DNA of 64,000 nt from Rhodopirellula sp. P2 (GTDB lineage: Bacteria; Planctomycetota; Planctomycetia; Pirellulales; Pirellulaceae), in contig NZ_CP118225.1 in assembly GCF_028768465.1 (NCBI RefSeq), positions 6,429,001 to 6,493,000 on the forward strand, given 5' to 3'. The position numbers and the translations under genes were made by a program. Below the pieces are notes generated by a model. The model saw nothing but the letters and a program-made list of their open reading frames with translations. It made no database searches and was not told the DNA's origin. Within the stretch, counting starts at the first letter, position 1; every line of letters begins with the position of its first letter. Shown piece after piece: positions 1 to 64,000 of this stretch.

Positions 1-169
1 GCACTGTCATGAGGAGGAGATGGCCGATTCCGCTTATCGGGCACTTCGTAAGCTGGCGGGAGTTTCATTGGGAACGTTACCTGATTGGCGGTGCCCTCCA
101 CCCACGCATGTAACCGAAGCATTGCCTCGGTCACTGAATTTCGTTCCGTCTTGTCTGCGTTCCCGCCGC

Positions 170-523
170 TCAGCCTCGTGAACGATAGCCGTACGCGTGT
201 CGGATGTAGGCTCGATCGGCTTCGTAGTCACCGTCGTACTCATCGCGGAGTTGTCGATCGAGATTGTCGTTCCAGCTCGGATGCTCGGTACCAAACCGGT
301 GTTGAGCTGTGTAGCCAAATCGGAAGGCTTGTTCCCGGTTTTCAAAGGCATCGTCTGAGCCGGACATCTGTTTCAGCGTGTCGTCGACATCTTGGTCCAT
401 GTCGCGTGACGAGTCAGAGCCAAAATCCGCTTTGGTTTGTTCCCAATCATTGGCGAACGCTTTTTTGATGCGTTCCCAAGTGCTCAGATCGTCATCGGTG
501 TAGGTGTATGCTTGCGTGGCCAT
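170..523 (-). CDS. Small acidic hypothetical protein (117 aa)
   Basis: Start chosen at the ATG opening MATQAYTYTDDDL; the reading frame extends further upstream but that part is low-complexity and unlikely to be translated. The protein is acidic and hydrophilic, with no signal peptide or membrane segment. It has a first part rich in Trp, Lys and Asp (WERIKKAFANDWEQTKADFG) and a C-terminal part rich in Tyr, Arg and Asp (EADRAYIRHAYGYRSRG). The short amphipathic segments resemble small stress-type proteins of planctomycetes, but I cannot name a family. It stands alone; the next gene on the plus strand begins more than 1 kb away. Confidence 0.6.
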   Translation of the reverse strand: MATQAYTYTDDDLSTWERIKKAFANDWEQTKADFGSDSSRDMDQDVDDTLKQMSGSDDAFENREQAFRFGYTAQHRFGTEHPSWNDNLDRQLRDEYDGDYEADRAYIRHAYGYRSRG

Positions 524-1402
524 CAGTGAATCCTTGTGGAATGGGGATCGGTTGCTTGAGCAGCAGATTGCGTTGCCCAAGAGATCGCGTTTTCCAGGAC
601 CGAGTAGCAAACGCTGGGCCGATTGAGATGTTGGCTTTTCTTCCCAAGCCGAATTCACGCGATGCTGCAAGCAAGCAACGCCCATTCAAGCGATGCATTT
701 TGGGCGGCAGCGCGAGTCGCGGAGGATCAACGCGACGTCGCAGAAACGGAGCCTGCTGATCGTTTCTCAATCGGCTCAGAAGTGGGTGTTGGGCTTCCAC
801 GACAGGAGGTCGCTGAGGTCACCTCGGAGTGCCCGCCATCGTGGGCGACTGCATGCAACGAACGCGAGCGAGAACAGACGACAGGGGGCCGATTGAGATC
901 GGATCATTTACGGTATGACTACCGTTTATCGGTAAAAACACCGTGAATGGTACCGCACTCAACGCCGTAGATTGCAATTTATTTTGCACCTGACATGATG
1001 AAAAACGCCACGAAAGTGGTTGTTTTCACGCGAGAAATGTGATTGGCGTCGATGAGCGTTCGATCAGTGCAGATCAGTGTTCCTCCTGTGCGTTGGTGTT
1101 TTGACAGTCGCAGCCAGCTGCACTTTCGCCGTTCGGCTTGGCTCGGCCGCAAAGCGATCCCGGAACGGCAAGGGAGTCGAGATGTTGAGTTCTCGATCCG
1201 GCCCATGCAGGGAAAGTCGCACAATGGATCACTCGCCAAGTTCAGCGTAAGAACGCCAATCACCTGCAACCCTGCTGAAGTGTCTGGTCATGGATGGTTG
1301 ACGGTCGATCAGATCCGCGAGCGACCGACGGCCAACTCAAGCCGCAAGGTCGAACTGCAGAAAGTGCGGTTCGACAAAATGATCCACATCGAACGGTGAA
1401 CG
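524..1402. other. Long intergenic stretch without a convincing gene
   Basis: Several ORFs exist on both strands but none has a plausible protein composition. The one notable element is a perfect 6-bp hairpin ACGGTA-TGAC-TACCGT at 910-925, inside a short tract with several spaced ACCG/CGGT words (about 908-955). This could be an operator or a small-RNA stem. I see nothing else assignable. Confidence 0.5.
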
Positions 1403-1509
1403 ATGACTATCTATCTCGACGATAGCGAACGACTCTCGAAGGCTGGCACCGCGTGTCCTGCCCGGATGAAGCCATTGAGCTCTTGAAGACCGGTATCAAT
1501 CATGAGATC
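1403..1509 (+). pseudogene. Decayed cyclic-phosphate-processing receiver-type (cREC) gene fragment
   Basis: An ATG at 1403 opens MTIYLDDSER, the usual start of small receiver-like proteins. In the frame read from 1438 the sequence continues EGWHRVSCPDEAIELLKTG. In intact family members these two parts are contiguous (a MxIYLDDER...PEGWxRVxxPDEAIELLKTG pattern). The frame changes between about 1430 and 1438, and everything after roughly 1509, including the conserved HDLG motif, is missing. I therefore read it as a frameshifted, truncated remnant. The family assignment rests on remembered motif pattern and no alignment. Confidence 0.5.
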
Positions 1510-1622
1510 AACTGCGTCGGGTGCGATCAAGCGATTTGCAGTGCTCAGGTTCCACGCGTTCGATTTGTGGGTATGTTTCTGTTGATTTCGAAATCGTTTC
1601 CCCAACTGATTTGTCTGGCTTT

Positions 1623-2498
1623 ATGACCATTCAACTGATCGTGACCCACGCGGGCGGCGCCCACAAAGATGATTTTCTTGCCTGCAGCCTGCTGGCTTCT
1701 TTGCATGGGGTTCCGATTCAGCGACGGGATCCAACGGAGGAGGACCTGGCCAATCCAGCGGTCTGTGTCGTCGATGTGGGTGGGGTGCATGATCGGGAAC
1801 GGAAGAACTTTGACCATCACCAGTTCCCTCGCGATGCCCCGCCACTTTGTGCCTTGTCGCTTGTGCTCCAAGACCTGGGGCTTTACGAAGACGCGCTGTC
1901 CTTTTGTGCCTGGCTTCGTCCAGCGGAATGGCTCGACACATTGGGCCCAAACGAAACCGCCAAGTTGATGGAGATTCCGCGAGCGACGTTGGGGTCGCTC
2001 AATTCGCCGCTCGACATGACGTTGCTGAATCGATTTGCAAGTCACACGGAACTCCATCCTGAAAGTCCCGTCTACCAAGTCATGTGCATGGTGGGGGAGG
2101 ACATCGTCAACTACCTGCGGAGTTTGCGGGAACGGCTGGACTATCTGAAAGAGCACGCTCAGTACTGGATGATTGAAACCGAGGGCGAGCCGATCCAAGC
2201 CATGTTCCTCGAACAAAGCGACGCTCTTTCCGAGGACCCTTCGTTTGGGGTTCACGCGTTCATCGAGAGCGAAGGCAAGGAAAACGAGATCCAGGCGACG
2301 GTCTATCCTGATCGGCGAGGCGATGGATACGGACTGTCGCGTTACAACGACTGCCAACGCTTGGATTTTTCACAAATCGAATCACACGAAGACGTTCGAT
2401 TTGCTCACAAGCGTGGCTTTGTCGCCAAAGTCTCAACGAAGGATCCGACACGACTCAAGGAACTGTTGGAACTCGCCGTGGTCAGAGTGGTTGGCTGA
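1623..2498 (+). CDS. MYG1-family (UPF0160) DHH-like protein
   Basis: The 291-aa protein from ATG 1623 opens with ...VTHAGGAHKDDFLACSLL. This matches the N-terminal MYG1 signature, normally THxGxFHxDExLA, a metal-binding region related to DHH phosphoesterases. A second motif, VDVGGVHDRERKNFDHHQ near residues 50-66, contains the family's DHHQ signature. MYG1 proteins are predicted metal-dependent 3'-5' RNA exonucleases. In motif 1 the usual F before H is A and the DE pair is DD, so this is a divergent member. A frame extension upstream to 1521 is probably not translated. No signal peptide; cytoplasmic. Gene stands alone. Confidence 0.75.
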   Translation: MTIQLIVTHAGGAHKDDFLACSLLASLHGVPIQRRDPTEEDLANPAVCVVDVGGVHDRERKNFDHHQFPRDAPPLCALSLVLQDLGLYEDALSFCAWLRPAEWLDTLGPNETAKLMEIPRATLGSLNSPLDMTLLNRFASHTELHPESPVYQVMCMVGEDIVNYLRSLRERLDYLKEHAQYWMIETEGEPIQAMFLEQSDALSEDPSFGVHAFIESEGKENEIQATVYPDRRGDGYGLSRYNDCQRLDFSQIESHEDVRFAHKRGFVAKVSTKDPTRLKELLELAVVRVVG

Positions 2499-2570
2499 AA
2501 CCGTGCGGAGCAACCGACGAATCAACCGGCCGTTTCCTTTGGTCCAGCGAAGATGCGAGGGCAGCCGTGA

Positions 2571-2873
2571 ATGTTCGGGTCGCCAGCTCAGACGCTGACC
2601 GACGCAGCGTCGATGAAATTTCCATGCCGAGTTTTCTGGATTGGTCCATCGACAGCGAGAACTTCTTGCGGAAGACGCCCCCGCCATATCCCAAGACGCC
2701 CCGAACTCGTTTGGGCCGGTTGCTTCCTGATGATCACAGCAATCTGCCTGATTGCTGATTGGCCAATCGTGCGTGCAATGTTGGCGGTGCTGCCGGTGAC
2801 CGTCGCGGTGCTCATTCATGGAATTCGGTTTCCGACGTACCACGGAATTTCATCGAACCAGAACGCGTCTTAG
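2571..2873 (+). CDS. Possible small two-helix membrane protein
   Basis: The frame encodes two hydrophobic stretches near its end (AGCFLMITAICLIA and AMLAVLPVTVAVLIHGI) separated by ADWPIVR, which looks like a membrane hairpin. The N-terminal half in this frame is poor. The overlapping frame from ATG 2567 has a more protein-like start (MNVRVASSDADRRSVDEI... then FLDWSIDSENFLRKTPPPYPKTP) but loses the membrane part. The real gene could be 2567-2873 with a frameshift near 2700. Low confidence either way. Confidence 0.3.
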   Translation: MFGSPAQTLTDAASMKFPCRVFWIGPSTARTSCGRRPRHIPRRPELVWAGCFLMITAICLIADWPIVRAMLAVLPVTVAVLIHGIRFPTYHGISSNQNAS

Positions 2874-2879
2874 CCGAAC

Positions 2880-4247
2880 CTATTCCGCGGCCAACCAACT
2901 TTCAATTGCTTGGAGAGCCGCTTGGGGTGTTCGATGGGCCAAGGGGAAGCCCCCGTAGAAGGCTTGCAGATTTGCCCCCGCTGCGAACAGTTCTTCCAGC
3001 TCTCGGCGGCATTGATCAGCATCGTCAAAGTAGATGCGGTCACCCAGACGGAAGTAGGACTCAACCACGCCAAATCGGACGGGTTCCATTTGGCTGGCCA
3101 ACTCGATTTGCTGCACGAGTTTTTGCAGGTTGAATCGAGCCCCGCCTCGATTATCCATCGTGAATCCAGGGGTTGAATACGGATTCACGGCGGTCCAGAT
3201 CGGTGGACGCGTTGTGCTGGCGGGTTTGACGGTCGCCAAGGCGACGATGTGCGTGTAGACACGATCCGAATGCAGGCCTCGTTCGTGGCATGTCCTGGCC
3301 AACGTTTCCATGTAATCGTGAATCGCCTGATAACAAAGTTGGCGAAACTTTTCGTCTCTCGAAATCCCTTCTTGTTTGGCTGCCTTCACCAACCGTTCTT
3401 CGTCCCAACCGCGCCAGTGCAAGGACGCGTATCCAAGCTGCTGGCCGATGAACGAGCGGTCCATCTCGATCCCCTTGGCCGATCGCGGGGCCTCCGCTCG
3501 CACCACGCCCTGTTCACGACGGGTCAAGTGCTGAAAAAGTGGATCACCAAAGTCAGGCAGATGGGCTTCCCAAGCGAGATTGATCCCGGCAAAAAGATGT
3601 TCGCGGCCCTTGCTTCGCCAGCGTTTCAACCGAGCGACCAACGGCGTGAGCACTCCTTGGTCCAATTGCGAGGAGGCAAACTCCGCAAAGACAGGGGAAC
3701 CGAAAGCAGGGATCGCGGGGGCGGGGGAACACCACGGTCCCCAATTGAACCATGGACGCGGAATGCGACTGGGGAGCTGGTCACCTACCGGAAAACGATC
3801 CCATTCACGCATCCTTGGATGCTGCCAAAAGAGGGTGGCGGGTTGGTCCTCCGAAGGCAACGCGTTGTCAGCTCCCCATCCGTAACAGGAGTCAAGATGC
3901 AAGAAGACGGGGATGCCGGTGCGTTCCGCAAGATCCAGTGCTTGCTCAACGTCTCTTCGAACAACATCCGAGGAGCGCGTCAGGATACGAAGTTGCTGCA
4001 CGCCATAAGCCACCATCCGTTTGGACGATGCCTGCATCGGGCCGAATCGACGAGCCATCGAGAGAACATTGGCCTCGACATCCCGGCCGGGTCCTTGGTC
4101 AGGCCCACCACCTTCCAGAACGATGTACTGAATGTCAGTGGTCGACGGTTCCGCCGCGTGCGATACAGCACTCGCCAACAGCAGCACCCCGAGTGTTCGC
4201 ACCACCAACCAGTTCACTTTCCCAATCCGTTTCAATTTCTCATGCAT
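2880..4247 (-). CDS. Secreted glycosidase-like protein of unknown family
   Basis: 455 aa with an N-terminal signal peptide ([18 protein letters not shown], cleavage expected after SHAAE or just before). The body contains alternating strand/helix segments compatible with a TIM barrel, including [18 protein letters not shown] around residues 120-135, [18 protein letters not shown] around 220-240 and [17 protein letters not shown] near the end, rich in Trp, Asp and Glu as in glycoside hydrolases. I do not recognise the family. It lies 301 bp downstream of a DUF1080/sulfatase group on the same strand, suggesting a polysaccharide-related role, but an inverted repeat sits between them so co-transcription is doubtful. 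Confidence 0.7.
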
Positions 4248-4370
4248 GTCCCAATGCTAGTCCGAGGCGATCACCGACGAAAGTCAGCCCACAGTCAGTG
4301 ACCGATGCGAGCAACGATCCCGATCGTGTTGAGCGTCAACAGGAAACTCGGTCGAGAGGGATCGCCCTAA

Positions 4371-4486
4371 CAGGCTGTTGATTTAGTCGCATACCGAATG
4401 ACAATCATCAGCCGTTGGGCGTTAGCCCCGGTTGGCGTCTAATCAACCGCCGCTAACGCGGTGCGGCTCAATAAATCAACAGCCTG
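4371..4486. repeat. Inverted repeat with 15-bp arms in an intergenic gap
   Basis: CAGGCTGTTGATTTA at 4371-4385 is perfectly inverted as TAAATCAACAGCCTG at 4472-4486. The 86-nt interior carries GCGTTAGCC/GGCTAACGCC-like words and the hairpin-like CCGCTAACGCGG. It resembles the dispersed palindromes at about 20.6, 34.7 and 60.9 kb. It lies downstream of the DUF1080 gene and may end its transcript, or be a small MITE/REP-type unit. Confidence 0.6.
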
Positions 4487-4547
4487 CTAAACAAGCTGGG
4501 GCAAGGGACCGGTTGCCATCAATTCCGTTTTTCAGGGCTGGCAATCG

Positions 4548-5315
4548 TCATTTCGTTTTCGTGGTTGGCGATGCTTTTTCGACCAGCCAGATGTTTCGGA
4601 ATTTCACTTTCGAGCCATGTTCCTGCAGCACGATCGGCGAAGTCGGTTCCTCGGGAAAGGCAGCGTACTTATTCCGGCGCAGCGACAGTTTGAAGTCATC
4701 GTGAATCAACTTTCCATTGAGTCGCACGGTGACACGAGCGGCACCGTTTTCCGTCATGAACCCGTTCTTGCCGATCTGGGCCGCTTGATATTTCAGGTCC
4801 ACCGTTTGCCATTGGCCCGGCCCCAATGTAGCGTTCACGTCGGGGGACCGGATTTGGTAGATCGCACCGCAGTCGCCCAGTCCAGGACGATCTTTGTCCG
4901 CGGTATTGAGGATTTGCAGTTCGTACATCGGCCCGAAGAAGATCCCGCTGTTGCCGCTATCGCCATCGGGAAGTTGAAATTCCAAATGCAATTGATAGTC
5001 GCCAAACGTTTGCTTGGTGCAAAGAAACTGTTTGCGGCGTTTACCCTCAATTTCAAACGCAATCTCCATTGCCTCGCCGTCCACGATCTTCCATTGCACT
5101 TCTTGCTGGTCGTCGTTGGGATTGATCCACTGCCACGAAAACGGTTTCCAGGCATCCAACCCGGAGCCGTCAAACAGAACCACGGCATCCTCAGGTGGTT
5201 GCTGACCAAGTGTCGATGCAACTGTGTTGTCCGATGCGATCGCCAAGTTCACCGATGCAGAGACGAACATGCAAAGGAGTAGCAAGCGGAGTGGCAGGCT
5301 TCTGAGGATCATCAT
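4548..5315 (-). CDS. Secreted DUF1080 (3-keto-disaccharide hydrolase-type) protein
   Basis: 255 aa starting at the first of two adjacent ATGs, preceded by a GAGAGAGA ribosome-binding stretch; the frame is open further upstream. Signal peptide LPLRLLLLCMFVSASVNLAIA. The mature part begins with the DUF1080 pattern (VVLFDGSGLDAWKPF), then FGDYQLHLEFQLPDGDSGNSGIFF and a C-terminal VKFRNIWLVEK, all typical of this concanavalin-like fold. The family includes 3-keto-glucoside hydrolases and is greatly expanded in planctomycetes. It ends a minus-strand run with a propeller protein and sulfatases, consistent with a saccharolytic operon. Substrate unknown. Confidence 0.85.
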   Translation of the reverse strand: MMILRSLPLRLLLLCMFVSASVNLAIASDNTVASTLGQQPPEDAVVLFDGSGLDAWKPFSWQWINPNDDQQEVQWKIVDGEAMEIAFEIEGKRRKQFLCTKQTFGDYQLHLEFQLPDGDSGNSGIFFGPMYELQILNTADKDRPGLGDCGAIYQIRSPDVNATLGPGQWQTVDLKYQAAQIGKNGFMTENGAARVTVRLNGKLIHDDFKLSLRRNKYAAFPEEPTSPIVLQEHGSKVKFRNIWLVEKASPTTKTK

Positions 5316-5356
5316 TCTCTCTCTCGATGGGTTGGGCAGCCGTTGCTTCGGCCGGC

Positions 5357-5791
5357 TCACTTGGTCGTGCGTGGCTCGTTGAGCCAGTCCTTGAGTTGCG
5401 CACTCAGTGACGCGACCAATTCAGGATGCTCGGCCAGCACGTTTCGTTTCTCGTTGGGGTCAGTCTCCACGTCAAACAGCTCGACCGGTTTGCCCTTGAG
5501 CGCGAGCAACTTCCAGTTTCCCCGCATCACCACTTCGGTCGCGTAGGGTTTGGGTTTGGGAGAGTGGCGCTGAAGACTTTTGTAGAGATCCAACTGCCAG
5601 AACACCGTCCCGCGTTCTTCCTGGCTCGGTGGAGTCCCGCCCTTCCAATGCGATAGCAAACTCAATCCATCCAATGGCAAATCGCTTGGGAGCTGGACGG
5701 AGGCGGCGCAAAAGGTTGGCAACAAATCGTTTGTGTGGCCAAACGTCTGCGATGTTTGGCCCGCTGAAATGGCGTCTGGCCAGCGAATCAA
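5357..5791 (-). pseudogene. C-terminal fragment of a sulfatase
   Basis: The translated stretch IRWPDAISAGQTSQTFGHTNDLLPTF... ending VELFDVETDPNEKRNVLAEHPEL is the C-terminal third of a formylglycine sulfatase. The approximately 300 N-terminal residues with the CxPSR motif and metal ligands are absent. In this frame the upstream sequence reaches a stop 12 bp before the TTG at 5791, and the preceding gene ends at 5862, so there is no room for the missing domain. I read it as a remnant of a deleted sulfatase. Translation from TTG cannot be excluded, but the product would lack the active site. Confidence 0.75.
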
Positions 5792-5861
5792 TGCAGTGTT
5801 TCATGTTTGGCGTGCGAGGATGGAATGTGGCGTGCATGAATGACAGCGTCAGCGATTCATT

Positions 5862-7334
5862 TCATTTGTTCGAATGCGACGGCTGACCCTTGCGAGCGGG
5901 AGGAGCCGGGACGGGCGGTATCGTCGGGCGAACGTCCAGCGGATCGAAGAACCGCATGTTCTTTCCGACTCGGTCATAATCACCCAGGTCTTCTTGCATT
6001 GATTCGGCCAGGCCGAGCAGTCTTTCAACGACCTTCGGATTCTGCGCTGCCACGTTCGTGGTTTCGCCCAGATCGTTGTCCAGGTCGACCAAGAACGGCT
6101 TCTTGAAACCGATTCGATCTTGGCGAGCGATGTGGACGTTGCGACCGAACGGAGCGGCTCCAATGGGTTGTTTCTCACGGGGCAAGTGGAGTTTCCATTT
6201 GCCTTGGCGAACGGCTTGCAAGTGGACTCGCAGGTAGTAGAAGAAAGCCTTGTCAGGGTTGGCTTGGTCAAATTCGCCGTGGAAGAGATGCCGAATGTCT
6301 TCCCCATCGATCACTCGATCGGTTGGGATTTCGGCACCGGCGAGAGCGGCCAAAGTTGGCATCACATCCATGGTCGTCGCGATCGAATCGCAAACGGTTC
6401 CTGCGGGGACCTTGCCTGGTGCCCAAAGAATCGCAGGGACCCGCACACCGCCTTCGAAGGTCGATACCTTGCCGCTTCGCAGCGGACCGGCGGATCCACC
6501 GTGATCACCGGGGCGATGCCCGTCCGCGTGACCTTTGTTCTTGACCAACCAAGGACCATTGTCGCTGGTGAACAGCACATAGGTGTTGTCGGCGAGATTC
6601 AATTCGTTGAGCGAGTCCAAAATCCTGCCAACGTTGAAGTCAATTTCTTCGATGACGTCGCCGTACAGGCCACGCTTGCTTTTGCCTTTGAAATCGTTGG
6701 ATGCATCCAGCCGCGTGTGTGGCATCGTGTGAGGGATGTAAACAAAGAACGGCTGGTTTTGATTCTGTTCGATGAACGAGATGGCTTCGTCGGTGTAACG
6801 GCGGGTCAACGTGGCCATGTCGGAATCCGGTTCGATCAGCTCTTCGTTGCGATAGAGGTTCGCCACACGGTCGTTGCTGGTGGGCGTTCCGTAGAAGTGG
6901 TCGAATCCCTGGCCGGTTGGAAGCAAGTCAGGGAAGAATCCCGACTGTGCGTGCTTGGCGAGGTCCCACTTGCCAAAGCAAGCAGACGCGTAGCCCTTCG
7001 TTTTCAGCACTTCGGCGATCGTGATTTCGTCCTCGTGCAGAATCGGATGGATCTGCTTGGTGTGCCCTCGTTCCGCCACCCGCATTGGATAACATCCGGT
7101 CATCAAAGCCGCTCGCGATGGTCCGCAGATCGGTTGAGCATAGAAGCTGGTGAACTTCATGCCGCCCTTTGCCATCGCATCCAGACGCGGCGTTCGGATG
7201 TCGGGCGAGCCGAAGCAGCCCACGTCCTGGTAGCCTTGGTCGTCCGTGAAGATGACGACGAAGTTGGGTGGCGCAGCGACAGCGAGTCCCTGAAGCAGAC
7301 AGATGCACATCAGGACTTGGAGGCGAAGCTTCAT
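5862..7334 (-). CDS. Secreted formylglycine-dependent sulfatase
   Basis: 490 aa from the ATG that opens MKLRLQVLMCICLLQGLAVA, a clear signal peptide; the open frame runs upstream to 7553 but is not protein-like. Metal-binding FTDDQG lies at residues 29-34. The sulfatase signature CGPSR at 70-74 supplies the Cys converted to formylglycine, followed by ALMTG. Later motifs include GKWDLAKH, FFVYIPHTMPH and TSDNGPWL. It hydrolyses sulfate esters, probably from a sulfated polysaccharide in the periplasm. Length is normal. It sits between a beta-propeller gene (126 bp upstream) and a sulfatase remnant plus DUF1080 gene downstream, all on one strand. Confidence 0.92.
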   Translation of the reverse strand: MKLRLQVLMCICLLQGLAVAAPPNFVVIFTDDQGYQDVGCFGSPDIRTPRLDAMAKGGMKFTSFYAQPICGPSRAALMTGCYPMRVAERGHTKQIHPILHEDEITIAEVLKTKGYASACFGKWDLAKHAQSGFFPDLLPTGQGFDHFYGTPTSNDRVANLYRNEELIEPDSDMATLTRRYTDEAISFIEQNQNQPFFVYIPHTMPHTRLDASNDFKGKSKRGLYGDVIEEIDFNVGRILDSLNELNLADNTYVLFTSDNGPWLVKNKGHADGHRPGDHGGSAGPLRSGKVSTFEGGVRVPAILWAPGKVPAGTVCDSIATTMDVMPTLAALAGAEIPTDRVIDGEDIRHLFHGEFDQANPDKAFFYYLRVHLQAVRQGKWKLHLPREKQPIGAAPFGRNVHIARQDRIGFKKPFLVDLDNDLGETTNVAAQNPKVVERLLGLAESMQEDLGDYDRVGKNMRFFDPLDVRPTIPPVPAPPARKGQPSHSNK

Positions 7335-7459
7335 GGAAGACGGATCGGTATTGCGGGGCGAGCAGGAATGACTTGGAATCGCTGCGTTGGATGTTTGGGT
7401 GCACGGGTGGATGCGTGTTCGGGGCTTCCGTGCAATCACAGGCTGGAAGCCGATGCCAC

Positions 7460-8410
7460 TTACTTGAGCACCGTCCCTGCAATTTCTTCCCCGTTGGTGG
7501 TGAGGATTTGGAAGTGGTGCACTCCGACCTTTTGGCCATCCCGGTGAGTCCACACGACCTTCTTGTCACGTGTCACTTCCAAGAGCTTGGGTGCGTCCAC
7601 GTCCGCTCGACCACCGGCGTAACTGGTGATGACAATGTTCCCGTTGGGCAACACCTGGGCGCCGCAGGGGTCCTGCAACCACGCACCGGGGAGATCATCG
7701 TTGGTCAACGTCCAAGCGACTGTTCCATCGGCATCAAAGTCAACGACTCGGTTCCCGTTGGTGCAGCAGACCAGGGTCTGGCCGTCGCCGTGGCGGATTG
7801 CGGTGAAGGGCCAAGAGTGAATGTTGTGCTCGGAATCGCCCGGCACGGTGGTGTCCAGTTTGCCGAGAATCTTGCCCTTGTCGTCATAGTGAAAGACGGC
7901 GAAATCCAAGAGGTGAGGAACCAGGTAGGTGCCATCGGAAAGCTTGCGTGCCATCCGAGTCTGCATGTGATGGTTCTTCTTTTGGCAGGCCAGCGGGAAC
8001 TCCAGGATCACCTCGCCGGTGGAACTGAGTTCCAGCAATCGAGGCTGGTCGCCCGCTTCCGTGATCACAAACGTGCCATCTTCGGTTGGATGCGTGCTGT
8101 TGACCTCGCTCTGGGTGCCTTTCCAGATCAGGGTCTCTTTCCCATCGGGAGCGATGCTGACCACGGCTCCACCGCGATGACGTTTGGATTTGTTCAACGT
8201 CAGAATGATCGTGCCATCGTCGAGCACATAACCATCGCGAGATGCGGACGGGTACGTCCAACTCGGCTTCCCATCTTCGCCCATCAAGTAAGTTTTCTGG
8301 CCGCAGGCCAAGAAGCTGTGCGAGACCTCCTGAGCCTCGGTGATGTTGCCGACGACGGAACTGCCGAGGAGGCAGACCAGCAGAGCGATCAATCGAGCGG
8401 GATGATTCAT
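7460..8410 (-). CDS. Secreted beta-propeller protein
   Basis: 316 aa from ATG 8410 (MNHPARLIALLVCLLG...), with a signal peptide ending around NITEAQE. The rest is a series of propeller blade units with recurrent G-x-I/V, W and D (GGAVVSIAPDGKETLIWKG, NRVVDFDADGTVAWTL, LLEVTRDKKVVWTHRDGQ), typical of PQQ/NHL-like or arylsulfotransferase-like propellers. No catalytic motif is visible. It is the first gene of the run leading into the sulfatase, so a role in binding or processing sulfated sugars is a reasonable inference. Confidence 0.75.
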   Translation of the reverse strand: MNHPARLIALLVCLLGSSVVGNITEAQEVSHSFLACGQKTYLMGEDGKPSWTYPSASRDGYVLDDGTIILTLNKSKRHRGGAVVSIAPDGKETLIWKGTQSEVNSTHPTEDGTFVITEAGDQPRLLELSSTGEVILEFPLACQKKNHHMQTRMARKLSDGTYLVPHLLDFAVFHYDDKGKILGKLDTTVPGDSEHNIHSWPFTAIRHGDGQTLVCCTNGNRVVDFDADGTVAWTLTNDDLPGAWLQDPCGAQVLPNGNIVITSYAGGRADVDAPKLLEVTRDKKVVWTHRDGQKVGVHHFQILTTNGEEIAGTVLK

Positions 8411-8932
8411 GTGGATTTCGTGTAGGGATGGTGACTCGGCGGGATGACATTTCGAAGACGGCGGGGGGCGAAGGATCAAGCTTCCACGTCACCGCGAATG
8501 GCTGGTCGCCCTTGTCGCACCCTGGCCTCGCAAACGCCACGCATCGAAAGCCCATCAGTCTATCTCAGACCAACGCCCAAAGTGGCTCCCGAACGAATTT
8601 CTCCCGGAGGAGCGTTTCGTCCTGTCGTCCCCTTGGGACTGGGCGTGCGCGCACGAGCCACGAAGTGGCGACAGGATGTAGCCATTGGCGTTAGCCAATG
8701 GACATCGAGACAAACGAGATCGCGACAGTCCCGGAGGAACGGCAGGTCGTCCGGTCCTGTCGTCCCGTTGGGACTGGGCGCGTTGGTTGGGGGCCTTGGA
8801 TCCACGAACTGACGCACGTGGCTACAACCTGTCGTCCCGTTGGGACTAGGCACGCACCAGCCAGGACTTGGCGATACGATGGAGGCATCGGCCTCAGCCC
8901 GTGCATCCCCTTGTCAGACAAGAAGGTTGGTC

Positions 8933-9397
8933 ATGTCGACGTTCACGAATCTTTTGTTTCATCTGATCTACAGCACGAAGTATCGCAAGCCAGCGATTCG
9001 GTCCGAATGGCAGGATGAACTGCACGGGTACCTGGGCGGCATTGTCCGCGACCAGAAAGGGACGTTGCTCAAAATTGGTGGTGTCGAAGATCATGTTCAC
9101 TTGCTCGCGAAATTGAGCCCTACCATCGCCATTTCGGATGTGCTGCGTACGATCAAATCCAATTCGTCGAAATGGATCAACGAGCGATCGGACGTCCACC
9201 GAAAATTTGAATGGCAATCCGGGTACGCTGCGTTTTCCGTCAGCGAATCCCAAGCCCCTGCCGTCGCCGACTACATCGCGAACCAGGCGGAACACCATCG
9301 CAAAAAAACGTTCGAAGAAGAGTTCCTCTCGATCTTGAAAAGACATCGCATCCAATACGACCCGCGTTACGTTTTCGAACGCGAAATCATCGCATGA
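8933..9397 (+). CDS. IS200-like / REP-associated tyrosine transposase, copy 1
   Basis: 154 aa. The start is ATG 8933 (MSTFTNLLFHLIYSTKYRKP); the frame extends upstream only through repeat DNA. The opening FHLIYSTKYRKP is the usual start of the IS200/Y1 transposase fold. The HUH metal-binding motif is seen as HVHLL. A candidate catalytic Tyr lies in ADYIANQAEHHRKKTF, on the C-terminal helix. Y1 enzymes cut and rejoin single-stranded DNA at hairpins. Being flanked by GTAG-headed hairpins rather than being a full IS with tnpB supports a RAYT, a domesticated REP-processing enzyme. The gene appears base-for-base identical to copies 2 and 3. Confidence 0.88.
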   Translation: MSTFTNLLFHLIYSTKYRKPAIRSEWQDELHGYLGGIVRDQKGTLLKIGGVEDHVHLLAKLSPTIAISDVLRTIKSNSSKWINERSDVHRKFEWQSGYAAFSVSESQAPAVADYIANQAEHHRKKTFEEEFLSILKRHRIQYDPRYVFEREIIA

Positions 9398-9932
9398 TCT
9401 GTTTGCCGGCCCAGCCACGAAGTGGCGACAGGATGTAGCCATTGGCGTTAGCCAATGGACATCGAGACAAACGAGATCGCGACAGTCCCGGAGGGACGGC
9501 AGGTCGTCCGGTCCTGTCGTCCCGTTGGGACTGGGCGTGTTGGTTGGGGGCCTTGGATCCACGAGCTGACGCTCGTGGCGACAACCTGTCGTCCCGCTGG
9601 GACTGGGACTGGGCCTAGGACACGTCGACCATGTTGCCCGGGTGCGTCCGCGCACCAGCCACGAAGTGGCGACAGGATGTAGCCATTGGCGTTAGCCAAT
9701 GGACATCCAGACAAACGAGATCGCGATAGTCCCGGAGGGATGGCAGGTCGTCGGTCCTGTCGTCCCGTTGGGACTGGGCGCGTTGGTTGGGGGCCTTGGG
9801 TCCACGAGCTGACGCACGTGGCTACAACCTGTCGTCCCGTTGGGACTAGGCACGCACCAGCCAGGACTTGGCGATACGATGGAGGCATCGGCCTCAGCCC
9901 GTGCATCCCCTTGTCAGACAAGAAGGTTGGTC

Positions 9933-10397
9933 ATGTCGACGTTCACGAATCTTTTGTTTCATCTGATCTACAGCACGAAGTATCGCAAGCCAGCGATTCG
10001 GTCCGAATGGCAGGATGAACTGCACGGGTACCTGGGCGGCATTGTCCGCGACCAGAAAGGGACGTTGCTCAAAATTGGTGGTGTCGAAGATCATGTTCAC
10101 TTGCTCGCGAAATTGAGCCCTACCATCGCCATTTCGGATGTGCTGCGTACGATCAAATCCAATTCGTCGAAATGGATCAACGAGCGATCGGACGTCCACC
10201 GAAAATTTGAATGGCAATCCGGGTACGCTGCGTTTTCCGTCAGCGAATCCCAAGCCCCTGCCGTCGCCGACTACATCGCGAACCAGGCGGAACACCATCG
10301 CAAAAAAACGTTCGAAGAAGAGTTCCTCTCGATCTTGAAAAGACATCGCATCCAATACGACCCGCGTTACGTTTTCGAACGCGAAATCATCGCATGA
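9933..10397 (+). CDS. IS200-like / REP-associated tyrosine transposase, copy 2
   Basis: The 154-aa product is the same as copy 1, and the identical block extends upstream to about 9826 (CCTGTCGTCCC...) and downstream past TGATCTGTTTGCCGGCCC. The HUH motif HVHLL and the candidate Tyr in DYIANQ are intact, so the copy should be active. Copy 2 is preceded by a hairpin variant with GCACGTGGCTAC rather than GCTCGTGG, which distinguishes its flank from the unit upstream. Confidence 0.88.
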   Translation: MSTFTNLLFHLIYSTKYRKPAIRSEWQDELHGYLGGIVRDQKGTLLKIGGVEDHVHLLAKLSPTIAISDVLRTIKSNSSKWINERSDVHRKFEWQSGYAAFSVSESQAPAVADYIANQAEHHRKKTFEEEFLSILKRHRIQYDPRYVFEREIIA

Positions 10398-10926
10398 TCT
10401 GTTTGCCGGCCCAGCCACGAAGTGGCGACAGGATGTAGCCATTGGCGTTAGCCAATGGACATCCAGACAAACGAGATCGCGATAGTCCCGGAGGGACGGC
10501 AGGTCGTCCGGTCCTGTCGTCCCGTTGGGACTGGGCGCGTTGGTCGGGGGCCTTGGGTCCACGAGCTGACGCTCGTGGCTACAACCTGTCGTCCCGTTGG
10601 GACTGGGGTAGGACACGTCGACCATGTTGCCCGGGTGCGTCCGCGCACCAGCCACGAAGTGGCGACAGGATGTAGCCATTGGCGTTAGCCGATGAACATC
10701 GAGACAAACGAGATCGCGATAGTCCCAGAGGGATGGCAGATCGTCCGGTCCTGTCGTCCCGTTGGGACTGGGCGCGTTGGTTGGGGGCCTTGGATCCACG
10801 AGCTGACGCTCGTGGCGACAACCTGTCGTCCCGTTGGGACTAGGCACGCACCAGCCAGGACTTGGCGATACGATGGAGGCATCGGCCTCAGCCCGTGCAT
10901 CCCCTTGTCAGACAAGAAGGTTGGTC

Positions 10927-11391
10927 ATGTCGACGTTCACGAATCTTTTGTTTCATCTGATCTACAGCACGAAGTATCGCAAGCCAGCGATTCGGTCCGA
11001 ATGGCAGGATGAACTGCACGGGTACCTGGGCGGCATTGTCCGCGACCAGAAAGGGACGTTGCTCAAAATTGGTGGTGTCGAAGATCATGTTCACTTGCTC
11101 GCGAAATTGAGCCCTACCATCGCCATTTCGGATGTGCTGCGTACGATCAAATCCAATTCGTCGAAATGGATCAACGAGCGATCGGACGTCCACCGAAAAT
11201 TTGAATGGCAATCCGGGTACGCTGCGTTTTCCGTCAGCGAATCCCAAGCCCCTGCCGTCGCCGACTACATCGCGAACCAGGCGGAACACCATCGCAAAAA
11301 AACGTTCGAAGAAGAGTTCCTCTCGATCTTGAAAAGACATCGCATCCAATACGACCCGCGTTACGTTTTCGAACGCGAAATCATCGCATGA
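10927..11391 (+). CDS. IS200-like / REP-associated tyrosine transposase, copy 3
   Basis: Third identical 154-aa copy, with the same start context (AAGAAGGTTGGTC before the ATG) and the same downstream tail TGATCTGTTTGCC. The flanking hairpins differ slightly: the GTTA-loop hairpin upstream at 10672 has a mutated right arm, and the one downstream at 11551-11570 is a stem with compensating changes. Coding identity with diverged flanks implies recent duplication of the coding block or gene conversion among copies. Confidence 0.88.
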   Translation: MSTFTNLLFHLIYSTKYRKPAIRSEWQDELHGYLGGIVRDQKGTLLKIGGVEDHVHLLAKLSPTIAISDVLRTIKSNSSKWINERSDVHRKFEWQSGYAAFSVSESQAPAVADYIANQAEHHRKKTFEEEFLSILKRHRIQYDPRYVFEREIIA

Positions 11392-11688
11392 TCTGTTTGC
11401 CGGCCCAGCCACGAAGTGGCGACAGGATGTAGCCATTGGCGTTAGCCAATGGACATCCAGACAAACGAGATCGCGATAGTCCCGGAGGGACGGCAGGTCG
11501 TCCGGTCCTGTCGTCCCGTTGGGACTGGGCATGTTGTTCAGGATCCGGGTCCACGGGCTGACGCCCGTGGCGACAACCTGCCGTCCCCTTGGGGACTGGG
11601 GCAGGACGAATTGCTAGGTTCCACACCTTCGGCGTTTATGCCGGGTTGGGACTTGTCCTCCGTTGCCGAACGTCACCATCGAAACGCT

Positions 11689-12795
11689 CTAATTCATCCG
11701 GCGGCGAAACAGCCAGGCGGCGGAGGTCAGCGTGACGGCCGCGATCAGGGCCATTGGCCAGAACTGATCGATCAGCAAGTGGAACGGGGTGCCTTCGAGG
11801 AAGGTGCCTCGGACCACGATCACGAAGTAACGCAGCGGGTCGAGGTAGGTCAACGTTTGCACAAACGGCGGCATGTTCGCGATCGGGGTGGAGAATCCCG
11901 ACAAGATGATCGCGGGAACAAGAAACAAGAACGCGCCCAGCAAGGCTTGTTGCTGCGTCATGGCCAGCGACGAGATCATCAGGCCGATGCCGATCACGGC
12001 CAACACAAACAGCACAACGCCGCAGTAGAGCGTCAACCAACTGCCGTGAAATGGCACTTCGAACCAATGGATCGTCGCCACGATGATCACGGTGGCTTCG
12101 GCGATCCCGATGATGAATCCCGGGGTCGCTTTGCCAACCAAAATTTCCCAGGGACGATAGGGCGTGACCAACAATTGATCAAACGTGCCTTGCTCTCGCT
12201 CGCGTGCCACCGACAGAGCGGTGACCAGCAAGGTGACGACCAGCGTCAGCAATCCCACAATGCCCGGAACGATGAACCAACGACTTTGTAGATTCGGGTT
12301 GTACCACGACCGCACTTCCAGCTTGGCGGGTGCGGCGCTGAGACCGTGCTCGGTCGCCCACGCCGTGTTGAACCGCTGGATGATCTGCCGAGCGTATCCC
12401 AGCGTGATCAGGGCGGTGTTGGAATCACGCCCGTCCAGAATGACTTGGACGGTGCCCTGGCCATCGCGGTGAATGTCGCGACTGAACGTACGACCGATGT
12501 GCAACACCACCAACGCTTCGCGGCGATCGATCAGCGGAGCGATCTGGCGATCTTCCGTGATCGTGGCCACTCGCCGAAAGTTGCCGGAGCCTTCAAAACG
12601 AGCCACCAATTCACGCGATGCCTCCCCTGAGCTCTCGTTGTAAACCGCCAGCGGCACATCGGTCACATCAAAGGTCGCCGCATACCCAAACACCAGCAAC
12701 TGAATGATCGGTGGAGCGATGATCACGAACCGACTGCGAGGATCCTTCAGCAGAGCCAGAAACTCTTTTCGAATCAGTGCGATCAGGTGGAACAT
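11689..12795 (-). CDS. ABC-2 type exporter permease (second permease)
   Basis: 368 aa from ATG 12795 (MFHLIALIRKEFLALLKDPR); upstream frame extension rejected. Layout is that of YbhR/YhhJ-type ABC-2 permeases: an N-terminal helix (FVIIAPPIIQLLVFGYA), a large periplasmic domain (about residues 45-165) and five C-terminal membrane segments. The cytoplasmic loop VAREREQGTFDQLLVTPYRP is the characteristic EREQGT-x-E/DQL-x-V/TP coupling motif. It exports an unknown substrate with the ATPase and HlyD adaptor encoded upstream in the same operon; it is 11 bp downstream of the first permease and is the last gene. RAYT/REP DNA begins right after it. Confidence 0.9.
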   Translation of the reverse strand: MFHLIALIRKEFLALLKDPRSRFVIIAPPIIQLLVFGYAATFDVTDVPLAVYNESSGEASRELVARFEGSGNFRRVATITEDRQIAPLIDRREALVVLHIGRTFSRDIHRDGQGTVQVILDGRDSNTALITLGYARQIIQRFNTAWATEHGLSAAPAKLEVRSWYNPNLQSRWFIVPGIVGLLTLVVTLLVTALSVAREREQGTFDQLLVTPYRPWEILVGKATPGFIIGIAEATVIIVATIHWFEVPFHGSWLTLYCGVVLFVLAVIGIGLMISSLAMTQQQALLGAFLFLVPAIILSGFSTPIANMPPFVQTLTYLDPLRYFVIVVRGTFLEGTPFHLLIDQFWPMALIAAVTLTSAAWLFRRRMN

Positions 12796-12806
12796 GGACA
12801 AGCCTG

Positions 12807-13940
12807 CTAGTGGAGTCGCTTGGGAGAGAGCTTGACCGTCAGGCCGAGAAAGACGACTGCCATGATCGCCAGCGCGGCTGAATTGGGCAGGATGACGCTC
12901 CAAACGTCGCCAGCAAGAAAGGTCGTCTTCAGAAGGGTGACGTAGTAGCGGGCTGGGATCAGGTGCGTCAGCCACTGGATCGGCCAAGGCATGCTGCCAA
13001 TGTCAAAGATGAACCCCGACAAAATGAAGGCGGGCAAAAACGTGGTCAGGATCGCGACTTGCCCCGCCACAAATTGGACTCGCGTCACCGTCGAAATGAA
13101 CAGCCCCATGCCCAGCGCGGTCAACAAGAACAGCGTGGAACTCACCAGCAAAACCCACAGGGAACCACGCAGCGGCACGCCGAACAGCCACACTCCCATC
13201 GCGACCGAGAGCGTCAGCCCGCCCATCCCGAGCACGAAGTAGGGCAGGATCTTTCCAAGCAGCACTTCCAACATCGAGACCGGTGTCACCATCATCGCTT
13301 CCATCGTGCCGCGTTCCCATTCTCTGGCCATCAACATCGCGGTCAGCAACGATCCGATCAGCGTCATCACCAGGGCGATCACACCGGGGACGAGGTAGTT
13401 TCGACTGCGGACATTGGCGTTGAACCAAATCCGTTGCTGCAACACGACAGGTTGCACCAGCGTCCCGCCTTGCGCCATCACGCGGTGTTCCAGCCATTTG
13501 CCGTGCACGGCGGTGACGTACCCTTCGACAATTCGAGCGGTGTTCGCATCGACACCGTTGACCGCCAATTGCATGGTGGCTCCGCCAGGCCGTCGCAGCT
13601 TCGACGAAAAGTCTTCGCGAAGATGCAAGATCGCGTCGACACGGCGTTCCATCATCGCTTGCCGCGCCGCGGGCATCCCATGCAGATAGACCGGGCGGAA
13701 ATACAGTGAGTGTTCCAGCTCGGCACAGAAGCTGGTCGTGTCCGGCGTCGTTCGCTCGACCACCAGCGCGATCGGCACATGTTCGGCATCCAGCGAAACC
13801 CCATAGCCAAACATCAGCAACAAAATCACAGGCAGCACAAACGCGATCGCCAAGGAACTGGGGTCACGCCAGACCTGCAAGAACTCTTTGCGAACGAGCC
13901 CTCGCAGTCGCATCAACGATCCGCCACGTCGAGTTGCCAT
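12807..13940 (-). CDS. ABC-2 type exporter permease (first permease)
   Basis: 377 aa from ATG 13940 (MATRRGGSLMRLRGLVRKEF). It has the same organisation as its downstream neighbour: a first membrane segment (LAIAFVLPVILLLMFGYGV), a periplasmic domain with QLAVNGVDANTA, then five helices. The cytoplasmic motif is AREWERGTMEAMMVTPV. It pairs with the other permease as a heterodimer, as in YbhS/YbhR. A 12-bp-stem hairpin at 14047-14073 separates it from the glycosidase gene upstream, which could adjust relative expression. Confidence 0.9.
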   Translation of the reverse strand: MATRRGGSLMRLRGLVRKEFLQVWRDPSSLAIAFVLPVILLLMFGYGVSLDAEHVPIALVVERTTPDTTSFCAELEHSLYFRPVYLHGMPAARQAMMERRVDAILHLREDFSSKLRRPGGATMQLAVNGVDANTARIVEGYVTAVHGKWLEHRVMAQGGTLVQPVVLQQRIWFNANVRSRNYLVPGVIALVMTLIGSLLTAMLMAREWERGTMEAMMVTPVSMLEVLLGKILPYFVLGMGGLTLSVAMGVWLFGVPLRGSLWVLLVSSTLFLLTALGMGLFISTVTRVQFVAGQVAILTTFLPAFILSGFIFDIGSMPWPIQWLTHLIPARYYVTLLKTTFLAGDVWSVILPNSAALAIMAVVFLGLTVKLSPKRLH

Positions 13941-14046
13941 GATCAAGCCTCGCTGCAGAGATGCTGGAAGGACGGGGCGATGAATCGCTTCCCCCTCCTC
14001 CACAGAGGTCGTGCAGTTTTTAAGTCTTGTATTGCCAGGCGTTTGC

Positions 14047-14073
14047 CATCACCCTCCCCGTGGGAGGGTGATG
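14047..14073. repeat. Perfect 12-bp hairpin of the CCCTCCC/GGGAGGG family
   Basis: CATCACCCTCCC pairs with GGGAGGGTGATG around a CGT loop. It lies between the glycosidase and permease genes of one operon. The CACCCTCCC...GGGAGGGT core recurs at 16206, 28378 and about 28480. There is no T-run, so it is more likely a REP-like repeat or mRNA stability element than an intrinsic terminator. Confidence 0.75.
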
Positions 14074-14109
14074 ACAAACTGCACGAGCTCGGTGCATGAA
14101 CGGTTTCGC

Positions 14110-15381
14110 TCATGATGTCCCCGCTCTGAACAGGGGAACGCCTTCCAGGGCATGATGCCCGATGACGGCGCCCGCGGCACTCCAACCCTGGTGACGCGTG
14201 CCTCCTGCGGAGAACCGTTGACCATGCACGTACTCGGGAAAACCCCACGGTTCGCCATCCATTTCCAAGGCATTGGCTCGGTGGATTCCATGCAGAAAAC
14301 TCCGGGCCTGGTCAGGCTTGCCTCGGGCGGCCAGATCGGCCACATAAAACCCAGTGACCATTGGCCAGAGACCACCGTTGTGATACTCGTGCGGCTGGTT
14401 CTTGAACGTGTATGAGAAACTCATCTGCAAATCACGCCAGTCCTCATCCACCGGTTGGATCACGGGATAAAAAGCGGGCATCAGTGAGATGTCATTGGGA
14501 ACGACGCCTTCGTCAATGATGAACGCATCCACGCGGGCGCGCTGTTGATCGTCGGCCACGTCCAACACCGAGACGAGCACGTTGGCCAAGGTGTCAAAAC
14601 GATAGCCATATCCCTGCGGTGAAAAGAACGACATCCAGTGGTGACTGGCACAGTGATCCGAGGCCGCGGCTTTGCCTTTGCGGTAGAGCACTTCGTGGTA
14701 CACGTCATCGGGAACATCGTCGCCATCGTCGAACCAGTAATTGTCACGAATCACGTGTTTGAGGTGAGTGGTCTTTTCCTCCAAGACATGATCCGAGGAT
14801 TGGTGCAGATGACGATGAACCGCACACAGGTCTTGCTGGGCCTGCAAGTAAAGCAGTTGATCGTAGAGCACATAGCCATGGTGAATGTACTCGTCCGCCC
14901 AATCACCGGTCTGAGGCACATACAGCAGCCCTCGGTTATTGAATTCCCAGGCACCGAGGAGGAATCGCACGCGTTCCATGACCGGCAGCATGTCATTGAG
15001 AAAATCGTCATCGCCGGTCGCGTGCCAGAATTGGCAACAACCGATGAGAAACCACAGGTCCGCGTCCACCCGCCCCGTTGTACCGCCATAGCTGACACGC
15101 CCCGCGGCGGTGTCCACGTTGCTCGGAATCTCACCTTGCGGCCCCTGGTGGCGTGCCAAGGTCACCAGCGTGTGACGCAAAGTGCCAACCAACTCACGAT
15201 CCCCCGTCATCAAACCGGCAAGTCCCATGATCACTCCGTCCCGCGCCCACACCCGACGGTAATTGTCACGCGGCGAAGGACTGGCCAGGAACCCATCTTC
15301 GCTGCTGCACTCGCGTAACAACGCGATCGCGCGGTCATAGCCTTCACTCAGAAGTGCTTCGTTCGTTTGTTGCTCGTTCAT
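14110..15381 (-). CDS. (Alpha/alpha)6-barrel glycosidase (amylo-alpha-1,6-glucosidase / GH100-like)
   Basis: 423 aa from ATG 15381 (MNEQQTNEALLSEGYDRAIA), no signal peptide. The sequence NYRRVWARDGVIMGLAGL followed by repeated helical pairs and PQTGDWADEYIHHGYVLYDQ resembles the GDE C-terminal domain or neutral invertase (GH100) clan, where WARD and GDW(M/A)D carry active-site acids. Other motifs include YHNGGLWPMVTGFYV. It is cytosolic by absence of a leader and probably acts on glycogen-like glucan or sucrose. It is inserted in an ABC export operon, 40 bp downstream of the ATPase gene and before two permeases, an unusual position. Confidence 0.75.
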   Translation of the reverse strand: MNEQQTNEALLSEGYDRAIALLRECSSEDGFLASPSPRDNYRRVWARDGVIMGLAGLMTGDRELVGTLRHTLVTLARHQGPQGEIPSNVDTAAGRVSYGGTTGRVDADLWFLIGCCQFWHATGDDDFLNDMLPVMERVRFLLGAWEFNNRGLLYVPQTGDWADEYIHHGYVLYDQLLYLQAQQDLCAVHRHLHQSSDHVLEEKTTHLKHVIRDNYWFDDGDDVPDDVYHEVLYRKGKAAASDHCASHHWMSFFSPQGYGYRFDTLANVLVSVLDVADDQQRARVDAFIIDEGVVPNDISLMPAFYPVIQPVDEDWRDLQMSFSYTFKNQPHEYHNGGLWPMVTGFYVADLAARGKPDQARSFLHGIHRANALEMDGEPWGFPEYVHGQRFSAGGTRHQGWSAAGAVIGHHALEGVPLFRAGTS

Positions 15382-15421
15382 GATCGTGATCCTGCGGTGG
15401 CTGTTTGGAGTGGCATGTCGC

Positions 15422-17251
15422 TCATCTGGTTGATTCAATCAACTCAATGAAGGCTTCTTCCATGGTTGGGTTGGAATTGGATTGGTTGGTGGATTGATGT
15501 TTGATTTCGGCGGGTGTGCCAAGCGCCAAGATTTCGCCCGACATCATGATGGCCATGCGATCGCAGTATTCGGCTTCTTCCATGAAGTGCGTCGTGACCA
15601 ACACAGTGACACCGGATGCGGCCAGCGAATTGATGCGGTGCCAAAACTCTCGGCGAGTCAGCGGATCGACGCCGGACGTTGGCTCATCCAAAAACAGAAT
15701 CTCTGGTTCATGCATCAACGCACAAGCCAGCGACAAGCGTTGTTTGTAGCCCAGCGGCAGACCACCGCTGTTGTCGTCCGCGATCGTCGCGAGTTCGAAC
15801 TCATGCGTTGCCCATTCCATTCGTTCGCGTCGACGACGGCCACGCAGTCCGTACGCACTGCTGAAGAACCGCAGGTTGTCGGCAACACTGAGCGTGCCGT
15901 AAAGCGAAAACCGTTGAGACATGTAACCGATCTTTGCGCGGGCCGCAGCCGCGGCTTTGCGAACGTCGACCCCCGCCACTTGCAACGTTCCGCCCGTGGC
16001 AGGAAGCAAGCCGCAAAGCATTCGAAACAAGGTTGTCTTGCCAGCCCCGTTGGCCCCCAGCAAGCCAAAGACTTCGCCACGAGCGACAGCAAACGTCACT
16101 CGCTTGACCGCATAGAAATCGCCGAACTGACGCTCGACTTCATGAACGTTGATCAGCTTGCCAGGCTCGGTCACCTTCCCACCGGAAGGCTCGCCATCCT
16201 CCAACTTCACCCTCCCTTTGGGAGGGTCGAGCGAAGCGAGGGGAGGGTCGGGCATGGATTCGTTGCCTCGTCCACCACCCGGGCGGCGTTCATGGAGCAT
16301 GGCGATGAAACCGTCCTCAAATCGCGGCGGCACCGCGGTGATGGAAGCATTGGGATCATTGGGAAACCATTTCTCGACGGACAAATCCACGTTGCCTTCC
16401 ACGACCAACCGGACTGCGTCACCCTGGATCACCGCGTCGGTCACACCTGCTCGGCCAGCCAACAGCTCCTGAACGTCACGGTTCTTGCGACCGGGAATTT
16501 TCACTTGGAATGCGCGCCCGTTCAAAGGCTCGCTGAACTGATGAGGCGGTCCCTGTCCCAGCAGTTGCCCCTCGTCCAGCACGATCACTTCGTCACAACG
16601 TTCGGCCTCGTCCAAGTACGCCGTGCTGAGCAGCACCGTGGTGCCCTCTTCACGCACGAAACGCTCGACGATCGTCCACAGCTCTCGCCGCGAGACGGGA
16701 TCCACGCCGACCGTGGGTTCATCCAGCAAGAGCAGTTGGGGTGGACGGACCAGCGTGCAAGCCAGGCCAAGCTTTTGCTTCATGCCGCCGGACAATTTCC
16801 CAGCCAGTCGTTTGGTGAACAGGGCCAGCCCGGTCATGTGCATCAACTCGGTGAACCGCGTTGGCCGAACATCGATGGGAACCCCTTGAAGATCCGCGTA
16901 CAGATCCAGGTTTTCTTGAACCGTCAGATCTTCGTACAAGCCGAACCGCTGCGGCATGTAACCCACCGTGGCTTGAACCTGCAGCGATTGCTGGGCAGCA
17001 TCGAGTCCTAGCACAGTGACCGTTCCGCGATCCGCAGGCAAAATCCCGGTCGCCAATCGCATGACCGTGGTTTTGCCGGCACCATCGGGGCCAATCAGCC
17101 CGGTGATCTTTCCCGTGGCAACGTTGAACTGCAAATCACGCAGCGCCGTGACGGTCCGCTTGCCCGATTGGAAAGTCATCGTGACATCGCTCAATTGCAA
17201 GGCGACCTCGCCGCGGTCGGGCGACGACACAACGAGTCCTTCGTTGTTCAT
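15422..17251 (-). CDS. Double ABC ATPase (YbhF-like)
   Basis: 609 aa with two nucleotide-binding domains. Domain 1 has the P-loop GPDGAGKTT at about 54-62, signature LSGGMKQKL and Walker B LLLLDEPTVGVD. Domain 2 has GANGAGKTT, LPLGYKQRL (degenerate signature, Gly-Tyr in place of SGG) and ILFLDEPTSGVD. The GPD P-loop variant is typical of YbhF-like drug/xenobiotic exporters. The inter-domain linker contains residues translated from a repeat element also found at 28.4 kb (see 16206-16247). The start overlaps the HlyD stop by ATGA. It energises the two downstream permeases. Confidence 0.92.
   Translation of the reverse strand: MNNEGLVVSSPDRGEVALQLSDVTMTFQSGKRTVTALRDLQFNVATGKITGLIGPDGAGKTTVMRLATGILPADRGTVTVLGLDAAQQSLQVQATVGYMPQRFGLYEDLTVQENLDLYADLQGVPIDVRPTRFTELMHMTGLALFTKRLAGKLSGGMKQKLGLACTLVRPPQLLLLDEPTVGVDPVSRRELWTIVERFVREEGTTVLLSTAYLDEAERCDEVIVLDEGQLLGQGPPHQFSEPLNGRAFQVKIPGRKNRDVQELLAGRAGVTDAVIQGDAVRLVVEGNVDLSVEKWFPNDPNASITAVPPRFEDGFIAMLHERRPGGGRGNESMPDPPLASLDPPKGRVKLEDGEPSGGKVTEPGKLINVHEVERQFGDFYAVKRVTFAVARGEVFGLLGANGAGKTTLFRMLCGLLPATGGTLQVAGVDVRKAAAAARAKIGYMSQRFSLYGTLSVADNLRFFSSAYGLRGRRRRERMEWATHEFELATIADDNSGGLPLGYKQRLSLACALMHEPEILFLDEPTSGVDPLTRREFWHRINSLAASGVTVLVTTHFMEEAEYCDRMAIMMSGEILALGTPAEIKHQSTNQSNSNPTMEEAFIELIESTR
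16206..16247. repeat. Dispersed 42-bp palindromic repeat inside the ABC ATPase coding sequence
   Basis: The block TTCACCCTCCC-TT-TGGGAGGGT followed by CGAGCGAAGCGAGGGGAGGG matches the intergenic element at 28378-28419 at 40 of 42 bases. On the minus strand it is read in frame and encodes roughly PPLASLDPPKGRVK in the linker between the two ATPase domains. Its length is a multiple of three, so the insertion preserved the reading frame. Confidence 0.85.
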
Positions 17252-18339
17252 GGTCGCGTCACAACGTTTGTGGCCTCCGGGGCGGGCGGATCTCCCGCTT
17301 CCAAGTCCCCGTCATTGGGCTCCGCTTGGTTTGATTTGTCGGCCGTTTGGTGGAGCGGGATCCTGACCGTCGCCGGCATGCCCAAACGCAATTCGTTGTC
17401 AGGGTTTTTGACGAAGACACGAACTTGATAAACCAGCTTGGTTCGTAGCTCACTGGTTTCAACTGGCTTGGGGGTGAACTCAGCAGACGGAGAGATGAAC
17501 CCAATCCATCCCACGTACTCTTTGTCGGGAAAGCTGTCCGTGATGACGATGGCGGTCATCCCTTCGGAAATCTTGCCCAGGTCGGGTTCCGAAACATAGG
17601 CACGCACCCAAACGGGATCGATGAGTGCCATCGTGAAGACAGGTTTCAGCGGTGAGGCCATGTCGCCCACTTCCAGGATTCGAGTCTGGATGACACCGAC
17701 GGAGGGCGCGTGCAGCGCCCCGTCACTTAGATCATGTTCTGCTTGAGCCAGTTCGGCTTCGTAGCGTTTGAGCGTCGCCTTCGCTTCGGCGATGTCTTCC
17801 TCTCGAGGCCCAGCGAGGACCAAGTCCGCCACCGCTTGCAGCGATCGGATGCTGGCTTGGATCGCATTGTATTCTGCCAACGCATCGTCGACTTCTTGTT
17901 GCGACGCCGCATTGGATTTCAAAAGTTTTCGAAGGCGGGCGATCGTGCGTTCTTTATCAACCGCGGTCGCTTGTGCCTCCTCCACATCGGCGAGCGACTT
18001 GGCAATCTCTTCCTTTCGAGATCCCGCTTCGAGCCGAGCGACGACCTGCTTCTGAGCGTCGACGATGGCTTGGGCGCGGGCGACAGAATGTTCCAATCGT
18101 TCGGTGTTCAACTTGGCCAACAACTGACCGGTGGTGACACGGTCGCCCTCTTCGACCTTCAGTTCCGCAATCCGTTCGTTGCCGTTGATTGCCAACTCCA
18201 CCTGACGAACATCGACATTGCTGTACAGTACGAGTTCGCTGCTCTCCTGAAGATTCTGCTGAGAACGCCAGTACCAGTAGCCGACTGCAATGCCAACAAG
18301 AACACCGACAAAGAGAATGGAACGAATGATTTTGGGCAT
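17248..18339 (-). CDS. HlyD-family periplasmic adaptor (membrane fusion protein)
   Basis: 363 aa with the chosen start MPKIIRSILFVGVLVGIAVG, preceded by GGGGACCGAAGAAG; in-frame ATGs 27 and 36 bp upstream are possible. The N-terminal membrane anchor is followed by a lipoyl-like half (VDVRQVELAINGNERIAEL, VEEGDRVTTGQLLAKL), an alpha-helical hairpin (about residues 85-190, heptad-rich), and a beta-barrel with VWVRAYVSEPDLGKISEGM. It links the ABC permeases to an outer-membrane channel. The stop overlaps the ATPase start as ATGA, showing translational coupling. First gene of the exporter operon. No TolC homologue is seen in the window. Confidence 0.9.
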   Translation of the reverse strand: MPKIIRSILFVGVLVGIAVGYWYWRSQQNLQESSELVLYSNVDVRQVELAINGNERIAELKVEEGDRVTTGQLLAKLNTERLEHSVARAQAIVDAQKQVVARLEAGSRKEEIAKSLADVEEAQATAVDKERTIARLRKLLKSNAASQQEVDDALAEYNAIQASIRSLQAVADLVLAGPREEDIAEAKATLKRYEAELAQAEHDLSDGALHAPSVGVIQTRILEVGDMASPLKPVFTMALIDPVWVRAYVSEPDLGKISEGMTAIVITDSFPDKEYVGWIGFISPSAEFTPKPVETSELRTKLVYQVRVFVKNPDNELRLGMPATVRIPLHQTADKSNQAEPNDGDLEAGDPPAPEATNVVTRP

Positions 18340-18939
18340 CTTCTTCGGTCCCCTACGAGTCGTCATCGAAACCATGAGGCTCGATGGAAAGGCACTCGAG
18401 GCTGGCTTGGCATCGGCCCCATTCCTTTTCGAGTTCCGCAATCTTCATACCGGGACCTGGTCACAACGGGCCCACAGGCGGCGACGAATCTCAGGCCCGC
18501 TGCCATCCCCCGTAAAACGTGTGCCCAATCGCTCATCAAGCCTCGTTGCCGATCGCTGACACAGCCTCGATCGAAAAGTCGAAGAGCGCGCGGTCAGTGT
18601 ATCGATTCCGCACACAGACGGTCCGCGTTGGAATCCCAAGGGGATCGCTCCGAGCGTGGGGGACGGAGTCGGTCCCGCCAAATGTATCAAATCAGGATGA
18701 CGCCAGCTCCGATCACGCGCGGCGAACTCAGCGGCGATAGGATGGGACGCACGGCATCGCCACCGTCAACTCGTCTCGTTTCGCGTGTTGCCAAGTGCAC
18801 CGACGTTGGCCTGCCCGCCGCCGCTTCTTGAATCCGCCCGCTGTTGTTCCGAATCGTTGTCGGATCGGTGGACCGCTTTCGAAGTGGTTGCCCCGAGGCT
18901 GGCGGCTTTTCGCCCCAATCTTCTCTCAGGATCAAGACG
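18340..18939. other. Divergent intergenic region without a recognisable gene
   Basis: The 600 bp separate the HlyD gene (minus) and the PQQ-like gene (plus), so both promoters must lie here. Small ORFs are present but overlap on opposing strands and look non-coding. I could not identify clear -35/-10 boxes. Confidence 0.45.
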
Positions 18940-20523
18940 ATGTCCCGTTTCCAATGTTGTTTGGCTGTTTGCCTGTCGTTTCTGCTCAGTGACTTTCACG
19001 TCAACGCCGATGACTGGAGTCGCTTTCGCGGTCCGAACGGGTCGGGAATTGCAAGCAGCAATGAACCGGTTCCGGTTCGCTGGAGTCCGACACAAAACGT
19101 CAAGTGGAAACTCGCCTTGCCCGGAGCAGGTGTCTCCAGCCCGATCGTGGTCGGCGACAAAATCTTTGTGACTTGTTATTCGGGCTATGGACTCGATCGA
19201 GGCAACCCTGGCGATATCAATCAACTGAAACGACATCTCGTTTGCGTGAATGCCAAATCCGGCGAAATGATTTGGGAGAAATCGATCGACGCGGTTCAAC
19301 CGGAGGATCCCTACACGGGTGCGGGTGTGCCTTCGCACGGGTACGCCTCTCACTCACCGGTGTCGGATGGAAAAAACGTGTACGTGTTCTTTGGAAAGAC
19401 CGGTGCGTTTGCCTTCGATTTCGACGGCAACCAATTGTGGCACACCGCGTTGGGAACCGAATCGGATTCGCACCGTTGGGGCTCCGCTTCCAGTCCCATC
19501 TTGCACGGCGACAAAGTCATCGTGACCGCATCTGCGGAAAGCCAAGCTCTTGTGGCTCTCGACAAGACCACGGGCGAAGAACTCTGGCGTCAAGAAGCCA
19601 AGGGACTGGACAATGTGTGGGGCACACCGGCACTCGCGAAAACCGAGAACGGGGTGGACCTGGTCGTGGGAGTGGCCGGTGAAGTTTGGGGCATCAACCC
19701 AGACAACGGCAAACTTCGCTGGTACGCGTTGGCCGGTGAATCCGATCAAGCCAGCACCAGCGCGATCGTCGACGAAGAGGTCGTGATCATCGTGGGAAGT
19801 CGCGGCAGCGGGTCGATGGCCGTCCGAGCAGGAGGCCAAGGGGACGTGACCGATTCCCATGTGGCTTGGACCGGTTCCGATTCAGGACGCTTCGCGACGC
19901 CGGTGGCGTACAACGGCACGGTCTATCTGATCGCGAACGACGTGCTGACTCGCACCGACGAAGAATCAGGTGAAATGGTCGATCGCATTCGACTCTCAGG
20001 CGGCAGCGGCAGTGCAGGTGGCGGACGCGGTGGTTCGGACTACGCCTCCCCCATCGTCGTCAATGGCAAACTTTATTACGTCAAAGGCAATGGCGACATG
20101 TTCGTGTTCGACGTGCAAAACGAACTGAAACAGCTCGCGGTCAATCGCACCACGACCGAGACAGAATCCTTCAGCGGATCGCCTGCATACAGCAACGGCA
20201 ACTTATTCGTTCGCTCGGACAAGCATCTGTACTGCGTTGTGGCCGGTCCCTTTGATGAGTCATCCGACCCGGCACCAGCTGCCGAGGCACCCGAAGAAAA
20301 CGAAACGGCGCAGCGTGGCGATCGTGGCCGAGGTGGCGCAGGTCGCGGTGCCCCAGGCCGCGGGGAACAGGGCGGAGGTTTCGGACGTGGTGGGTTCGGC
20401 AACCGAGGTGGTGGCGGTGATCGTGGACGAGCTGGCGGACGCGGAGGCTTTGGCGGTCAACGGGAAGACAACCGTCCCGATCGCCCTCAACGACCGCCAC
20501 TGGAAGAAGTCACCAACAACTGA
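18940..20523 (+). CDS. Secreted PQQ-like beta-propeller protein with Arg-Gly-rich tail
   Basis: 527 aa from ATG 18940 (MSRFQCCLAVCLSFLLSDFHVNA), with a signal peptide. The body begins DDWSRFRGPNGSGIASS, the usual start of planctomycete PQQ-like outer-membrane-type propeller proteins, followed by blades with AxDxxTGExLW patterns (VALDKTTGEELWRQE, GINPDNGKLRWYA). The last ~75 residues are low-complexity and rich in Gly and Arg: GDRGRGGAGRGAPGRGEQGG, then GGFGRGGFGNRGGG and similar, ending in an acidic/proline stretch. Such RGG-like tails often bind nucleic acid or polyanions; in an exported protein binding to sulfated polysaccharide is a guess. Confidence 0.85.
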   Translation: MSRFQCCLAVCLSFLLSDFHVNADDWSRFRGPNGSGIASSNEPVPVRWSPTQNVKWKLALPGAGVSSPIVVGDKIFVTCYSGYGLDRGNPGDINQLKRHLVCVNAKSGEMIWEKSIDAVQPEDPYTGAGVPSHGYASHSPVSDGKNVYVFFGKTGAFAFDFDGNQLWHTALGTESDSHRWGSASSPILHGDKVIVTASAESQALVALDKTTGEELWRQEAKGLDNVWGTPALAKTENGVDLVVGVAGEVWGINPDNGKLRWYALAGESDQASTSAIVDEEVVIIVGSRGSGSMAVRAGGQGDVTDSHVAWTGSDSGRFATPVAYNGTVYLIANDVLTRTDEESGEMVDRIRLSGGSGSAGGGRGGSDYASPIVVNGKLYYVKGNGDMFVFDVQNELKQLAVNRTTTETESFSGSPAYSNGNLFVRSDKHLYCVVAGPFDESSDPAPAAEAPEENETAQRGDRGRGGAGRGAPGRGEQGGGFGRGGFGNRGGGGDRGRAGGRGGFGGQREDNRPDRPQRPPLEEVTNN

Positions 20524-20570
20524 GCAGGCAAGCGTCTTCGGGGATAAGTTTCCAGGTGTGCGCTGCTACG

Positions 20571-20700
20571 TAAGCAGGTCGGCTGGAATGATCGGGCACA
20601 ACCATGTGAGCCGTTTGGGCGTTCGCCTGGCCTGCGCGTGAAAACCGTGGCTAACGCCAACGGCTCACATACCCGATGACACCTGCGTACCTGCTTAGCG
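20571..20700. repeat. Intergenic palindromic element (copy A)
   Basis: TAAGCAGGTCGGCTGGAATG begins a 42-bp block (20571-20612) that recurs at 34756-34797 with a few mismatches; the right end CCTGCGTACCTGCTTAGCG (20682-20700) recurs at 34807-34825. The two ends are inverted relative to each other (GCTAAGCAGGT at the end mirrors TAAGCAGGT at the start). The interior has a further inverted pair, GTGAGCCGTTTGGGCG and CGCCAACGGCTCAC. It lies between two convergent genes. Confidence 0.75.
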
Positions 20701-20965
20701 TCCCCCGGCAACCATCCAAGATCCCTACCGGGATGAAGAGGAAAAACTTTCAGGGGCGGTGTCCAGGACGAGGATGACGATGACCTTGGCCTTGGCCAAT
20801 CAAACCGATCGCCCCAACGCAACTCTGGCTGCCCAGCGGGTCCCCGCCGCCGGGCTTGCTTGGAACCGAACGCTGGCGTGGCTCAACCAGCATTTGAAAG
20901 CGTGACGCTGCAATCGAAAGCACAACAAACGGCTTTGTGAATGTCGGGGAGCGTCGGTGGGGAGA

Positions 20966-21982
20966 TCAGGCCCAGCCCTTCAGCACAATCTTCCCGATCG
21001 CTTTTCCCGACTCCAGTTCAGCGTGCGACTGCCGCAGATTCGCAGCGTTGATCGGCGACTTCACGTTGTTCGCGGTGGCTCGCACGCGACCTTCATCGAT
21101 CCAAGCAGCGATTTGGTTGAGCAGGTTGTGCTGCTCGATCATGTCGGGCGTTTGGAACATCGAACGTGCAAACATGAATTCCCACGAGAACGACGCGGCC
21201 TTCGTTTTCATCGTGTCCTGAGCCAGCGGGCGACTGTTTTCCACGATGGAAACGATGTGTCCCTGAGGACGAATCAAATCCGTCGCCGCGTCCCAGTGTC
21301 CATCGGTGTCGTTGAACAACGCGATGAAGTCAACGTATTTCAGGCCAAGTGATTCGATCTGCGGTCGCAGCGATTCTCGGTGATTGATGACATGATCGGC
21401 CCCCAGATCAGTCACCCACTGGATGGTTTCAGGACGCGATGCGGTGGCGATCACGGTCAGGCCTGCGATCTTGGCAAGCTGAATCCCGATCGAGCCGACT
21501 CCCCCGGCACCGCCAACGATCAAAATCGTTTCCCCTTGGTTGGCACCGTTGACGTCGATCCCAAGTCGCTCGAAGAAGGCTTCGTACGCTGTGATCGAAG
21601 TCAGTGGCAACGCAGCGGCTTGAGCAAAATCCAACGACTTGGGTTTCGAGCCCACAATCCTTTCGTCGACCAACTGGAATTCCGAGTTCGAGCCTTGCCG
21701 TGTGATGTCACCGGCATAGAAGACTTCATCTCCGGGTTGAAACAACGTGACGTCGGGCCCCACCGCTTCGACAATCCCGGCGGCGTCCCAGCCCAGGACC
21801 TTGGGCGACTCTTCGACTTGGTCTTTCGGGGCTCGGACTTTGTAATCGACCGGGTTCACCGCGATCGCTTGCGTTGCGACCAACAAATCGCGGCCCGAAG
21901 GTTCGGGCCGGTCCAGTTCCACATCCATCAATGAATTGGGATCATCGATCGGCAGGTATCGAGTGAGGGCGACGGCTTTCAT
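20966..21982 (-). CDS. Zinc-less MDR quinone oxidoreductase / alcohol dehydrogenase-like
   Basis: 338 aa from ATG 21982 (MKAVALTRYLPIDDPNSL), with an upstream frame extension rejected. Medium-chain dehydrogenase fold: an N-terminal GroES-like domain (LLVATQAIAVNPVDYKVRA, VLGWDAAGIVEAVGPDV) and a Rossmann domain with the NADPH-binding motif VGGAGGVGSIGIQLAK, then HVINHRES. The absence of the structural-zinc Cys cluster matches the ZADH/QOR group (zinc-binding dehydrogenase family). It reduces quinones or alkenals with NADPH; the physiological substrate is unknown. A monocistronic unit. Confidence 0.9.
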   Translation of the reverse strand: MKAVALTRYLPIDDPNSLMDVELDRPEPSGRDLLVATQAIAVNPVDYKVRAPKDQVEESPKVLGWDAAGIVEAVGPDVTLFQPGDEVFYAGDITRQGSNSEFQLVDERIVGSKPKSLDFAQAAALPLTSITAYEAFFERLGIDVNGANQGETILIVGGAGGVGSIGIQLAKIAGLTVIATASRPETIQWVTDLGADHVINHRESLRPQIESLGLKYVDFIALFNDTDGHWDAATDLIRPQGHIVSIVENSRPLAQDTMKTKAASFSWEFMFARSMFQTPDMIEQHNLLNQIAAWIDEGRVRATANNVKSPINAANLRQSHAELESGKAIGKIVLKGWA

Positions 21983-22158
21983 CGTTCTGGTTCTTTCTGA
22001 ATGGGGGTTGGATAGTACAAGATACGTTTCCGAGTGGAGCACCCGACACCCATTCACCTCCAGAATCTCTTTCCGTCCGGCGTGACGTTGGTGGCAGAAA
22101 CGGTCCTGAGACGTATTTTGCGTCGGATGGAGCGGAGCGGCCGATCGCAACAAGACAC

Positions 22159-22198
22159 AAAAAAACGACTCCGGAAAGCCTGGCTTTCCGGAGTCGTT
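22159..22198 (-). terminator. Strong intrinsic terminator
   Basis: On the minus strand a 17-bp perfect stem (AACGACTCCGGAAAGCC / GGCTTTCCGGAGTCGTT, one-base loop) is followed by a run of seven T. It is 43 bp beyond the stop codon of the heme/NHL protein gene and so ends that transcript. Confidence 0.93.
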
Positions 22199-22240
22199 CG
22201 TGGTGTTTGTCGTTCGCAGTGCGAATCGTTCGAGAACGAG

Positions 22241-24856
22241 CTATCGCGTGGCAACAGGTTGCGTGTAGATCGCGTGCTGGGCGTTGCCGCCGGCTCGCAA
22301 GTACGCCACCAAGTCAGCGATCTCTTCGGCCGTCAGGGTGTCCAACAAACCGTTGGGCATCATGCTGACTTGGGATTCTCGCGTTTGGATGACGCTTTCG
22401 CGGTCCACTTGAGCCAACGACGATGGGTCCAACATGTTGGTCATCACGTTCAAGACATTGCCGTGCATGTTGATCACGCGACCGGTGATGATGTCACCGT
22501 CTTCGGTCAAGAACTGAGTGGAACCATACTGGTCGCTGATGACTTTGCTGGGTTCGATGATCGAAACCAACATGTCATGAGGGCTGTACTTGCCACCGGC
22601 ACTGGTCAAATCAGGACCGAGGATACCGCCCTGCAACCCCATGCGGTGACACTTGTAGCACGTCGCGGCGGCGAACATGGCTTTGCCGTTCGCAAAGTCA
22701 GGGCGGTGCCCTTCATCACTGACAACCTCGACCAAATCTTCGACCTTCCATTCCTTGACGAATTCACGAGGCGGCCCGGCGGGAGCCTCATCCGTTTGTT
22801 TGGGTTTGGCAAGCACATCGGCGAGCGATTTTTTGTCGGCGTCGGACAAGCCATCGACGGTGACCTTCTTGATGTTGTCCAAGAAGCCACCAAACGACAT
22901 CCCACCCCGCGCGGTTGCCATTTCATTGAACCACGCCAAGTACTGGCGACGCAGATCCAAGTTCCAGCCTTCTTTGGCCGCTCGCAACGCCATCGCGTAG
23001 TGAATCTGGCTCTCTTGGCTGGGCGAATCTTCCAGGGCAGCCACCACGGCGGCGGTCGAACCGGGAACATTCAAGTAGATCGCCATGATTGCCAATTCGC
23101 GGTCCAGCGAATCGACGCCCGATGGGAACTGGCCTTGGATCTTGCCGACCAACGCGTTTCGCTGAGCATCATCGAAGTCACCCAACCGCATTGCGACCAA
23201 ACCAGCCGCACGCAGGAAGTCGATCTTTTCGCTGGCGGTGAGTGTCTCCAAGTCGATCGAAGCCAACGCTTGGACGGCGGCCGCTTGATCGGCTTTTTCA
23301 CCGGTGCGAGCCAAGGCGACGACGCCGAGAATCTTGGCTTCACTGTCGGATTGCTTCAGCACGGTTGCTTTCCAAGCCGCTGGCGAGCGGTGTTCCAAAG
23401 CGATGCGAGCGGCGAAGCGAATCGCACGGTCATCGTGGCTCAGGTTTTCAATCGCCAACTGGATGGCGTCATCAACACTGATGGACAGATCTTCGTCATC
23501 GACGTGCAGGGCTTCGATGCTTTGACGCAATTCACGAAGCTGCTTGGCTTCGTCTGACAAAGCGATGGCTTCTTCCGCAGCGTTGGCGGCGGCGATGTCA
23601 CCGGTGTATTTGATCCGGTACAAACCGCTTTGCGTGCCTCGTCCGCCAATCGCGAAGTACAACGCACCGTCGGGGTGAATGACCAAGTCGGTCACGGGCA
23701 GTGGTGCTGCGGTGGCGAAGGTTTCGTAGGTGCCGCTGTAGCTCGAGCCATCTTCGGTCAAATGAACCGCGTGGATGTTGCCGTAACTCCAATCGGAAAT
23801 GAACAGCGCGTTCTCATACTTCTTCGGGAACTTGGCTCCGTAACCGAACACGATGCCAGTTGGGGAACCAGGTCCGATGTCGACGGCCGAGCCAAACGAA
23901 TCCGGGTAGTAGGCAGGCCATTTGCCGGTGCCGTTTCGCCATCCAAATTCGGAACCACTGATCACGTGGTTGATCCGTGTGGGGCGATACCAAGGCGTGC
24001 CGACGTCCCATTCCATGTCCGCGTCGTACGTGAACAGTTCGCCTTGACGGTTCAGAGCGATGTCATAGGGGTTCCGGAAACCGGTCGCGATCAATTCCAC
24101 TTCGCTGCCATCGGGGTTCAGCGAGCAGATGAATCCACCGGGCGCCATGCGGTTGGCGTTGTGACCGCGAGCATCGGGCATCCGACCGAGCAGGTGATCT
24201 TCGTCCCAAACCTTGGGCACTCGCGAATGAGCGATTTCTTCGGGCAGGTTGGTGTTGTTGCCTGCGACCATGATGATGCGTTTGCCATCGGGGGTCACGA
24301 GCAGCGCGTGCGGGCCGTGCTCACTGCCGCCATTGAGCGGAATGATGTGTTCCTTTTTGTCGTATTGATCGTCGCCATCGGTGTCCGTCAAACGCCACAG
24401 GCCGCAGGGTTGGTCGCGAGCGTTGACGTTGGCGTACAGCGAGCCGAACGCACACAGCAACCCTTGGGCACCGACGAAATCGATCTCGAGTTTTTCAACC
24501 TTGGCTGCGCCCGAGCTCATGTCGATCCGGAACAGACCGCCAGATTGGTCGCAGGCAATCAGTCGGCCTTTGGGATCGACGGTCAGGCTGACCCACGAGC
24601 CTTCGGAGTCAGCGGCGACTTCGTGCAGCAATTCGACTTCGAAGCCCTCGGGGACTTTGAATTGCTCGGCGGGAGTGACGCCCAAGCCAGCGGCCGAAAC
24701 GTTTGCAAGTTGAAGTTGGCCCAACCCGAGAACGCCACACAGGGCGCCCAGATGGACGAGGGACGATGTGACCGTGCGAAGCAGCCGGGACAACGAGTTT
24801 CCCGCGTGCGTGCTCGCGAAACCGCGAGCTGACGTGGAAGAACGGAGGGATTTCAT
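22241..24856 (-). CDS. Membrane-bound NHL/HEAT/cytochrome-c protein (PVC dehydrogenase-type)
   Basis: 871 aa from ATG 24856 (MKSLRSSTSARGFAS...); the frame stays open upstream through repeat DNA. After a long signal/anchor region ending near LQLANVSAAG comes a six-bladed propeller (VPEGFEVELLHEV, GPHALLVTPDGKRII, ATGFRNPYDIALNRQGELF, SDWSYGNIHAVHL), typical of PVC-type or sorbosone-like dehydrogenases. Next is a helical HEAT-like region (about 480-700), and a C-terminal cytochrome c with CYKCH near residue 734 and possible axial Met in SQVSMMPNG. It is a periplasmic redox protein of the kind abundant in planctomycetes; the substrate is unknown. Terminated by a strong hairpin. Confidence 0.85.
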   Translation of the reverse strand: MKSLRSSTSARGFASTHAGNSLSRLLRTVTSSLVHLGALCGVLGLGQLQLANVSAAGLGVTPAEQFKVPEGFEVELLHEVAADSEGSWVSLTVDPKGRLIACDQSGGLFRIDMSSGAAKVEKLEIDFVGAQGLLCAFGSLYANVNARDQPCGLWRLTDTDGDDQYDKKEHIIPLNGGSEHGPHALLVTPDGKRIIMVAGNNTNLPEEIAHSRVPKVWDEDHLLGRMPDARGHNANRMAPGGFICSLNPDGSEVELIATGFRNPYDIALNRQGELFTYDADMEWDVGTPWYRPTRINHVISGSEFGWRNGTGKWPAYYPDSFGSAVDIGPGSPTGIVFGYGAKFPKKYENALFISDWSYGNIHAVHLTEDGSSYSGTYETFATAAPLPVTDLVIHPDGALYFAIGGRGTQSGLYRIKYTGDIAAANAAEEAIALSDEAKQLRELRQSIEALHVDDEDLSISVDDAIQLAIENLSHDDRAIRFAARIALEHRSPAAWKATVLKQSDSEAKILGVVALARTGEKADQAAAVQALASIDLETLTASEKIDFLRAAGLVAMRLGDFDDAQRNALVGKIQGQFPSGVDSLDRELAIMAIYLNVPGSTAAVVAALEDSPSQESQIHYAMALRAAKEGWNLDLRRQYLAWFNEMATARGGMSFGGFLDNIKKVTVDGLSDADKKSLADVLAKPKQTDEAPAGPPREFVKEWKVEDLVEVVSDEGHRPDFANGKAMFAAATCYKCHRMGLQGGILGPDLTSAGGKYSPHDMLVSIIEPSKVISDQYGSTQFLTEDGDIITGRVINMHGNVLNVMTNMLDPSSLAQVDRESVIQTRESQVSMMPNGLLDTLTAEEIADLVAYLRAGGNAQHAIYTQPVATR

Positions 24857-25120
24857 GGGCGAAGCATCTGCCGGGGGGAAGGGGAGGGTAGGCGCGGTCG
24901 CAGACCGCTTCAGCGAGCCGCCGCTCTCCAAAAACGCTCGTTGGGGAACGCTGTTTGGCTGGCTGCTCGCGAAAGTCCATATATTAACCGGCAGCCAACG
25001 GTGTCGCCAACCAACACGCCAAAGATCTTCCCCGCCCCGGATGGGCCGGCGTGGAGGATGCGGTTTGTCCTCGCTTGCGTGTCGGGTTGTTGCTGGGACG
25101 TCGGTCTTGGAAGACCATCG

Positions 25121-25928
25121 CACGGGGGATGCGGGATTGAGAGAGGAAATTGAAAAAGTCAAATTGACAATTGGAAATTGGAAAATCTGAGCGGATCTGG
25201 AAGGTGGGTGGCACCTTACGGCTTCGCTGCATCCTCGCCCCGGATGGGGCCGTCGCACTTAGCTCGGGGTGGAAGCCCCGAGACTGGTGCCGGAATACAA
25301 ACGGTCGCCCCGGATGGGGCCGGCGTGGAATTCGGGCCGTCCCTCGCTCACGCGTCGGGTTGGGAATGCCGGGCTTGGGAGACCGTCGCACGGGGGATGC
25401 GGGATTGAGAGAGGAAATTGAAAAAATCAAATTGACAATTGGAAATTGGAAAATCTGAGCGGATCTGGAAGGTGGGTGGCACCTTACGGCTTCGCTGCAT
25501 CCTCGCCCCGGATGGGGCCGTCGCACTTAGCTCGGGGTGGAAGCCCCGAGACTGGTGCCGGAATACAAACGGTCGCCCCGGATGGGGCCGGCGTGGAATT
25601 CGGGCCGTCCCTCGCTCACGCGTCGGGTTGGGATTGCCGGGCTTGGGAGACCGTCGCACGGGGGATGCGGGATTGAGAGAGGAAATTGAAAAAGTCAAAT
25701 TGACAATTGGAAATTGGAAAATCTGAGCAGATCTGGAAGGTGGGTGGCACCTTACGGATTCGCTGCATCCTCGCCCCGGATGGGGCCGTCGCACTTAGCT
25801 CGGGGTGGAAGCCCCGAGACTGGTGCCGGAATACAAACGGTCGCCCCGGATGGGGCCGGCGTGGAATTGGGGCCGTCCCTCGCTCACGCGTCGGGTTGGG
25901 AATGCCGGGCTTGGGAGACCATCGTACG
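25121..25928. repeat. Tandem array of three 268-bp repeats
   Basis: Units start at 25121, 25389 and 25657 and are almost identical, with only a few substitutions (for example AAAAAGTC versus AAAAAATC and GAGCGGATC versus GAGCAGATC). A degraded partial unit lies upstream at about 25036-25120. Each unit contains an AT-rich segment (GAAATTGAAAAAGTCAAATTG, then ACAATTGGAAATTGG), a hairpin CTCGGGGTGGAAGCCCCGAG and two GCCCCGGATGGGGC hairpins. The period is not a multiple of three, so the ORFs in each unit are accidental. The array separates the NHL gene start from the coiled-coil gene. Confidence 0.92.
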
Positions 25929-26093
25929 GGGATTTGGTGGGGGGCTCCGGCTTTCATGGCTCGTCCCGAATGGGGACCGAACAGGGGTTCACCCTCGGGT
26001 TTGGGCTCGACACGTCCATCGGTGGCTTGATACAGGCCATCTGGAGCGTGGTTTTTGCCACGCGTTCTCATTTGTTTGGTGTTGGTGTCTGCC

Positions 26094-28325
26094 ATGAATA
26101 CTTGGATCGGTATCCCATTTCTGTCCGCCTTTATGTTTGTCATGGGAGGCATTCTGGTTGGGCATTTGCTCTGGTATCGCGACCGCAGTCGCGATGTGAA
26201 CGCCATCAAAGACGCTGAGAAAAAGTACGCGAAAGCCAAAGCGGCGGCTCGCAGTCGCAAGCATCACTTCCTGGGACTGCAAGGCGACATCGATTCGCTG
26301 CAATCCAGCCGTGATGAATTGAAGGCCGAAAACGAGCAACTGCGTCAGTGGTTGAACGACCAAAAGCAACTGACCCACGGTGCCGAAACCGAACTGGGCC
26401 ATTTGCGGGCCGAACACAGCCGCTTTGAATTGGCCACTCAAGACGCCGAAAAAGCTCGCGATGCAGCCCACCAATCGCTGCGACAAGCCGAGCAAGAAAT
26501 CGAGTCCTTGCGTTCCGCTCTGGCAGACAACGAAACTCGATTCGAAGAATCGGCCGCCAAGATGCGTGAGCTCGCCGAAACGGCCAATGCGACCGGCGAC
26601 GAGTTGGCAAACCGCGAGAAGCAGCAGGATTTCCTGAAGCAAGCCAACGAGCAACTGAAAACGCAAAACGAAGAACTGCAAAGCCAGATTGAAGTGACCC
26701 GCGGCGAAGTCTTTGCGGCCAACGAAGCACTCAGCTCGCTGCAGCAACAACAAACCACGTTGCAATCCGAACAACAGCACACCCGCAGCCAGTTCCAGCA
26801 AATCCAAGCGGACCTGATCGCAGCCAATGAAGAAATCGATTCACTGACCCAAGCCAATGAATCGCTGATTCAACGCATCGAAGAATCCATCACCCAACGC
26901 GACGCCGCGATTTTGCAACGCGATCAGTTTGCTGCGGAACGTGAAAACGTTGCCAATGACTACGATGAAACCGGGCAACGATACGCCGAATTGCAAAAAG
27001 AATACGAACACCTTCGATCCCAACACGAAGCTGCGATCCAGGCGGCAACTCGTCACGAAGCAACCGTCCAAACGGTCCGCGAAGAATTGGAAGCTCGGAC
27101 CGAAGAGGTCAGCGAACTCAAAACGGCTCGCACCCAATTGCAATCGACGCTTCAAGAGCACGAACTCAAATTGCAAGCGTTGCAAGGCGAACGCGAAGAA
27201 CTGGCCGAAGAACTTGACGAGCGAACCCTTCGCATCCAAGAGGCAATCGACGGCCGCGTGATCGCCGAAACGGCCCTGTCCGAGCTCGAAAAAAGACTGG
27301 ACCTGACTTTCGAAGACCTGAATTCCAAGCTGGAAGACACGGCTTCACAACTCGCCAGCACCGAAACCAGTCTGACCGAAACTCAGTCGCGATTGACGTC
27401 GACCGAGGCCAAGCTTTCGAGCACCGAATCGGAACTGCAACAGACCCAAACGGAATTGAATTCTGTTCAAGTCAACTGGAACGACAGCCAATCCTTGCTG
27501 GCGGAATCGGAGTCCAAGCTTTCGACGGCCCAGCAAAAGCTGACCGCTGCCGAATCGCAACTCGAACAAACTCAAGCCGAATTGACGACGACGACCTCGC
27601 GATTGGAAACCACCGAATCGTCATTGGCGTCGGCGATCGTTCAACGCGATCGACACGAGACAACGCTGCAGGAAATTCACGCTTCGACGGAACAACTGCG
27701 AAACGAAGCCAAGCAGCTCGAAGCGACCATCGAGTCCAAAGACGAAGCGATCGAACAACTGCGAACGGATCTGCGAGAACAGCAAAGTGCTGTGACGCGT
27801 CACCGAGCGGAAATCGAACGTCTGGAATCGGTGCGACCCGAGTTTGAAAAACTGAAGCAAACCGTTGCCGAACGCACCCACGAAACCACACGTTTGAATC
27901 AACAGCTCAAACAGCAGCAGCAACGCGAAACGAAACTGCAGCAGGAAATCGACGAACGCAACCAACAGGTTCAATCGCTGCGTCGATCCCAGGAACAATT
28001 CGAAGCTCGAGTCCATGAGCAGACATCGCTGGTGCAACGCTTGACGCAAGAGCTGAAGTCCACCAAGGACTCACTGCAAACCGCTCGCCAGCACGAACCC
28101 CGTGTGGCGACCATGCAGGCCCAGGTCAACGATTTGACCGCGGAACTCAAACGAGTTTCCGGCGAACTGGATCAAAGCCTCGATGCCAACGCAGAAATGC
28201 AAGAACGCATGCGAGTGCTCGAAGGCAAGTTGCACGAAAGTGCGGCGATCATGCGAGACCTCCGTCGCAAACGGGCTCACGTTCCCGTCTTGGATTCGAA
28301 CGAGAACCAACGCCGCGCCGCATAG
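26094..28325 (+). CDS. Membrane-anchored long coiled-coil protein
   Basis: 743 aa from ATG 26094 (MNTWIGIPFLSAFMFVMGGI); one N-terminal membrane helix to about residue 27 is followed by WYRDRSRDVN. The remainder, from about residue 45 to 725, is almost continuous alpha-helical coiled coil rich in Gln, Glu, Ala and Leu, with a Ser/Thr-rich middle where a repeating SxLxxTExxL-type heptad occurs (LSSTESELQQTQTELNSVQ). No ATPase head is present, so it is not an SMC protein. It likely forms a cytoplasmic rod attached to the inner membrane; the function is unknown. It has no close neighbour on its strand. Confidence 0.8.
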   Translation: MNTWIGIPFLSAFMFVMGGILVGHLLWYRDRSRDVNAIKDAEKKYAKAKAAARSRKHHFLGLQGDIDSLQSSRDELKAENEQLRQWLNDQKQLTHGAETELGHLRAEHSRFELATQDAEKARDAAHQSLRQAEQEIESLRSALADNETRFEESAAKMRELAETANATGDELANREKQQDFLKQANEQLKTQNEELQSQIEVTRGEVFAANEALSSLQQQQTTLQSEQQHTRSQFQQIQADLIAANEEIDSLTQANESLIQRIEESITQRDAAILQRDQFAAERENVANDYDETGQRYAELQKEYEHLRSQHEAAIQAATRHEATVQTVREELEARTEEVSELKTARTQLQSTLQEHELKLQALQGEREELAEELDERTLRIQEAIDGRVIAETALSELEKRLDLTFEDLNSKLEDTASQLASTETSLTETQSRLTSTEAKLSSTESELQQTQTELNSVQVNWNDSQSLLAESESKLSTAQQKLTAAESQLEQTQAELTTTTSRLETTESSLASAIVQRDRHETTLQEIHASTEQLRNEAKQLEATIESKDEAIEQLRTDLREQQSAVTRHRAEIERLESVRPEFEKLKQTVAERTHETTRLNQQLKQQQQRETKLQQEIDERNQQVQSLRRSQEQFEARVHEQTSLVQRLTQELKSTKDSLQTARQHEPRVATMQAQVNDLTAELKRVSGELDQSLDANAEMQERMRVLEGKLHESAAIMRDLRRKRAHVPVLDSNENQRRAA

Positions 28326-28377
28326 CGTTGCAGGAATCGATCTCAGGGCTTCCGCCCAATGGCACTTACTTTACAAA

Positions 28378-28419
28378 TTCACCCTCCCCCTGGGAGGGTC
28401 GAGCGAAGCGAGGGGAGGG
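28378..28419. repeat. Palindromic repeat, intergenic copy of the element in the ABC ATPase
   Basis: TTCACCCTCCC-CC-TGGGAGGGT then CGAGCGAAGCGAGGGGAGGG. It is followed at about 28441-28488 by a related pair (GGCCCGAAGCGGGCC and ACCCTCCCTGAGGGAGGGT). It lies just after the coiled-coil gene and before a second repeat family. Confidence 0.85.
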
Positions 28420-28495
28420 CTACACACCGGGTTTTAGGTTCGCCCTCCCCGGCCCGAAGCGGGCCGACCCTCCCTGAGGGAGGGTGAAGGAAGAT

Positions 28496-28624
28496 GTAGG
28501 CCAGGTTCCACCTGGCAACCAAGCCGATGCTTTGGAACAAAGCGAGGCGTCCGCACCATTCCACGTGACATCGACGTGGAAATCCGATCGGCCAATCACC
28601 CGCGCCAGGTGGGACCTGGCCTAC
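28496..28624. repeat. Inverted pair of GTAG-headed hairpins (BIME-like)
   Basis: At 28496-28516 GTAG precedes the hairpin GCCAGGT-TCC-ACCTGGC. At 28604-28624 the hairpin GCCAGGT-GGG-ACCTGGC is followed by CTAC, the same unit inverted. The 87-nt interior is unique. Further downstream (28690-28795) are CCCCATCCGGGGC and CTCGGGGC-TGC-CGCCCCGAG hairpins, the same family as in the 268-bp array. Confidence 0.8.
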
Positions 28625-28794
28625 AAGCTTCCAAGTCCGTCGATCGCTCCCCAATCACAACCCGAACGCGTCAGCGAGGGACCCCACGGCATTCCCCCAC
28701 GACGGCCCCATCCGGGGCGACGTTCTGTTGTCCGCCATCGGTCTCGGGGCTGCCGCCCCGAGCTAAGGAAGCCGGCCCCATCCGGGGCGGTGCC

Positions 28795-30345
28795 TCACAT
28801 CAGCATTTCTTCGCGAATTTTGGTGAGGTAGGCCAGCATGGGACGTGGCCGGCCTTTGGCGTCGATCACGCCCGCGTGCGGGGTCAGGTGAGGGTGCTGG
28901 TCCGACCATCCGTCCCACACCACCGCGTGAACGATTTGCTTGGATAGCAACGTTTGGATCAGTGGCTGCACGAATTCGAATTGAGCTTTGGCCCAGGCAT
29001 CGGGGTCGTCACTGATCACCGGCGACAGCGGACGCGTTTGGATTGGCAAGCGTGCTGCCGCGTCTTTGCCGGGTGCACCGGCCACCGACAGTTGCACCAT
29101 CAGGGGCGCATTCAGTGTCGCCCAGCGGTCAATGATTTGGCCGAACTCGACCGCCGACCGTGGATGCGTGTCACCCTCCTCGAAACCGAACCGGAAATTC
29201 AGACCGATTCCGGCCAACCCCAGCCCACTTCGCAGCAGAGCGTCGGCGAAATGCAGGGGGCTGATTCCCTGATCATCCCGAGCCAGGTATTCGCCACAGG
29301 GCTGATCCAAGGACATCAACACAGGCGTGTTGGGATCGCAGCGGCGGATGGTTTGCAGGATCCCGATCGAGAACCGCATGACTTGTTCGTCATCAAACCC
29401 CAACGGGCCGGCCACGTTCAACCCCGAGGCCGCGTTCCAAAGGTTCACGCGGCCGCGAAAATGCTCGACCGTTTTTTCGACAAAGCTGATCATCGTCGAC
29501 ATCAGTTTGTCAAAGTCATCGTCCAACAGCGTCAACCAATCCGGGAGCAACCCTTTGCGGTAATCAATCACGGGGCCACCGATCACACGCAGGCCCATTT
29601 GCGAGCACGCCGTCAAGGCTTCGTCGACGGGTTCGTAATTGGGACGCCCGGAATCCGTTTCAATCTCGCCCCAATTGATCCGCACCGCGGCGGCATTGAA
29701 CGCTCGCGTGATTGTGGTTTGTTCGTCGATGGAATTGCCGGCGCGACCGGACTGGATATCGGGGGTGACTTCGGTGGCAGGCAAGGGCGGCAAGACACCG
29801 ACCGCCAACATCGTGCACAACCGGTTTTCACGACTGCGTCGATAGGCGACGGACTGACTCGCGAATAAATCGCCGAGTTCATTCGACGCCAGTTCCAGTG
29901 CTTCGATGGCTTCCAACGCCGCTTCGACGCACGAGGGGCCTTCGGGGGCACACTGGGTGGCATCCAAGAACCGCTTGGTGCCTCGTGTCAGCAAATCGTC
30001 GAAGCGATCGCTGAGCACCAACCCGCCGCGCTGCCACACATCGGCTTGAACTCGCACGCGGTAGCAGCTGCCGCGCGCCAATTCGACAAAGAGTCGGTGG
30101 GCGTTGTCCAGACAACGCAGGCTGCAGGTGCTGAGTTGGCGATAGCCAATGGAGGGAATCGGGCAGGTCAGGAACAGTTTGGCGGACGTGTCGACACCAC
30201 GGGTCAGGGTGAAGCGTCCGTTGGCGTGAACGTTCCGAGATTGCCACGGCACACCTTCGATGCCGCACAGATACGCATCTTCCCAACGAGTCGATTCAAA
30301 GAACTCGTTCGCTGCGTCAGGGACATCAAAATGCATCTGCCCCAT
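28795..30345 (-). CDS. GH10-like protein lacking both catalytic glutamates
   Basis: 516 aa, no signal peptide, starting MGQMHFDVPDAANEFFESTR. An N-terminal ~190-residue beta-rich domain precedes a GH10-like barrel (from about residue 200) recognisable by VRINWGEIETDSGRPNYEPV, then GLRVIGGPVIDYRKGLLPDW. Where xylanases have WDVVNE (acid/base Glu) this protein has WNAASG (303-308), and where they have TELD (nucleophile Glu) it has VQLS (417-420). Both catalytic acids are absent, so this is likely a sugar-binding or regulatory pseudoenzyme. It ends in VVWDGWSDQHPHLTP, close to the GH10 C-terminal pattern. Confidence 0.75.
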   Translation of the reverse strand: MGQMHFDVPDAANEFFESTRWEDAYLCGIEGVPWQSRNVHANGRFTLTRGVDTSAKLFLTCPIPSIGYRQLSTCSLRCLDNAHRLFVELARGSCYRVRVQADVWQRGGLVLSDRFDDLLTRGTKRFLDATQCAPEGPSCVEAALEAIEALELASNELGDLFASQSVAYRRSRENRLCTMLAVGVLPPLPATEVTPDIQSGRAGNSIDEQTTITRAFNAAAVRINWGEIETDSGRPNYEPVDEALTACSQMGLRVIGGPVIDYRKGLLPDWLTLLDDDFDKLMSTMISFVEKTVEHFRGRVNLWNAASGLNVAGPLGFDDEQVMRFSIGILQTIRRCDPNTPVLMSLDQPCGEYLARDDQGISPLHFADALLRSGLGLAGIGLNFRFGFEEGDTHPRSAVEFGQIIDRWATLNAPLMVQLSVAGAPGKDAAARLPIQTRPLSPVISDDPDAWAKAQFEFVQPLIQTLLSKQIVHAVVWDGWSDQHPHLTPHAGVIDAKGRPRPMLAYLTKIREEMLM

Positions 30346-30917
30346 GGCAACCAGCGATTCAAAGACCGAACAAAATTTTTATCGGGAAACGTCCGAAACG
30401 TCGCTCAGGACCATCCTGGCAACTGAGACGGTGTGACATTCCCGTGTCGCCACACCATCCGTCAGTCCCGACGCTCGTTCGAGAGATCAAAAACGCAAAA
30501 TTTCAAGCGTCTGTGACATTCGAAGGACCGTCCGCGAATCCTTGCGAGCGAGAATCCCAACCAAGTGTCTGGTCCAAGTCTCGTTCTCAAGGAAATCCCG
30601 CACACACCGTGTGAACAACCACCTTTTTCCAACTCGGCCGGAAACAACCGAGTCGATCTCAAAAGGGGGCCGGGTGGGATGGATTGGCACGCGACCCGCG
30701 CCACTCCGCCGGCTTTCGCCTTGCGCAATCATGGTAGTCGGTTCCTCCAGCCGCTGCGAGATGGCTGGTTCAGGGCACAAGAGCGTCCGACGGGGGACGA
30801 ATCACCCGTTGAGGCCCGCCTGAAAAGGTCATCACTCTGCACCATCGCTTTCAATCGCTATCGCGGGTACCCTGTTTCGCTCGTTTTTTGAATCGCACCT
30901 TCTGAGAAGCAACACGC
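30346..30917. other. Divergent intergenic region
   Basis: 572 bp between the divergent GH10-like and SNF2 genes. Small ORFs overlap antisense and are not protein-like. It must contain both promoters; no clear boxes or repeats were recognised. Confidence 0.4.
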
Positions 30918-33900
30918 ATGGACTGGATCGCGGAAGACCAACTCGGATCGCTCGGATTGCTGATGGGCGAGGCGGTGGAGCGTCTCGTGGATTCACACGA
31001 CCAGGGTTTCGATTCCCGTGCAGCCATGCTGACGGTGAAGACTCCCACCCTGACGCAAGGCGACAACGGCGTTCGCTTTGATTTCCAGGTGGTCGGCAAC
31101 CGAGAAAAGCAACAAACCGTTGCTCTCGAGATCGTTCCCAAAATCGACGAGGACGATCCGGGCGGGGTCGGTGAATTGACCAGCGAGTGCCAATGCGGAT
31201 GCGTGGCGTTCCTGCGAGACCAATCGTGCCCGCACACGTTGGCTGCGGCCTGGTGGCTGCAAGAACAAATCGCTCGGCGAAGCGGCAACGGGCAGCTGAT
31301 CGAATTCCTGGGTGGCCTGAAAGCCGATGCGGTTGCGGCCGGCAAGCAGTTCGTCGATGAACTGTTGCGACGAGCCAAAAATTCGCGTCCCGCGCTGGCC
31401 GAAGACGCCGAGCCCACGCGATTGCAGTGGCGGGTGCGCGTCAACATGGCGTCCCAAACAGCCCCGCTGACGATCACGCCGTTCGAACAGAAACAACGCA
31501 AAGGTGGCAAGGGTTGGACCAAGGGCCGCGAGGTTCGCAGCTTCGACCTGCTCGATCAAAACCTGCTGACCGATCCGTTGGACAGCAAAATCGCCTCCTT
31601 GACGTCGGTGCCCACCCACGGCGTTCACGACGACAACTACGCCATCTTCGAAGCCCTGCGAATGCTGGCAGGCCACGAGAACGTCGCGTGGGACGATCAA
31701 AACGCGTTGCCCGTGGAAATCTTTTGCAGCCAACTGCTGTTGACGCTGCAGCCGGTCGAAGTCGAGAAATCCAACAAACCCAAAGCATCCAAGAGCCAAT
31801 CGGAAAGCGAACCGCCGACCAAGAAAACGCCTGCCAAAAAAGCCAAGAAGCGATCGGGCAAATCGGCCAACGAATTGCTGGACAACGTGACCACCACGCT
31901 GACCATGCCGGAATCCGAACCGGAACCTGTCCGCAGCGTTGCGCCCACGGACACCATGATGGTTGACGACCTGATCGCGGACGATGAAAAGGTCGAGGTT
32001 CAGTTCCAACCACGATTGTCGGTCGACGGCATCGACATCGATGTGCAGAAATGCGAAACCGTGGTCGGCGGATTGAGCCCGGTTGAACCGGCGATCATTT
32101 TGGCTGACGCGGAGGACGACCGCATCGTGCTGTGCACACTGGCCGACCCGGCCGCGATTGGAATCATTCAGTTCTTGCTTCGTGGTGATTACCGAGACAC
32201 GTTGCTGGATCACGCCACAGCGTCGCGATTGGCACTGGCCGCAGGTTCGATCGATTCGCTGATCCGAGTCGAATTGCCTCCGCAATTGGCTGGCCCCATC
32301 GTGCCGGCACCATGTGAGTTGGTGCTGCAAATGCGTCCGCGTCCCGGTGCGGGATTGAAGGTTTCGTTGCGGGTGCACGAGTCTCGACTGCGAGATTCGC
32401 TGGTCCCCGGGGACGCTCCCGAGTTGGTGCCGTGCTTGGCCGAAACCGGTCCGATCCGTTTGCAACGCGACTTGAAAGCCGAACTCGAAACCGCTGATAA
32501 AACGATCCAACGTTTTGGACTCAATCGGCTGTCTCACGAGAGCACGATGGAGTGGGTCGCCCTGACCGATCACGCCGCCTTGGATTTGCTGGGTCGTCTG
32601 CACGATGCCGGCGATGAAGCCCCGCGGATTGTTTGGCCCGAAGGCGAAACGTTCCGCGTGCGTGGCGAAATCACGCCGAAATCGTTGCGAATCAAAATCG
32701 ATGACTCGCCGGATTGGTTCGGCATGACCGGCACCGTGACCGTCGATGGCGTCGATGTGCCACTGCAGGATTTGCTGATGGCGGTCCGTGAAGATCGACA
32801 GCTCGTTCGAGTTGGCGACCGCCGATTCGCGAAAATCAGCGAAGCGTTCCGCAAACGACTGACCCAACTGGGCGACACCTTGGTCAGCGAGAAGGGACAA
32901 CTGCGTTTGGCGGGTGCCGCCGTGCCGTTGGCTCGCGATGTGTTGGGCGATGACGTGACGCTTGAAACCACCGCGACCTGGCACCAGGCAATTGAACGCC
33001 TTGATTCGCTTCAGGATTGGGCTCCTGATCGTCCGGAAGGCTTGGACGCCACGCTGCGGGACTACCAATTGGATGGTTACCGATGGTTGGCGCGCCTGAG
33101 CCGCTGGGGCGTCGGTGGCGTCCTGGCCGATGACATGGGTCTCGGTAAAACGGTCCAGACCCTGGGCATCTTGGTCGAACGTGGTCCCACCGGCCCCGCC
33201 TTGGTCGTGGCACCGACCAGTGTCGGTGAAAACTGGGTTCGGGAAGCCGAGAAGTTCACGCCCGCGTTGACCGGCAAACTGTACCGCGATTGCGACCGCG
33301 ACGAAGTCATCAAAACCTCGGGGCCCAACGACCTGTTGATCGTCAGTTATCAACTGCTGCAACGCGATGCGAAACGATTTGCTTCGCGTGCCTGGCACAC
33401 GTTGGTGCTCGACGAAGCTCAGTTCATCAAGAACTCACAGACAAAAACATCGCAAGCGATCCGAACGCTGCAAGCCGATTGGCGCCTGGGCCTGTCCGGC
33501 ACGCCGCTGGAAAATCACCTGGGCGAATTGTGGAGTCTGTTCCGGACACTGAGCCCCGGTTTGCTCGGTTCTTGGCAACGATTCCGCAGCCGTTTCGCGG
33601 AACCGATCGAGCGACACAACGATGCGGACCGCCGCGAATCACTGGCTCGCTTGGTACGTCCGTTTGTGCTGCGTCGAACCAAAGACAAGGTGCTGAAAGA
33701 ATTGCCACCACGCACCGAAATCACCCTTCGTGCGGAATTGTCGGTTCCCGAACGCAAGCTCTACGAAGACGCTCGCTTGGCTGCTCTGGCAGAACTCACC
33801 GCCGGCGGTGGTGCTCCATCGCACGAAGGGCGACGTCGCATTCAGACGCTGTCGTGGCTGACCCGACTGCGTCAGCTCGCCTGTCACCCAGCCCTGGTCG

Positions 33901-34439
33901 AACCCAGCTGGAAAGGCACCTCGTCGAAACTGCAACTGTTCTTGTCGCTGGTGGAAGAACTTCGCGAAGGCGATCACCGAGCACTCGTGTTCAGCCAATT
34001 CGTCAAACACCTCAGTGTCGTGCGAGCGGCTCTGGACGAACGCGGCATTTCCTATCAGTACCTCGACGGGGCCACGCCATCACACGAACGGCAACGCCGC
34101 GTTGACGCGTTCCAAAATGGCGAAGGCGATCTGTTCCTGATTTCGCTGAAAGCCGGTGGAACGGGGCTGAACCTGACCGCCGCGGATTACGTGTTGCACC
34201 TCGACCCGTGGTGGAACCCTGCGGTGGAAGACCAGGCGACTGACCGGGCTCACCGCATCGGACAGGAACGCGCGGTCACCGTGTATCGCTTGGTCGCCGA
34301 GCGAACGATCGAGGAGCAAATCCTTCAGCTCCACGCCGACAAACGCGAATTGGTGGCGGGCATTTTGGATGGCACCGATGCGGCTGCGAAATTGCAAACC
34401 CAGGATTTGATCGATCTGATCAAAGCCGAAATGAGCTGA
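30918..34439 (+). CDS. SWIM-domain SNF2-family helicase
   Basis: 1173 aa. A SWIM zinc motif (CQC...CPH; C91, C93, C104, H106) lies near the N-terminus, followed by a ~500-residue middle region with a Lys/Ser/Pro-rich linker at about 290-320. The SNF2 ATPase begins near 705: P-loop DDMGLGKT (about 738-745), motif II DEAQ (near 832), motif III SGTPLENHLGELW, a helicase C domain with LVFSQFVKHL, AGGTGLNLTAADYVLHLDPW and QATDRAHRIGQ. It is a dsDNA translocase that remodels protein-DNA complexes; bacterial homologues associate with RNA polymerase (RapA-like) or DNA repair, but here the partner is unknown. Monocistronic. Confidence 0.93.
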   Translation: MDWIAEDQLGSLGLLMGEAVERLVDSHDQGFDSRAAMLTVKTPTLTQGDNGVRFDFQVVGNREKQQTVALEIVPKIDEDDPGGVGELTSECQCGCVAFLRDQSCPHTLAAAWWLQEQIARRSGNGQLIEFLGGLKADAVAAGKQFVDELLRRAKNSRPALAEDAEPTRLQWRVRVNMASQTAPLTITPFEQKQRKGGKGWTKGREVRSFDLLDQNLLTDPLDSKIASLTSVPTHGVHDDNYAIFEALRMLAGHENVAWDDQNALPVEIFCSQLLLTLQPVEVEKSNKPKASKSQSESEPPTKKTPAKKAKKRSGKSANELLDNVTTTLTMPESEPEPVRSVAPTDTMMVDDLIADDEKVEVQFQPRLSVDGIDIDVQKCETVVGGLSPVEPAIILADAEDDRIVLCTLADPAAIGIIQFLLRGDYRDTLLDHATASRLALAAGSIDSLIRVELPPQLAGPIVPAPCELVLQMRPRPGAGLKVSLRVHESRLRDSLVPGDAPELVPCLAETGPIRLQRDLKAELETADKTIQRFGLNRLSHESTMEWVALTDHAALDLLGRLHDAGDEAPRIVWPEGETFRVRGEITPKSLRIKIDDSPDWFGMTGTVTVDGVDVPLQDLLMAVREDRQLVRVGDRRFAKISEAFRKRLTQLGDTLVSEKGQLRLAGAAVPLARDVLGDDVTLETTATWHQAIERLDSLQDWAPDRPEGLDATLRDYQLDGYRWLARLSRWGVGGVLADDMGLGKTVQTLGILVERGPTGPALVVAPTSVGENWVREAEKFTPALTGKLYRDCDRDEVIKTSGPNDLLIVSYQLLQRDAKRFASRAWHTLVLDEAQFIKNSQTKTSQAIRTLQADWRLGLSGTPLENHLGELWSLFRTLSPGLLGSWQRFRSRFAEPIERHNDADRRESLARLVRPFVLRRTKDKVLKELPPRTEITLRAELSVPERKLYEDARLAALAELTAGGGAPSHEGRRRIQTLSWLTRLRQLACHPALVEPSWKGTSSKLQLFLSLVEELREGDHRALVFSQFVKHLSVVRAALDERGISYQYLDGATPSHERQRRVDAFQNGEGDLFLISLKAGGTGLNLTAADYVLHLDPWWNPAVEDQATDRAHRIGQERAVTVYRLVAERTIEEQILQLHADKRELVAGILDGTDAAAKLQTQDLIDLIKAEMS

Positions 34440-34626
34440 TCAAGGCGTTCTCGGGGCCTCCGCCCCGAGCGAACGGGGCGGCCCCATCCGGGACGATCGT
34501 GGACGGGCCCAAGCCAAAGCAGGCCGGACCGAAGCGCTACGCAGCTACGCAGCTGTCATCTTGTATGTGAGCCGTTTGGCGTTATCCCAATGCCATCTAC
34601 TTTAGAACCAACCGAGGGGATTTTGT

Positions 34627-34704
34627 TAGCGGAACGGCGCAAGCCGTCCGGTAAATCGTGGGTGTTTTCCGGCGCGTCACCGGACGGCTCGCGCCGTTCC
34701 GCTA
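34627..34704. repeat. Large hairpin with 26-bp stem
   Basis: The arm beginning TAGCGGAACGGCGCAAGCCG (34627-34652) pairs with the arm beginning ACCGGACGGCTCGCGCCG (34679-34704), with only one mismatch in 26 bp and a 26-nt loop. It is flanked by further inverted words GCCATCTACTTTA (about 34592-34604) and CAAAGTAGATGCC (about 34705-34717), which extend the pairing. It lies in the convergent gap between the SNF2 and isochorismatase genes and may act as a bidirectional terminator or be a MITE-like repeat. Confidence 0.85.
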
Positions 34705-34755
34705 CAAAGTAGATGCCGTTTGGCGTTAGCCACGGTTCCCACACAAAACCGGCGA

Positions 34756-34825
34756 TAAGCAGGTCGGCAGGAATGATCGGGCATAATCATGTGAGCCCCA
34801 ATCATTCCTGCGTACCTGCTTAGCG
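34756..34825. repeat. Intergenic palindromic element (copy B)
   Basis: Second copy of the element seen at 20571-20700. TAAGCAGGTCGGCAGGAATG to GTGAGCC is followed, after a shorter interior (9 nt compared with about 69 nt), by CCTGCGTACCTGCTTAGCG. The internal deletion relative to copy A brings the inverted ends close and gives a compact hairpin. Confidence 0.75.
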
Positions 34826-34852
34826 GAGTTCCGACAGCAATCGCCGTCTTTC

Positions 34853-35596
34853 TCAGCCGTTGGTCTTGGCTGGGATCAAATTCACAACCGTTTCGATGAC
34901 CTCGCCGATCGTCATGACGCGGGCGTACCGGTCCCGAAGCGTGGCCAGTGTCGCGTTGTGCAGCTCCGGCGTCACGGTCGCACAGCAATCTTCGACGAGG
35001 GTCACGAGGTATCCCAAATCACAGGCATCCCGGACGGTCGTTTCGACACACTCGTTGGTGTAGACACCGACCACAAACAGGGATTCGATGCCCATGTTCT
35101 TGAGCACGTAGTGCAGATTCGTGGAACTGAACACGCCACTGGCGGTTTTGTTGATGACGATCTCATCGCGATCGGGCAACGGTGCGACTTCCGTCAAGAA
35201 CTCGGCCTCACGCGAACCGGGGGCCGCCAGCAAATCCAAACGTTTGTGACCCTTGCCACGATCTCGTCCGTCTTGCGTGAGCGACTGAATGCGAGTGTGG
35301 ATGACCTCAAGGTTGCGGCGCCGAAACGCTTCTTGCAACCGTCGCACGTTGGGCAACACCGTTTCGCTCAGCCGATCGAAGTAATACTTCTGGCTCTCCA
35401 CCGAAACACCGTGGTTGTTTCCATCGGCAAAGACACCACACCCTGGAGCCGCGTCCAAATACTGCAAGTCGATGCACAGCAGCGCCGTGTTCCGCCCCAC
35501 CAGGAACTCACTGTGGGCTGGGTTGTCGACAAATGATTCGTGATAGATTTCGCGAAGCGGATCGGGGTGTTCGTCGTGCGGTGCAAATTCGTTCAT
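34853..35596 (-). CDS. Isochorismatase-family cysteine hydrolase
   Basis: 247 aa. The expected catalytic triad is present: Asp43 (CIDLQ), Lys150 (INKTASG) and Cys183 (TNECVETT, preceded by the usual GVYTNECV). This superfamily includes N-carbamoylsarcosine amidase, ureidoacrylate amidohydrolase and biuret hydrolase. The longer N-terminus (about 35 residues before the first strand) is like the carbamoyl/ureido hydrolase branch, but the substrate is not readable from the sequence. It is the last gene of the cluster, 18 bp after the N-carbamoyl amidohydrolase. Confidence 0.88.
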   Translation of the reverse strand: MNEFAPHDEHPDPLREIYHESFVDNPAHSEFLVGRNTALLCIDLQYLDAAPGCGVFADGNNHGVSVESQKYYFDRLSETVLPNVRRLQEAFRRRNLEVIHTRIQSLTQDGRDRGKGHKRLDLLAAPGSREAEFLTEVAPLPDRDEIVINKTASGVFSSTNLHYVLKNMGIESLFVVGVYTNECVETTVRDACDLGYLVTLVEDCCATVTPELHNATLATLRDRYARVMTIGEVIETVVNLIPAKTNG

Positions 35597-35614
35597 GGTG
35601 CGCTTTCAATGCGT

Positions 35615-36874
35615 TCAATCGGTGGTGCCGGATGACTCAGCAGCTGTCCCGGCCATTTCAGTGAGCGAATGGAGCAACACATTGGCTCCCGCCTCGATGT
35701 CTTGCCATGCGGTCCATTCCGCGGGCGAGTGACTTTGTCCGGACTTGCTGGGGACAAAGATCATCCCCACCGGAATCATTCTGCCCATGATCTGAGCATC
35801 ATGGGCAGCCCCACTGGGCATGATTTCGTAGTCGAGCTGCAGTTTCTCGGTCTGCTGCTGAATCGTTTTGACAATGGCTTCGCCGCATTGGACGGGGCTG
35901 ATCAGGCTCTTCTGCTCAAACTCGAACATCAGATTGCGTCGACGTGCGATCGCTGAGAGTGCCTTTCGAAACGCGTTGGCCAATTCCTCCAGCACGTCCA
36001 TCGAGGTGTCACGCACGTCCAAGGCAAACTCCACCAAGCCGGGGACGGTGTTGGTGGCCCCAGGAAGAATCTGAGCTTTCCCGATCGTTGCGCGACTTCG
36101 GTCGCTGCCGTTCTCTTCCAAAATTCGCGGGACCTCATGCGCGAAGTCCGCCAATCCCATGAACGCATCGTGCCGCATGTCCATCGGCGTCGTGCCGGCG
36201 TGGTTGGCTTCGCCTTTGAGCCGCACGGACCAGGTGAACAGACCCGTGATTTGGTCGACGACTCCCACCGATTTCTGCAGTCGATCGAGCACCGGCCCCT
36301 GTTCGATGTGCATTTCCAAGTAGCAATGCAGGGCCTCTGGATCTCTCGCCGCATCCAGTGCCGCAACGGGATCGTAACCATGGCGAGCCATTTCATCCTG
36401 CAACAGGATGCCATCCATGTCGGTCATCGTCGCGATCATTTCTGGGTTGATTTGCCCGCAGACGGACTGCGATCCAAACATCCCACCAAAGCGACCTTCC
36501 TCGTCGCTGAACGCAATCAGTTCGATCGTGCGTTCGGGCTGGACACCGGATTCCTTCAGACAACGCAGGCATTCCAATCCTGCGACCACGCCCAGCGTCC
36601 CATCCAACGCCCCGGCGCAGGGCACGGTGTCGATGTGCGACCCCACCAAGACTCGCGGCAAATCCGTCTTCCCGACGAGGGTCGCCGAAACATTCGCGGC
36701 CCCATCCATCGAGCTTGGCAATCCCGCGGCCTGGATCCGATCGATGAGCCAACGTTTGCCCTCGATGTCCGCGTCCGTGAACGCCATCCGATAGATGCCG
36801 TGGTCGTCTGAATTGCGGCCGATCTGCGAGAGTTCCAAGATATCGGCTTTGATCCGCTCCAGATTCACTTGCAT
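35615..36874 (-). CDS. M20-family N-carbamoyl/ureido amidohydrolase
   Basis: 419 aa from ATG 36874. Hallmarks of the allantoate amidohydrolase / N-carbamoyl-L-amino acid hydrolase (beta-ureidopropionase) group: metal ligands H80 (GSHIDT) and D91 (ALDGTLG), E125-E126 (FSDEEGRFGG), HIEQGPVL, the substrate-binding NHAGTTPM, and the C-terminal SGAAHDAQ and FVPSKSGQSHSP. It hydrolyses a carbamoyl or ureido group to ammonia, CO2 and an amine. It begins 5 bp after the asparagine-synthase stop, so the genes are co-translated. Confidence 0.92.
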   Translation of the reverse strand: MQVNLERIKADILELSQIGRNSDDHGIYRMAFTDADIEGKRWLIDRIQAAGLPSSMDGAANVSATLVGKTDLPRVLVGSHIDTVPCAGALDGTLGVVAGLECLRCLKESGVQPERTIELIAFSDEEGRFGGMFGSQSVCGQINPEMIATMTDMDGILLQDEMARHGYDPVAALDAARDPEALHCYLEMHIEQGPVLDRLQKSVGVVDQITGLFTWSVRLKGEANHAGTTPMDMRHDAFMGLADFAHEVPRILEENGSDRSRATIGKAQILPGATNTVPGLVEFALDVRDTSMDVLEELANAFRKALSAIARRRNLMFEFEQKSLISPVQCGEAIVKTIQQQTEKLQLDYEIMPSGAAHDAQIMGRMIPVGMIFVPSKSGQSHSPAEWTAWQDIEAGANVLLHSLTEMAGTAAESSGTTD

Positions 36875-36879
36875 GGCGA

Positions 36880-38799
36880 TCAATCCACTGCCGGCAAAGG
36901 CAGCCCCTCGATGTATTGGCCTTGAAGCATGTGCAACTGCAACACGTGATTCATCACGATGTCGTTGCGACGCGCGATCGTGCCATCACTTTCTTTCCAG
37001 GCATCATCGATGAACTGCATCAACTTGCCATGATCAAAGAAACCCAACGAGCCGACACGCGAGGGCGTCAACCAGTGATCAATCATCTCTTGCACGGCGG
37101 CCCGTTTGACCGGATCGGTGTGAGCTGGCGGTGCCATGAAAGCAAACTTCTTGCGTTCGTACAGTTCCCGCGGCAACACATTGACCATCGCCTCGCGAAG
37201 CACCCATTTTTCGACCCCATTGCGGATGCGAATGTTGGGGGGAATCGTGGTGGCGTACTCCGCGACGTGGTGATCAAGGAATGCCGGACGGGCCTCCATG
37301 CTGTTGGCCATGTCCATCCGGTCACCGCCCCAAGTCAGAATCTGGCCCTCCAGCATCGTCTTGCTCCACGTGTACTGAGACACGTCCAAACGATGGCGAC
37401 CGCGAACCTGAGCCGGATCGATCGCACGGGCGACTTCGCCGACCGGGTCGTACTCCCTCAACAGATCCGTGAGCGACGACGAGAGGATCGGCTCGAATCG
37501 CTTCAGCACCAACATCCAGGGCTGAATCCACGACGGCGTGAACCCGCACAGGTCTTGCCAAGCACTGTGCTGCAGGTCTTCCTCGGCCAAGATGGCTCCG
37601 GCGAAGATGCCGCCTTCGTCATCGCGTCCCAGCCAATCGCGTTTGAAAAACGGGTAGCCGCCGAACAGTTCGTCGCTGCCTTCGCCGGTGATCACGGCTT
37701 TGTAATTGCAAGCCCGAACGCGGCGACTCATGTGCCATTTCGCGACCGCCAACGTGTTGTAGAAAGTCCGCTCGGCATGCCAAGTGGCTCGCTCAAACGC
37801 CGGCCCGTAAAGTTCTTTTTCGGTGAGTCGCAGCAACTCCTGTTCAGCACCAGTGCTTTCAGCCATCCGCTTGGCGATGTTCGATTCGTCGTATTCGTCA
37901 TTGTCGAAGGCAATCGTGAACGCTTTGACAGGCGACTGTTGCAGCGTGTTGGCCAGCCCCAAAATGGAGCAACTGTCGATCCCGCCGGACAAGTAACAGC
38001 CGACGGGGACGTCCGCTTCCAAGCGAGTCGCAACGGCGTCGATCAAGCGATCCTGGACACCTTGGATGAACGGTTCCGGATCGGCGTTCTCATCATGTGA
38101 CTCGGGAAATTCGAAATCCCACCAGCGCTTCGTTTGGACTTCCAGGGAATCACCGTTTCGCTGGATCACCAACATGTGTCCCGGGAGCAACGCATCGACG
38201 CCTTCGAAGGCAGTCGATCCCGGCACCATGACCTGCATCATTTGGTGAACGGCAGCCTTGGGACACAACCGAGGCTCGATGTCAGGATGCTGCAGGATCG
38301 ATTTGACCTCGGATCCCCAAACGATGCCGTTGTCATTGACCGCGTAATACAGCGGCTTGACGCCAAAGCGATCGCGAATCAGAACCAAACGTTCTTTGCG
38401 ATCGTCGTAGAGCACCACGGCAAATTCGCCGCGAAGATGATCGACCATGGCGAGATCATGCTTCAGATACAGCGGCAGCGTGATCGCACTGTCGCTTTTT
38501 CCGTTGCACTTGTATTTCTCACAAGCCAGCGATGTTCGAATCCGTTTGTAATCGTACAACTCGCCATTGACCGTGACCGCGTAGTCACCATCGTCGGTTT
38601 CAATCGGCTGATGACCGTGAGCCAACCCAATGATCGACAATCGGGTGTGCCCCATCGCCAGCCCCCGTTCCTGAAACAGACGGCTGCCGCGTTCGTCGGG
38701 ACCGCGGTGGTCCAGAACGTCGAGCATAGGGTCGAGCGCAAAACGCAATTCACGTTCGTTGGTACGAGATGGATTCCAAAATCCGGTGATGCCACACAT
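36880..38799 (-). CDS. asnB: Glutamine-dependent asparagine synthase-type amidotransferase
   Basis: 639 aa beginning MCGITGFWNPSRTNER, with Cys2 as the N-terminal glutaminase nucleophile. The glutaminase domain (1-210) is followed by a synthetase domain with the PP-loop SGGIDS (about 270-275) and EGSDELFGGYPFFKRD. Length is near that of long AsnB proteins. The classical product is asparagine from aspartate, Gln and ATP, but in this cluster, with a carbamoyltransferase and N-carbamoyl hydrolase, it may amidate another acid. It lies 58 bp after the carbamoyltransferase gene. The gene symbol denotes the family only. Confidence 0.88.
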   Translation of the reverse strand: MCGITGFWNPSRTNERELRFALDPMLDVLDHRGPDERGSRLFQERGLAMGHTRLSIIGLAHGHQPIETDDGDYAVTVNGELYDYKRIRTSLACEKYKCNGKSDSAITLPLYLKHDLAMVDHLRGEFAVVLYDDRKERLVLIRDRFGVKPLYYAVNDNGIVWGSEVKSILQHPDIEPRLCPKAAVHQMMQVMVPGSTAFEGVDALLPGHMLVIQRNGDSLEVQTKRWWDFEFPESHDENADPEPFIQGVQDRLIDAVATRLEADVPVGCYLSGGIDSCSILGLANTLQQSPVKAFTIAFDNDEYDESNIAKRMAESTGAEQELLRLTEKELYGPAFERATWHAERTFYNTLAVAKWHMSRRVRACNYKAVITGEGSDELFGGYPFFKRDWLGRDDEGGIFAGAILAEEDLQHSAWQDLCGFTPSWIQPWMLVLKRFEPILSSSLTDLLREYDPVGEVARAIDPAQVRGRHRLDVSQYTWSKTMLEGQILTWGGDRMDMANSMEARPAFLDHHVAEYATTIPPNIRIRNGVEKWVLREAMVNVLPRELYERKKFAFMAPPAHTDPVKRAAVQEMIDHWLTPSRVGSLGFFDHGKLMQFIDDAWKESDGTIARRNDIVMNHVLQLHMLQGQYIEGLPLPAVD

Positions 38800-38857
38800 A
38801 AAGGGTGTTGGTGATTCGTAGAGACGGATGAAGAGAAAGAGGCGAACGACCGCGACT

Positions 38858-39940
38858 TCAGATCCCGCTGATCCGGTCGGTTCGATCCAAGATGGCTGCC
38901 AGCAAAGCTTGCCGAATGAAGACCGCGCCAGCCGCTTGAGCGAAGTACAGATTGTGTTCGGTCTCGTCCAAGTCCTCGCTCAACTCAGCGTTGCGAGCGA
39001 GGGGATGCATGATCACGGCGCCGGGTTTGAACGGACTACTCGCATCGAGGCTGTATCGCGAATCAAGATTGCGATAGCTGTCACCCAAAAACGCGATCGA
39101 GTTCACATAAACGACATCCAATTCGGGCAAGACCTCCTGGACATCGTTGGTGATCTCAATCGGAATGGGGGACTGCTCAATCGGTTCCGTCAAATCCAAA
39201 CCGACCGGGTCGGCCATCTCGCTGATCAACGTGATCTTGCTGACCGCGCCCGCGAACATCAGCGACAATCGTAAGAAGCTCTTCACCGCTCGCATCGATC
39301 CCGGCGTGCCGATGATCCCCAGGTGCACTCGTTTTTCCGGTGGGCAATGTTCCGAATGCAATTCGGGTCGCCACTTCAGCAACGCATACCAATCGATCAA
39401 CGCTTGAGTGGGGTGATGTCCAGAACCGTTGCCCGCGTTGATCAACGGCCGCTTCAGATTCTTGCGAATCTCGTCCAGGCTGTCCGTGTCCGGGTGACGC
39501 ATGATGACCACGTCGCCGTAGGTGTTGAACATCTCCCCGATGTCCGCCAGGGATTCCCCCTTGGCAATGCCGGTGACCTGACCATCGGGCACCGACAGCA
39601 CCTTTCCATCCAGCCGCTGCACCGCGCTTTCGAACGACAACCGGGTGCGGGTGCTGGGCTCAAAGAACGCCGTGATGGCGATCTTGCCGTCCAGCGGTTT
39701 GTCCATCTCAACGTTGCGGGACTCCAAGAGAGCCGCCAACTGAGCGATCGCCAAAATCGTGCGTCGATCAAACTGACGCGGGTTCAGAATCGATTGCCCA
39801 GCGAGCGACTTGAGTGTCTCGCGGTCAATGACCCCGTCGAACGCGTCCAGCAACGACAGCGGCGACAACTTCTGTCCCTTGGAGTTGGTCGCCGTTGCGC
39901 TCAACGCTTCGGACACTTGTTGATTTGAAAGTGAATTCAT
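38858..39940 (-). CDS. Aspartate carbamoyltransferase-like enzyme
   Basis: 360 aa, about 50 longer than PyrB, with the extra length at the N-terminus. Carbamoyl-phosphate-binding motif FFEPSTRTRLSFESA (near 92-106), mobile-loop Lys in GIAKGESLADIGEMF, then VIMRHPDTDS, HPTQALIDW and HPLARNAELSEDLD (PyrB has HPLPR). These support carbamoyl transfer from carbamoyl phosphate to an amino group. A housekeeping PyrB would normally sit with other pyr genes; here it sits with a symporter, an amidotransferase and N-carbamoyl hydrolases, so I suspect a specialised paralogue (compare YgeW in purine catabolic clusters). Confidence 0.8.
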   Translation of the reverse strand: MNSLSNQQVSEALSATATNSKGQKLSPLSLLDAFDGVIDRETLKSLAGQSILNPRQFDRRTILAIAQLAALLESRNVEMDKPLDGKIAITAFFEPSTRTRLSFESAVQRLDGKVLSVPDGQVTGIAKGESLADIGEMFNTYGDVVIMRHPDTDSLDEIRKNLKRPLINAGNGSGHHPTQALIDWYALLKWRPELHSEHCPPEKRVHLGIIGTPGSMRAVKSFLRLSLMFAGAVSKITLISEMADPVGLDLTEPIEQSPIPIEITNDVQEVLPELDVVYVNSIAFLGDSYRNLDSRYSLDASSPFKPGAVIMHPLARNAELSEDLDETEHNLYFAQAAGAVFIRQALLAAILDRTDRISGI

Positions 39941-39944
39941 TGGA

Positions 39945-40064
39945 TTACCAGATTTGCTTGTCTCGCAGGTCGATCCACAAAAATCCGATCAGCACCGCGA
40001 CCCCGATGACACAAAGCACCAGACTGCCAATCACTAGAAATTGAAAGAAGAAAACCGAAAACAT
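39945..40064 (-). CDS. 39-residue membrane protein downstream of the symporter
   Basis: MFSVFFFQFLVIGSLVLCVI continues into GVAVLIGFLWIDLRDKQIW: a single long hydrophobic helix followed by a charged tail. It starts 4 bp after the symporter stop and ends 4 bp before the carbamoyltransferase ATG, so it fits exactly in the cluster. Short accessory helices are known for some SSS-type transporters; a subunit of the symporter is a reasonable guess. No known domain. Confidence 0.65.
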   Translation of the reverse strand: MFSVFFFQFLVIGSLVLCVIGVAVLIGFLWIDLRDKQIW

Positions 40065-40068
40065 CAGC

Positions 40069-41517
40069 TCAGTCCTCTGCCAGAGTATCGAATTCAAAGT
40101 TGTCTGGCCAAAGGAAGCAGCAGACTGCAAAGGTGATGCCTGAAACCGCCGCCCCAATCAACGATGCCGTGAACCAACCGATCATGAAATACGCCACCAA
40201 CCCCAATGCACTCCCCAAGACCATCGAGGCACACGCCGCCACGGGACTGGCCGAACGGAAATACAACCCACACAACACGGGCCAAATGCAACTGCCAACC
40301 AGCGGCCCAGCAAAGAACAGCACCGTCGCGAGCGACCCCACGTTGGGATACGCGGCCACCCAGGCGATCGCCCCCAACCCAATGATAGCGATGGCGGACC
40401 ACCTCCGTTTGGAAGGATCGGATGCCTGTTTGCTCGTGACACGTCGTTGAATGGGTTCGGCGATGTCATTGACGATCAAATCCGATGTCGCTGCCAACAA
40501 ACTGTCGATGCTAGAGGCCAACGAGCAAAAGACGACAACAAAAACGAGCAAGGCACCGCCGGTTCCCAGCAGGGTTGCCGCGACCAACGGTCCCGCAGTG
40601 TCCGGCTCGCTGATTCCAATCCCCAGTGCTGGCGCCGCGAGGCCCAGGAACCCTGCCACGATGGGCACGGGCAACCAGAGCACGCCGCCCAACGCATAGG
40701 CTTTTGGACCGACACCTTCCCGCATCGCAAACGCCCGACTCCACCACACATTGCTGTGGAAAATTTCACCCAATCCAAACAACAGATTATTGAAAAGTGC
40801 CATCAACGCCGCGGGAAAGAACGCAGACAACAGCATCGGACGCTCGTTGCTGAGCTTTTCATGCACCTCTTGGATTTCAACCTGGGTCAGGACAGCAACG
40901 GCCACCACGACCAATCCCGCCAGGATGATCAGACTCTGAATGAAGTCGGTTCCGATCACCGCGTACATGCCACCGAACAACGTGTACGCCACGCACACCA
41001 GCACGACAACTGACATCCCAACCTCGTAGGGAATGCCTGACAGCACATTGAGAAGTTTCCCCCCCGCCATCGACATGGAAACCAACCAAGTCACCGCATA
41101 GAACAGCGAGATGATCAAGAACGGGACCGTGCCCAACCACCCGTAGCGACGACGCATGAATTCGACGGCCGTGTACCCCTTGGGCATCAATTTTCGGATG
41201 CGGCCGCTCATCGGAGCGAAAGCGAACAACCCAAAGCTCGCGGTGGAATACGCCAACATCCCCCAAATCCCAAGCTGCAATGCGTACTGGGGCGCCAGCA
41301 TCGTCGTGTTGGAAGTGATCCAGGTCGCCACCGCCGTCGCGGTTCCCATCGCCAGGCCCACGTTGCGACCGGCCACCGCGAAACCATCGTACGATTTGGC
41401 TTGCCGCCCCCACCACCAACCCAGGACAATCCACAACACCCCGAACATTGCCAGCAGGATGTATCCCGCTTCGGCACTCAGAATCGCTCCGCTTGCTGCC
41501 AACATCACGCTGTTCAT
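40069..41517 (-). CDS. Sodium:solute symporter (SSS, DUR3-like)
   Basis: 482 aa, ATG 41517 (MNSVMLAASGAILSAEAGYI), with about 13 predicted membrane segments. Motifs fit SSS transporters: WWWGRQAKSYDGFAVAGRNV at the first helix boundary, ATWITSNTTMLAP (sodium-site region), GYTAVEFMRRRYG, and GGMYAVIGTDFIQSLIIL. The general pattern is similar to DUR3-type urea/ureide transporters, although substrate cannot be assigned. Its start overlaps the preceding gene's stop by ATGA and it is followed 4 bp later by a tiny membrane protein, in a cluster for ureido-compound metabolism. Confidence 0.88.
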   Translation of the reverse strand: MNSVMLAASGAILSAEAGYILLAMFGVLWIVLGWWWGRQAKSYDGFAVAGRNVGLAMGTATAVATWITSNTTMLAPQYALQLGIWGMLAYSTASFGLFAFAPMSGRIRKLMPKGYTAVEFMRRRYGWLGTVPFLIISLFYAVTWLVSMSMAGGKLLNVLSGIPYEVGMSVVVLVCVAYTLFGGMYAVIGTDFIQSLIILAGLVVVAVAVLTQVEIQEVHEKLSNERPMLLSAFFPAALMALFNNLLFGLGEIFHSNVWWSRAFAMREGVGPKAYALGGVLWLPVPIVAGFLGLAAPALGIGISEPDTAGPLVAATLLGTGGALLVFVVVFCSLASSIDSLLAATSDLIVNDIAEPIQRRVTSKQASDPSKRRWSAIAIIGLGAIAWVAAYPNVGSLATVLFFAGPLVGSCIWPVLCGLYFRSASPVAACASMVLGSALGLVAYFMIGWFTASLIGAAVSGITFAVCCFLWPDNFEFDTLAED

Positions 41518-42111
41518 GCTCGGGTTCCTTGCACGATCACCACGACCACGGCCAAGAACACAAGAGCGCCGATGACGAGCAGCACCAGCGCCTGCCAAAC
41601 CGGCCAGTGCAGAACCTGCACCGTTGCAGGCATGTCTGAGCGTGCAAGCAATTCGCCTTCTGCATTCAACGCCTCAACGTGATAGCGATACGTTCCATCG
41701 GGCAATCCCGAGACAAATGCGATCGGCAGTGTCCCCTCATAGACGACACGCTGAGCGGGATTCGCGGTCACAACCAGCGGCTCCAGCGTTTCCGCCCCCT
41801 GACCATCCAGTGAACCGGAACGGACCGTTCCGTCGTCGCCCGAATCCAACTCATAGACTCGAAAGGAGTCCAGCGATTCGCTGGCATTCGTTACATCCCA
41901 AGTCAGTTGGAAGTAACCTTCGCGAGCAATCAAAGGCTTTTCAAGAAGGCTTGGTTGAAATGCGACCGAGATGGTGGAATCAAAACCATCCGACGGTTCT
42001 TGCCCGGCAACAGGCAAGGCCTGAACCAGAAAAATCCACCCGGTGACCGACAGAAAAGCGGTGAAAAACAGGCGAAAAAACGAACTGCCTCCAGGGCAAC
42101 AGATAATTCAT
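41514..42111 (-). CDS. Secreted/TM-anchored protein with an apparent frameshift at an A6 run
   Basis: The ATG at 42111 opens MNYLLPWRQFV, but in this frame the sequence soon becomes non-protein-like. Removing one base from the A6 run at 42075-42080 (T6 on the coding strand) fuses it to FRLFFTAFLSVTGWIFLVQ ALPVAGQEP, a textbook signal peptide, followed by an Ig-like beta domain and a C-terminal helix (WPVWQALVLLVIGALVFLA), about 198 aa total. Without the shift the second frame has no ATG and only a TTG at 42017. The stop overlaps the symporter start (ATGA). It is either a sequencing/assembly error, a recent mutation, or transcriptional/ribosomal slippage on the homopolymer. Confidence 0.65.
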
Positions 42112-42325
42112 TTCCGTCGGGGTGATGCGAGCAGTCCCAAATGCCTTGGCCGGTTCGCGCTGGGAATATTTCAAACGCAAAGCGTATCAGATGGCCTGTT
42201 TCGAAGAAACCGCCACCGTCCCCACTGATCGCTCCCACCCCAAAAAATTCGTTCCCGTTCCACGCCCCAAAGCATCCCACCGTCGAGCCCCCAAAAAACG
42301 GCCCGAACAAACTTGGCTCCAAGTT

Positions 42326-42883
42326 TCAGGGCGACTGAAACATGCTGGCTTCCCAGATGAAGTTCCCATTTTTCAAACGCACTCTCGGTGGAATCACCGC
42401 CAACACCTCTGCACCACCAACCGTGTCACCTTCGGAGACAAACTGCGTTTCTTCGCCGAAACGAATGATCGCACGTGTTTTTCCAACGTCCGCGAATCCG
42501 AGCACGATGTATTCGGATGCCTTGGTCGGCTTCACGACCGTCGACGGTGCCGATTGGTCAATGTGAAAGGGGTCCTTGCGATCCGGGAAGGGAGGCACAA
42601 ACCGAATCGTTTGGGCCCCCGAACTAGCCTTCAAGCCCTGATCGCGAATCCCCAGATCCGCTTTCGTTTCCTGGTCTTGCATCGCGACCCGCCGAATCGT
42701 GTCGATCGATTCGGGATCGACTCCGCAGCCCGGCAGCACCACGATTTTCACGAACAGCAACACAAACGCGATCGCCCATTTGAAACGAGTCGAACGCGAC
42801 CGGGCCGACTGCGTCGACATGGTTTTCTTGTTGGGTGCACTTTCTTGGGAGGTCACCTCCCGTGCCAAACGTTGCTCCGCCAT
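42326..42883 (-). CDS. pilP: PilP-like pilus assembly protein
   Basis: 185 aa; start ATG 42883 shares one base with the secretin stop (TGATG). After a charged N-terminus comes one membrane helix ([20 protein letters not shown]). If this is a lipobox (LPGC), the protein is a lipoprotein like PilP. The C-terminal part, [20 protein letters not shown], followed by LKNGNFIWE, resembles the PilP/GspC HR domain, which binds the secretin N-terminus. It lies after the secretin gene; in Proteobacteria pilP precedes pilQ. Confidence 0.65.
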
Positions 42884-45198
42884 CACGGTTGCTCCATCGG
42901 ATGAATGTGCACCGGGGGGTACATCGATGGTGTTCCGAGCACATGGACGGCCGAGTCACCGGCTCGCAGCGGTTCATTGACAGTCGATTCTTCCAACATC
43001 ATTCCATTGGAATGAAACAAAACCGAATCGGAGGGCACGGCATTGGAAGTCGCAGCTCCCGGTGGCACCGAATCGAATTCGTACAGGGGCATCATTTGCC
43101 CGGGTACAACAGGACCGGGATTCATCAAACCGGGATAGGCGAACTCCATCGGTGCAATGCCTTCACCACCCAACATCTGAAGTTCGCTTGTGCCACCATT
43201 CAGACGAACTCGGGGATGGTGGTTGGGACAATTCAAATCGTGGCATTCGGGAGACTGCGGGCATACCGAGGCGTACGGGATCGAGTCCAACTGACGGGTG
43301 GCGACGCACTGGGCTTGTCGTGACCGTTGGTTCCCATGGTCGTAAGGCGAGATGATTTCGGGTTTCAGAAAGACGATCAGTTCGCTCTCACGCACCTGGG
43401 TGTCGTGGCTGCGGAACAGTTTGCCGATGTATTTGAGATCCCGCAGGTACGGCACGCCGCTGACATCTTCGATGATTCGTTTTTGTCGCAAACCACCCAG
43501 CGTGAACATGTGCCCGTTGGCGACCCGCACGGTGGTCTCGGCGGTGCGACTGTCGATCACCGGGTTGTTTTCAATTTCGCCCACTTTCACGCTGTACTCG
43601 GGCTGAACCTGCAATTCGATCGTGTTGTCGTTGCTGATCCGCGGCGTCACCTTGAGGATGATCCCGGCGTCTTTGAATTCGACTTGTGCAAAAACGACAT
43701 TGCTTCCTTCGGCAGGCTGAGCGGCGACAATCGGGATCTGCTGAACAATTTTGATCGACGCTTCCCGGCGATCAATGGCGGTGATCGATGGATCGGCCAA
43801 CAGCTTGGCTTCATCGCTGCTGTCCAAGGCGCTGAGCAGGAAACTGGTGTCAAAGTTGTCCGTCAAGGTTCGAATGCCCATCGTGGTGGCACCACCGGAA
43901 CCAAGCGTCCCAAATGTCACCGCTTGCTCCACGTTGCCAGCAAAATCGGCGAGCGCGGATTCATCGGTGGTGTTCAACCGAAAACCGCGGCCCCAATTGA
44001 CCCCCAACTTTTCGAGTTCTTCTAAACTGACGTCGTAGATCAACGCTGTGATTCGAACCTGAGCACGCGGCACATCCAGTTGCTTGAAGGCTTGCGATGC
44101 CAAGTCCAACTGCGCGCGATTGCCTTTGATCATGATGCGGTTCTCCGCTTCATAAACGGCCACAATCGTGCCTTCCCCAAGTGCCTCCTGAAGTGACTCA
44201 CGCATCTCCGAGGCTTCCGTGAACTGAGGCGTCAAGTAGATCAGTTCCGTCGCCAGCGTGTCATAGACACTTGGAGCACCTGATCCTTGGCGTCCCGCGG
44301 ATGCCCCGCCGCCCAAGGATTCGCCCCCGGTTCTGCTGGGTTGCATCGCCGCGTCAGGTGACATTGCGGTCAACATCTCCTGGACCCGATTGATGTTGGT
44401 CTTGGTGTCGACGATCAGCATCGCCCCTCGTCCAACCGCTTGGATTCGACCGCGATCGGACAACAACAACTGCGCCGCTGAGATCGTGGCGTTCATCTCG
44501 TTCTCATCCGCCGTTTGAAAACGCAACGTTCGCGACTCAAACTCCGGACTTCCCGTGCCCACTTCATCCAGTGGCAACACAACCAAACTGTTTCCCGCGG
44601 CGATGTAACCGTAACCGGACGATGTCAAAATCGCGGACAGCACGTCCCGCAGGGGAGCGTCTTTGAAGACTCCCGAGACATCGCCGGTCACCTTCTCACC
44701 CGCAACGATGTTGATGTTCCAGAGATCAGAGAGCAGGAAAACCACTTCTTGCAGTGACGTTTTGCGAAATGTGATGCTGCCTCGCTGCATCAGAACTTCA
44801 TCAATTGCCAGGGGTGGCCCGGTCAACGAAACGGCACTTCGGGTCGCGAGGGTTGAGGGCGTCTCGGCAAAGACAGCGGACTCCACGCTGGATTTGGTGC
44901 CCGCAGAATCGCTGGGGGAAGCGGCCGCCAAGGCTGGTCCTGCCACCCTGTCGGCTGCCGTCGCGGCGTTGTTATCTACGTTGGCAACAACCTTCGTCTC
45001 AGCCGCGGTCAACGACGAACCGCTCCATGTCATCCCGAGCATCGTCAATGACACGCCCATGCCCAGCGAGGCAGATTGAATCAATCCGGCAAGCACGCGT
45101 CGAGTTCTCACACGACGCGAGGTCATCGGACTCGCGAGCGAAACGCTCGGAGTTGAAATGACAGGTTCAGCTGGTGACGCGGAGCCTTCCTTGGCCAT
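42883..45198 (-). CDS. pilQ: Type II/IV secretin (PilQ/GspD-like) with a Cys/His-rich C-terminal extension
   Basis: 771 aa from ATG 45198. A basic N-terminus and signal (residues 25-60) precede an N0/STN-like domain ([20 protein letters not shown]), N1/N3 modules, and the secretin domain: [20 protein letters not shown], then [45 protein letters not shown] and [14 protein letters not shown]. This forms the outer-membrane channel. After the beta-barrel domain, a tail of about 130 residues contains [16 protein letters not shown] near 645-660, a cluster that could bind metal and is not usual in secretins. Pro/Gly-rich end. Upstream neighbours are PilO and PilMN. Confidence 0.88.
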
Positions 45199-45246
45199 GC
45201 GTTGATTCCTAATGGTGAAAATGGTGTGAGGCGACATGGCGTCGTC

Positions 45247-45894
45247 TCACTTCAGTCGCATCCTTGTGCGTGTTGCGACCAGATCGTCTTCTTCGAGCTC
45301 GGAACGCTGCAGGCCATACAACGAGATCCGCAGTTCCAAACCAATCCATTTGTCGTTTGATCCTGCAGGCTCCAACGCCAAACTCTCGACCGTCATCAAC
45401 CACCGCTGCCGGTTGATCTTTTCCATCACTTCCATGACCGCCTCCAACGAGCCATCCGCGACCAAAGTCAACGAGTGCGAATGCAACTCAAAGTCGGATT
45501 CCATGTCCATCTCTGGCAGCCGTCGATTGTGCGGGTTGTCTCCTCGACTGGCCCATCGACGCCGCTGCCCATCGTCAATTTCCAAACTCCTCAACGTCGC
45601 GTTGCCCTGCCGAACGATGCCGATCACGGTGTCGCGAACCTGTTGAATTCTGTCTGGCGTGGTGGAACGCTCCAACAATTGCTGGCGTTCATCCGCCAGA
45701 GTCCTTTCGATTCGTTGCAACCGCACATCACGCGATTGCAGCGTGTCAAATTCTTCTTCCAGCTTTGACAATTCACGTTGACCAGCACGCAGCTCCCTGT
45801 ACTCATCGACCAGTGGCTTTCCGATCACTATCAATGCAAGGAAACTTCCAGCCGCGACGATCCCCCGGATTAGCCGGTCATTCGGTTTATTCAT
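45247..45894 (-). CDS. pilO: PilO-like pilus assembly protein
   Basis: 215 aa. A short N-terminal cytoplasmic part, one membrane helix (GIVAAGSFLALIVIGK), a coiled-coil segment (ELRAGQRELSKLEEEFDTL), and a periplasmic alpha/beta domain (HSHSLTLVADGSLEAVMEV, then MTVESLALEPAG). This is the PilO/GspM layout: it dimerises with PilN in the inner membrane. The start overlaps the upstream PilMN reading frame by 8 bp, so translation is coupled. The assignment relies on topology and position, because the family diverges strongly. Confidence 0.7.
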   Translation of the reverse strand: MNKPNDRLIRGIVAAGSFLALIVIGKPLVDEYRELRAGQRELSKLEEEFDTLQSRDVRLQRIERTLADERQQLLERSTTPDRIQQVRDTVIGIVRQGNATLRSLEIDDGQRRRWASRGDNPHNRRLPEMDMESDFELHSHSLTLVADGSLEAVMEVMEKINRQRWLMTVESLALEPAGSNDKWIGLELRISLYGLQRSELEEDDLVATRTRMRLK

Positions 45895-47503
45895 GGGATG
45901 CCCCCTGACCGAGATCCATGGCGGAACGATCGGGGCGAATCCCCAATCGAATCTGAAAAATCAAACCGTCGTCGTCCGCGCTGGCATTCGTTCCCAGCAA
46001 AGCGACTTGGTCGATTTCAGGCACACGACGGACGTAGCTGATCACGTCGTAAATATCGTTTTCTTGGGCCGTCCATCCTTCCAAGTGAATTTGCCGATCG
46101 GAATCCAACACCATCGATCGCAAGCGGGTTTGAGCGGGCAAGCACTGGGCCATTTGCGTGACCAGCTGATTGACATGTGGCGAGAACGTTTTGGATTCAA
46201 TCGTTTGCAAATGCGTGACGATTTCTCGCATCTCATGCACGCCAGCCATTCGGACTTGGGTTTGCCGCATTTGCGTTTCGACGAACTCTCGTTTTTGCTG
46301 CTGACGATCGGCGCGGGACCGTTCGTTGGCCACCATCGCAAACCCGAACAGCAACAAGACCGCAGCCGCCGCGACGGGCCAATACGTCCCCGTCATTCGT
46401 CGCACAAACGATTTGCCACGATCACGCCTGATCTCCTGCAACAAATCAGGTTTGGGCATCTCGTGGTTGGTGATCAACGGCAACACCGCGGCCATCACAG
46501 CGACCGTGTCACTCGTCGCCAACGGAACATCACAAGCGATCACGTCACTGTCGTCATCGGAAACGTTCTTGTACCGGTCAATCTTCCAAGCCGCCGAACT
46601 CAAATCAATGGCGGACACGGAGAGCTTGGAGTTGTTCGCGAAGTGCCGGACAACAGGGTCCACTTTGTCGACGCCACCCCCGACGAACAGCTGATCCAGC
46701 TGATGGTCAGACATCCCGCGATGACGCTGACAAAATCGCTGCAAACGTTCGAGGTGATGATCGATCACATCCGCGAACTCATTGCCATCTCGTGCCGCTG
46801 CCGGACGGTAGTCCAACAACAATCGTCCCTCGAATGAAATCCCCACTTCCCACGACTGACCAAACGAATCGGCAATCAACACGGGCGCATGGCGGTCCAA
46901 TCCCAACCAACCTGTCAGCCGGGCCAAGCTGACCAACGAAGGTTCCAACCAAGCGATCTCGACATCGCACATTCGAAACACTTCGTACAAGTTTTTCAGT
47001 CGCACTCGATTGCCCACGGCCGTCAGTGCGTGCTCCATGCCCGGACCGATTGTTTCGCGCGTGTGCCCCGTGACTTTGCCGCCCGGTCCCAATTGCAAGT
47101 AGCGCGGAATGCGCCCCGCCAAGGCAGACAAATCGCGGTCGACATCTTCCACCGCCCCCACCGAAATTCGCGTGACGCAGAAGTCCCCGCTGAGCGAGAT
47201 CGCAACCGGATCATCACCAATTTGATGGCGCTGTTTCAAAGTCGTCAGCGCTTCGACCATCTCCGTCCACCGCCCACTGTTGATCCATCCGCTGGAATCG
47301 GAACAGCGGATTTGATCGACGATCATTTCGTCGGCGGGTTCGTTCAGTTGGAGCGCCTCGGCCGAGTGACTGGCGATGCACAACATCAATCGATCGTCTT
47401 CAATTCGCAACGCCACACGCCGATCACTCGACGGTCCGTTCGCCGAGCGTCCCAAGGGCCACCGCCAAACGCGTTCGTTCTTTTTGGTTGCAGAGCGATT
47501 CAT
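45887..47503 (-). CDS. PilM-PilN fusion (GspL-like)
   Basis: 538 aa. The N-terminal ~330 residues have features of the PilM actin-like fold (APVLIADSFGQSWEVGISF, with GRLLLDYRPAA as phosphate-binding-like strands). A single membrane helix (WPVAAAAVLLLFGFAMVAN) at about 375-393 is followed by a coiled coil and the PilN periplasmic domain (SMVLDSDRQIHLEGWTAQ, then YDVISYVRRVPEIDQVALLG). In Proteobacteria PilM and PilN are separate, while GspL fuses them. It is the first gene of the assembly operon, and the platform ATPase and major pilins are not in the window. Confidence 0.78.
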   Translation of the reverse strand: MNRSATKKNERVWRWPLGRSANGPSSDRRVALRIEDDRLMLCIASHSAEALQLNEPADEMIVDQIRCSDSSGWINSGRWTEMVEALTTLKQRHQIGDDPVAISLSGDFCVTRISVGAVEDVDRDLSALAGRIPRYLQLGPGGKVTGHTRETIGPGMEHALTAVGNRVRLKNLYEVFRMCDVEIAWLEPSLVSLARLTGWLGLDRHAPVLIADSFGQSWEVGISFEGRLLLDYRPAAARDGNEFADVIDHHLERLQRFCQRHRGMSDHQLDQLFVGGGVDKVDPVVRHFANNSKLSVSAIDLSSAAWKIDRYKNVSDDDSDVIACDVPLATSDTVAVMAAVLPLITNHEMPKPDLLQEIRRDRGKSFVRRMTGTYWPVAAAAVLLLFGFAMVANERSRADRQQQKREFVETQMRQTQVRMAGVHEMREIVTHLQTIESKTFSPHVNQLVTQMAQCLPAQTRLRSMVLDSDRQIHLEGWTAQENDIYDVISYVRRVPEIDQVALLGTNASADDDGLIFQIRLGIRPDRSAMDLGQGASHE

Positions 47504-47734
47504 ATGCTCGTGCCAACGGCATTCACCCCAGGCAGACTGAGCCTAAAACCCCACCAGGTGGAAAGATTCCACCTGCTTTGGGTTGACTGCCCAGGTCTTG
47601 GCGGCAATACCGAACGGAACGACAGCGTCGTGTTGGCAAAGTGTTACGATAACATCAGTCGATTCAATTGCTTGGCTGGTGACACCCCTGCCTCCAACGA
47701 GCATCTCCAGGACCTGAAATCGGGCCATCTCCTC
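47504..47734. promoter_or_regulatory. Divergent promoter region with a 9-bp hairpin
   Basis: Divergent promoter region between the PilMN gene (minus) and a secreted-protein gene (plus). A perfect hairpin CAGGTGGAA-AGA-TTCCACCTG lies at 47555-47575. It may be a transcription-factor site or part of a leader. No sigma-70 boxes were clearly identified. Confidence 0.45.
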
Positions 47735-49261
47735 ATGACTACTTCTCTTCTCAACGGTTCGAAATTTGGCGGCGACGCTTTGCTTCGCATGAACCAACCG
47801 GCGAACCTTCGTCGCAATGCCTTCGGACGGCCGCAAACTCGTGTCGGTGGGCTGTTGATCGCCGGCTTGCTTTTCAGTTTGCTCGCCGCACCTGCCGCCT
47901 CGGCCCAGAACGGATCGTTCCTCGAAAGCTTGTTCCGGTCGATCGCCGAACAGAAGCTGCAAGAGGAAATGTCCAAACGCGAAACCGATCGTGGAGGCCG
48001 CCCGCCCGCCCCGGCGCCTCGCCCGGCACCACGGCCCGGCGATTTCCCCGCTGGACCGCTCGGCCCAGCCACGCCCGGGAACCGCCCCCCACCGCCGTCC
48101 AACCATCCCCGCGACGACCATCGCCACGATGGGCCGCAGACGATTCGCACGTCCTCCCGAGAGGTGCGTCAATTCGCCGAACAGTTGGTTCAGCTGGATC
48201 GAGAATTGGCAACCCTCAAGGAAGCACTGCAAACCCTGTCGCGACGTGACGCTGGCGTCCGTGCTTTGCTGCCGGAGACCTATCAAGTTCAAGGCCTCGC
48301 ACGAACCGTGCTGCATCAATGCGATGGCGCCAACTCGCTCACGCCACTCCGCGATCCGTATCGCAGTTTGGACCAACGTTGGCGAGAACTTTCGTTTCAA
48401 GTTCGTTCGTTGCCGAATCGGTCGGATCAACTGCGATCGATTGTTGCCAGCTGTGATCAAACCGGCCGCAAGCTCTCGCGCCAGATGGGAATCGAAGCGC
48501 AATTCGATCGCCATGGTCTGCACGATCAAATGCTCATCGCCGCGACTTACATGCAAGCCCTGCTGGATGACGTCGAGACCGCACGGGTGTCGTCGGATCA
48601 GGCCCGCGACTTGGTGCACCGAGGCCGATTGCTTCGCGAGGTGATTCTGGAAGAAGCCGACCGGGCTGAGACGGTTCAGTACGACGAGATCGTCAGCCGC
48701 TTCACTGATTTCGTGGCTCGTTGGCAAGACTACGCGAACGAATTGGCCTCGTTTCGCGACCCGGTGCTGGATCGTCGCTTGGCTCGCATCGCTCAGTGCG
48801 GCGACCAAACCTACGCCTTGTTGTGGATGCCACCGCCGTCGCGTCCAACGGTGCCTGGTGGTGGTTCACGCCAAGACGAACTGTCCCCCCGGACACGACA
48901 AGCCCTGCTGTCCGAAGCCGCTTCGCTGGAAGGATCCGCCGAGTACTTTCGAGCTGACCTGAAACGCTACGCACGGTACCTGACGCCGGATTCCTACGAG
49001 CGCGATGTTCTCCGGGGCACGGACCGACTGTACGAACTGGCCAAAAAACTGCATGAGGATTTGGATCGCCGCCAGCCACTGGATCGCTTGCAACGCACCG
49101 CCTCCGAACTGGCAGAGGTCTGGGAAGATCTGGCCGCTGAAATCAGTCACATTGGCTCGCATGGCCTGACCGGTCGCCGCGCCGATGCGATCCGACAACG
49201 ATTTGAGCAAATGCTGCCGATGGTCGGTTCTTTGTCCGCCGCGTTGCTGCCGACTCGCTAA
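47735..49261 (+). CDS. Secreted helical protein of unknown function
   Basis: 508 aa from ATG 47735. Signal peptide VGGLLIAGLLFSLLAAPAAS then AQNGSFLESLFRS. Residues 75-135 are Pro/Arg/Gly-rich (GRPPAPAPRPAPRPG) and probably disordered. The rest is mainly alpha-helical, charged and Leu/Arg-rich, with a recurring pattern such as LVQLDRELATLKEALQTLSR. No motif of a known enzyme. It is divergent from the pilus cluster and followed 64 bp later by an MJ0042 protein, so could be part of the same regulon, but this is weak. Confidence 0.75.
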   Translation: MTTSLLNGSKFGGDALLRMNQPANLRRNAFGRPQTRVGGLLIAGLLFSLLAAPAASAQNGSFLESLFRSIAEQKLQEEMSKRETDRGGRPPAPAPRPAPRPGDFPAGPLGPATPGNRPPPPSNHPRDDHRHDGPQTIRTSSREVRQFAEQLVQLDRELATLKEALQTLSRRDAGVRALLPETYQVQGLARTVLHQCDGANSLTPLRDPYRSLDQRWRELSFQVRSLPNRSDQLRSIVASCDQTGRKLSRQMGIEAQFDRHGLHDQMLIAATYMQALLDDVETARVSSDQARDLVHRGRLLREVILEEADRAETVQYDEIVSRFTDFVARWQDYANELASFRDPVLDRRLARIAQCGDQTYALLWMPPPSRPTVPGGGSRQDELSPRTRQALLSEAASLEGSAEYFRADLKRYARYLTPDSYERDVLRGTDRLYELAKKLHEDLDRRQPLDRLQRTASELAEVWEDLAAEISHIGSHGLTGRRADAIRQRFEQMLPMVGSLSAALLPTR

Positions 49262-49325
49262 CTGACCTTCGCGTTTTGTCCTCTGCTCGTTTCGATTCGC
49301 TTCCAACTCCGCTTGCCCCACGCCC

Positions 49326-50039
49326 ATGACTCACCGTTCCGTTCGCTGTCCACAGTGCAAGACCACCGCCAACGTTCCCGCGTCCGTGGTGACCGCTCGC
49401 TGTCCCTCGTGCGGCCATGTGTTCAGCGTGGACTCAGCCCAAGTCGTGGAGGCACCGCAGGCGACGACCGCGAAGCCGAAGAAGAAAAAGTCGCCCTCGG
49501 CAAGTGGTGACCTCAACGTCCCGCTTGTCGCTGGCGTGCTGGGCGGGGTTTTGATGTTCGCAATGGTGGGCGTGCTGGCCGTGATGTTCCTGTCGGATTC
49601 GTCCGATTCCTCCCACACCAGTGATTCCCAGGCATCCGATGCGGCACCGTCGGAAGCTGACCAACCGGTCCTCGTCGTGCTCAGCGACGCCGAACTCGCG
49701 GCGCTCCCCGTCGCGAACGTCCCCGAAAACAAACGCCGTTTGATTTACGATCAAATCCGAGCCTCGGCCCGGACCACGATTGAAGCCCCGTTGCTGGTTC
49801 CCGACGGAAATCCTCTGCGAGCCTCGCTGGAGAAGAACCAACAAGCCATCCACGACAACTCGATGCGTCAGTTGGCCGCTTTGCATGACGTGTCACTGGA
49901 CGACATGGCTTTGATCACCACCGAAGGCGACGCCAAAAACTGGGACCCCAGACCGCGCAGTCATGCTCGACGCAATGGCGAGCGGATCTATCCCGAAGAA
50001 CGCAGTCGGGGTTGGAAAGGAAAGAGCAAAGGCAATTAG
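49326..50039 (+). CDS. MJ0042-type zinc-ribbon membrane protein
   Basis: 237 aa. The N-terminus carries two zinc knuckles, VRCPQCKT and RCPSCGHVF, as in MJ0042-type domains. A Lys-rich linker (KPKKKKSPS) and a single membrane helix (VPLVAGVLGGVLMFAMVGVL) are followed by a Ser/Asp/Ala-rich segment and a soluble C-terminal domain of about 110 residues (VLVVLSDAELAALPVANVPE...). The zinc ribbon should face the cytosol. Function unknown. The basic tail (ERSRGWKGKSKGN) is notable. Typical planctomycete architecture. Confidence 0.85.
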   Translation: MTHRSVRCPQCKTTANVPASVVTARCPSCGHVFSVDSAQVVEAPQATTAKPKKKKSPSASGDLNVPLVAGVLGGVLMFAMVGVLAVMFLSDSSDSSHTSDSQASDAAPSEADQPVLVVLSDAELAALPVANVPENKRRLIYDQIRASARTTIEAPLLVPDGNPLRASLEKNQQAIHDNSMRQLAALHDVSLDDMALITTEGDAKNWDPRPRSHARRNGERIYPEERSRGWKGKSKGN

Positions 50040-50315
50040 AAACACTCGGGAAAAGCGTGTCGGGTATCTGTTGCCGAAACGCCGCTGTGGGTGCTTCGCA
50101 CGACAAGCACCTGACACTGATTCCCCGCTCCTCGCCGAGCGCAACCGGACCATCGTGTTTCACGAATGGTCTTTCGCGAACCTTTGAACTCGCATCTGCC
50201 AAGAACGCAAATACACTGAGCGACGACCGCTGGGACACCATCAGGAAAACGTCTCGGCGACATGTTCCTGAGTGGCCACTCCCGCAACGGATTCGACTCT
50301 TAGCACCACGGATTG

Positions 50316-51338
50316 ATGGCGAAACAAAAACCGGATCTCGATTCTCTCTCCGACGAGCAATTGCTCGATATGCGGATCTGTGACCTGGGTGTCACGATCG
50401 CCAATTCGCCCCTGAAGAAACGGATCGAGCAACTCAACGCCGAACTCGCCGACCGCGATCTCCGATTCACTCCCCACTGTTGGTTAAGTGAGGATTGGTT
50501 CTCACCCGATGAAATCCCTGGGATCGCCATTCCGTTTTACTTGGCGCATCCCCGACTGATACGACTGGAACGGAAACAGTTGCTGGAGGTCGAAGGTGGC
50601 ACTCACGAATGGTGCATGAAGATTTTGCGGCACGAGGCGGGGCATGCGATCGACACCGCATTCCGGTTGCGACGCAAGGCCATCTACCGCCACACATTCG
50701 GCAAAACCTCGCTGCCTTACCCAGAATACTATCAGCCCAAACCGTCCAGTCGCGATCACGTTTTGCACCTCGACATGTGGTACGCTCAAGTCCACCCGCT
50801 GGAGGACTTTGCCGAGACATTCGCAGTCTGGCTACGTCCCGGTTCACGCTGGCGAACTCGCTACAAAGACTGGCCAGCGATTGAAAAGTTGAAGATGGTG
50901 AACGAACTCATGACGTCGCTACAGGGCAAGAAGCCGCCGGTGCAATGCCGAGCGACCTTGGATCCGATCAGCCGCATTCGCCGGACACTGCGGACGCACT
51001 ACGAGCGGAAACGTCAGCACTACGGGTTGGATCTCCCCAGCGTCTACGACAATGATTTGCGTCGTCTCTTTTCTTCCGACGAGGGCCACCGCCGCAATGT
51101 CACCGCGGCCGCATTCCTCAGCCGCATCCGCACAGAACTGCGTGGGTCGGTCGCGAAATGGACCGGCGAATACGCTTACACAATCGATCAAGTCATCCAG
51201 GAAATGATCGAACGCTGCCGCGAACTGCAACTGCGTCTGGGAGCATCCCCGGAAGAAACCAAACGGGATGCGATGATCTTGGTCGCGGTCCGCACCACGA
51301 ACTTCCTTCACGAAGGAGGCCACCGTGCAGCGGTCTGA
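50316..51338 (+). CDS. Putative zinc metallopeptidase
   Basis: 340 aa from ATG 50316. The HEXXH motif HEAGH at 106-110 (ILRHEAGHAIDTAF) supplies zinc ligands, and ASp/Glu-rich PLEDFAETFAVWL near 160-173 probably the third ligand. The remainder is helical and basic. No signal peptide, so cytosolic. It lies 225 bp upstream of an ATP-grasp ligase gene with nearly the same length (341 aa). Peptide-forming and peptide-cleaving enzymes together suggest synthesis and maturation of a small peptide or modified amino acid, but the substrate is unknown. Confidence 0.75.
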   Translation: MAKQKPDLDSLSDEQLLDMRICDLGVTIANSPLKKRIEQLNAELADRDLRFTPHCWLSEDWFSPDEIPGIAIPFYLAHPRLIRLERKQLLEVEGGTHEWCMKILRHEAGHAIDTAFRLRRKAIYRHTFGKTSLPYPEYYQPKPSSRDHVLHLDMWYAQVHPLEDFAETFAVWLRPGSRWRTRYKDWPAIEKLKMVNELMTSLQGKKPPVQCRATLDPISRIRRTLRTHYERKRQHYGLDLPSVYDNDLRRLFSSDEGHRRNVTAAAFLSRIRTELRGSVAKWTGEYAYTIDQVIQEMIERCRELQLRLGASPEETKRDAMILVAVRTTNFLHEGGHRAAV

Positions 51339-51563
51339 AGCAAGTGAATCCGGCTCCCAATTCCTCGGCCACCCCAACCGCCTCGTCGAGGGCATCCCCC
51401 CCAACCACACGGCCGCCTTCCCGGTCCTGAGGTCGTGCGGCTTTGGGATGCCATGTTCGAGCGGGTTTCCGCAGGGTGCACCTCCCTCGAAACGAAGTTG
51501 GGGGGGAGCCAGGCGCGGCCTGAGCATGAGCTCGGCAATCGCCCTCACCGCAGGAGACCAGAC

Positions 51564-52589
51564 ATGAGCAAATTGCGTGTGCTGGTGCTGGTCCGAGAAG
51601 GCAACGTTCCTCCCGACTCACTGGAAGGCTTCACCGACAAAGAATCCGACCCGTGGAAGGCCGAATACGATGTCTGCGAGACCCTCCGCGGACTCGGGCA
51701 TGAGGTGCTGCCACTGGGAATCTTTGATGACCTGGCTCCCATTCGTTCCGCCCTGCAGAACTTCCAACCCGACATCACCTACATGTTGTTGGAAGAGTTC
51801 TACGGTGTGGTCACCTACGATTTCGCGGTGATCAGTTACCTGGAATTGATGCAGCAACCCTACAGCGGCTGCAACCCGCGAGGATTGATGCTCAGCAAAG
51901 ACAAGGCATTGTCGAAAAAACTGCTGATGTACCACCGTATCCCGACACCTCGGTTCGCGGTGTTTCCTAACGGGCGAGCCGTCCGACGCCCCAAAAAGTT
52001 GGAATTCCCGCTTTTTGTGAAGTCCACCATTGAGGACGCGTCCTTCGGAATCGCCCAAGCCTCGATCGTTCACAATGACGAAGCCCTCGCCGAACGAGTC
52101 ACGTTTCTGCACGAGAAAACCGGCGGGGACGTGATCGTTGAACAGTACATCGAAGGGCGTGAACTGTACGTCGGTGTGATGGGCAACACTCGGTTGGTCA
52201 CCTTCCCAGCCTGGGAAATGGACTTTGGAAAAATGCCGGATGAGTCGGCTCGAATCGCCACCAGCCGAGTGAAATGGGACCGCAAATACCAAGAGAAACA
52301 TGACATCACCTGCCACGCCGCGGCAGGCTTGACCGACACCCAACAAAAGCAAATTGCCAAGCTCTGCAAACGGGTTTACCGAGCACTTCACATGAGTGGA
52401 TACGCTCGCATGGATTTGCGGATGACACCGTCCGGCGAGGTCCACGTGATCGAGGCCAACGCGAATCCCAACATCGAATACGGGGAAGACTTCGCCGAAT
52501 CCGCGGAAGCGGCGGGCATCCCCTACGAGTCGCTGATCCAACGCATCCTCAACCTCGGTCTCAGCTACCGAGCCGCCTGGATGGGGTGA
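51564..52589 (+). CDS. ATP-grasp ligase (D-Ala-D-Ala ligase-like)
   Basis: 341 aa from ATG 51564 (MSKLRVLVLVREGNVPPDSL), preceded by a GGAG ribosome site. N-terminal Rossmann part with QPYSGCNPRGLMLSKDKAL and the ATP-grasp domain with FPLFVKSTIEDASFGIAQAS, EQYIEGRELYVGVMGN and the metal-binding end YARMDLRMTPSGEVHVIEAN, NPN. The family forms amide bonds between a carboxylate and an amine via an acyl phosphate. Since a true Ddl is normally in the murein cluster, this is likely a specialised ligase linked with the metallopeptidase upstream. Confidence 0.85.
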   Translation: MSKLRVLVLVREGNVPPDSLEGFTDKESDPWKAEYDVCETLRGLGHEVLPLGIFDDLAPIRSALQNFQPDITYMLLEEFYGVVTYDFAVISYLELMQQPYSGCNPRGLMLSKDKALSKKLLMYHRIPTPRFAVFPNGRAVRRPKKLEFPLFVKSTIEDASFGIAQASIVHNDEALAERVTFLHEKTGGDVIVEQYIEGRELYVGVMGNTRLVTFPAWEMDFGKMPDESARIATSRVKWDRKYQEKHDITCHAAAGLTDTQQKQIAKLCKRVYRALHMSGYARMDLRMTPSGEVHVIEANANPNIEYGEDFAESAEAAGIPYESLIQRILNLGLSYRAAWMG

Positions 52590-52669
52590 GCCTGGGCTGA
52601 GAAAGATGAAATCAACCAGGCGGTTTGGGCGGTATCCGACCAATGGTATTGATACGGCGTTTGTCGCGA

Positions 52670-52772
52670 TTGAAAAAGTGAAAGTGCAAATTGACAATCG
52701 GAAAATGCTGGAATGCGTGGATGAAATCGCATCCATTTGCATTTTTCAATTGTCCATTTAGCTTTTTCAATG
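52670..52772. repeat. Inverted AT-rich element related to the core of the 268-bp repeats
   Basis: GATTGAAAAAGTGAAAGTGC, then AAATTGACAATCGG (about 52668-52701), has an imperfect inverse partner on the right (GCATTTTTCAATTGTCC, then ATTTAGCTTTTTCAAT, about 52738-52770). A similar core (TTGAAAAAGTCAAATTGACA, then ATTGG) occurs once in each unit of the 25.1-25.9 kb array. It lies in the 423-bp gap before the methyltransferase-like gene. I saw no other element in the gap. Confidence 0.6.
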
Positions 52773-53012
52773 AGTTGCATTCGGTTCGCACACTCACCAC
52801 CCTGCCAACCTATTCATCAGCCCAGGGTGAGCCCCTGATCCGTCGGCGAGTCCCTGATTCGTCCCCGGTGGCTCTTTCCAATCTTGCCTAACCAGACCCT
52901 CCTGGATGCAGATGGATTCTGGTGTTCATTGTTCCGATGGGAACCATTGGATGGATCGGATCACCGCCAACGCACGTCGCTCGACGGGCCAAGCCAGGAA
53001 GGGTCTCAGGCA

Positions 53013-53744
53013 ATGCCTCTGAAGAAGCTGTGGAATTCTCTGCGTGGAGTCACTTCTCAACCGAAGGTGACTTCCGAGGCAACCCCTGCGGTCACCTCGC
53101 CGGACGTTGACGCGCCACCCCAACCGGTCGTGCGTCAACCGTCAGCCAAGAAGCTCGCTGCCAAAGCAGCGACTGCGGTGGCTCCACCGGTCGCCGCCCC
53201 GGCGGTGCCCGACACCGCTCCAGCAACGGCCCCAACCGCGAAGGCGAAACCCGCTGCGTCGCGAGGCGTGCTGTCGATGCTGTCTCGTGGTGAGCACGAT
53301 GGGCTGGTCAAAATGCTGGCCAAGCAACCGCCATCCAGCGTGTTGGAAATCGGAGTCGGTGACGGTTCACGCACACCCGCCGTGGTGCATGCCTTGGCCG
53401 AAGCCAACCCGGCACTGAAGTACGCGGTGATCGACCAATTTGAGATGGTGGGCGGCACGGTCAAACTTCGCGACTTCCACGGTCAGTTGGCTGGGCTCGC
53501 GATTCGTCCGTCGATCATCCCTGAACCCGCCGCTCGCGGTGTCGTGACGGTCCTGCATCGATTGGGAATGATGGACGCGGTGATCCTCGATCCATCGCTG
53601 GACGCTGAAACCTTGGTGGAGCTCGAAGCGGTGCTGAGCAAGGTTTCCTACGCTGACACGATGATCCTGCGTCAAACCAACGGCAAATGGCAAGCCACGG
53701 TTTCGAACTCGACCACGCTGCGAGCCACTCGCCGAGCCGCCTGA
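53013..53744 (+). CDS. Class I methyltransferase-like protein with Ala/Pro linker
   Basis: 243 aa from ATG 53013 (MPLKKLWNSLRGVTSQPKVT). The first ~95 residues are Ala/Pro/Thr-rich with basic spots, likely disordered. SVLEIGVGDGSRTPAVVHAL (around 108-127) is a Rossmann glycine motif of SAM methyltransferases, followed by ALKYAVIDQFEMVGG with the acidic residue for SAM ribose binding. The domain seems short (about 140 residues), so it may bind SAM without methylation. It is convergent with the Ser/Thr kinase gene. Confidence 0.65.
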   Translation: MPLKKLWNSLRGVTSQPKVTSEATPAVTSPDVDAPPQPVVRQPSAKKLAAKAATAVAPPVAAPAVPDTAPATAPTAKAKPAASRGVLSMLSRGEHDGLVKMLAKQPPSSVLEIGVGDGSRTPAVVHALAEANPALKYAVIDQFEMVGGTVKLRDFHGQLAGLAIRPSIIPEPAARGVVTVLHRLGMMDAVILDPSLDAETLVELEAVLSKVSYADTMILRQTNGKWQATVSNSTTLRATRRAA

Positions 53745-53817
53745 GTTCGAGCCGCCTGAATCTCCACAGCGTGATTCTCGGCACTTGCTCCCGGCGACCA
53801 TCTCTTCCCCGGCTCAC

Positions 53818-56130
53818 TCAACGAGTCAGGGCGGTGTCGTCCAGCGTTGGATTCTTGGTCTGTCCCGGCTGCGTTCGCGCGGCCTGATCGAACTCATTGG
53901 CCCACCAATCGGCGGACATGGCCTGGGTCCATCGTCCGGCCTCGGGCAGTGATTCCAAAGCCGCCGTGCAATCGGCCACGGACTTGAAACGCTTGGACGC
54001 GGAACGGTCCAAGCACTTCATCAAGATATCCTGCAGATCGTTTGGCAACGGACGGTTGAGCCGATCCTGGGGCCGCGTGGGGACTTGTTCGAGCTGTTTC
54101 AAACACAGATCGATCACCGAGTCGCCTTCGAAAATCGGGCGTCCCGTCAACAACGCGTAACCGACTGAGCCAATCGAATAAATGTCTGCGCGTGGCGACG
54201 CGGAAGCCGGATCGCGAATCGTTTCGGGTGCCATGTAAAGCGGCGTGCCGGTCATCGCGTCGGCGCGGGTCACGCCTTCTTGCAACGTCAAACTGGAATC
54301 GCCTCCCAGGTCCTTGACCAACCCGAAATCCAGGACTTTGATGTGATCCCAAAGTCCACCGTTTGCACTGACCAAAATGTTCGCTGGTTTGATGTCGCGG
54401 TGAATCAGCCCTGTGCTGTGGGCTTCCGCAATCGAACCACAAATCTGCAACAAAAAGTGCACGGTTCGCTCGGGCGATTGAGGCCCGTAGTAATCGATCA
54501 ATTGCTGAAGTGAAATCCCATCGATGTATTCCATCACGTAATAAAACGTTCCCTCGGGATCGATGCGATCCCCGATTCGCGAGTTGCCCGTCTGGGATTC
54601 TCCCGTCACGGCACTGCACTGTCCAAAGTCATAGATCGCGATTGTATTGGGGTGACGCAGCGTTGATGTCAGCTGAACTTCGCGATGAAAGCGGGCCACC
54701 GAACGCGCCGACAAACGCTCGCCCTCCAGCACCTTGATCGCGACATCACGACGCAAATACTCATGGCGTCCTCGGTAGACCGACCCCATCCCGCCGACGC
54801 CCAACAGTTCCAAAATCCGGTACTGACCGATCTGACGACCATCCCCCTCCTCTTCCAACTGCCTCTGTTTGCGAATCGCTCGGTGCCGCGAATAGGCAAT
54901 CAAACTCAACGCCATCCCGACGAAGATCACCCCACCGGCCAGCGTCGAGATCAGAACCCGACGCAGGATCCTGGCTGGTTGATACGCCTCGGCCACATCG
55001 ATCTCGGTCGCGACGGCCAAGTCAAATTCGGGCAACCACTTCCAAGCCCCCACCACCGTTGCCCCGCGATAGTTTCGATAACCTTCCAGATCCATCCCGT
55101 CGGCGCGGCGGGTCGCCTGATCCGCCATCCGCGTCAAAGGCAGTTTCTGGGGCAGTGTCGTGATCGCCTCACCGGCAAGAATGTCCGCGCCTGGGTCACG
55201 GACTTGATAGTTCAGCACGCTGCGTTCGGGGAAACCCTTTTGGGCTAACAGAACTTCAAACCGACTGGTCGACAACATTCGGCCTTGGCCATCCATCGCA
55301 TAGGACTCGTCCGTTTCGCCGGCTTGAGTGATTTGCAACAGATCGCTGAACCGATCTCCCGCTTTCAGCATCCACCCGAACGCACCGATGCATTGGTTGC
55401 GGTCCATCAAGGGGGACATCGAAACCATGACCGCGGTCTCATTGTCTTGGCCGTTCAACCGCTGAGGTTTCGCCAGTGTCGGATGACCTCCGATCAATCG
55501 CTCTTGATTGACCTTGGAATACACGATCGTTCGCCCCACCATCTCGTCGAGACTGCTGGCCACAATGCCTCCACTTCGATCCATCAACACCCAGTGAACG
55601 GTTCCGATCAGCGGCGGGATGGTCGCTGACAGATCTCGCTGGATGGACTCGCGTTTGCCGGGGGACGGTGGGGCCTCGCCACGCAGCAATTGCAAGCTGA
55701 GCTGACGGACGCGTTCGTCGTGAGCGTAACGTTCTGATTCGCCTTGCAAATCAGAAAAAAACATTTCCAACGAATGCACATTGGCAGCCAATACTGACTG
55801 CATTGAATGAGCGACCAGGTTCTCGGTCGCGCGCTGAATGGCCGAGGCCAAGATCGCCCCGGCAAAGCACGCGGCCACCAAGATCACCAGGAGAGAAACA
55901 CCGGTCGCAACACGGCGACGAGTGAACCAAGGCACGTCCTGCGACAATGGTTGCAGGTGATTTCCTGACGCCGGGCCCTGCGGCCCATCAGAATGGTCCC
56001 CAAACACCACCGAAGAGAGCGTCTTTGCCCCCCCAGCTCCCTGCGGACGACCGTTTCCATTGGCCAGCGCCCCATCCACGGACCGGCCGTTGGATTGCGG
56101 CGTGTCAACGGGTTTCGGGTCACCTGGCAT
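53818..56130 (-). CDS. Transmembrane Ser/Thr protein kinase with extracytoplasmic sensor
   Basis: 770 aa. Disordered Gly/Pro-rich N-terminus, membrane helix 1 (about 74-97), a ~300-residue extracytoplasmic Cache-like sensor (for example WVLMDRSGGIVASSLDEMVG and SPLMDRNQCIGAFGWML), helix 2 (about 398-418), then a C-terminal Hanks-type kinase: glycine loop LLGVGGMGSVYRG, VAIKVL (catalytic Lys), HRDIKPANIL, DFGLVKD and MAPE. All catalytic residues are present. The topology is inverted relative to PknB, with the sensor before the kinase and both ends cytosolic. It sits alone between an acetyl-CoA synthetase gene and a convergent methyltransferase-like gene. Confidence 0.92.
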   Translation of the reverse strand: MPGDPKPVDTPQSNGRSVDGALANGNGRPQGAGGAKTLSSVVFGDHSDGPQGPASGNHLQPLSQDVPWFTRRRVATGVSLLVILVAACFAGAILASAIQRATENLVAHSMQSVLAANVHSLEMFFSDLQGESERYAHDERVRQLSLQLLRGEAPPSPGKRESIQRDLSATIPPLIGTVHWVLMDRSGGIVASSLDEMVGRTIVYSKVNQERLIGGHPTLAKPQRLNGQDNETAVMVSMSPLMDRNQCIGAFGWMLKAGDRFSDLLQITQAGETDESYAMDGQGRMLSTSRFEVLLAQKGFPERSVLNYQVRDPGADILAGEAITTLPQKLPLTRMADQATRRADGMDLEGYRNYRGATVVGAWKWLPEFDLAVATEIDVAEAYQPARILRRVLISTLAGGVIFVGMALSLIAYSRHRAIRKQRQLEEEGDGRQIGQYRILELLGVGGMGSVYRGRHEYLRRDVAIKVLEGERLSARSVARFHREVQLTSTLRHPNTIAIYDFGQCSAVTGESQTGNSRIGDRIDPEGTFYYVMEYIDGISLQQLIDYYGPQSPERTVHFLLQICGSIAEAHSTGLIHRDIKPANILVSANGGLWDHIKVLDFGLVKDLGGDSSLTLQEGVTRADAMTGTPLYMAPETIRDPASASPRADIYSIGSVGYALLTGRPIFEGDSVIDLCLKQLEQVPTRPQDRLNRPLPNDLQDILMKCLDRSASKRFKSVADCTAALESLPEAGRWTQAMSADWWANEFDQAARTQPGQTKNPTLDDTALTR

Positions 56131-56200
56131 GGAGCATGCATCGGTTCACTCAGGAACCGATCTCGTGGAATCAAAGAAGTGGGGTCAGGGCCCCACCACT

Positions 56201-58216
56201 CTAGTCTTCCTCTTGCAACTTCGCGAGCGAGGAAAGGTCTTCCAGCGTCGATGTGTCACCCACCAATTCGCGGCCGGCGGCCACATCTCGCAACAACCGT
56301 CGCATGATTTTTCCGCTGCGAGTCTTGGGCAGTGCCGCCGTGAACCGGATGTCATCGGGCTGAGCCAACGCACCGATTTGCTTCCGCACATGCAGCTTCA
56401 ATTCTTTGCGGAATTCATCGTCGTGGCCACGATCGTTGGAAGTGACAAACGCCGCGATGGCTTGTCCTTTCAAATCGTGGGGGCGTCCCACCACGGCGGC
56501 TTCACAAACATCGGGGTGAGAAACCAAGGCCGACTCGACTTCGATCGTACTCAGACGGTGACCGGAAACATTGATCACATCGTCGATGCGCCCCATGATC
56601 CAGTAGTACCCATCGGTATCGCAACGAGCGTTGTCCCCCGTCAGATACTTGCCTGGCACATCCGCCCAGTACTGCTCGACAAATCGCTCTTCGTCGCCGT
56701 AAATCCCACGCAGCATTCCGGGCCAGGGTTGAGCGATGCAGAGTTTGCCCCCGTGCTCACTGTCCACCGAGTTGCCGAGTTCATCCACGATGCTGGGCAC
56801 AACCCCCGGCAACGGACGGGTGCAAGACCCCGGTTTCGTGGGCGTGATTCCCGGCAGCGGACTCATCATGATGCCGCCCGTTTCGGTCTGCCACCACGTG
56901 TCGACAATCGGACATTTCTCACCGCCGATTTTTTTGTGATACCACATCCAGGCCTCTGGGTTGATGCCTTCGCCGACGCTTCCCAGCAATCGCAGGCTGG
57001 ACAAATCGTGCTTGTCGACGTGTTCATCGCCCCATTTGATGAACGCTCGAACGGCGGTCGGTGCGGTGTAAAGGATGCTGACCTTGTGACGCTCGACGAT
57101 GTCCCAGAATCGGTCTTCGGCCGGAAAATTGGGAGCACCTTCATACATCAAACACGTCGCCCCGGCCGTCAGAGGCCCGTACACAACGTAACTGTGTCCT
57201 GTGATCCAGCCGCAATCAGCGGTGCACCAATAAACATCGTCTTCGCGATGATCAAACACCCACTGGAACGTTCGCTTCGCCCACAAGTTGTATCCCGCAG
57301 TGGTGTGCAGGATGCCTTTGGGTTTGCCGGTGCTGCCGGAGGTATAAAGGATGAACAGCGGTGTTTCGCTGTCGAGCGGTTGAGCAGGCATCTCGCCCGG
57401 TTGATTTTCCACGACATCGTGCCACCACACGTCGCGGCCCTCCTGCATCGGCGTGTCGTCACCGGTGCGTCGCAGCACCAAGCACTTTTCAACCGTCGGT
57501 GATTTCTCGAGCGCTTCATCCACGGTCGCCTTGAGCGGCAGCACTTTGCCGCGACGATATAGCCCGTCGGAGGTGATCACCAGCTTGGCGGACGCGTCGT
57601 TGTTTCGTTCCGCAATCGACTCAGCACTGAATCCCGCAAAGATCACCGAGTGAATCGCACCGATTCGAGCGCACGCCAACATTGCGACGGCCAGTTCAGG
57701 CGTCATCGGCATGTAAATGCTGACAACGTCGCCCACGCCGATTCCCAATTGCGTCAACCCTTCGGCACACTTGGCGACTTCCGTTTGCAATTCCGCATAG
57801 GTCAGTGTGCGTTGATCACACGGCTGACCGTCTTCCATCGGCTCGCCTTCCCAAATGATGGCGGTCCGATCACCGCGGCCGGCGGCCACGTGAGCGTCGA
57901 CGCTGTTGTAGCATGCGTTGGTTTTGCCACCGACAAACCACTTCGCATGAGGGGGTTGCCAGTCACACACGGTGTCAAACGGTTCAAACCAGTGCAAATG
58001 CTCCAGGGCTTCCGCTCGCCAAAATCCATCTGGGTTGTCGCGAGCTTCAGCGGCCAGCTTTTCGTACTGCTCTTCGGTCGAAATCACCGCTTTGGATGTG
58101 AACTCGGCCGGAGGATGGAACAGGCGATCTTCGATCAACACGTGATCAATCGACCCCGATGCATCTGCCGGCTGGGATGGATTGGAATTGGATTCAGACG
58201 CGGACGCGGTGGGCAT
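56201..58216 (-). CDS. acs: Acetyl-CoA synthetase
   Basis: 671 aa. ANL-family motif YTSGSTGKPKGILHTTAGY, then VYWCTADCGWITGHSYVVYG, VDTWWQTETGGIMMSP and the C-terminal PKTRSGKIMRRLLRD, which includes the Lys normally acetylated. It forms acetyl-CoA from acetate, ATP and CoA. Length and motifs fit Acs, not propionyl-CoA synthetase, with reasonable certainty. The N-terminus (about 30 residues, Ser/Asn-rich) is slightly longer than usual. It is divergent from asnS, with a 224-bp shared promoter region, and precedes the kinase gene by 70 bp. Confidence 0.95.
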   Translation of the reverse strand: MPTASASESNSNPSQPADASGSIDHVLIEDRLFHPPAEFTSKAVISTEEQYEKLAAEARDNPDGFWRAEALEHLHWFEPFDTVCDWQPPHAKWFVGGKTNACYNSVDAHVAAGRGDRTAIIWEGEPMEDGQPCDQRTLTYAELQTEVAKCAEGLTQLGIGVGDVVSIYMPMTPELAVAMLACARIGAIHSVIFAGFSAESIAERNNDASAKLVITSDGLYRRGKVLPLKATVDEALEKSPTVEKCLVLRRTGDDTPMQEGRDVWWHDVVENQPGEMPAQPLDSETPLFILYTSGSTGKPKGILHTTAGYNLWAKRTFQWVFDHREDDVYWCTADCGWITGHSYVVYGPLTAGATCLMYEGAPNFPAEDRFWDIVERHKVSILYTAPTAVRAFIKWGDEHVDKHDLSSLRLLGSVGEGINPEAWMWYHKKIGGEKCPIVDTWWQTETGGIMMSPLPGITPTKPGSCTRPLPGVVPSIVDELGNSVDSEHGGKLCIAQPWPGMLRGIYGDEERFVEQYWADVPGKYLTGDNARCDTDGYYWIMGRIDDVINVSGHRLSTIEVESALVSHPDVCEAAVVGRPHDLKGQAIAAFVTSNDRGHDDEFRKELKLHVRKQIGALAQPDDIRFTAALPKTRSGKIMRRLLRDVAAGRELVGDTSTLEDLSSLAKLQEED

Positions 58217-58440
58217 GGGTCAGGAAGGGGGCAATCGAGGATGGGGAGGGAAACACGTCAGCCCTTAGTTTAGTGGGAATCGCTTCCGTTGTGGTGGAGG
58301 CGTCCCCAGACCAATTCGCTACGATACAACACGTTCGAATCACAACGACTCGAAAACGCTGTTGTCTGCCGCACTCGCGGCTCCAAAATGCGTTTTGATT
58401 TTTCGTGTTGGATTCCCCGTTTGTCTCCTCTCAACGCTCG

Positions 58441-59841
58441 ATGATTGCCCCCATGGACTGGACCACGATTGACGCCTGCCGCACCAGCACCGAGTTGCCT
58501 CGCCCAGTCGAAATTCGCGGGTGGGTCCGAACTCGCCGCGACAGCAAGGGCGGATTCAGCTTCTTGGAAGTCAACGACGGCACGTCCCTGGGCAACCTGC
58601 AGGTCGTCGCTCCCGCCGAACTGGACAACTACGCCGATGAGATTCAAAAGCTGACGGCAGGCTGCAGCGTTGTCGTTCAAGGCGAATTGGTTGAGTCCCC
58701 CGCCAAAGGCCAGGCGACGGAACTGCATGCCAGCTCCGTGCGCGTCGTCGGCTGGTGCGACGGAGAAACCTACCCGCTGCAAAAGAAACGACACTCGTTC
58801 GAAAAACTTCGCGAATGGTCGCACCTCCGAGCCCGCACCAACACGCTGGGTGCGGTGATGCGAGTTCGCAACCGGATCAGCCAGTCCATTCACCGCTTCT
58901 TCGACGACGAAGGCTTCAACTACCTGCACACACCCATCATCACGGCCAGTGACTGCGAAGGTGCCGGTGAAATGTTCCGCGTCACAACGCTGAATCTCGA
59001 AAAATTGGCGGGTTCGAATCGCCCCTTCGACACCAAACAAGATTTCTTTCAAAAACCAACCCATCTGACCGTCAGCGGTCAATTGGAAGCCGAAACCTAC
59101 GCGACGGCACTGTCCCGCGTGTACACCTTCGGGCCGACTTTCCGAGCGGAAAACAGCAACACGTCTCGGCACTTGGCCGAGTTTTGGATGGTTGAACCCG
59201 AAGCCGCGTTCTACGACCTCAACGACAACATGCAATTGGCGGAAAGATTCCTCAAACGAGTCTTCTCGGACTGCCTCTCGCATTGCGGTGAAGACATGGA
59301 TTTCTTCAACGAACGCATCGAAAAGGGCAAGATCGATCAACTGCAGTCCGTGATCGAAAAACCGTTCGAACACATGACCTACACCGACGCGGTCGAGCGT
59401 TTGCTCGCTTGCGATGAAAAATTCGAATACCCCGTCGAGTGGGGCACGGACCTGCAAGCCGAACATGAACGCTACTTGACCAGCGTCGTCGGCGGCCCAG
59501 TCATCCTGACCGACTACCCTTCCTCAATCAAACCGTTCTACATGCGAGTCAGCGACGACGGCAAAACGGTCGCTGCGATGGACGTGTTGGTCCCCGGCGT
59601 CGGCGAAATCATTGGCGGGTCACAACGCGAAGAACGTCTCGATGTGCTGCAGCGCCGGATGGCGGAAGGCGGCTTGGACGAATCCGAATACTGGTGGTAC
59701 GTCGACCTGCGTCGCTACGGCACCGTGCCCCACGCTGGTTTCGGCCTGGGACTGGAGCGTGCTGTCCAGTACGTCACCGGCATGGCCAACATTCGTGACG
59801 TGATCCCGTTCCCACGCACACCGGGCAACGCCGAATTTTGA
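58441..59841 (+). CDS. asnS: Asparaginyl-tRNA synthetase
   Basis: 466 aa from ATG 58441 ([16 protein letters not shown]); ATG 58453 is also possible. N-terminal OB-fold ([20 protein letters not shown]) binds the anticodon. Class II motif 2: [20 protein letters not shown], and motif 3: [20 protein letters not shown]. The final [11 protein letters not shown] is typical. It charges tRNA(Asn) with asparagine directly, so the organism does not depend on the GatCAB route for Asn. The stop overlaps the gluQRS start (TGATG), an operon. Confidence 0.95.
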
Positions 59842-60827
59842 TGTCCAGTGCCGTTTGCCGCTTGGCACCTTCCCCAACGGGAGCACAACATCTCGGCAAC
59901 GCGAGAACGTTTCTGATCGCGTACTGGAGTGCTCGGTCCCAAAACGCGCGTTTGATTCTGCGGATCGAGGACATCGATTCGCCTCGGATCAAACCCTGGG
60001 CGACCGAACAAGCCATCACGGATCTGAAATGGCTCGGGATGGATTGGGATGGCGCCCCAATCATTCAAACCGAACGATCGCCCCTGTATGACCAAGCACG
60101 CGACCAATTGATGGACGCGGGTCGCGTGTACCCGTGCACCTGCACTCGCCGCGACATCGAGGCCGCCGCCTCGGCACCTCACGAGAGCGAAGCCTCCGGA
60201 TGGGCCCCCGATGCTCCGGTCTATCCCGGCACGTGTGCAGGCTGGAAGAACGGCGATCCGCTGCCCGAAGGCCACCCGTTCTGCTTTCGCTTTCGAATGC
60301 AATCGACACCCAACCGTTTTTTCGATCGAGTTCATGGCGAAGTCGTTTGCGATCCTGTTCGAGACATCGGCGACTTTCCCATCACACGAAAAGCGGAGGT
60401 GGCAGCCGATTGTTTGGCAGCGTATCAACTGGCGGTCGTCATCGATGACATCGATGCAGGAGTCACGGAAGTGGTCCGTGGTGATGACTTGATCCTCAGC
60501 ACTTTCCGGCAACTGCAACTCTACGACGCGCTGGGGCATTCCCCACCCAGCCACGCGCACGTGCCGCTGGTCACTGGCACCGACGGACGTCGACTCGCCA
60601 AGCGTCACGGCGACACACGCCTCTCGCACTTTCGCGAACAAGGCATGCCGCCCGAAACAATTGTCCGCTGGGCAGCGAAGACGTCGGGACTGTGCCCCGA
60701 TTCCGATGACTCGCTGAAACACATGAAGCTTGAGCAAATCCACCAGCGGATGATCGCTCAATTCGATTGGGTTCGTCTCTCTCGCCAACCAACCGTCGTC
60801 AATGACTTCGGCTCCGCAACGGACTGA
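59841..60827 (+). CDS. gluQ: Glutamyl-Q tRNA(Asp) synthetase
   Basis: 328 aa from ATG 59841, overlapping the asnS stop by one base. It resembles GluRS without an anticodon domain: class I HIGH-like QHLGNAR (RLAPSPTGAQHLGNART) and the KMSKS-equivalent LAKRHGD. Zinc ligands are likely in CTCTRRDIE and YPGTCAG. GluQRS attaches Glu to queuosine at position 34 of tRNA(Asp). It is a little longer than the E. coli enzyme. The 150 bp downstream contain a GCGGCTAACGCCG palindrome. Confidence 0.92.
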   Translation: MSSAVCRLAPSPTGAQHLGNARTFLIAYWSARSQNARLILRIEDIDSPRIKPWATEQAITDLKWLGMDWDGAPIIQTERSPLYDQARDQLMDAGRVYPCTCTRRDIEAAASAPHESEASGWAPDAPVYPGTCAGWKNGDPLPEGHPFCFRFRMQSTPNRFFDRVHGEVVCDPVRDIGDFPITRKAEVAADCLAAYQLAVVIDDIDAGVTEVVRGDDLILSTFRQLQLYDALGHSPPSHAHVPLVTGTDGRRLAKRHGDTRLSHFREQGMPPETIVRWAAKTSGLCPDSDDSLKHMKLEQIHQRMIAQFDWVRLSRQPTVVNDFGSATD

Positions 60828-60975
60828 CGAAAAACCAGAGCATCTTCCACGATCAACTCACATTGCCCCCAGTACGATGGACTTCCAAGTCCGTCGAAGC
60901 AGATGCTGCCCTAAGCGGTCTTGTGACGGAGAGAACCGCGGCTAACGCCGTTCGGCTGATTTTGTCGGCGACCAA

Positions 60976-61956
60976 CTAACCGTGAACCGCCACGACGACG
61001 CGTCCGCGGTGATCACTGTGATGCCAATTCTTGGCCGTTTCGATCACGTCGTCCAGTTGAATCTCGTTGATCATGGTTTCCAATTTCGCGAGATCCAAGT
61101 CACGCACCAATCGCTGCCAAGCTTCCGAGCGTCGAGGTTGCTTGCATTGAACGCTGTCGATGCCAGCCAACGTCACCCCACGCAGGATGAACGGAGCCAC
61201 GGTGGCGGGAAAGTCCATGCCACCGGCCAACCCGCATGCAGTCACGACACCGTCGTACTTGGTCGACGCGCAGATGTTCGCAAGCGTGTGACTGCCGACC
61301 ACGTCGATCGCGCCCGCCCAAAGTTCTTTGCCCAGCGGTTTGCCGGGCTGCGAAAAATCGGATCGCGGCAAGACTTCGTCGGCTCCCAACTCTTTCAAAT
61401 AGCCCGCTGCTTCCGGGCGTCCCGAAACCGCAGCGACCTCGTACCCCAGTTTCGATAGCAAACTGATCGCAACGCTGCCCACGCCTCCGCCCGCACCGGT
61501 CACCAAGATCGGGCCTTGCTCAGGCGTGACGCCGCCACGTTCCAACGCCATCACACACAACATCGCGGTGAAACCAGCGGTCCCGATCGCCATCGATTGA
61601 CGCAGCGACAATCCTGCGGGCAACGGCACCAACCAATCGCCAGGCACGCGAGCCAATTCGGCATACCCTCCCCAATGAGCCTCGCCGATGCCGTAGCCGG
61701 TCACCAAAACCTCTTGCCCAACTTGGTAGCGATCATCGTCGCTGGATTCGATCACCCCGGCCAAGTCGATCCCTGGCACCATCGGGAACGATCGAATCAC
61801 CGGCACTTCTCCGGTGATCGCAAGCACATCCTTGTAGTTGAAACTGGACCAATGCACTCGAATGGTCACGTCTCCCTGGGGCAACTGTTGCTCATCGATT
61901 TCCTGCAACGTTGCGGTCAAGTCCTTGTCGTTCTTCGTGACCAAGACGCCGCGCAT
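60976..61956 (-). CDS. acuI: AcuI-like acrylyl-CoA reductase (MDR)
   Basis: 326 aa from ATG 61956 (MRGVLVTKNDKDLTATLQEI). MDR fold with WSSFNYKDVLAITG, FPMVPGIDLAGVIESSDD, the NADPH-binding VTGAGGGVGSVAISLL and GSHTLANICASTKYDGVVTA, then CGLAGGMDFPATVAPFILRG. This combination matches the YhdH/AcuI group, which reduces acryloyl-CoA to propionyl-CoA with NADPH, as in DMSP degradation. It may act on other enoyl compounds. No zinc ligands. Divergent from the DUF5060 glycosidase gene. Confidence 0.9.
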   Translation of the reverse strand: MRGVLVTKNDKDLTATLQEIDEQQLPQGDVTIRVHWSSFNYKDVLAITGEVPVIRSFPMVPGIDLAGVIESSDDDRYQVGQEVLVTGYGIGEAHWGGYAELARVPGDWLVPLPAGLSLRQSMAIGTAGFTAMLCVMALERGGVTPEQGPILVTGAGGGVGSVAISLLSKLGYEVAAVSGRPEAAGYLKELGADEVLPRSDFSQPGKPLGKELWAGAIDVVGSHTLANICASTKYDGVVTACGLAGGMDFPATVAPFILRGVTLAGIDSVQCKQPRRSEAWQRLVRDLDLAKLETMINEIQLDDVIETAKNWHHSDHRGRVVVAVHG

Positions 61957-62111
61957 GATTTTGTTCCTCGGGGTGGGTTGAGAGCTGATCGCAAGGTTGA
62001 GCAATGAAGTTTCCCCACCAACGTCCGCCGGTCAACACCGAGAAGCAACCCGTGCGGCGGAACGCTCCAGGGCTCCATAGAGCCCATCCCGAGCTCAAGC
62101 ACATTTCCCCC

Positions 62112-62131
62112 CGTAAAACACGCGTTTTACG
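62112..62131. promoter_or_regulatory. Palindrome between divergent genes
   Basis: CGTAAAAC-ACGC-GTTTTACG is an 8-bp perfect inverted repeat in the 271-bp gap between acuI (minus) and the glycosidase gene (plus). It resembles a repressor operator in form, though no regulator gene is adjacent. Low confidence in function. Confidence 0.4.
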
Positions 62132-62227
62132 AATTTTCCTGAACAACCAAAATGGAAGCCTTCTGCGCAGTCAAATACGATGCGCTGTCTCTCCCTCCCC
62201 ACATCCTTCCGTGCCCCAATCAATCCC

Positions 62228-63832
62228 ATGCGTCGACCAGCTTTCGCGTTCCATTGGTTTCTCTTCAGTTGCCTGTTGGTCGGACACACCGCCGCTGGAG
62301 CGAACGAAACACCGCAACAATGGGAAGTCACCGAGCTTCGATTCCAAGTCGACTCTTTGGCAAACAATCCGGTCGACACACCGTTCTCCGCGACCTTCGC
62401 CAACGACGCCGGGCAGTCACTCAAAGTCCCCGGCTTCTACGACGGAAATCAAACGTATTGCATCCGCTTCACGCCCCCGGCGTCAGGCCAGTGGACCTAC
62501 ACGACAGCGTCGCCCAACACCGAGCTCCACGATCAAACCGGCAAGCTGAACGCCGCCCCCGCGGCCAACGCACGTCGTGGCGGAATCGAACTGGATCCCA
62601 ACAACGATCGCCAGTTCCAATTTCAAAACGGCGATCGCTACTTCCCGATCGCTTTTGAATGCGATTGGTTGTTCGCTCTCGACGCCGAAAACGCGGACGA
62701 CATTCCCCAGACCCGAAAGTTCGTCGACACGCTGGCGGAAAACGGATTCAACCAAGTCGTCCTGAATGTGTTCGCCTACGACGTCAAATGGGCCAAGGAC
62801 GATCGCCTGAACCCCAAGTACGAATACGGCAGCCCCAAGGTCTACCCATTCGCTGGCGACAACGAATCCCCCGATCACTCGAAACTCAACATCGAGTACT
62901 TTCAACGACTCGATCGCGTGATCGAATCCCTCGATCAAAAGGGCATCGCCGCTCACCTGATGGTCTACGTTTGGAACAAACGCGTGAACTGGCCGGAAGC
63001 CAACTCAGCCGCCGACAACCGCTACTTCGATTACGTCGTCCGTCGCTACCAAGCCTACCCGAACCTGATCTGGGACATCTCCAAAGAAGCTCTCGGGTAC
63101 GGCCACAACGACGTCAACTACATCCACGGCCGCATCCAGCGTCTGCGAGAACAGGATGCCTACAAGCGTTTGATCACCGTGCACGATTACGGTTACTGCC
63201 GACGCTTCGCCGACAAGATCGATTTCGTTTCCGTTCAGCTCTGGCAATCCGAGCTGTACCACGTGATGCGTGAGGTCTGCAAAAATATCCCTGGCAAACC
63301 AATCCTCAACATCGAACACGGCGGCTATGAAAAAGGTCCCTACGTGGTCTTCAACGGCAACTACACGTCACCAGAGGTCTGCCTGGAACGATCCTACCAG
63401 TGCGTTTTCGCCGGCACGTTCCCAACCCACTACTGGCAAGGCGCTGCGTGGAACGTCATCGTCCCCGACATCACCGAACTCGCCCCCGAAGACCGTCCGC
63501 GACTGGACTACTACCGGCACCTGAAAACCCTGGTCGAAAAGTACGACCTCGGCAATCTGATCGCCGGTGACAAACACAGCAACGCAGGCTTCAGCCTTCA
63601 CAACGGCAAGGGACAAATCCTCTACTACGTCCCCAAAGAAAATGACTTCTTGGGATTGCGTCTGCCCAGCGAAGTCCGCGGGCAGATGATGAGTCTGACC
63701 TGGTTCAACCCCTTCGATGGCACGTTCAGTGAAACGACCCAGCAGAAGATTGACCCGTGGCCCGCCGTCAAAGTCCCCGGCGAGAAGGGGTTCCGGATTT
63801 TGATCCTGAAGCATCCAGTCCCCCGCGATTGA
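62228..63832 (+). CDS. Secreted DUF5060 / apiosidase-like glycosidase
   Basis: 534 aa from ATG 62228 (MRRPAFAFHWFLFSCLLVGH), with a signal peptide ending TAAGA. DUF5060 domain (residues ~30-105: WEVTELRFQVDSLANNPVD, then FYDGNQTYCIRFTPPASGQW) as usual for secreted polysaccharide hydrolases, then a TIM barrel (about 115-430). The acid/base candidate is Glu in IWDISKEALGY and the nucleophile candidate is in LNIEHGGYEKG. The C-terminal ~100 residues form a beta domain. This domain order is found in GH clan A enzymes of marine bacteria. Substrate unknown. Confidence 0.85.
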   Translation: MRRPAFAFHWFLFSCLLVGHTAAGANETPQQWEVTELRFQVDSLANNPVDTPFSATFANDAGQSLKVPGFYDGNQTYCIRFTPPASGQWTYTTASPNTELHDQTGKLNAAPAANARRGGIELDPNNDRQFQFQNGDRYFPIAFECDWLFALDAENADDIPQTRKFVDTLAENGFNQVVLNVFAYDVKWAKDDRLNPKYEYGSPKVYPFAGDNESPDHSKLNIEYFQRLDRVIESLDQKGIAAHLMVYVWNKRVNWPEANSAADNRYFDYVVRRYQAYPNLIWDISKEALGYGHNDVNYIHGRIQRLREQDAYKRLITVHDYGYCRRFADKIDFVSVQLWQSELYHVMREVCKNIPGKPILNIEHGGYEKGPYVVFNGNYTSPEVCLERSYQCVFAGTFPTHYWQGAAWNVIVPDITELAPEDRPRLDYYRHLKTLVEKYDLGNLIAGDKHSNAGFSLHNGKGQILYYVPKENDFLGLRLPSEVRGQMMSLTWFNPFDGTFSETTQQKIDPWPAVKVPGEKGFRILILKHPVPRD

Positions 63833-63857
63833 GTCCCCAGCGAGTGAGTCCGCAGCG

Positions 63858-64000
63858 TCAGACTGCAACCGGAATCCGCTGCAGAAACTCCAAGGTCGCG
63901 CTGGCAAACTCTTCCGGGTTGTCTTGCGGCACCCAGTGCGAGCAATTCTTCATCGGATGCAACTCGGCGTTGGGCATGTCCTTGACCAACTGCTCCGCGG
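63858..64000 (-). CDS. C-terminal end of an alpha/beta hydrolase (partial)
   Basis: The last 46 codons of a gene running off the window: AEQLVKDMPNAELHPMKNCS then HWVPQDNPEEFASATLEFLQ. The His in CSHWVPQDNPEEF is in the position of the catalytic His of alpha/beta hydrolase-fold enzymes (esterases, haloalkane dehalogenases, epoxide hydrolases). The rest, including the nucleophile, is outside the window. It converges on the glycosidase gene. Confidence 0.8.
   Translation of the reverse strand, partial: AEQLVKDMPNAELHPMKNCSHWVPQDNPEEFASATLEFLQRIPVAV

What the first reader, a model, noticed from the sequence alone, without database searches (positions are those of the whole stretch)
34853..42111. 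Seven-gene cluster for an unrecognised ureido/carbamoyl pathway
Tight spacing and overlaps join a DUR3-like symporter, a 39-residue membrane protein, an ATCase-like carbamoyltransferase, an AsnB-type amidotransferase, an N-carbamoyl amidohydrolase, and an isochorismatase-fold hydrolase. Both carbamoyl-forming and carbamoyl-hydrolysing enzymes occur together. No canonical purine or pyrimidine pathway uses this combination. Either ureide catabolism feeding carbamoyl phosphate, or synthesis of an amidated carbamoyl compound, would be new.
Basis: partly seen in the sequence, partly recalled or inferred. Interest (0 to 1): 0.75.

Follow-up and report, generated by a model that had tools for sequence, protein, structure and literature searches.

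The report
Gene cluster for a carbamoyl-amide osmolyte
A marine bacterium carries a widely conserved set of genes that looks built to make, import and recycle a small uncharged salt-protection molecule, probably N-carbamoyl-glutamine amide, a solute known since 1991 for which I know of no genes.

Summary
The cluster is real. On the minus strand, 34853-42109, lie a beta-sandwich membrane protein, a DUR3-like symporter, a 39-aa membrane microprotein, an ATCase-fold carbamoyltransferase, an AsnB-type amidotransferase, an N-carbamoyl amidohydrolase and an isochorismatase-fold amidase. Symporter, carbamoyltransferase and AsnB keep order and strand in 76 of 80 loci, mostly from four phyla; contig ends cut the other four. 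The microprotein sits between the first two in 79 of 79. The carbamoyltransferase is not an ATCase: 77 of 77 keep the carbamoyl-phosphate site but lack R229 and Q231, which hold aspartate's side chain. The genome has its own ATCase, OTC and AsnB. The two hydrolases mirror the two synthetic steps and are dispensable. Betaine-synthesis genes lie beside 7 of 80 clusters, MarR genes near 20 of 80.
Best reading: synthesis, uptake and recycling of an uncharged N-carbamoyl amino-acid amide used as compatible solute; [quoted passage not shown] Not shown: acceptor, product, salt induction.

The parts
41514..42109 (-). Beta-sandwich (FN3-like) protein, probably exported, with one C-terminal transmembrane helix; start unresolved (first canonical start TTG 42017); overlaps the symporter start
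   Evidence: homologues in 55 of 80 loci by clustering; model pLDDT 82 with beta strands and helix 140-166; weak FN3/Ig-type fold matches
40069..41517 (-). Sodium/solute symporter (SSS family), closest solved relatives DUR3 urea symporters
   Evidence: SSF; DUR3 E 2e-25
39945..40064 (-). 39-aa single-helix membrane microprotein ending D......[IL]W
   Evidence: found between symporter and carbamoyltransferase in 79 of 79 loci; one good copy in this genome; no Pfam match under E 0.1 and no NCBIfam match
38858..39940 (-). Carbamoyltransferase of ATCase fold, own clade; carbamoyl-phosphate site intact, aspartate side-chain site lost
36880..38799 (-). AsnB-type glutamine-dependent amidotransferase (ATP), proposed to amidate the carboxyl of the N-carbamoyl amino acid
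   Evidence: 29% identical to the separate AsnB of the same genome
35615..36883 (-). M20-family N-carbamoyl-L-amino-acid / allantoate type amidohydrolase (proposed recycling step: removes the carbamoyl group)
   Evidence: NF006771 564 bits over cut-off 399; closest solved 3n5f; metal ligands 47 of 47
34853..35596 (-). Isochorismatase-fold amidase (proposed recycling step: hydrolyses the carboxamide)
   Evidence: D43, K150, C183 in at least 97% of a 40-row alignment

Best explanation
The cluster makes, imports and recycles an uncharged N-carbamoyl amino-acid carboxamide that serves as a compatible solute. Step 1: the carbamoyltransferase transfers carbamoyl from carbamoyl phosphate to the alpha-amino group of an amino acid with a neutral side chain, masking its positive charge. 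Step 2: the AsnB-type enzyme uses ATP and glutamine to turn the alpha-carboxylate into a carboxamide, masking the negative charge, as AsnO does in N-acetylglutaminylglutamine amide synthesis. The DUR3-like symporter, with the 39-aa microprotein and the beta-sandwich membrane protein as probable partners, imports the same ureido/amide solute or retrieves what leaks. When salt falls, or nitrogen is needed, the isochorismatase-fold amidase removes the amide and the M20 enzyme removes the carbamoyl group. [quoted passage not shown] Shown: gene identities, conservation, active-site pattern, neighbourhood. Inferred: substrates, product, direction, osmotic role.
For: Conserved core: 76 of 80 full symporter-carbamoyltransferase-AsnB triads, 4 cut by contig ends; microprotein 79 of 79. 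The 77 carbamoyltransferases keep S52, T53, R54, T55, K84, R105, H134 and R167 (E. coli numbering) in 77 of 77, but have R229->S in 76 (A in 1), Q231->A in 76 (T in 1) and P268->A in 77, while the genome's own ATCase keeps R229 and Q231; they lie on one side of a branch with support 100/99. Separate ATCase, OTC, AsnB. Hydrolases mirror the two synthetic steps and are optional (36 both, 3 M20 only, 12 neither, of 51). M20 keeps N278 (43 of 47) and R291 (45 of 47), which I recall as carboxylate-binding in L-carbamoylases; that fits amide removal before decarbamoylation. Neighbourhood: glycine/sarcosine and sarcosine/dimethylglycine methyltransferases plus a betaine-type BCCT transporter beside the cluster in 7 of 80 loci (L078, L084, L088, L090, L094; divergent in L089, L152), a decayed remnant in L087, and in L074, one of the 12 regions taken by handle. 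MarR genes near 20 of 80 loci; of 10 opened places among the 31 plasmid relatives of the L078 MarR, 7 lie beside ect or ect/proVWX genes and 2 beside a BCCT gene, 1 beside neither. CGA described as an uncharged osmolyte in PMC1224877 (passages). NAGGN operon: AsnB-type amidotransferase with divergent MarR repressor (PMC8070244, passages).
Against: R. baltica solute pools in print were glutamate, sucrose, trehalose and mannosylglucosylglycerate; the text has no 'carbamoyl', 'unknown' or 'unidentified' (PMC3694870, passages and section 13), although G327, whose 7,145,576-base contig I take by recalled length to be R. baltica SH1, carries the cluster. No Ectothiorhodospira genome could be searched, and none of the 80 loci is labelled gammaproteobacterial (two short patterns, best 80 of 92). 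Chitinophaga and two Sphingobacterium carriers are not obvious halophiles (habitats recalled). No relative of those MarR genes lies in the window, and the genome lacks the betaine synthesis gene. The best plasmid hit of the MarRs from two loci without betaine genes (L154, L119) lies beside no osmolyte gene that I tested for. No substrate was tested; the AsnB-like protein scores over the generic asparagine-synthase cut-off.
Confidence: 0.58

Rival explanations
1. N-carbamoyl-asparagine pathway: AsnB makes asparagine from aspartate and the altered carbamoyltransferase carbamoylates asparagine. The product, a singly charged N-carbamoyl amino acid, serves as osmolyte or nitrogen store.
For: Loss of R229 and Q231 from an ATCase frame would suit asparagine in place of aspartate. 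The AsnB-like protein scores over the asparagine-synthase cut-off.
Against: The genome already has a separate AsnB; the cluster AsnB is only 29% identical to it and has its own family motif ERTFYNTLxVAK. The product would keep a charge, and I know of no such osmolyte.
Confidence: 0.14
2. Ureide scavenging: the symporter imports dissolved ureides or N-carbamoyl amino acids, the two hydrolases release ammonia, the carbamoyltransferase runs backwards to carbamoyl phosphate, and AsnB stores nitrogen.
For: DUR3-like symporter, an allantoate/N-carbamoyl amidohydrolase and an amidase in one operon.
Against: The hydrolases are missing near 12 of 51 clusters, while AsnB is there beside the carbamoyltransferase wherever the contig reaches; no carbamate kinase over cut-off in the genome; some neighbours are betaine genes and relatives of EctR-type regulators.
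Confidence: 0.12
3. Nitrogen reserve rather than osmolyte: the same N-carbamoyl amide is made under nitrogen excess and broken down by the two hydrolases.
For: CGA would carry four nitrogens; recycling genes beside 36 of 51 clusters; presence in Chitinophaga and Sphingobacterium; no carbamoyl solute in the published R. baltica osmolyte pool.
Against: Betaine-gene and EctR-related neighbours in part of the loci point to osmotic control; recycling genes are dispensable.
Confidence: 0.13

Closest known systems
N-acetylglutaminylglutamine amide (NAGGN) operon, asnO-ngg (PA3459-PA3461)
   Same: AsnB-type amidotransferase that amidates the glutamine end of the molecule; an uncharged amino-acid osmolyte; a MarR regulator beside the genes (PMC8070244, passages)
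   Different: Amino group masked by acetylation plus a peptide bond (Ngg), not by a carbamoyltransferase; no symporter among the three operon genes named there; the cluster AsnB scores far below the NAGGN amidotransferase cut-off (258 against 570.1 bits)
Aspartate carbamoyltransferase (PyrB)
   Same: Fold and carbamoyl-phosphate site
   Different: R229 and Q231 lost in 77 of 77; a separate clade; below every ATCase cut-off listed; a separate ATCase exists
Ectoine clusters with EctR/CosR and SSS-type EctI importers
   Same: MarR-type regulator and SSS importer beside osmolyte synthesis genes (PMC13342039, abstract and passages)
   Different: Different enzymes and product; the symporter here is DUR3-like with a conserved microprotein; a MarR gene near only 20 of 80 loci
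DUR3 urea symporters
   Same: Closest solved relatives of the symporter
   Different: Tied by gene order to a 39-aa microprotein, a beta-sandwich membrane protein and carbamoyl-amide synthesis genes; substrate unknown

Membership tests
Aspartate carbamoyltransferase | Carbamoyl-phosphate site (STRT, K84, R105, H134) | tested here: met
   77 of 77
Aspartate carbamoyltransferase | Aspartate-binding R229 and Q231 (roles recalled) | tested here: not met
   R229 is S in 76 and A in 1 of 77; Q231 is A in 76 and T in 1 of 77
Aspartate carbamoyltransferase | Score over the curated ATCase cut-off | tested here: not met
   170.7 against 263 and 169.5 against 236.95 bits; the Reichenbachiella homologue is also below
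Ornithine, putrescine or YgeW carbamoyltransferase | Score over the curated cut-off | tested here: not met
AsnB-type amidotransferase | N-terminal Cys, glutaminase residues, SGGxD loop, synthetase Lys | tested here: met
   Cys1 67 of 69, N74 and D98 69 of 69, G235, G236 and D238 69 of 69, K449 69 of 69
NAGGN amidotransferase (TIGR03104) | Score over cut-off 570.1 | tested here: not met
   258 bits
L-N-carbamoylase / allantoate amidohydrolase (M20) | Metal ligands H83, D94, E129, H192, H385 (roles recalled) | tested here: met
   47 of 47 each; subfamily NF006771 564 over 399 bits
Isochorismatase-fold cysteine amidase | Asp-Lys-Cys triad (triad recalled) | tested here: met
   D43, K150, C183 in at least 97% of 40 rows
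[quoted passage not shown]
   needs enzymes or NMR/MS of extracts
CGA biosynthesis | Gene pair present in CGA-accumulating Ectothiorhodospira | not tested
   no Ectothiorhodospira genome could be reached
EctR/CosR regulators (MarR genes near some clusters) | Closest relatives lie beside ect, pro or betaine genes | tested here: inconclusive
   L078 MarR: 10 of 31 plasmid hits opened; 7 beside ect or ect/proVWX, 2 beside BCCT, 1 beside neither. That one (Vibrio sp. THAF190c) is the best hit of the L154 and L119 MarRs. The other MarRs of the 20 loci were not tested

The most novel reading that the evidence does not exclude
[quoted passage not shown] Its importer is a three-part DUR3-like symporter with an obligatory 39-aa microprotein subunit.
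Probability: 0.35. Interest if true: 0.85.

Novelty: new variant of a known kind. Interest (0 to 1): 0.7.

Why it matters
If true, it gives genes to an osmolyte that I know without any, adds a carbamoyltransferase specificity, and provides a marker for a kind of salt adaptation in several bacterial phyla. It also predicts a nitrogen-rich dissolved ureido-amide that marine bacteria make and exchange, and a symporter subunit of 39 residues that standard family libraries do not hold.

Tried and rejected
Housekeeping ATCase or OTC: rejected, separate copies exist and the acceptor-site residues are lost. Housekeeping AsnB: a separate, better-scoring copy exists. Allantoin or pyrimidine degradation: the isochorismatase-fold protein scores far below the RutB and biuret hydrolase cut-offs (54.7 against 377.95; 75.4 against 370 bits). 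Papers on the cluster: R. baltica + salt + transcript + asparagine synthesis (0 papers); carbamoyltransferase + asparagine synthesis + compatible solute + symporter (1 paper, unrelated by its title and abstract start); carbamoyl-glutamine or -asparagine names; Ectothiorhodospira + carbamoyl + compatible solute + glutamine. No gene assignment in what I saw: passages of PMC1224877 and PMC7824335; listings only of PMC3857566, PMC5231179, PMC4320484, PMC11979133, PMC8068844 and PMC11665356. Plasmid search with the carbamoyltransferase: 45 records, all below 60% identity, the 40 listed at 28.6-36.6%.

Changed on re-check: opening the unannotated plasmid hits showed one MarR relative beside no osmolyte gene tested, the best hit of the L154 and L119 MarRs; I lowered the best explanation from 0.60 to 0.58 and the regulator membership to inconclusive.

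Limits of the counts: the 80 loci come from one scan with two peptide patterns (178 stretches, 92 confirmed, best 80 kept) and include close relatives; being found by the carbamoyltransferase, they say nothing about clusters without it. Alignments used complete ORFs only (76 carbamoyltransferases, 68 AsnB, 46 M20, 39 isochorismatase), plus the window's own protein. M20 and isochorismatase were called present at 45% identity or more, so the 33% M20 hits of L098 and L101 and the weak ones of L104 and L111 do not count as present, though 33% rows remain in the M20 alignment (lowest identity 31%). Absent means absent from the fetched stretch, not from the genome.
Full report
Observation. From upstream to downstream: a beta-sandwich membrane protein (41514 to about 42109, start unresolved), a symporter (40069-41517), a 39-aa membrane protein (39945-40064), a carbamoyltransferase (38858-39940), an AsnB-type amidotransferase (36880-38799), an M20 N-carbamoyl amidohydrolase (35615-36883) and an isochorismatase-fold protein (34853-35596). 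Pfam agrees for the four enzymes and the transporter. The symporter's closest solved relatives are DUR3 urea symporters. In the tree the nearest row is Rhodopirellula europaea (carbamoyltransferase 95% identical).

Conservation. In the own family 42 of 199 genomes, the own one included, carry an orthologue. In a 199-genome sample of the phylum the own genome and one other do; the remaining 57 matches are at 38% identity or less, the level of ordinary ATCases. Of 12 regions taken by handle, 11 are from the own family and keep the order from the beta-sandwich protein to AsnB; L069 lacks M20 and isochorismatase, L065 and L073 show no isochorismatase, L067 is cut by its contig end. The twelfth (L063, another family) has symporter, carbamoyltransferase and AsnB in order and the two hydrolases on the other strand. 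One scan of named genomes gave 80 loci in Planctomycetota, Verrucomicrobiota, Bacteroidota and Myxococcota, plus a MAG labelled Deltaproteobacteria and an unassigned one that is the same contig as L063. In 76 of 80 the symporter, carbamoyltransferase and AsnB follow each other on one strand, in two of these (L104, L111) with a large gene before AsnB; in the other 4 a contig end cuts the set. The beta-sandwich protein clusters together from 55 loci; its model has beta strands and one helix at 140-166, with only weak fibronectin/immunoglobulin-type matches.

The carbamoyltransferase is not an ATCase. Against E. coli PyrB, 77 of 77 sequences (76 from loci, plus the window) keep S52, T53, R54, T55, K84, R105, H134 and R167; S80 is G in 77; R229 is S in 76 and A in 1; Q231 is A in 76 and T in 1; P268 is A in 77. 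The genome's own ATCase keeps R229 and Q231. From recalled ATCase structure, R229 and Q231 hold the aspartate side-chain carboxylate and R167 the alpha-carboxylate, so the acceptor should be an amino acid with a free alpha-carboxylate and an uncharged side chain. The 77 lie on one side of a branch (100/99) from 27 ATCase-like sequences of the phylum, E. coli PyrB, and the genome's own ATCase and OTC; those last two have very long branches, so their own placement is unsure. The model (pLDDT 86) matches ATCases best, but its acceptor loop at 283-287 has pLDDT under 50, so no pocket is claimed from it. All scores fall below the curated cut-offs.

The AsnB-type enzyme keeps its catalytic residues (Cys1 in 67 of 69; the two exceptions were not examined) and has a conserved family motif ERTFYNTLxVAK in place of the E. 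coli sequence. It is 29% identical to the separate AsnB of the genome.

Hydrolases. Of 51 loci with at least 4.5 kb on both sides, 36 have both M20 and isochorismatase, 3 M20 only, 12 neither. They lie downstream, upstream or on the other strand. I read synthesis as the core and hydrolysis as an accessory. M20 metal ligands are kept in 47 of 47, N278 in 43 and R291 in 45; its closest solved relative is an N-carbamoyl-L-amino-acid hydrolase.

Osmotic context. Beside the cluster in L078 lie a glycine/sarcosine N-methyltransferase (496 bits, cut-off 350), a sarcosine/dimethylglycine methyltransferase (396 bits, below its cut-off of 550, but closest to the solved protein 2o57) and a BCCT transporter closest to the betaine family (512 bits, below the cut-off of 650). 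The same three genes lie beside the cluster in 7 of 80 loci, divergently in the two Phycisphaerales loci L089 (BCCT cut by the contig end) and L152, with a decayed remnant in L087, and also in L074. MarR genes lie near 20 of 80 loci in four phyla and the unassigned one, from 0.5 to 5.7 kb away; 65 loci have more than 2.5 kb upstream of the symporter. I opened 10 of 31 plasmid hits of the L078 MarR: in 7 annotated ones the gene lies beside ectABC (6) or ect and proVWX (1); of 3 unannotated ones, 2 have a BCCT gene beside it and 1 (Vibrio sp. THAF190c) no ect, BCCT or methyltransferase match, only ABC-ATPase-like ones. Since the L078 MarR also neighbours betaine genes, I repeated the search with MarRs from L154 and L119, where no betaine genes were found: they hit largely the same plasmid genes at 26-39% identity in the rows shown, but their best hit is THAF190c. 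So the regulator argument is good for the loci with betaine genes and open for the rest. PMC13342039 (abstract and passages) describes EctR/CosR regulators and SSS importers beside ectoine genes. No relative of these MarRs lies in the window and its genome has no betaine-synthesis gene.

Interpretation. A carbamoyl group masks the amino charge and a carboxamide masks the acid charge. [quoted passage not shown] The second is made with an AsnB-type enzyme under a divergent MarR repressor (PMC8070244, passages). The present cluster has the enzyme types needed for the first, plus a hydrolase for each bond made and a transporter of the urea-symporter kind. PMC7824335 (passages) mentions the solute; I saw no genes given. 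I therefore propose CGA as product; glutamine as acceptor is inference.

Results against. Published R. baltica solute pools contain glutamate, sucrose, trehalose and mannosylglucosylglycerate, and the text has no 'carbamoyl', 'unknown' or 'unidentified' (PMC3694870, passages and section 13). R. baltica SH1 carries the cluster if G327 is that strain, which I infer from its contig length alone. Carriers such as Chitinophaga japonensis and Sphingobacterium are not marine as I recall. The key test in Ectothiorhodospira could not be run.

Noticed in passing
window 41514-42111: The seventh gene has no ATG or GTG start in frame; L064 and R. europaea (L080) have an in-frame ATG that the window lacks. 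An ATG in another frame at 42111 is followed by a T-rich run. The start codon is unresolved.
   Followed up: partly
L104 9692-12604; L111 9705-12602: In two Bacteroidota a large gene (970 aa in L104) with no Pfam match (L104 tested) and a weak resemblance to the M20 hydrolase sits between the carbamoyltransferase and AsnB genes.
   Followed up: partly
L087 5200-6020: Decayed remnants of both betaine methyltransferases and the BCCT transporter lie between the MarR gene and the cluster, as if the betaine genes were lost and this cluster kept.
   Followed up: no
L140, L150 (carbamoyltransferase), L091 (symporter), L100 (AsnB): Genes match in two adjacent pieces in these public assemblies, which suggests frameshifts or stops, real or from sequencing.
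   Followed up: no
window 30918-34439; L106 782-2182; L116 1-1218: An SNF2-type helicase lies next to the cluster in the window and a relative (46-48% identical) lies near it in two Verrucomicrobiota loci; possibly chance.
   Followed up: no
window 42883-45237 and 45887-47503: A secretin gene and a further gene upstream keep their place beside the cluster in L064, L070 and L080.
   Followed up: no
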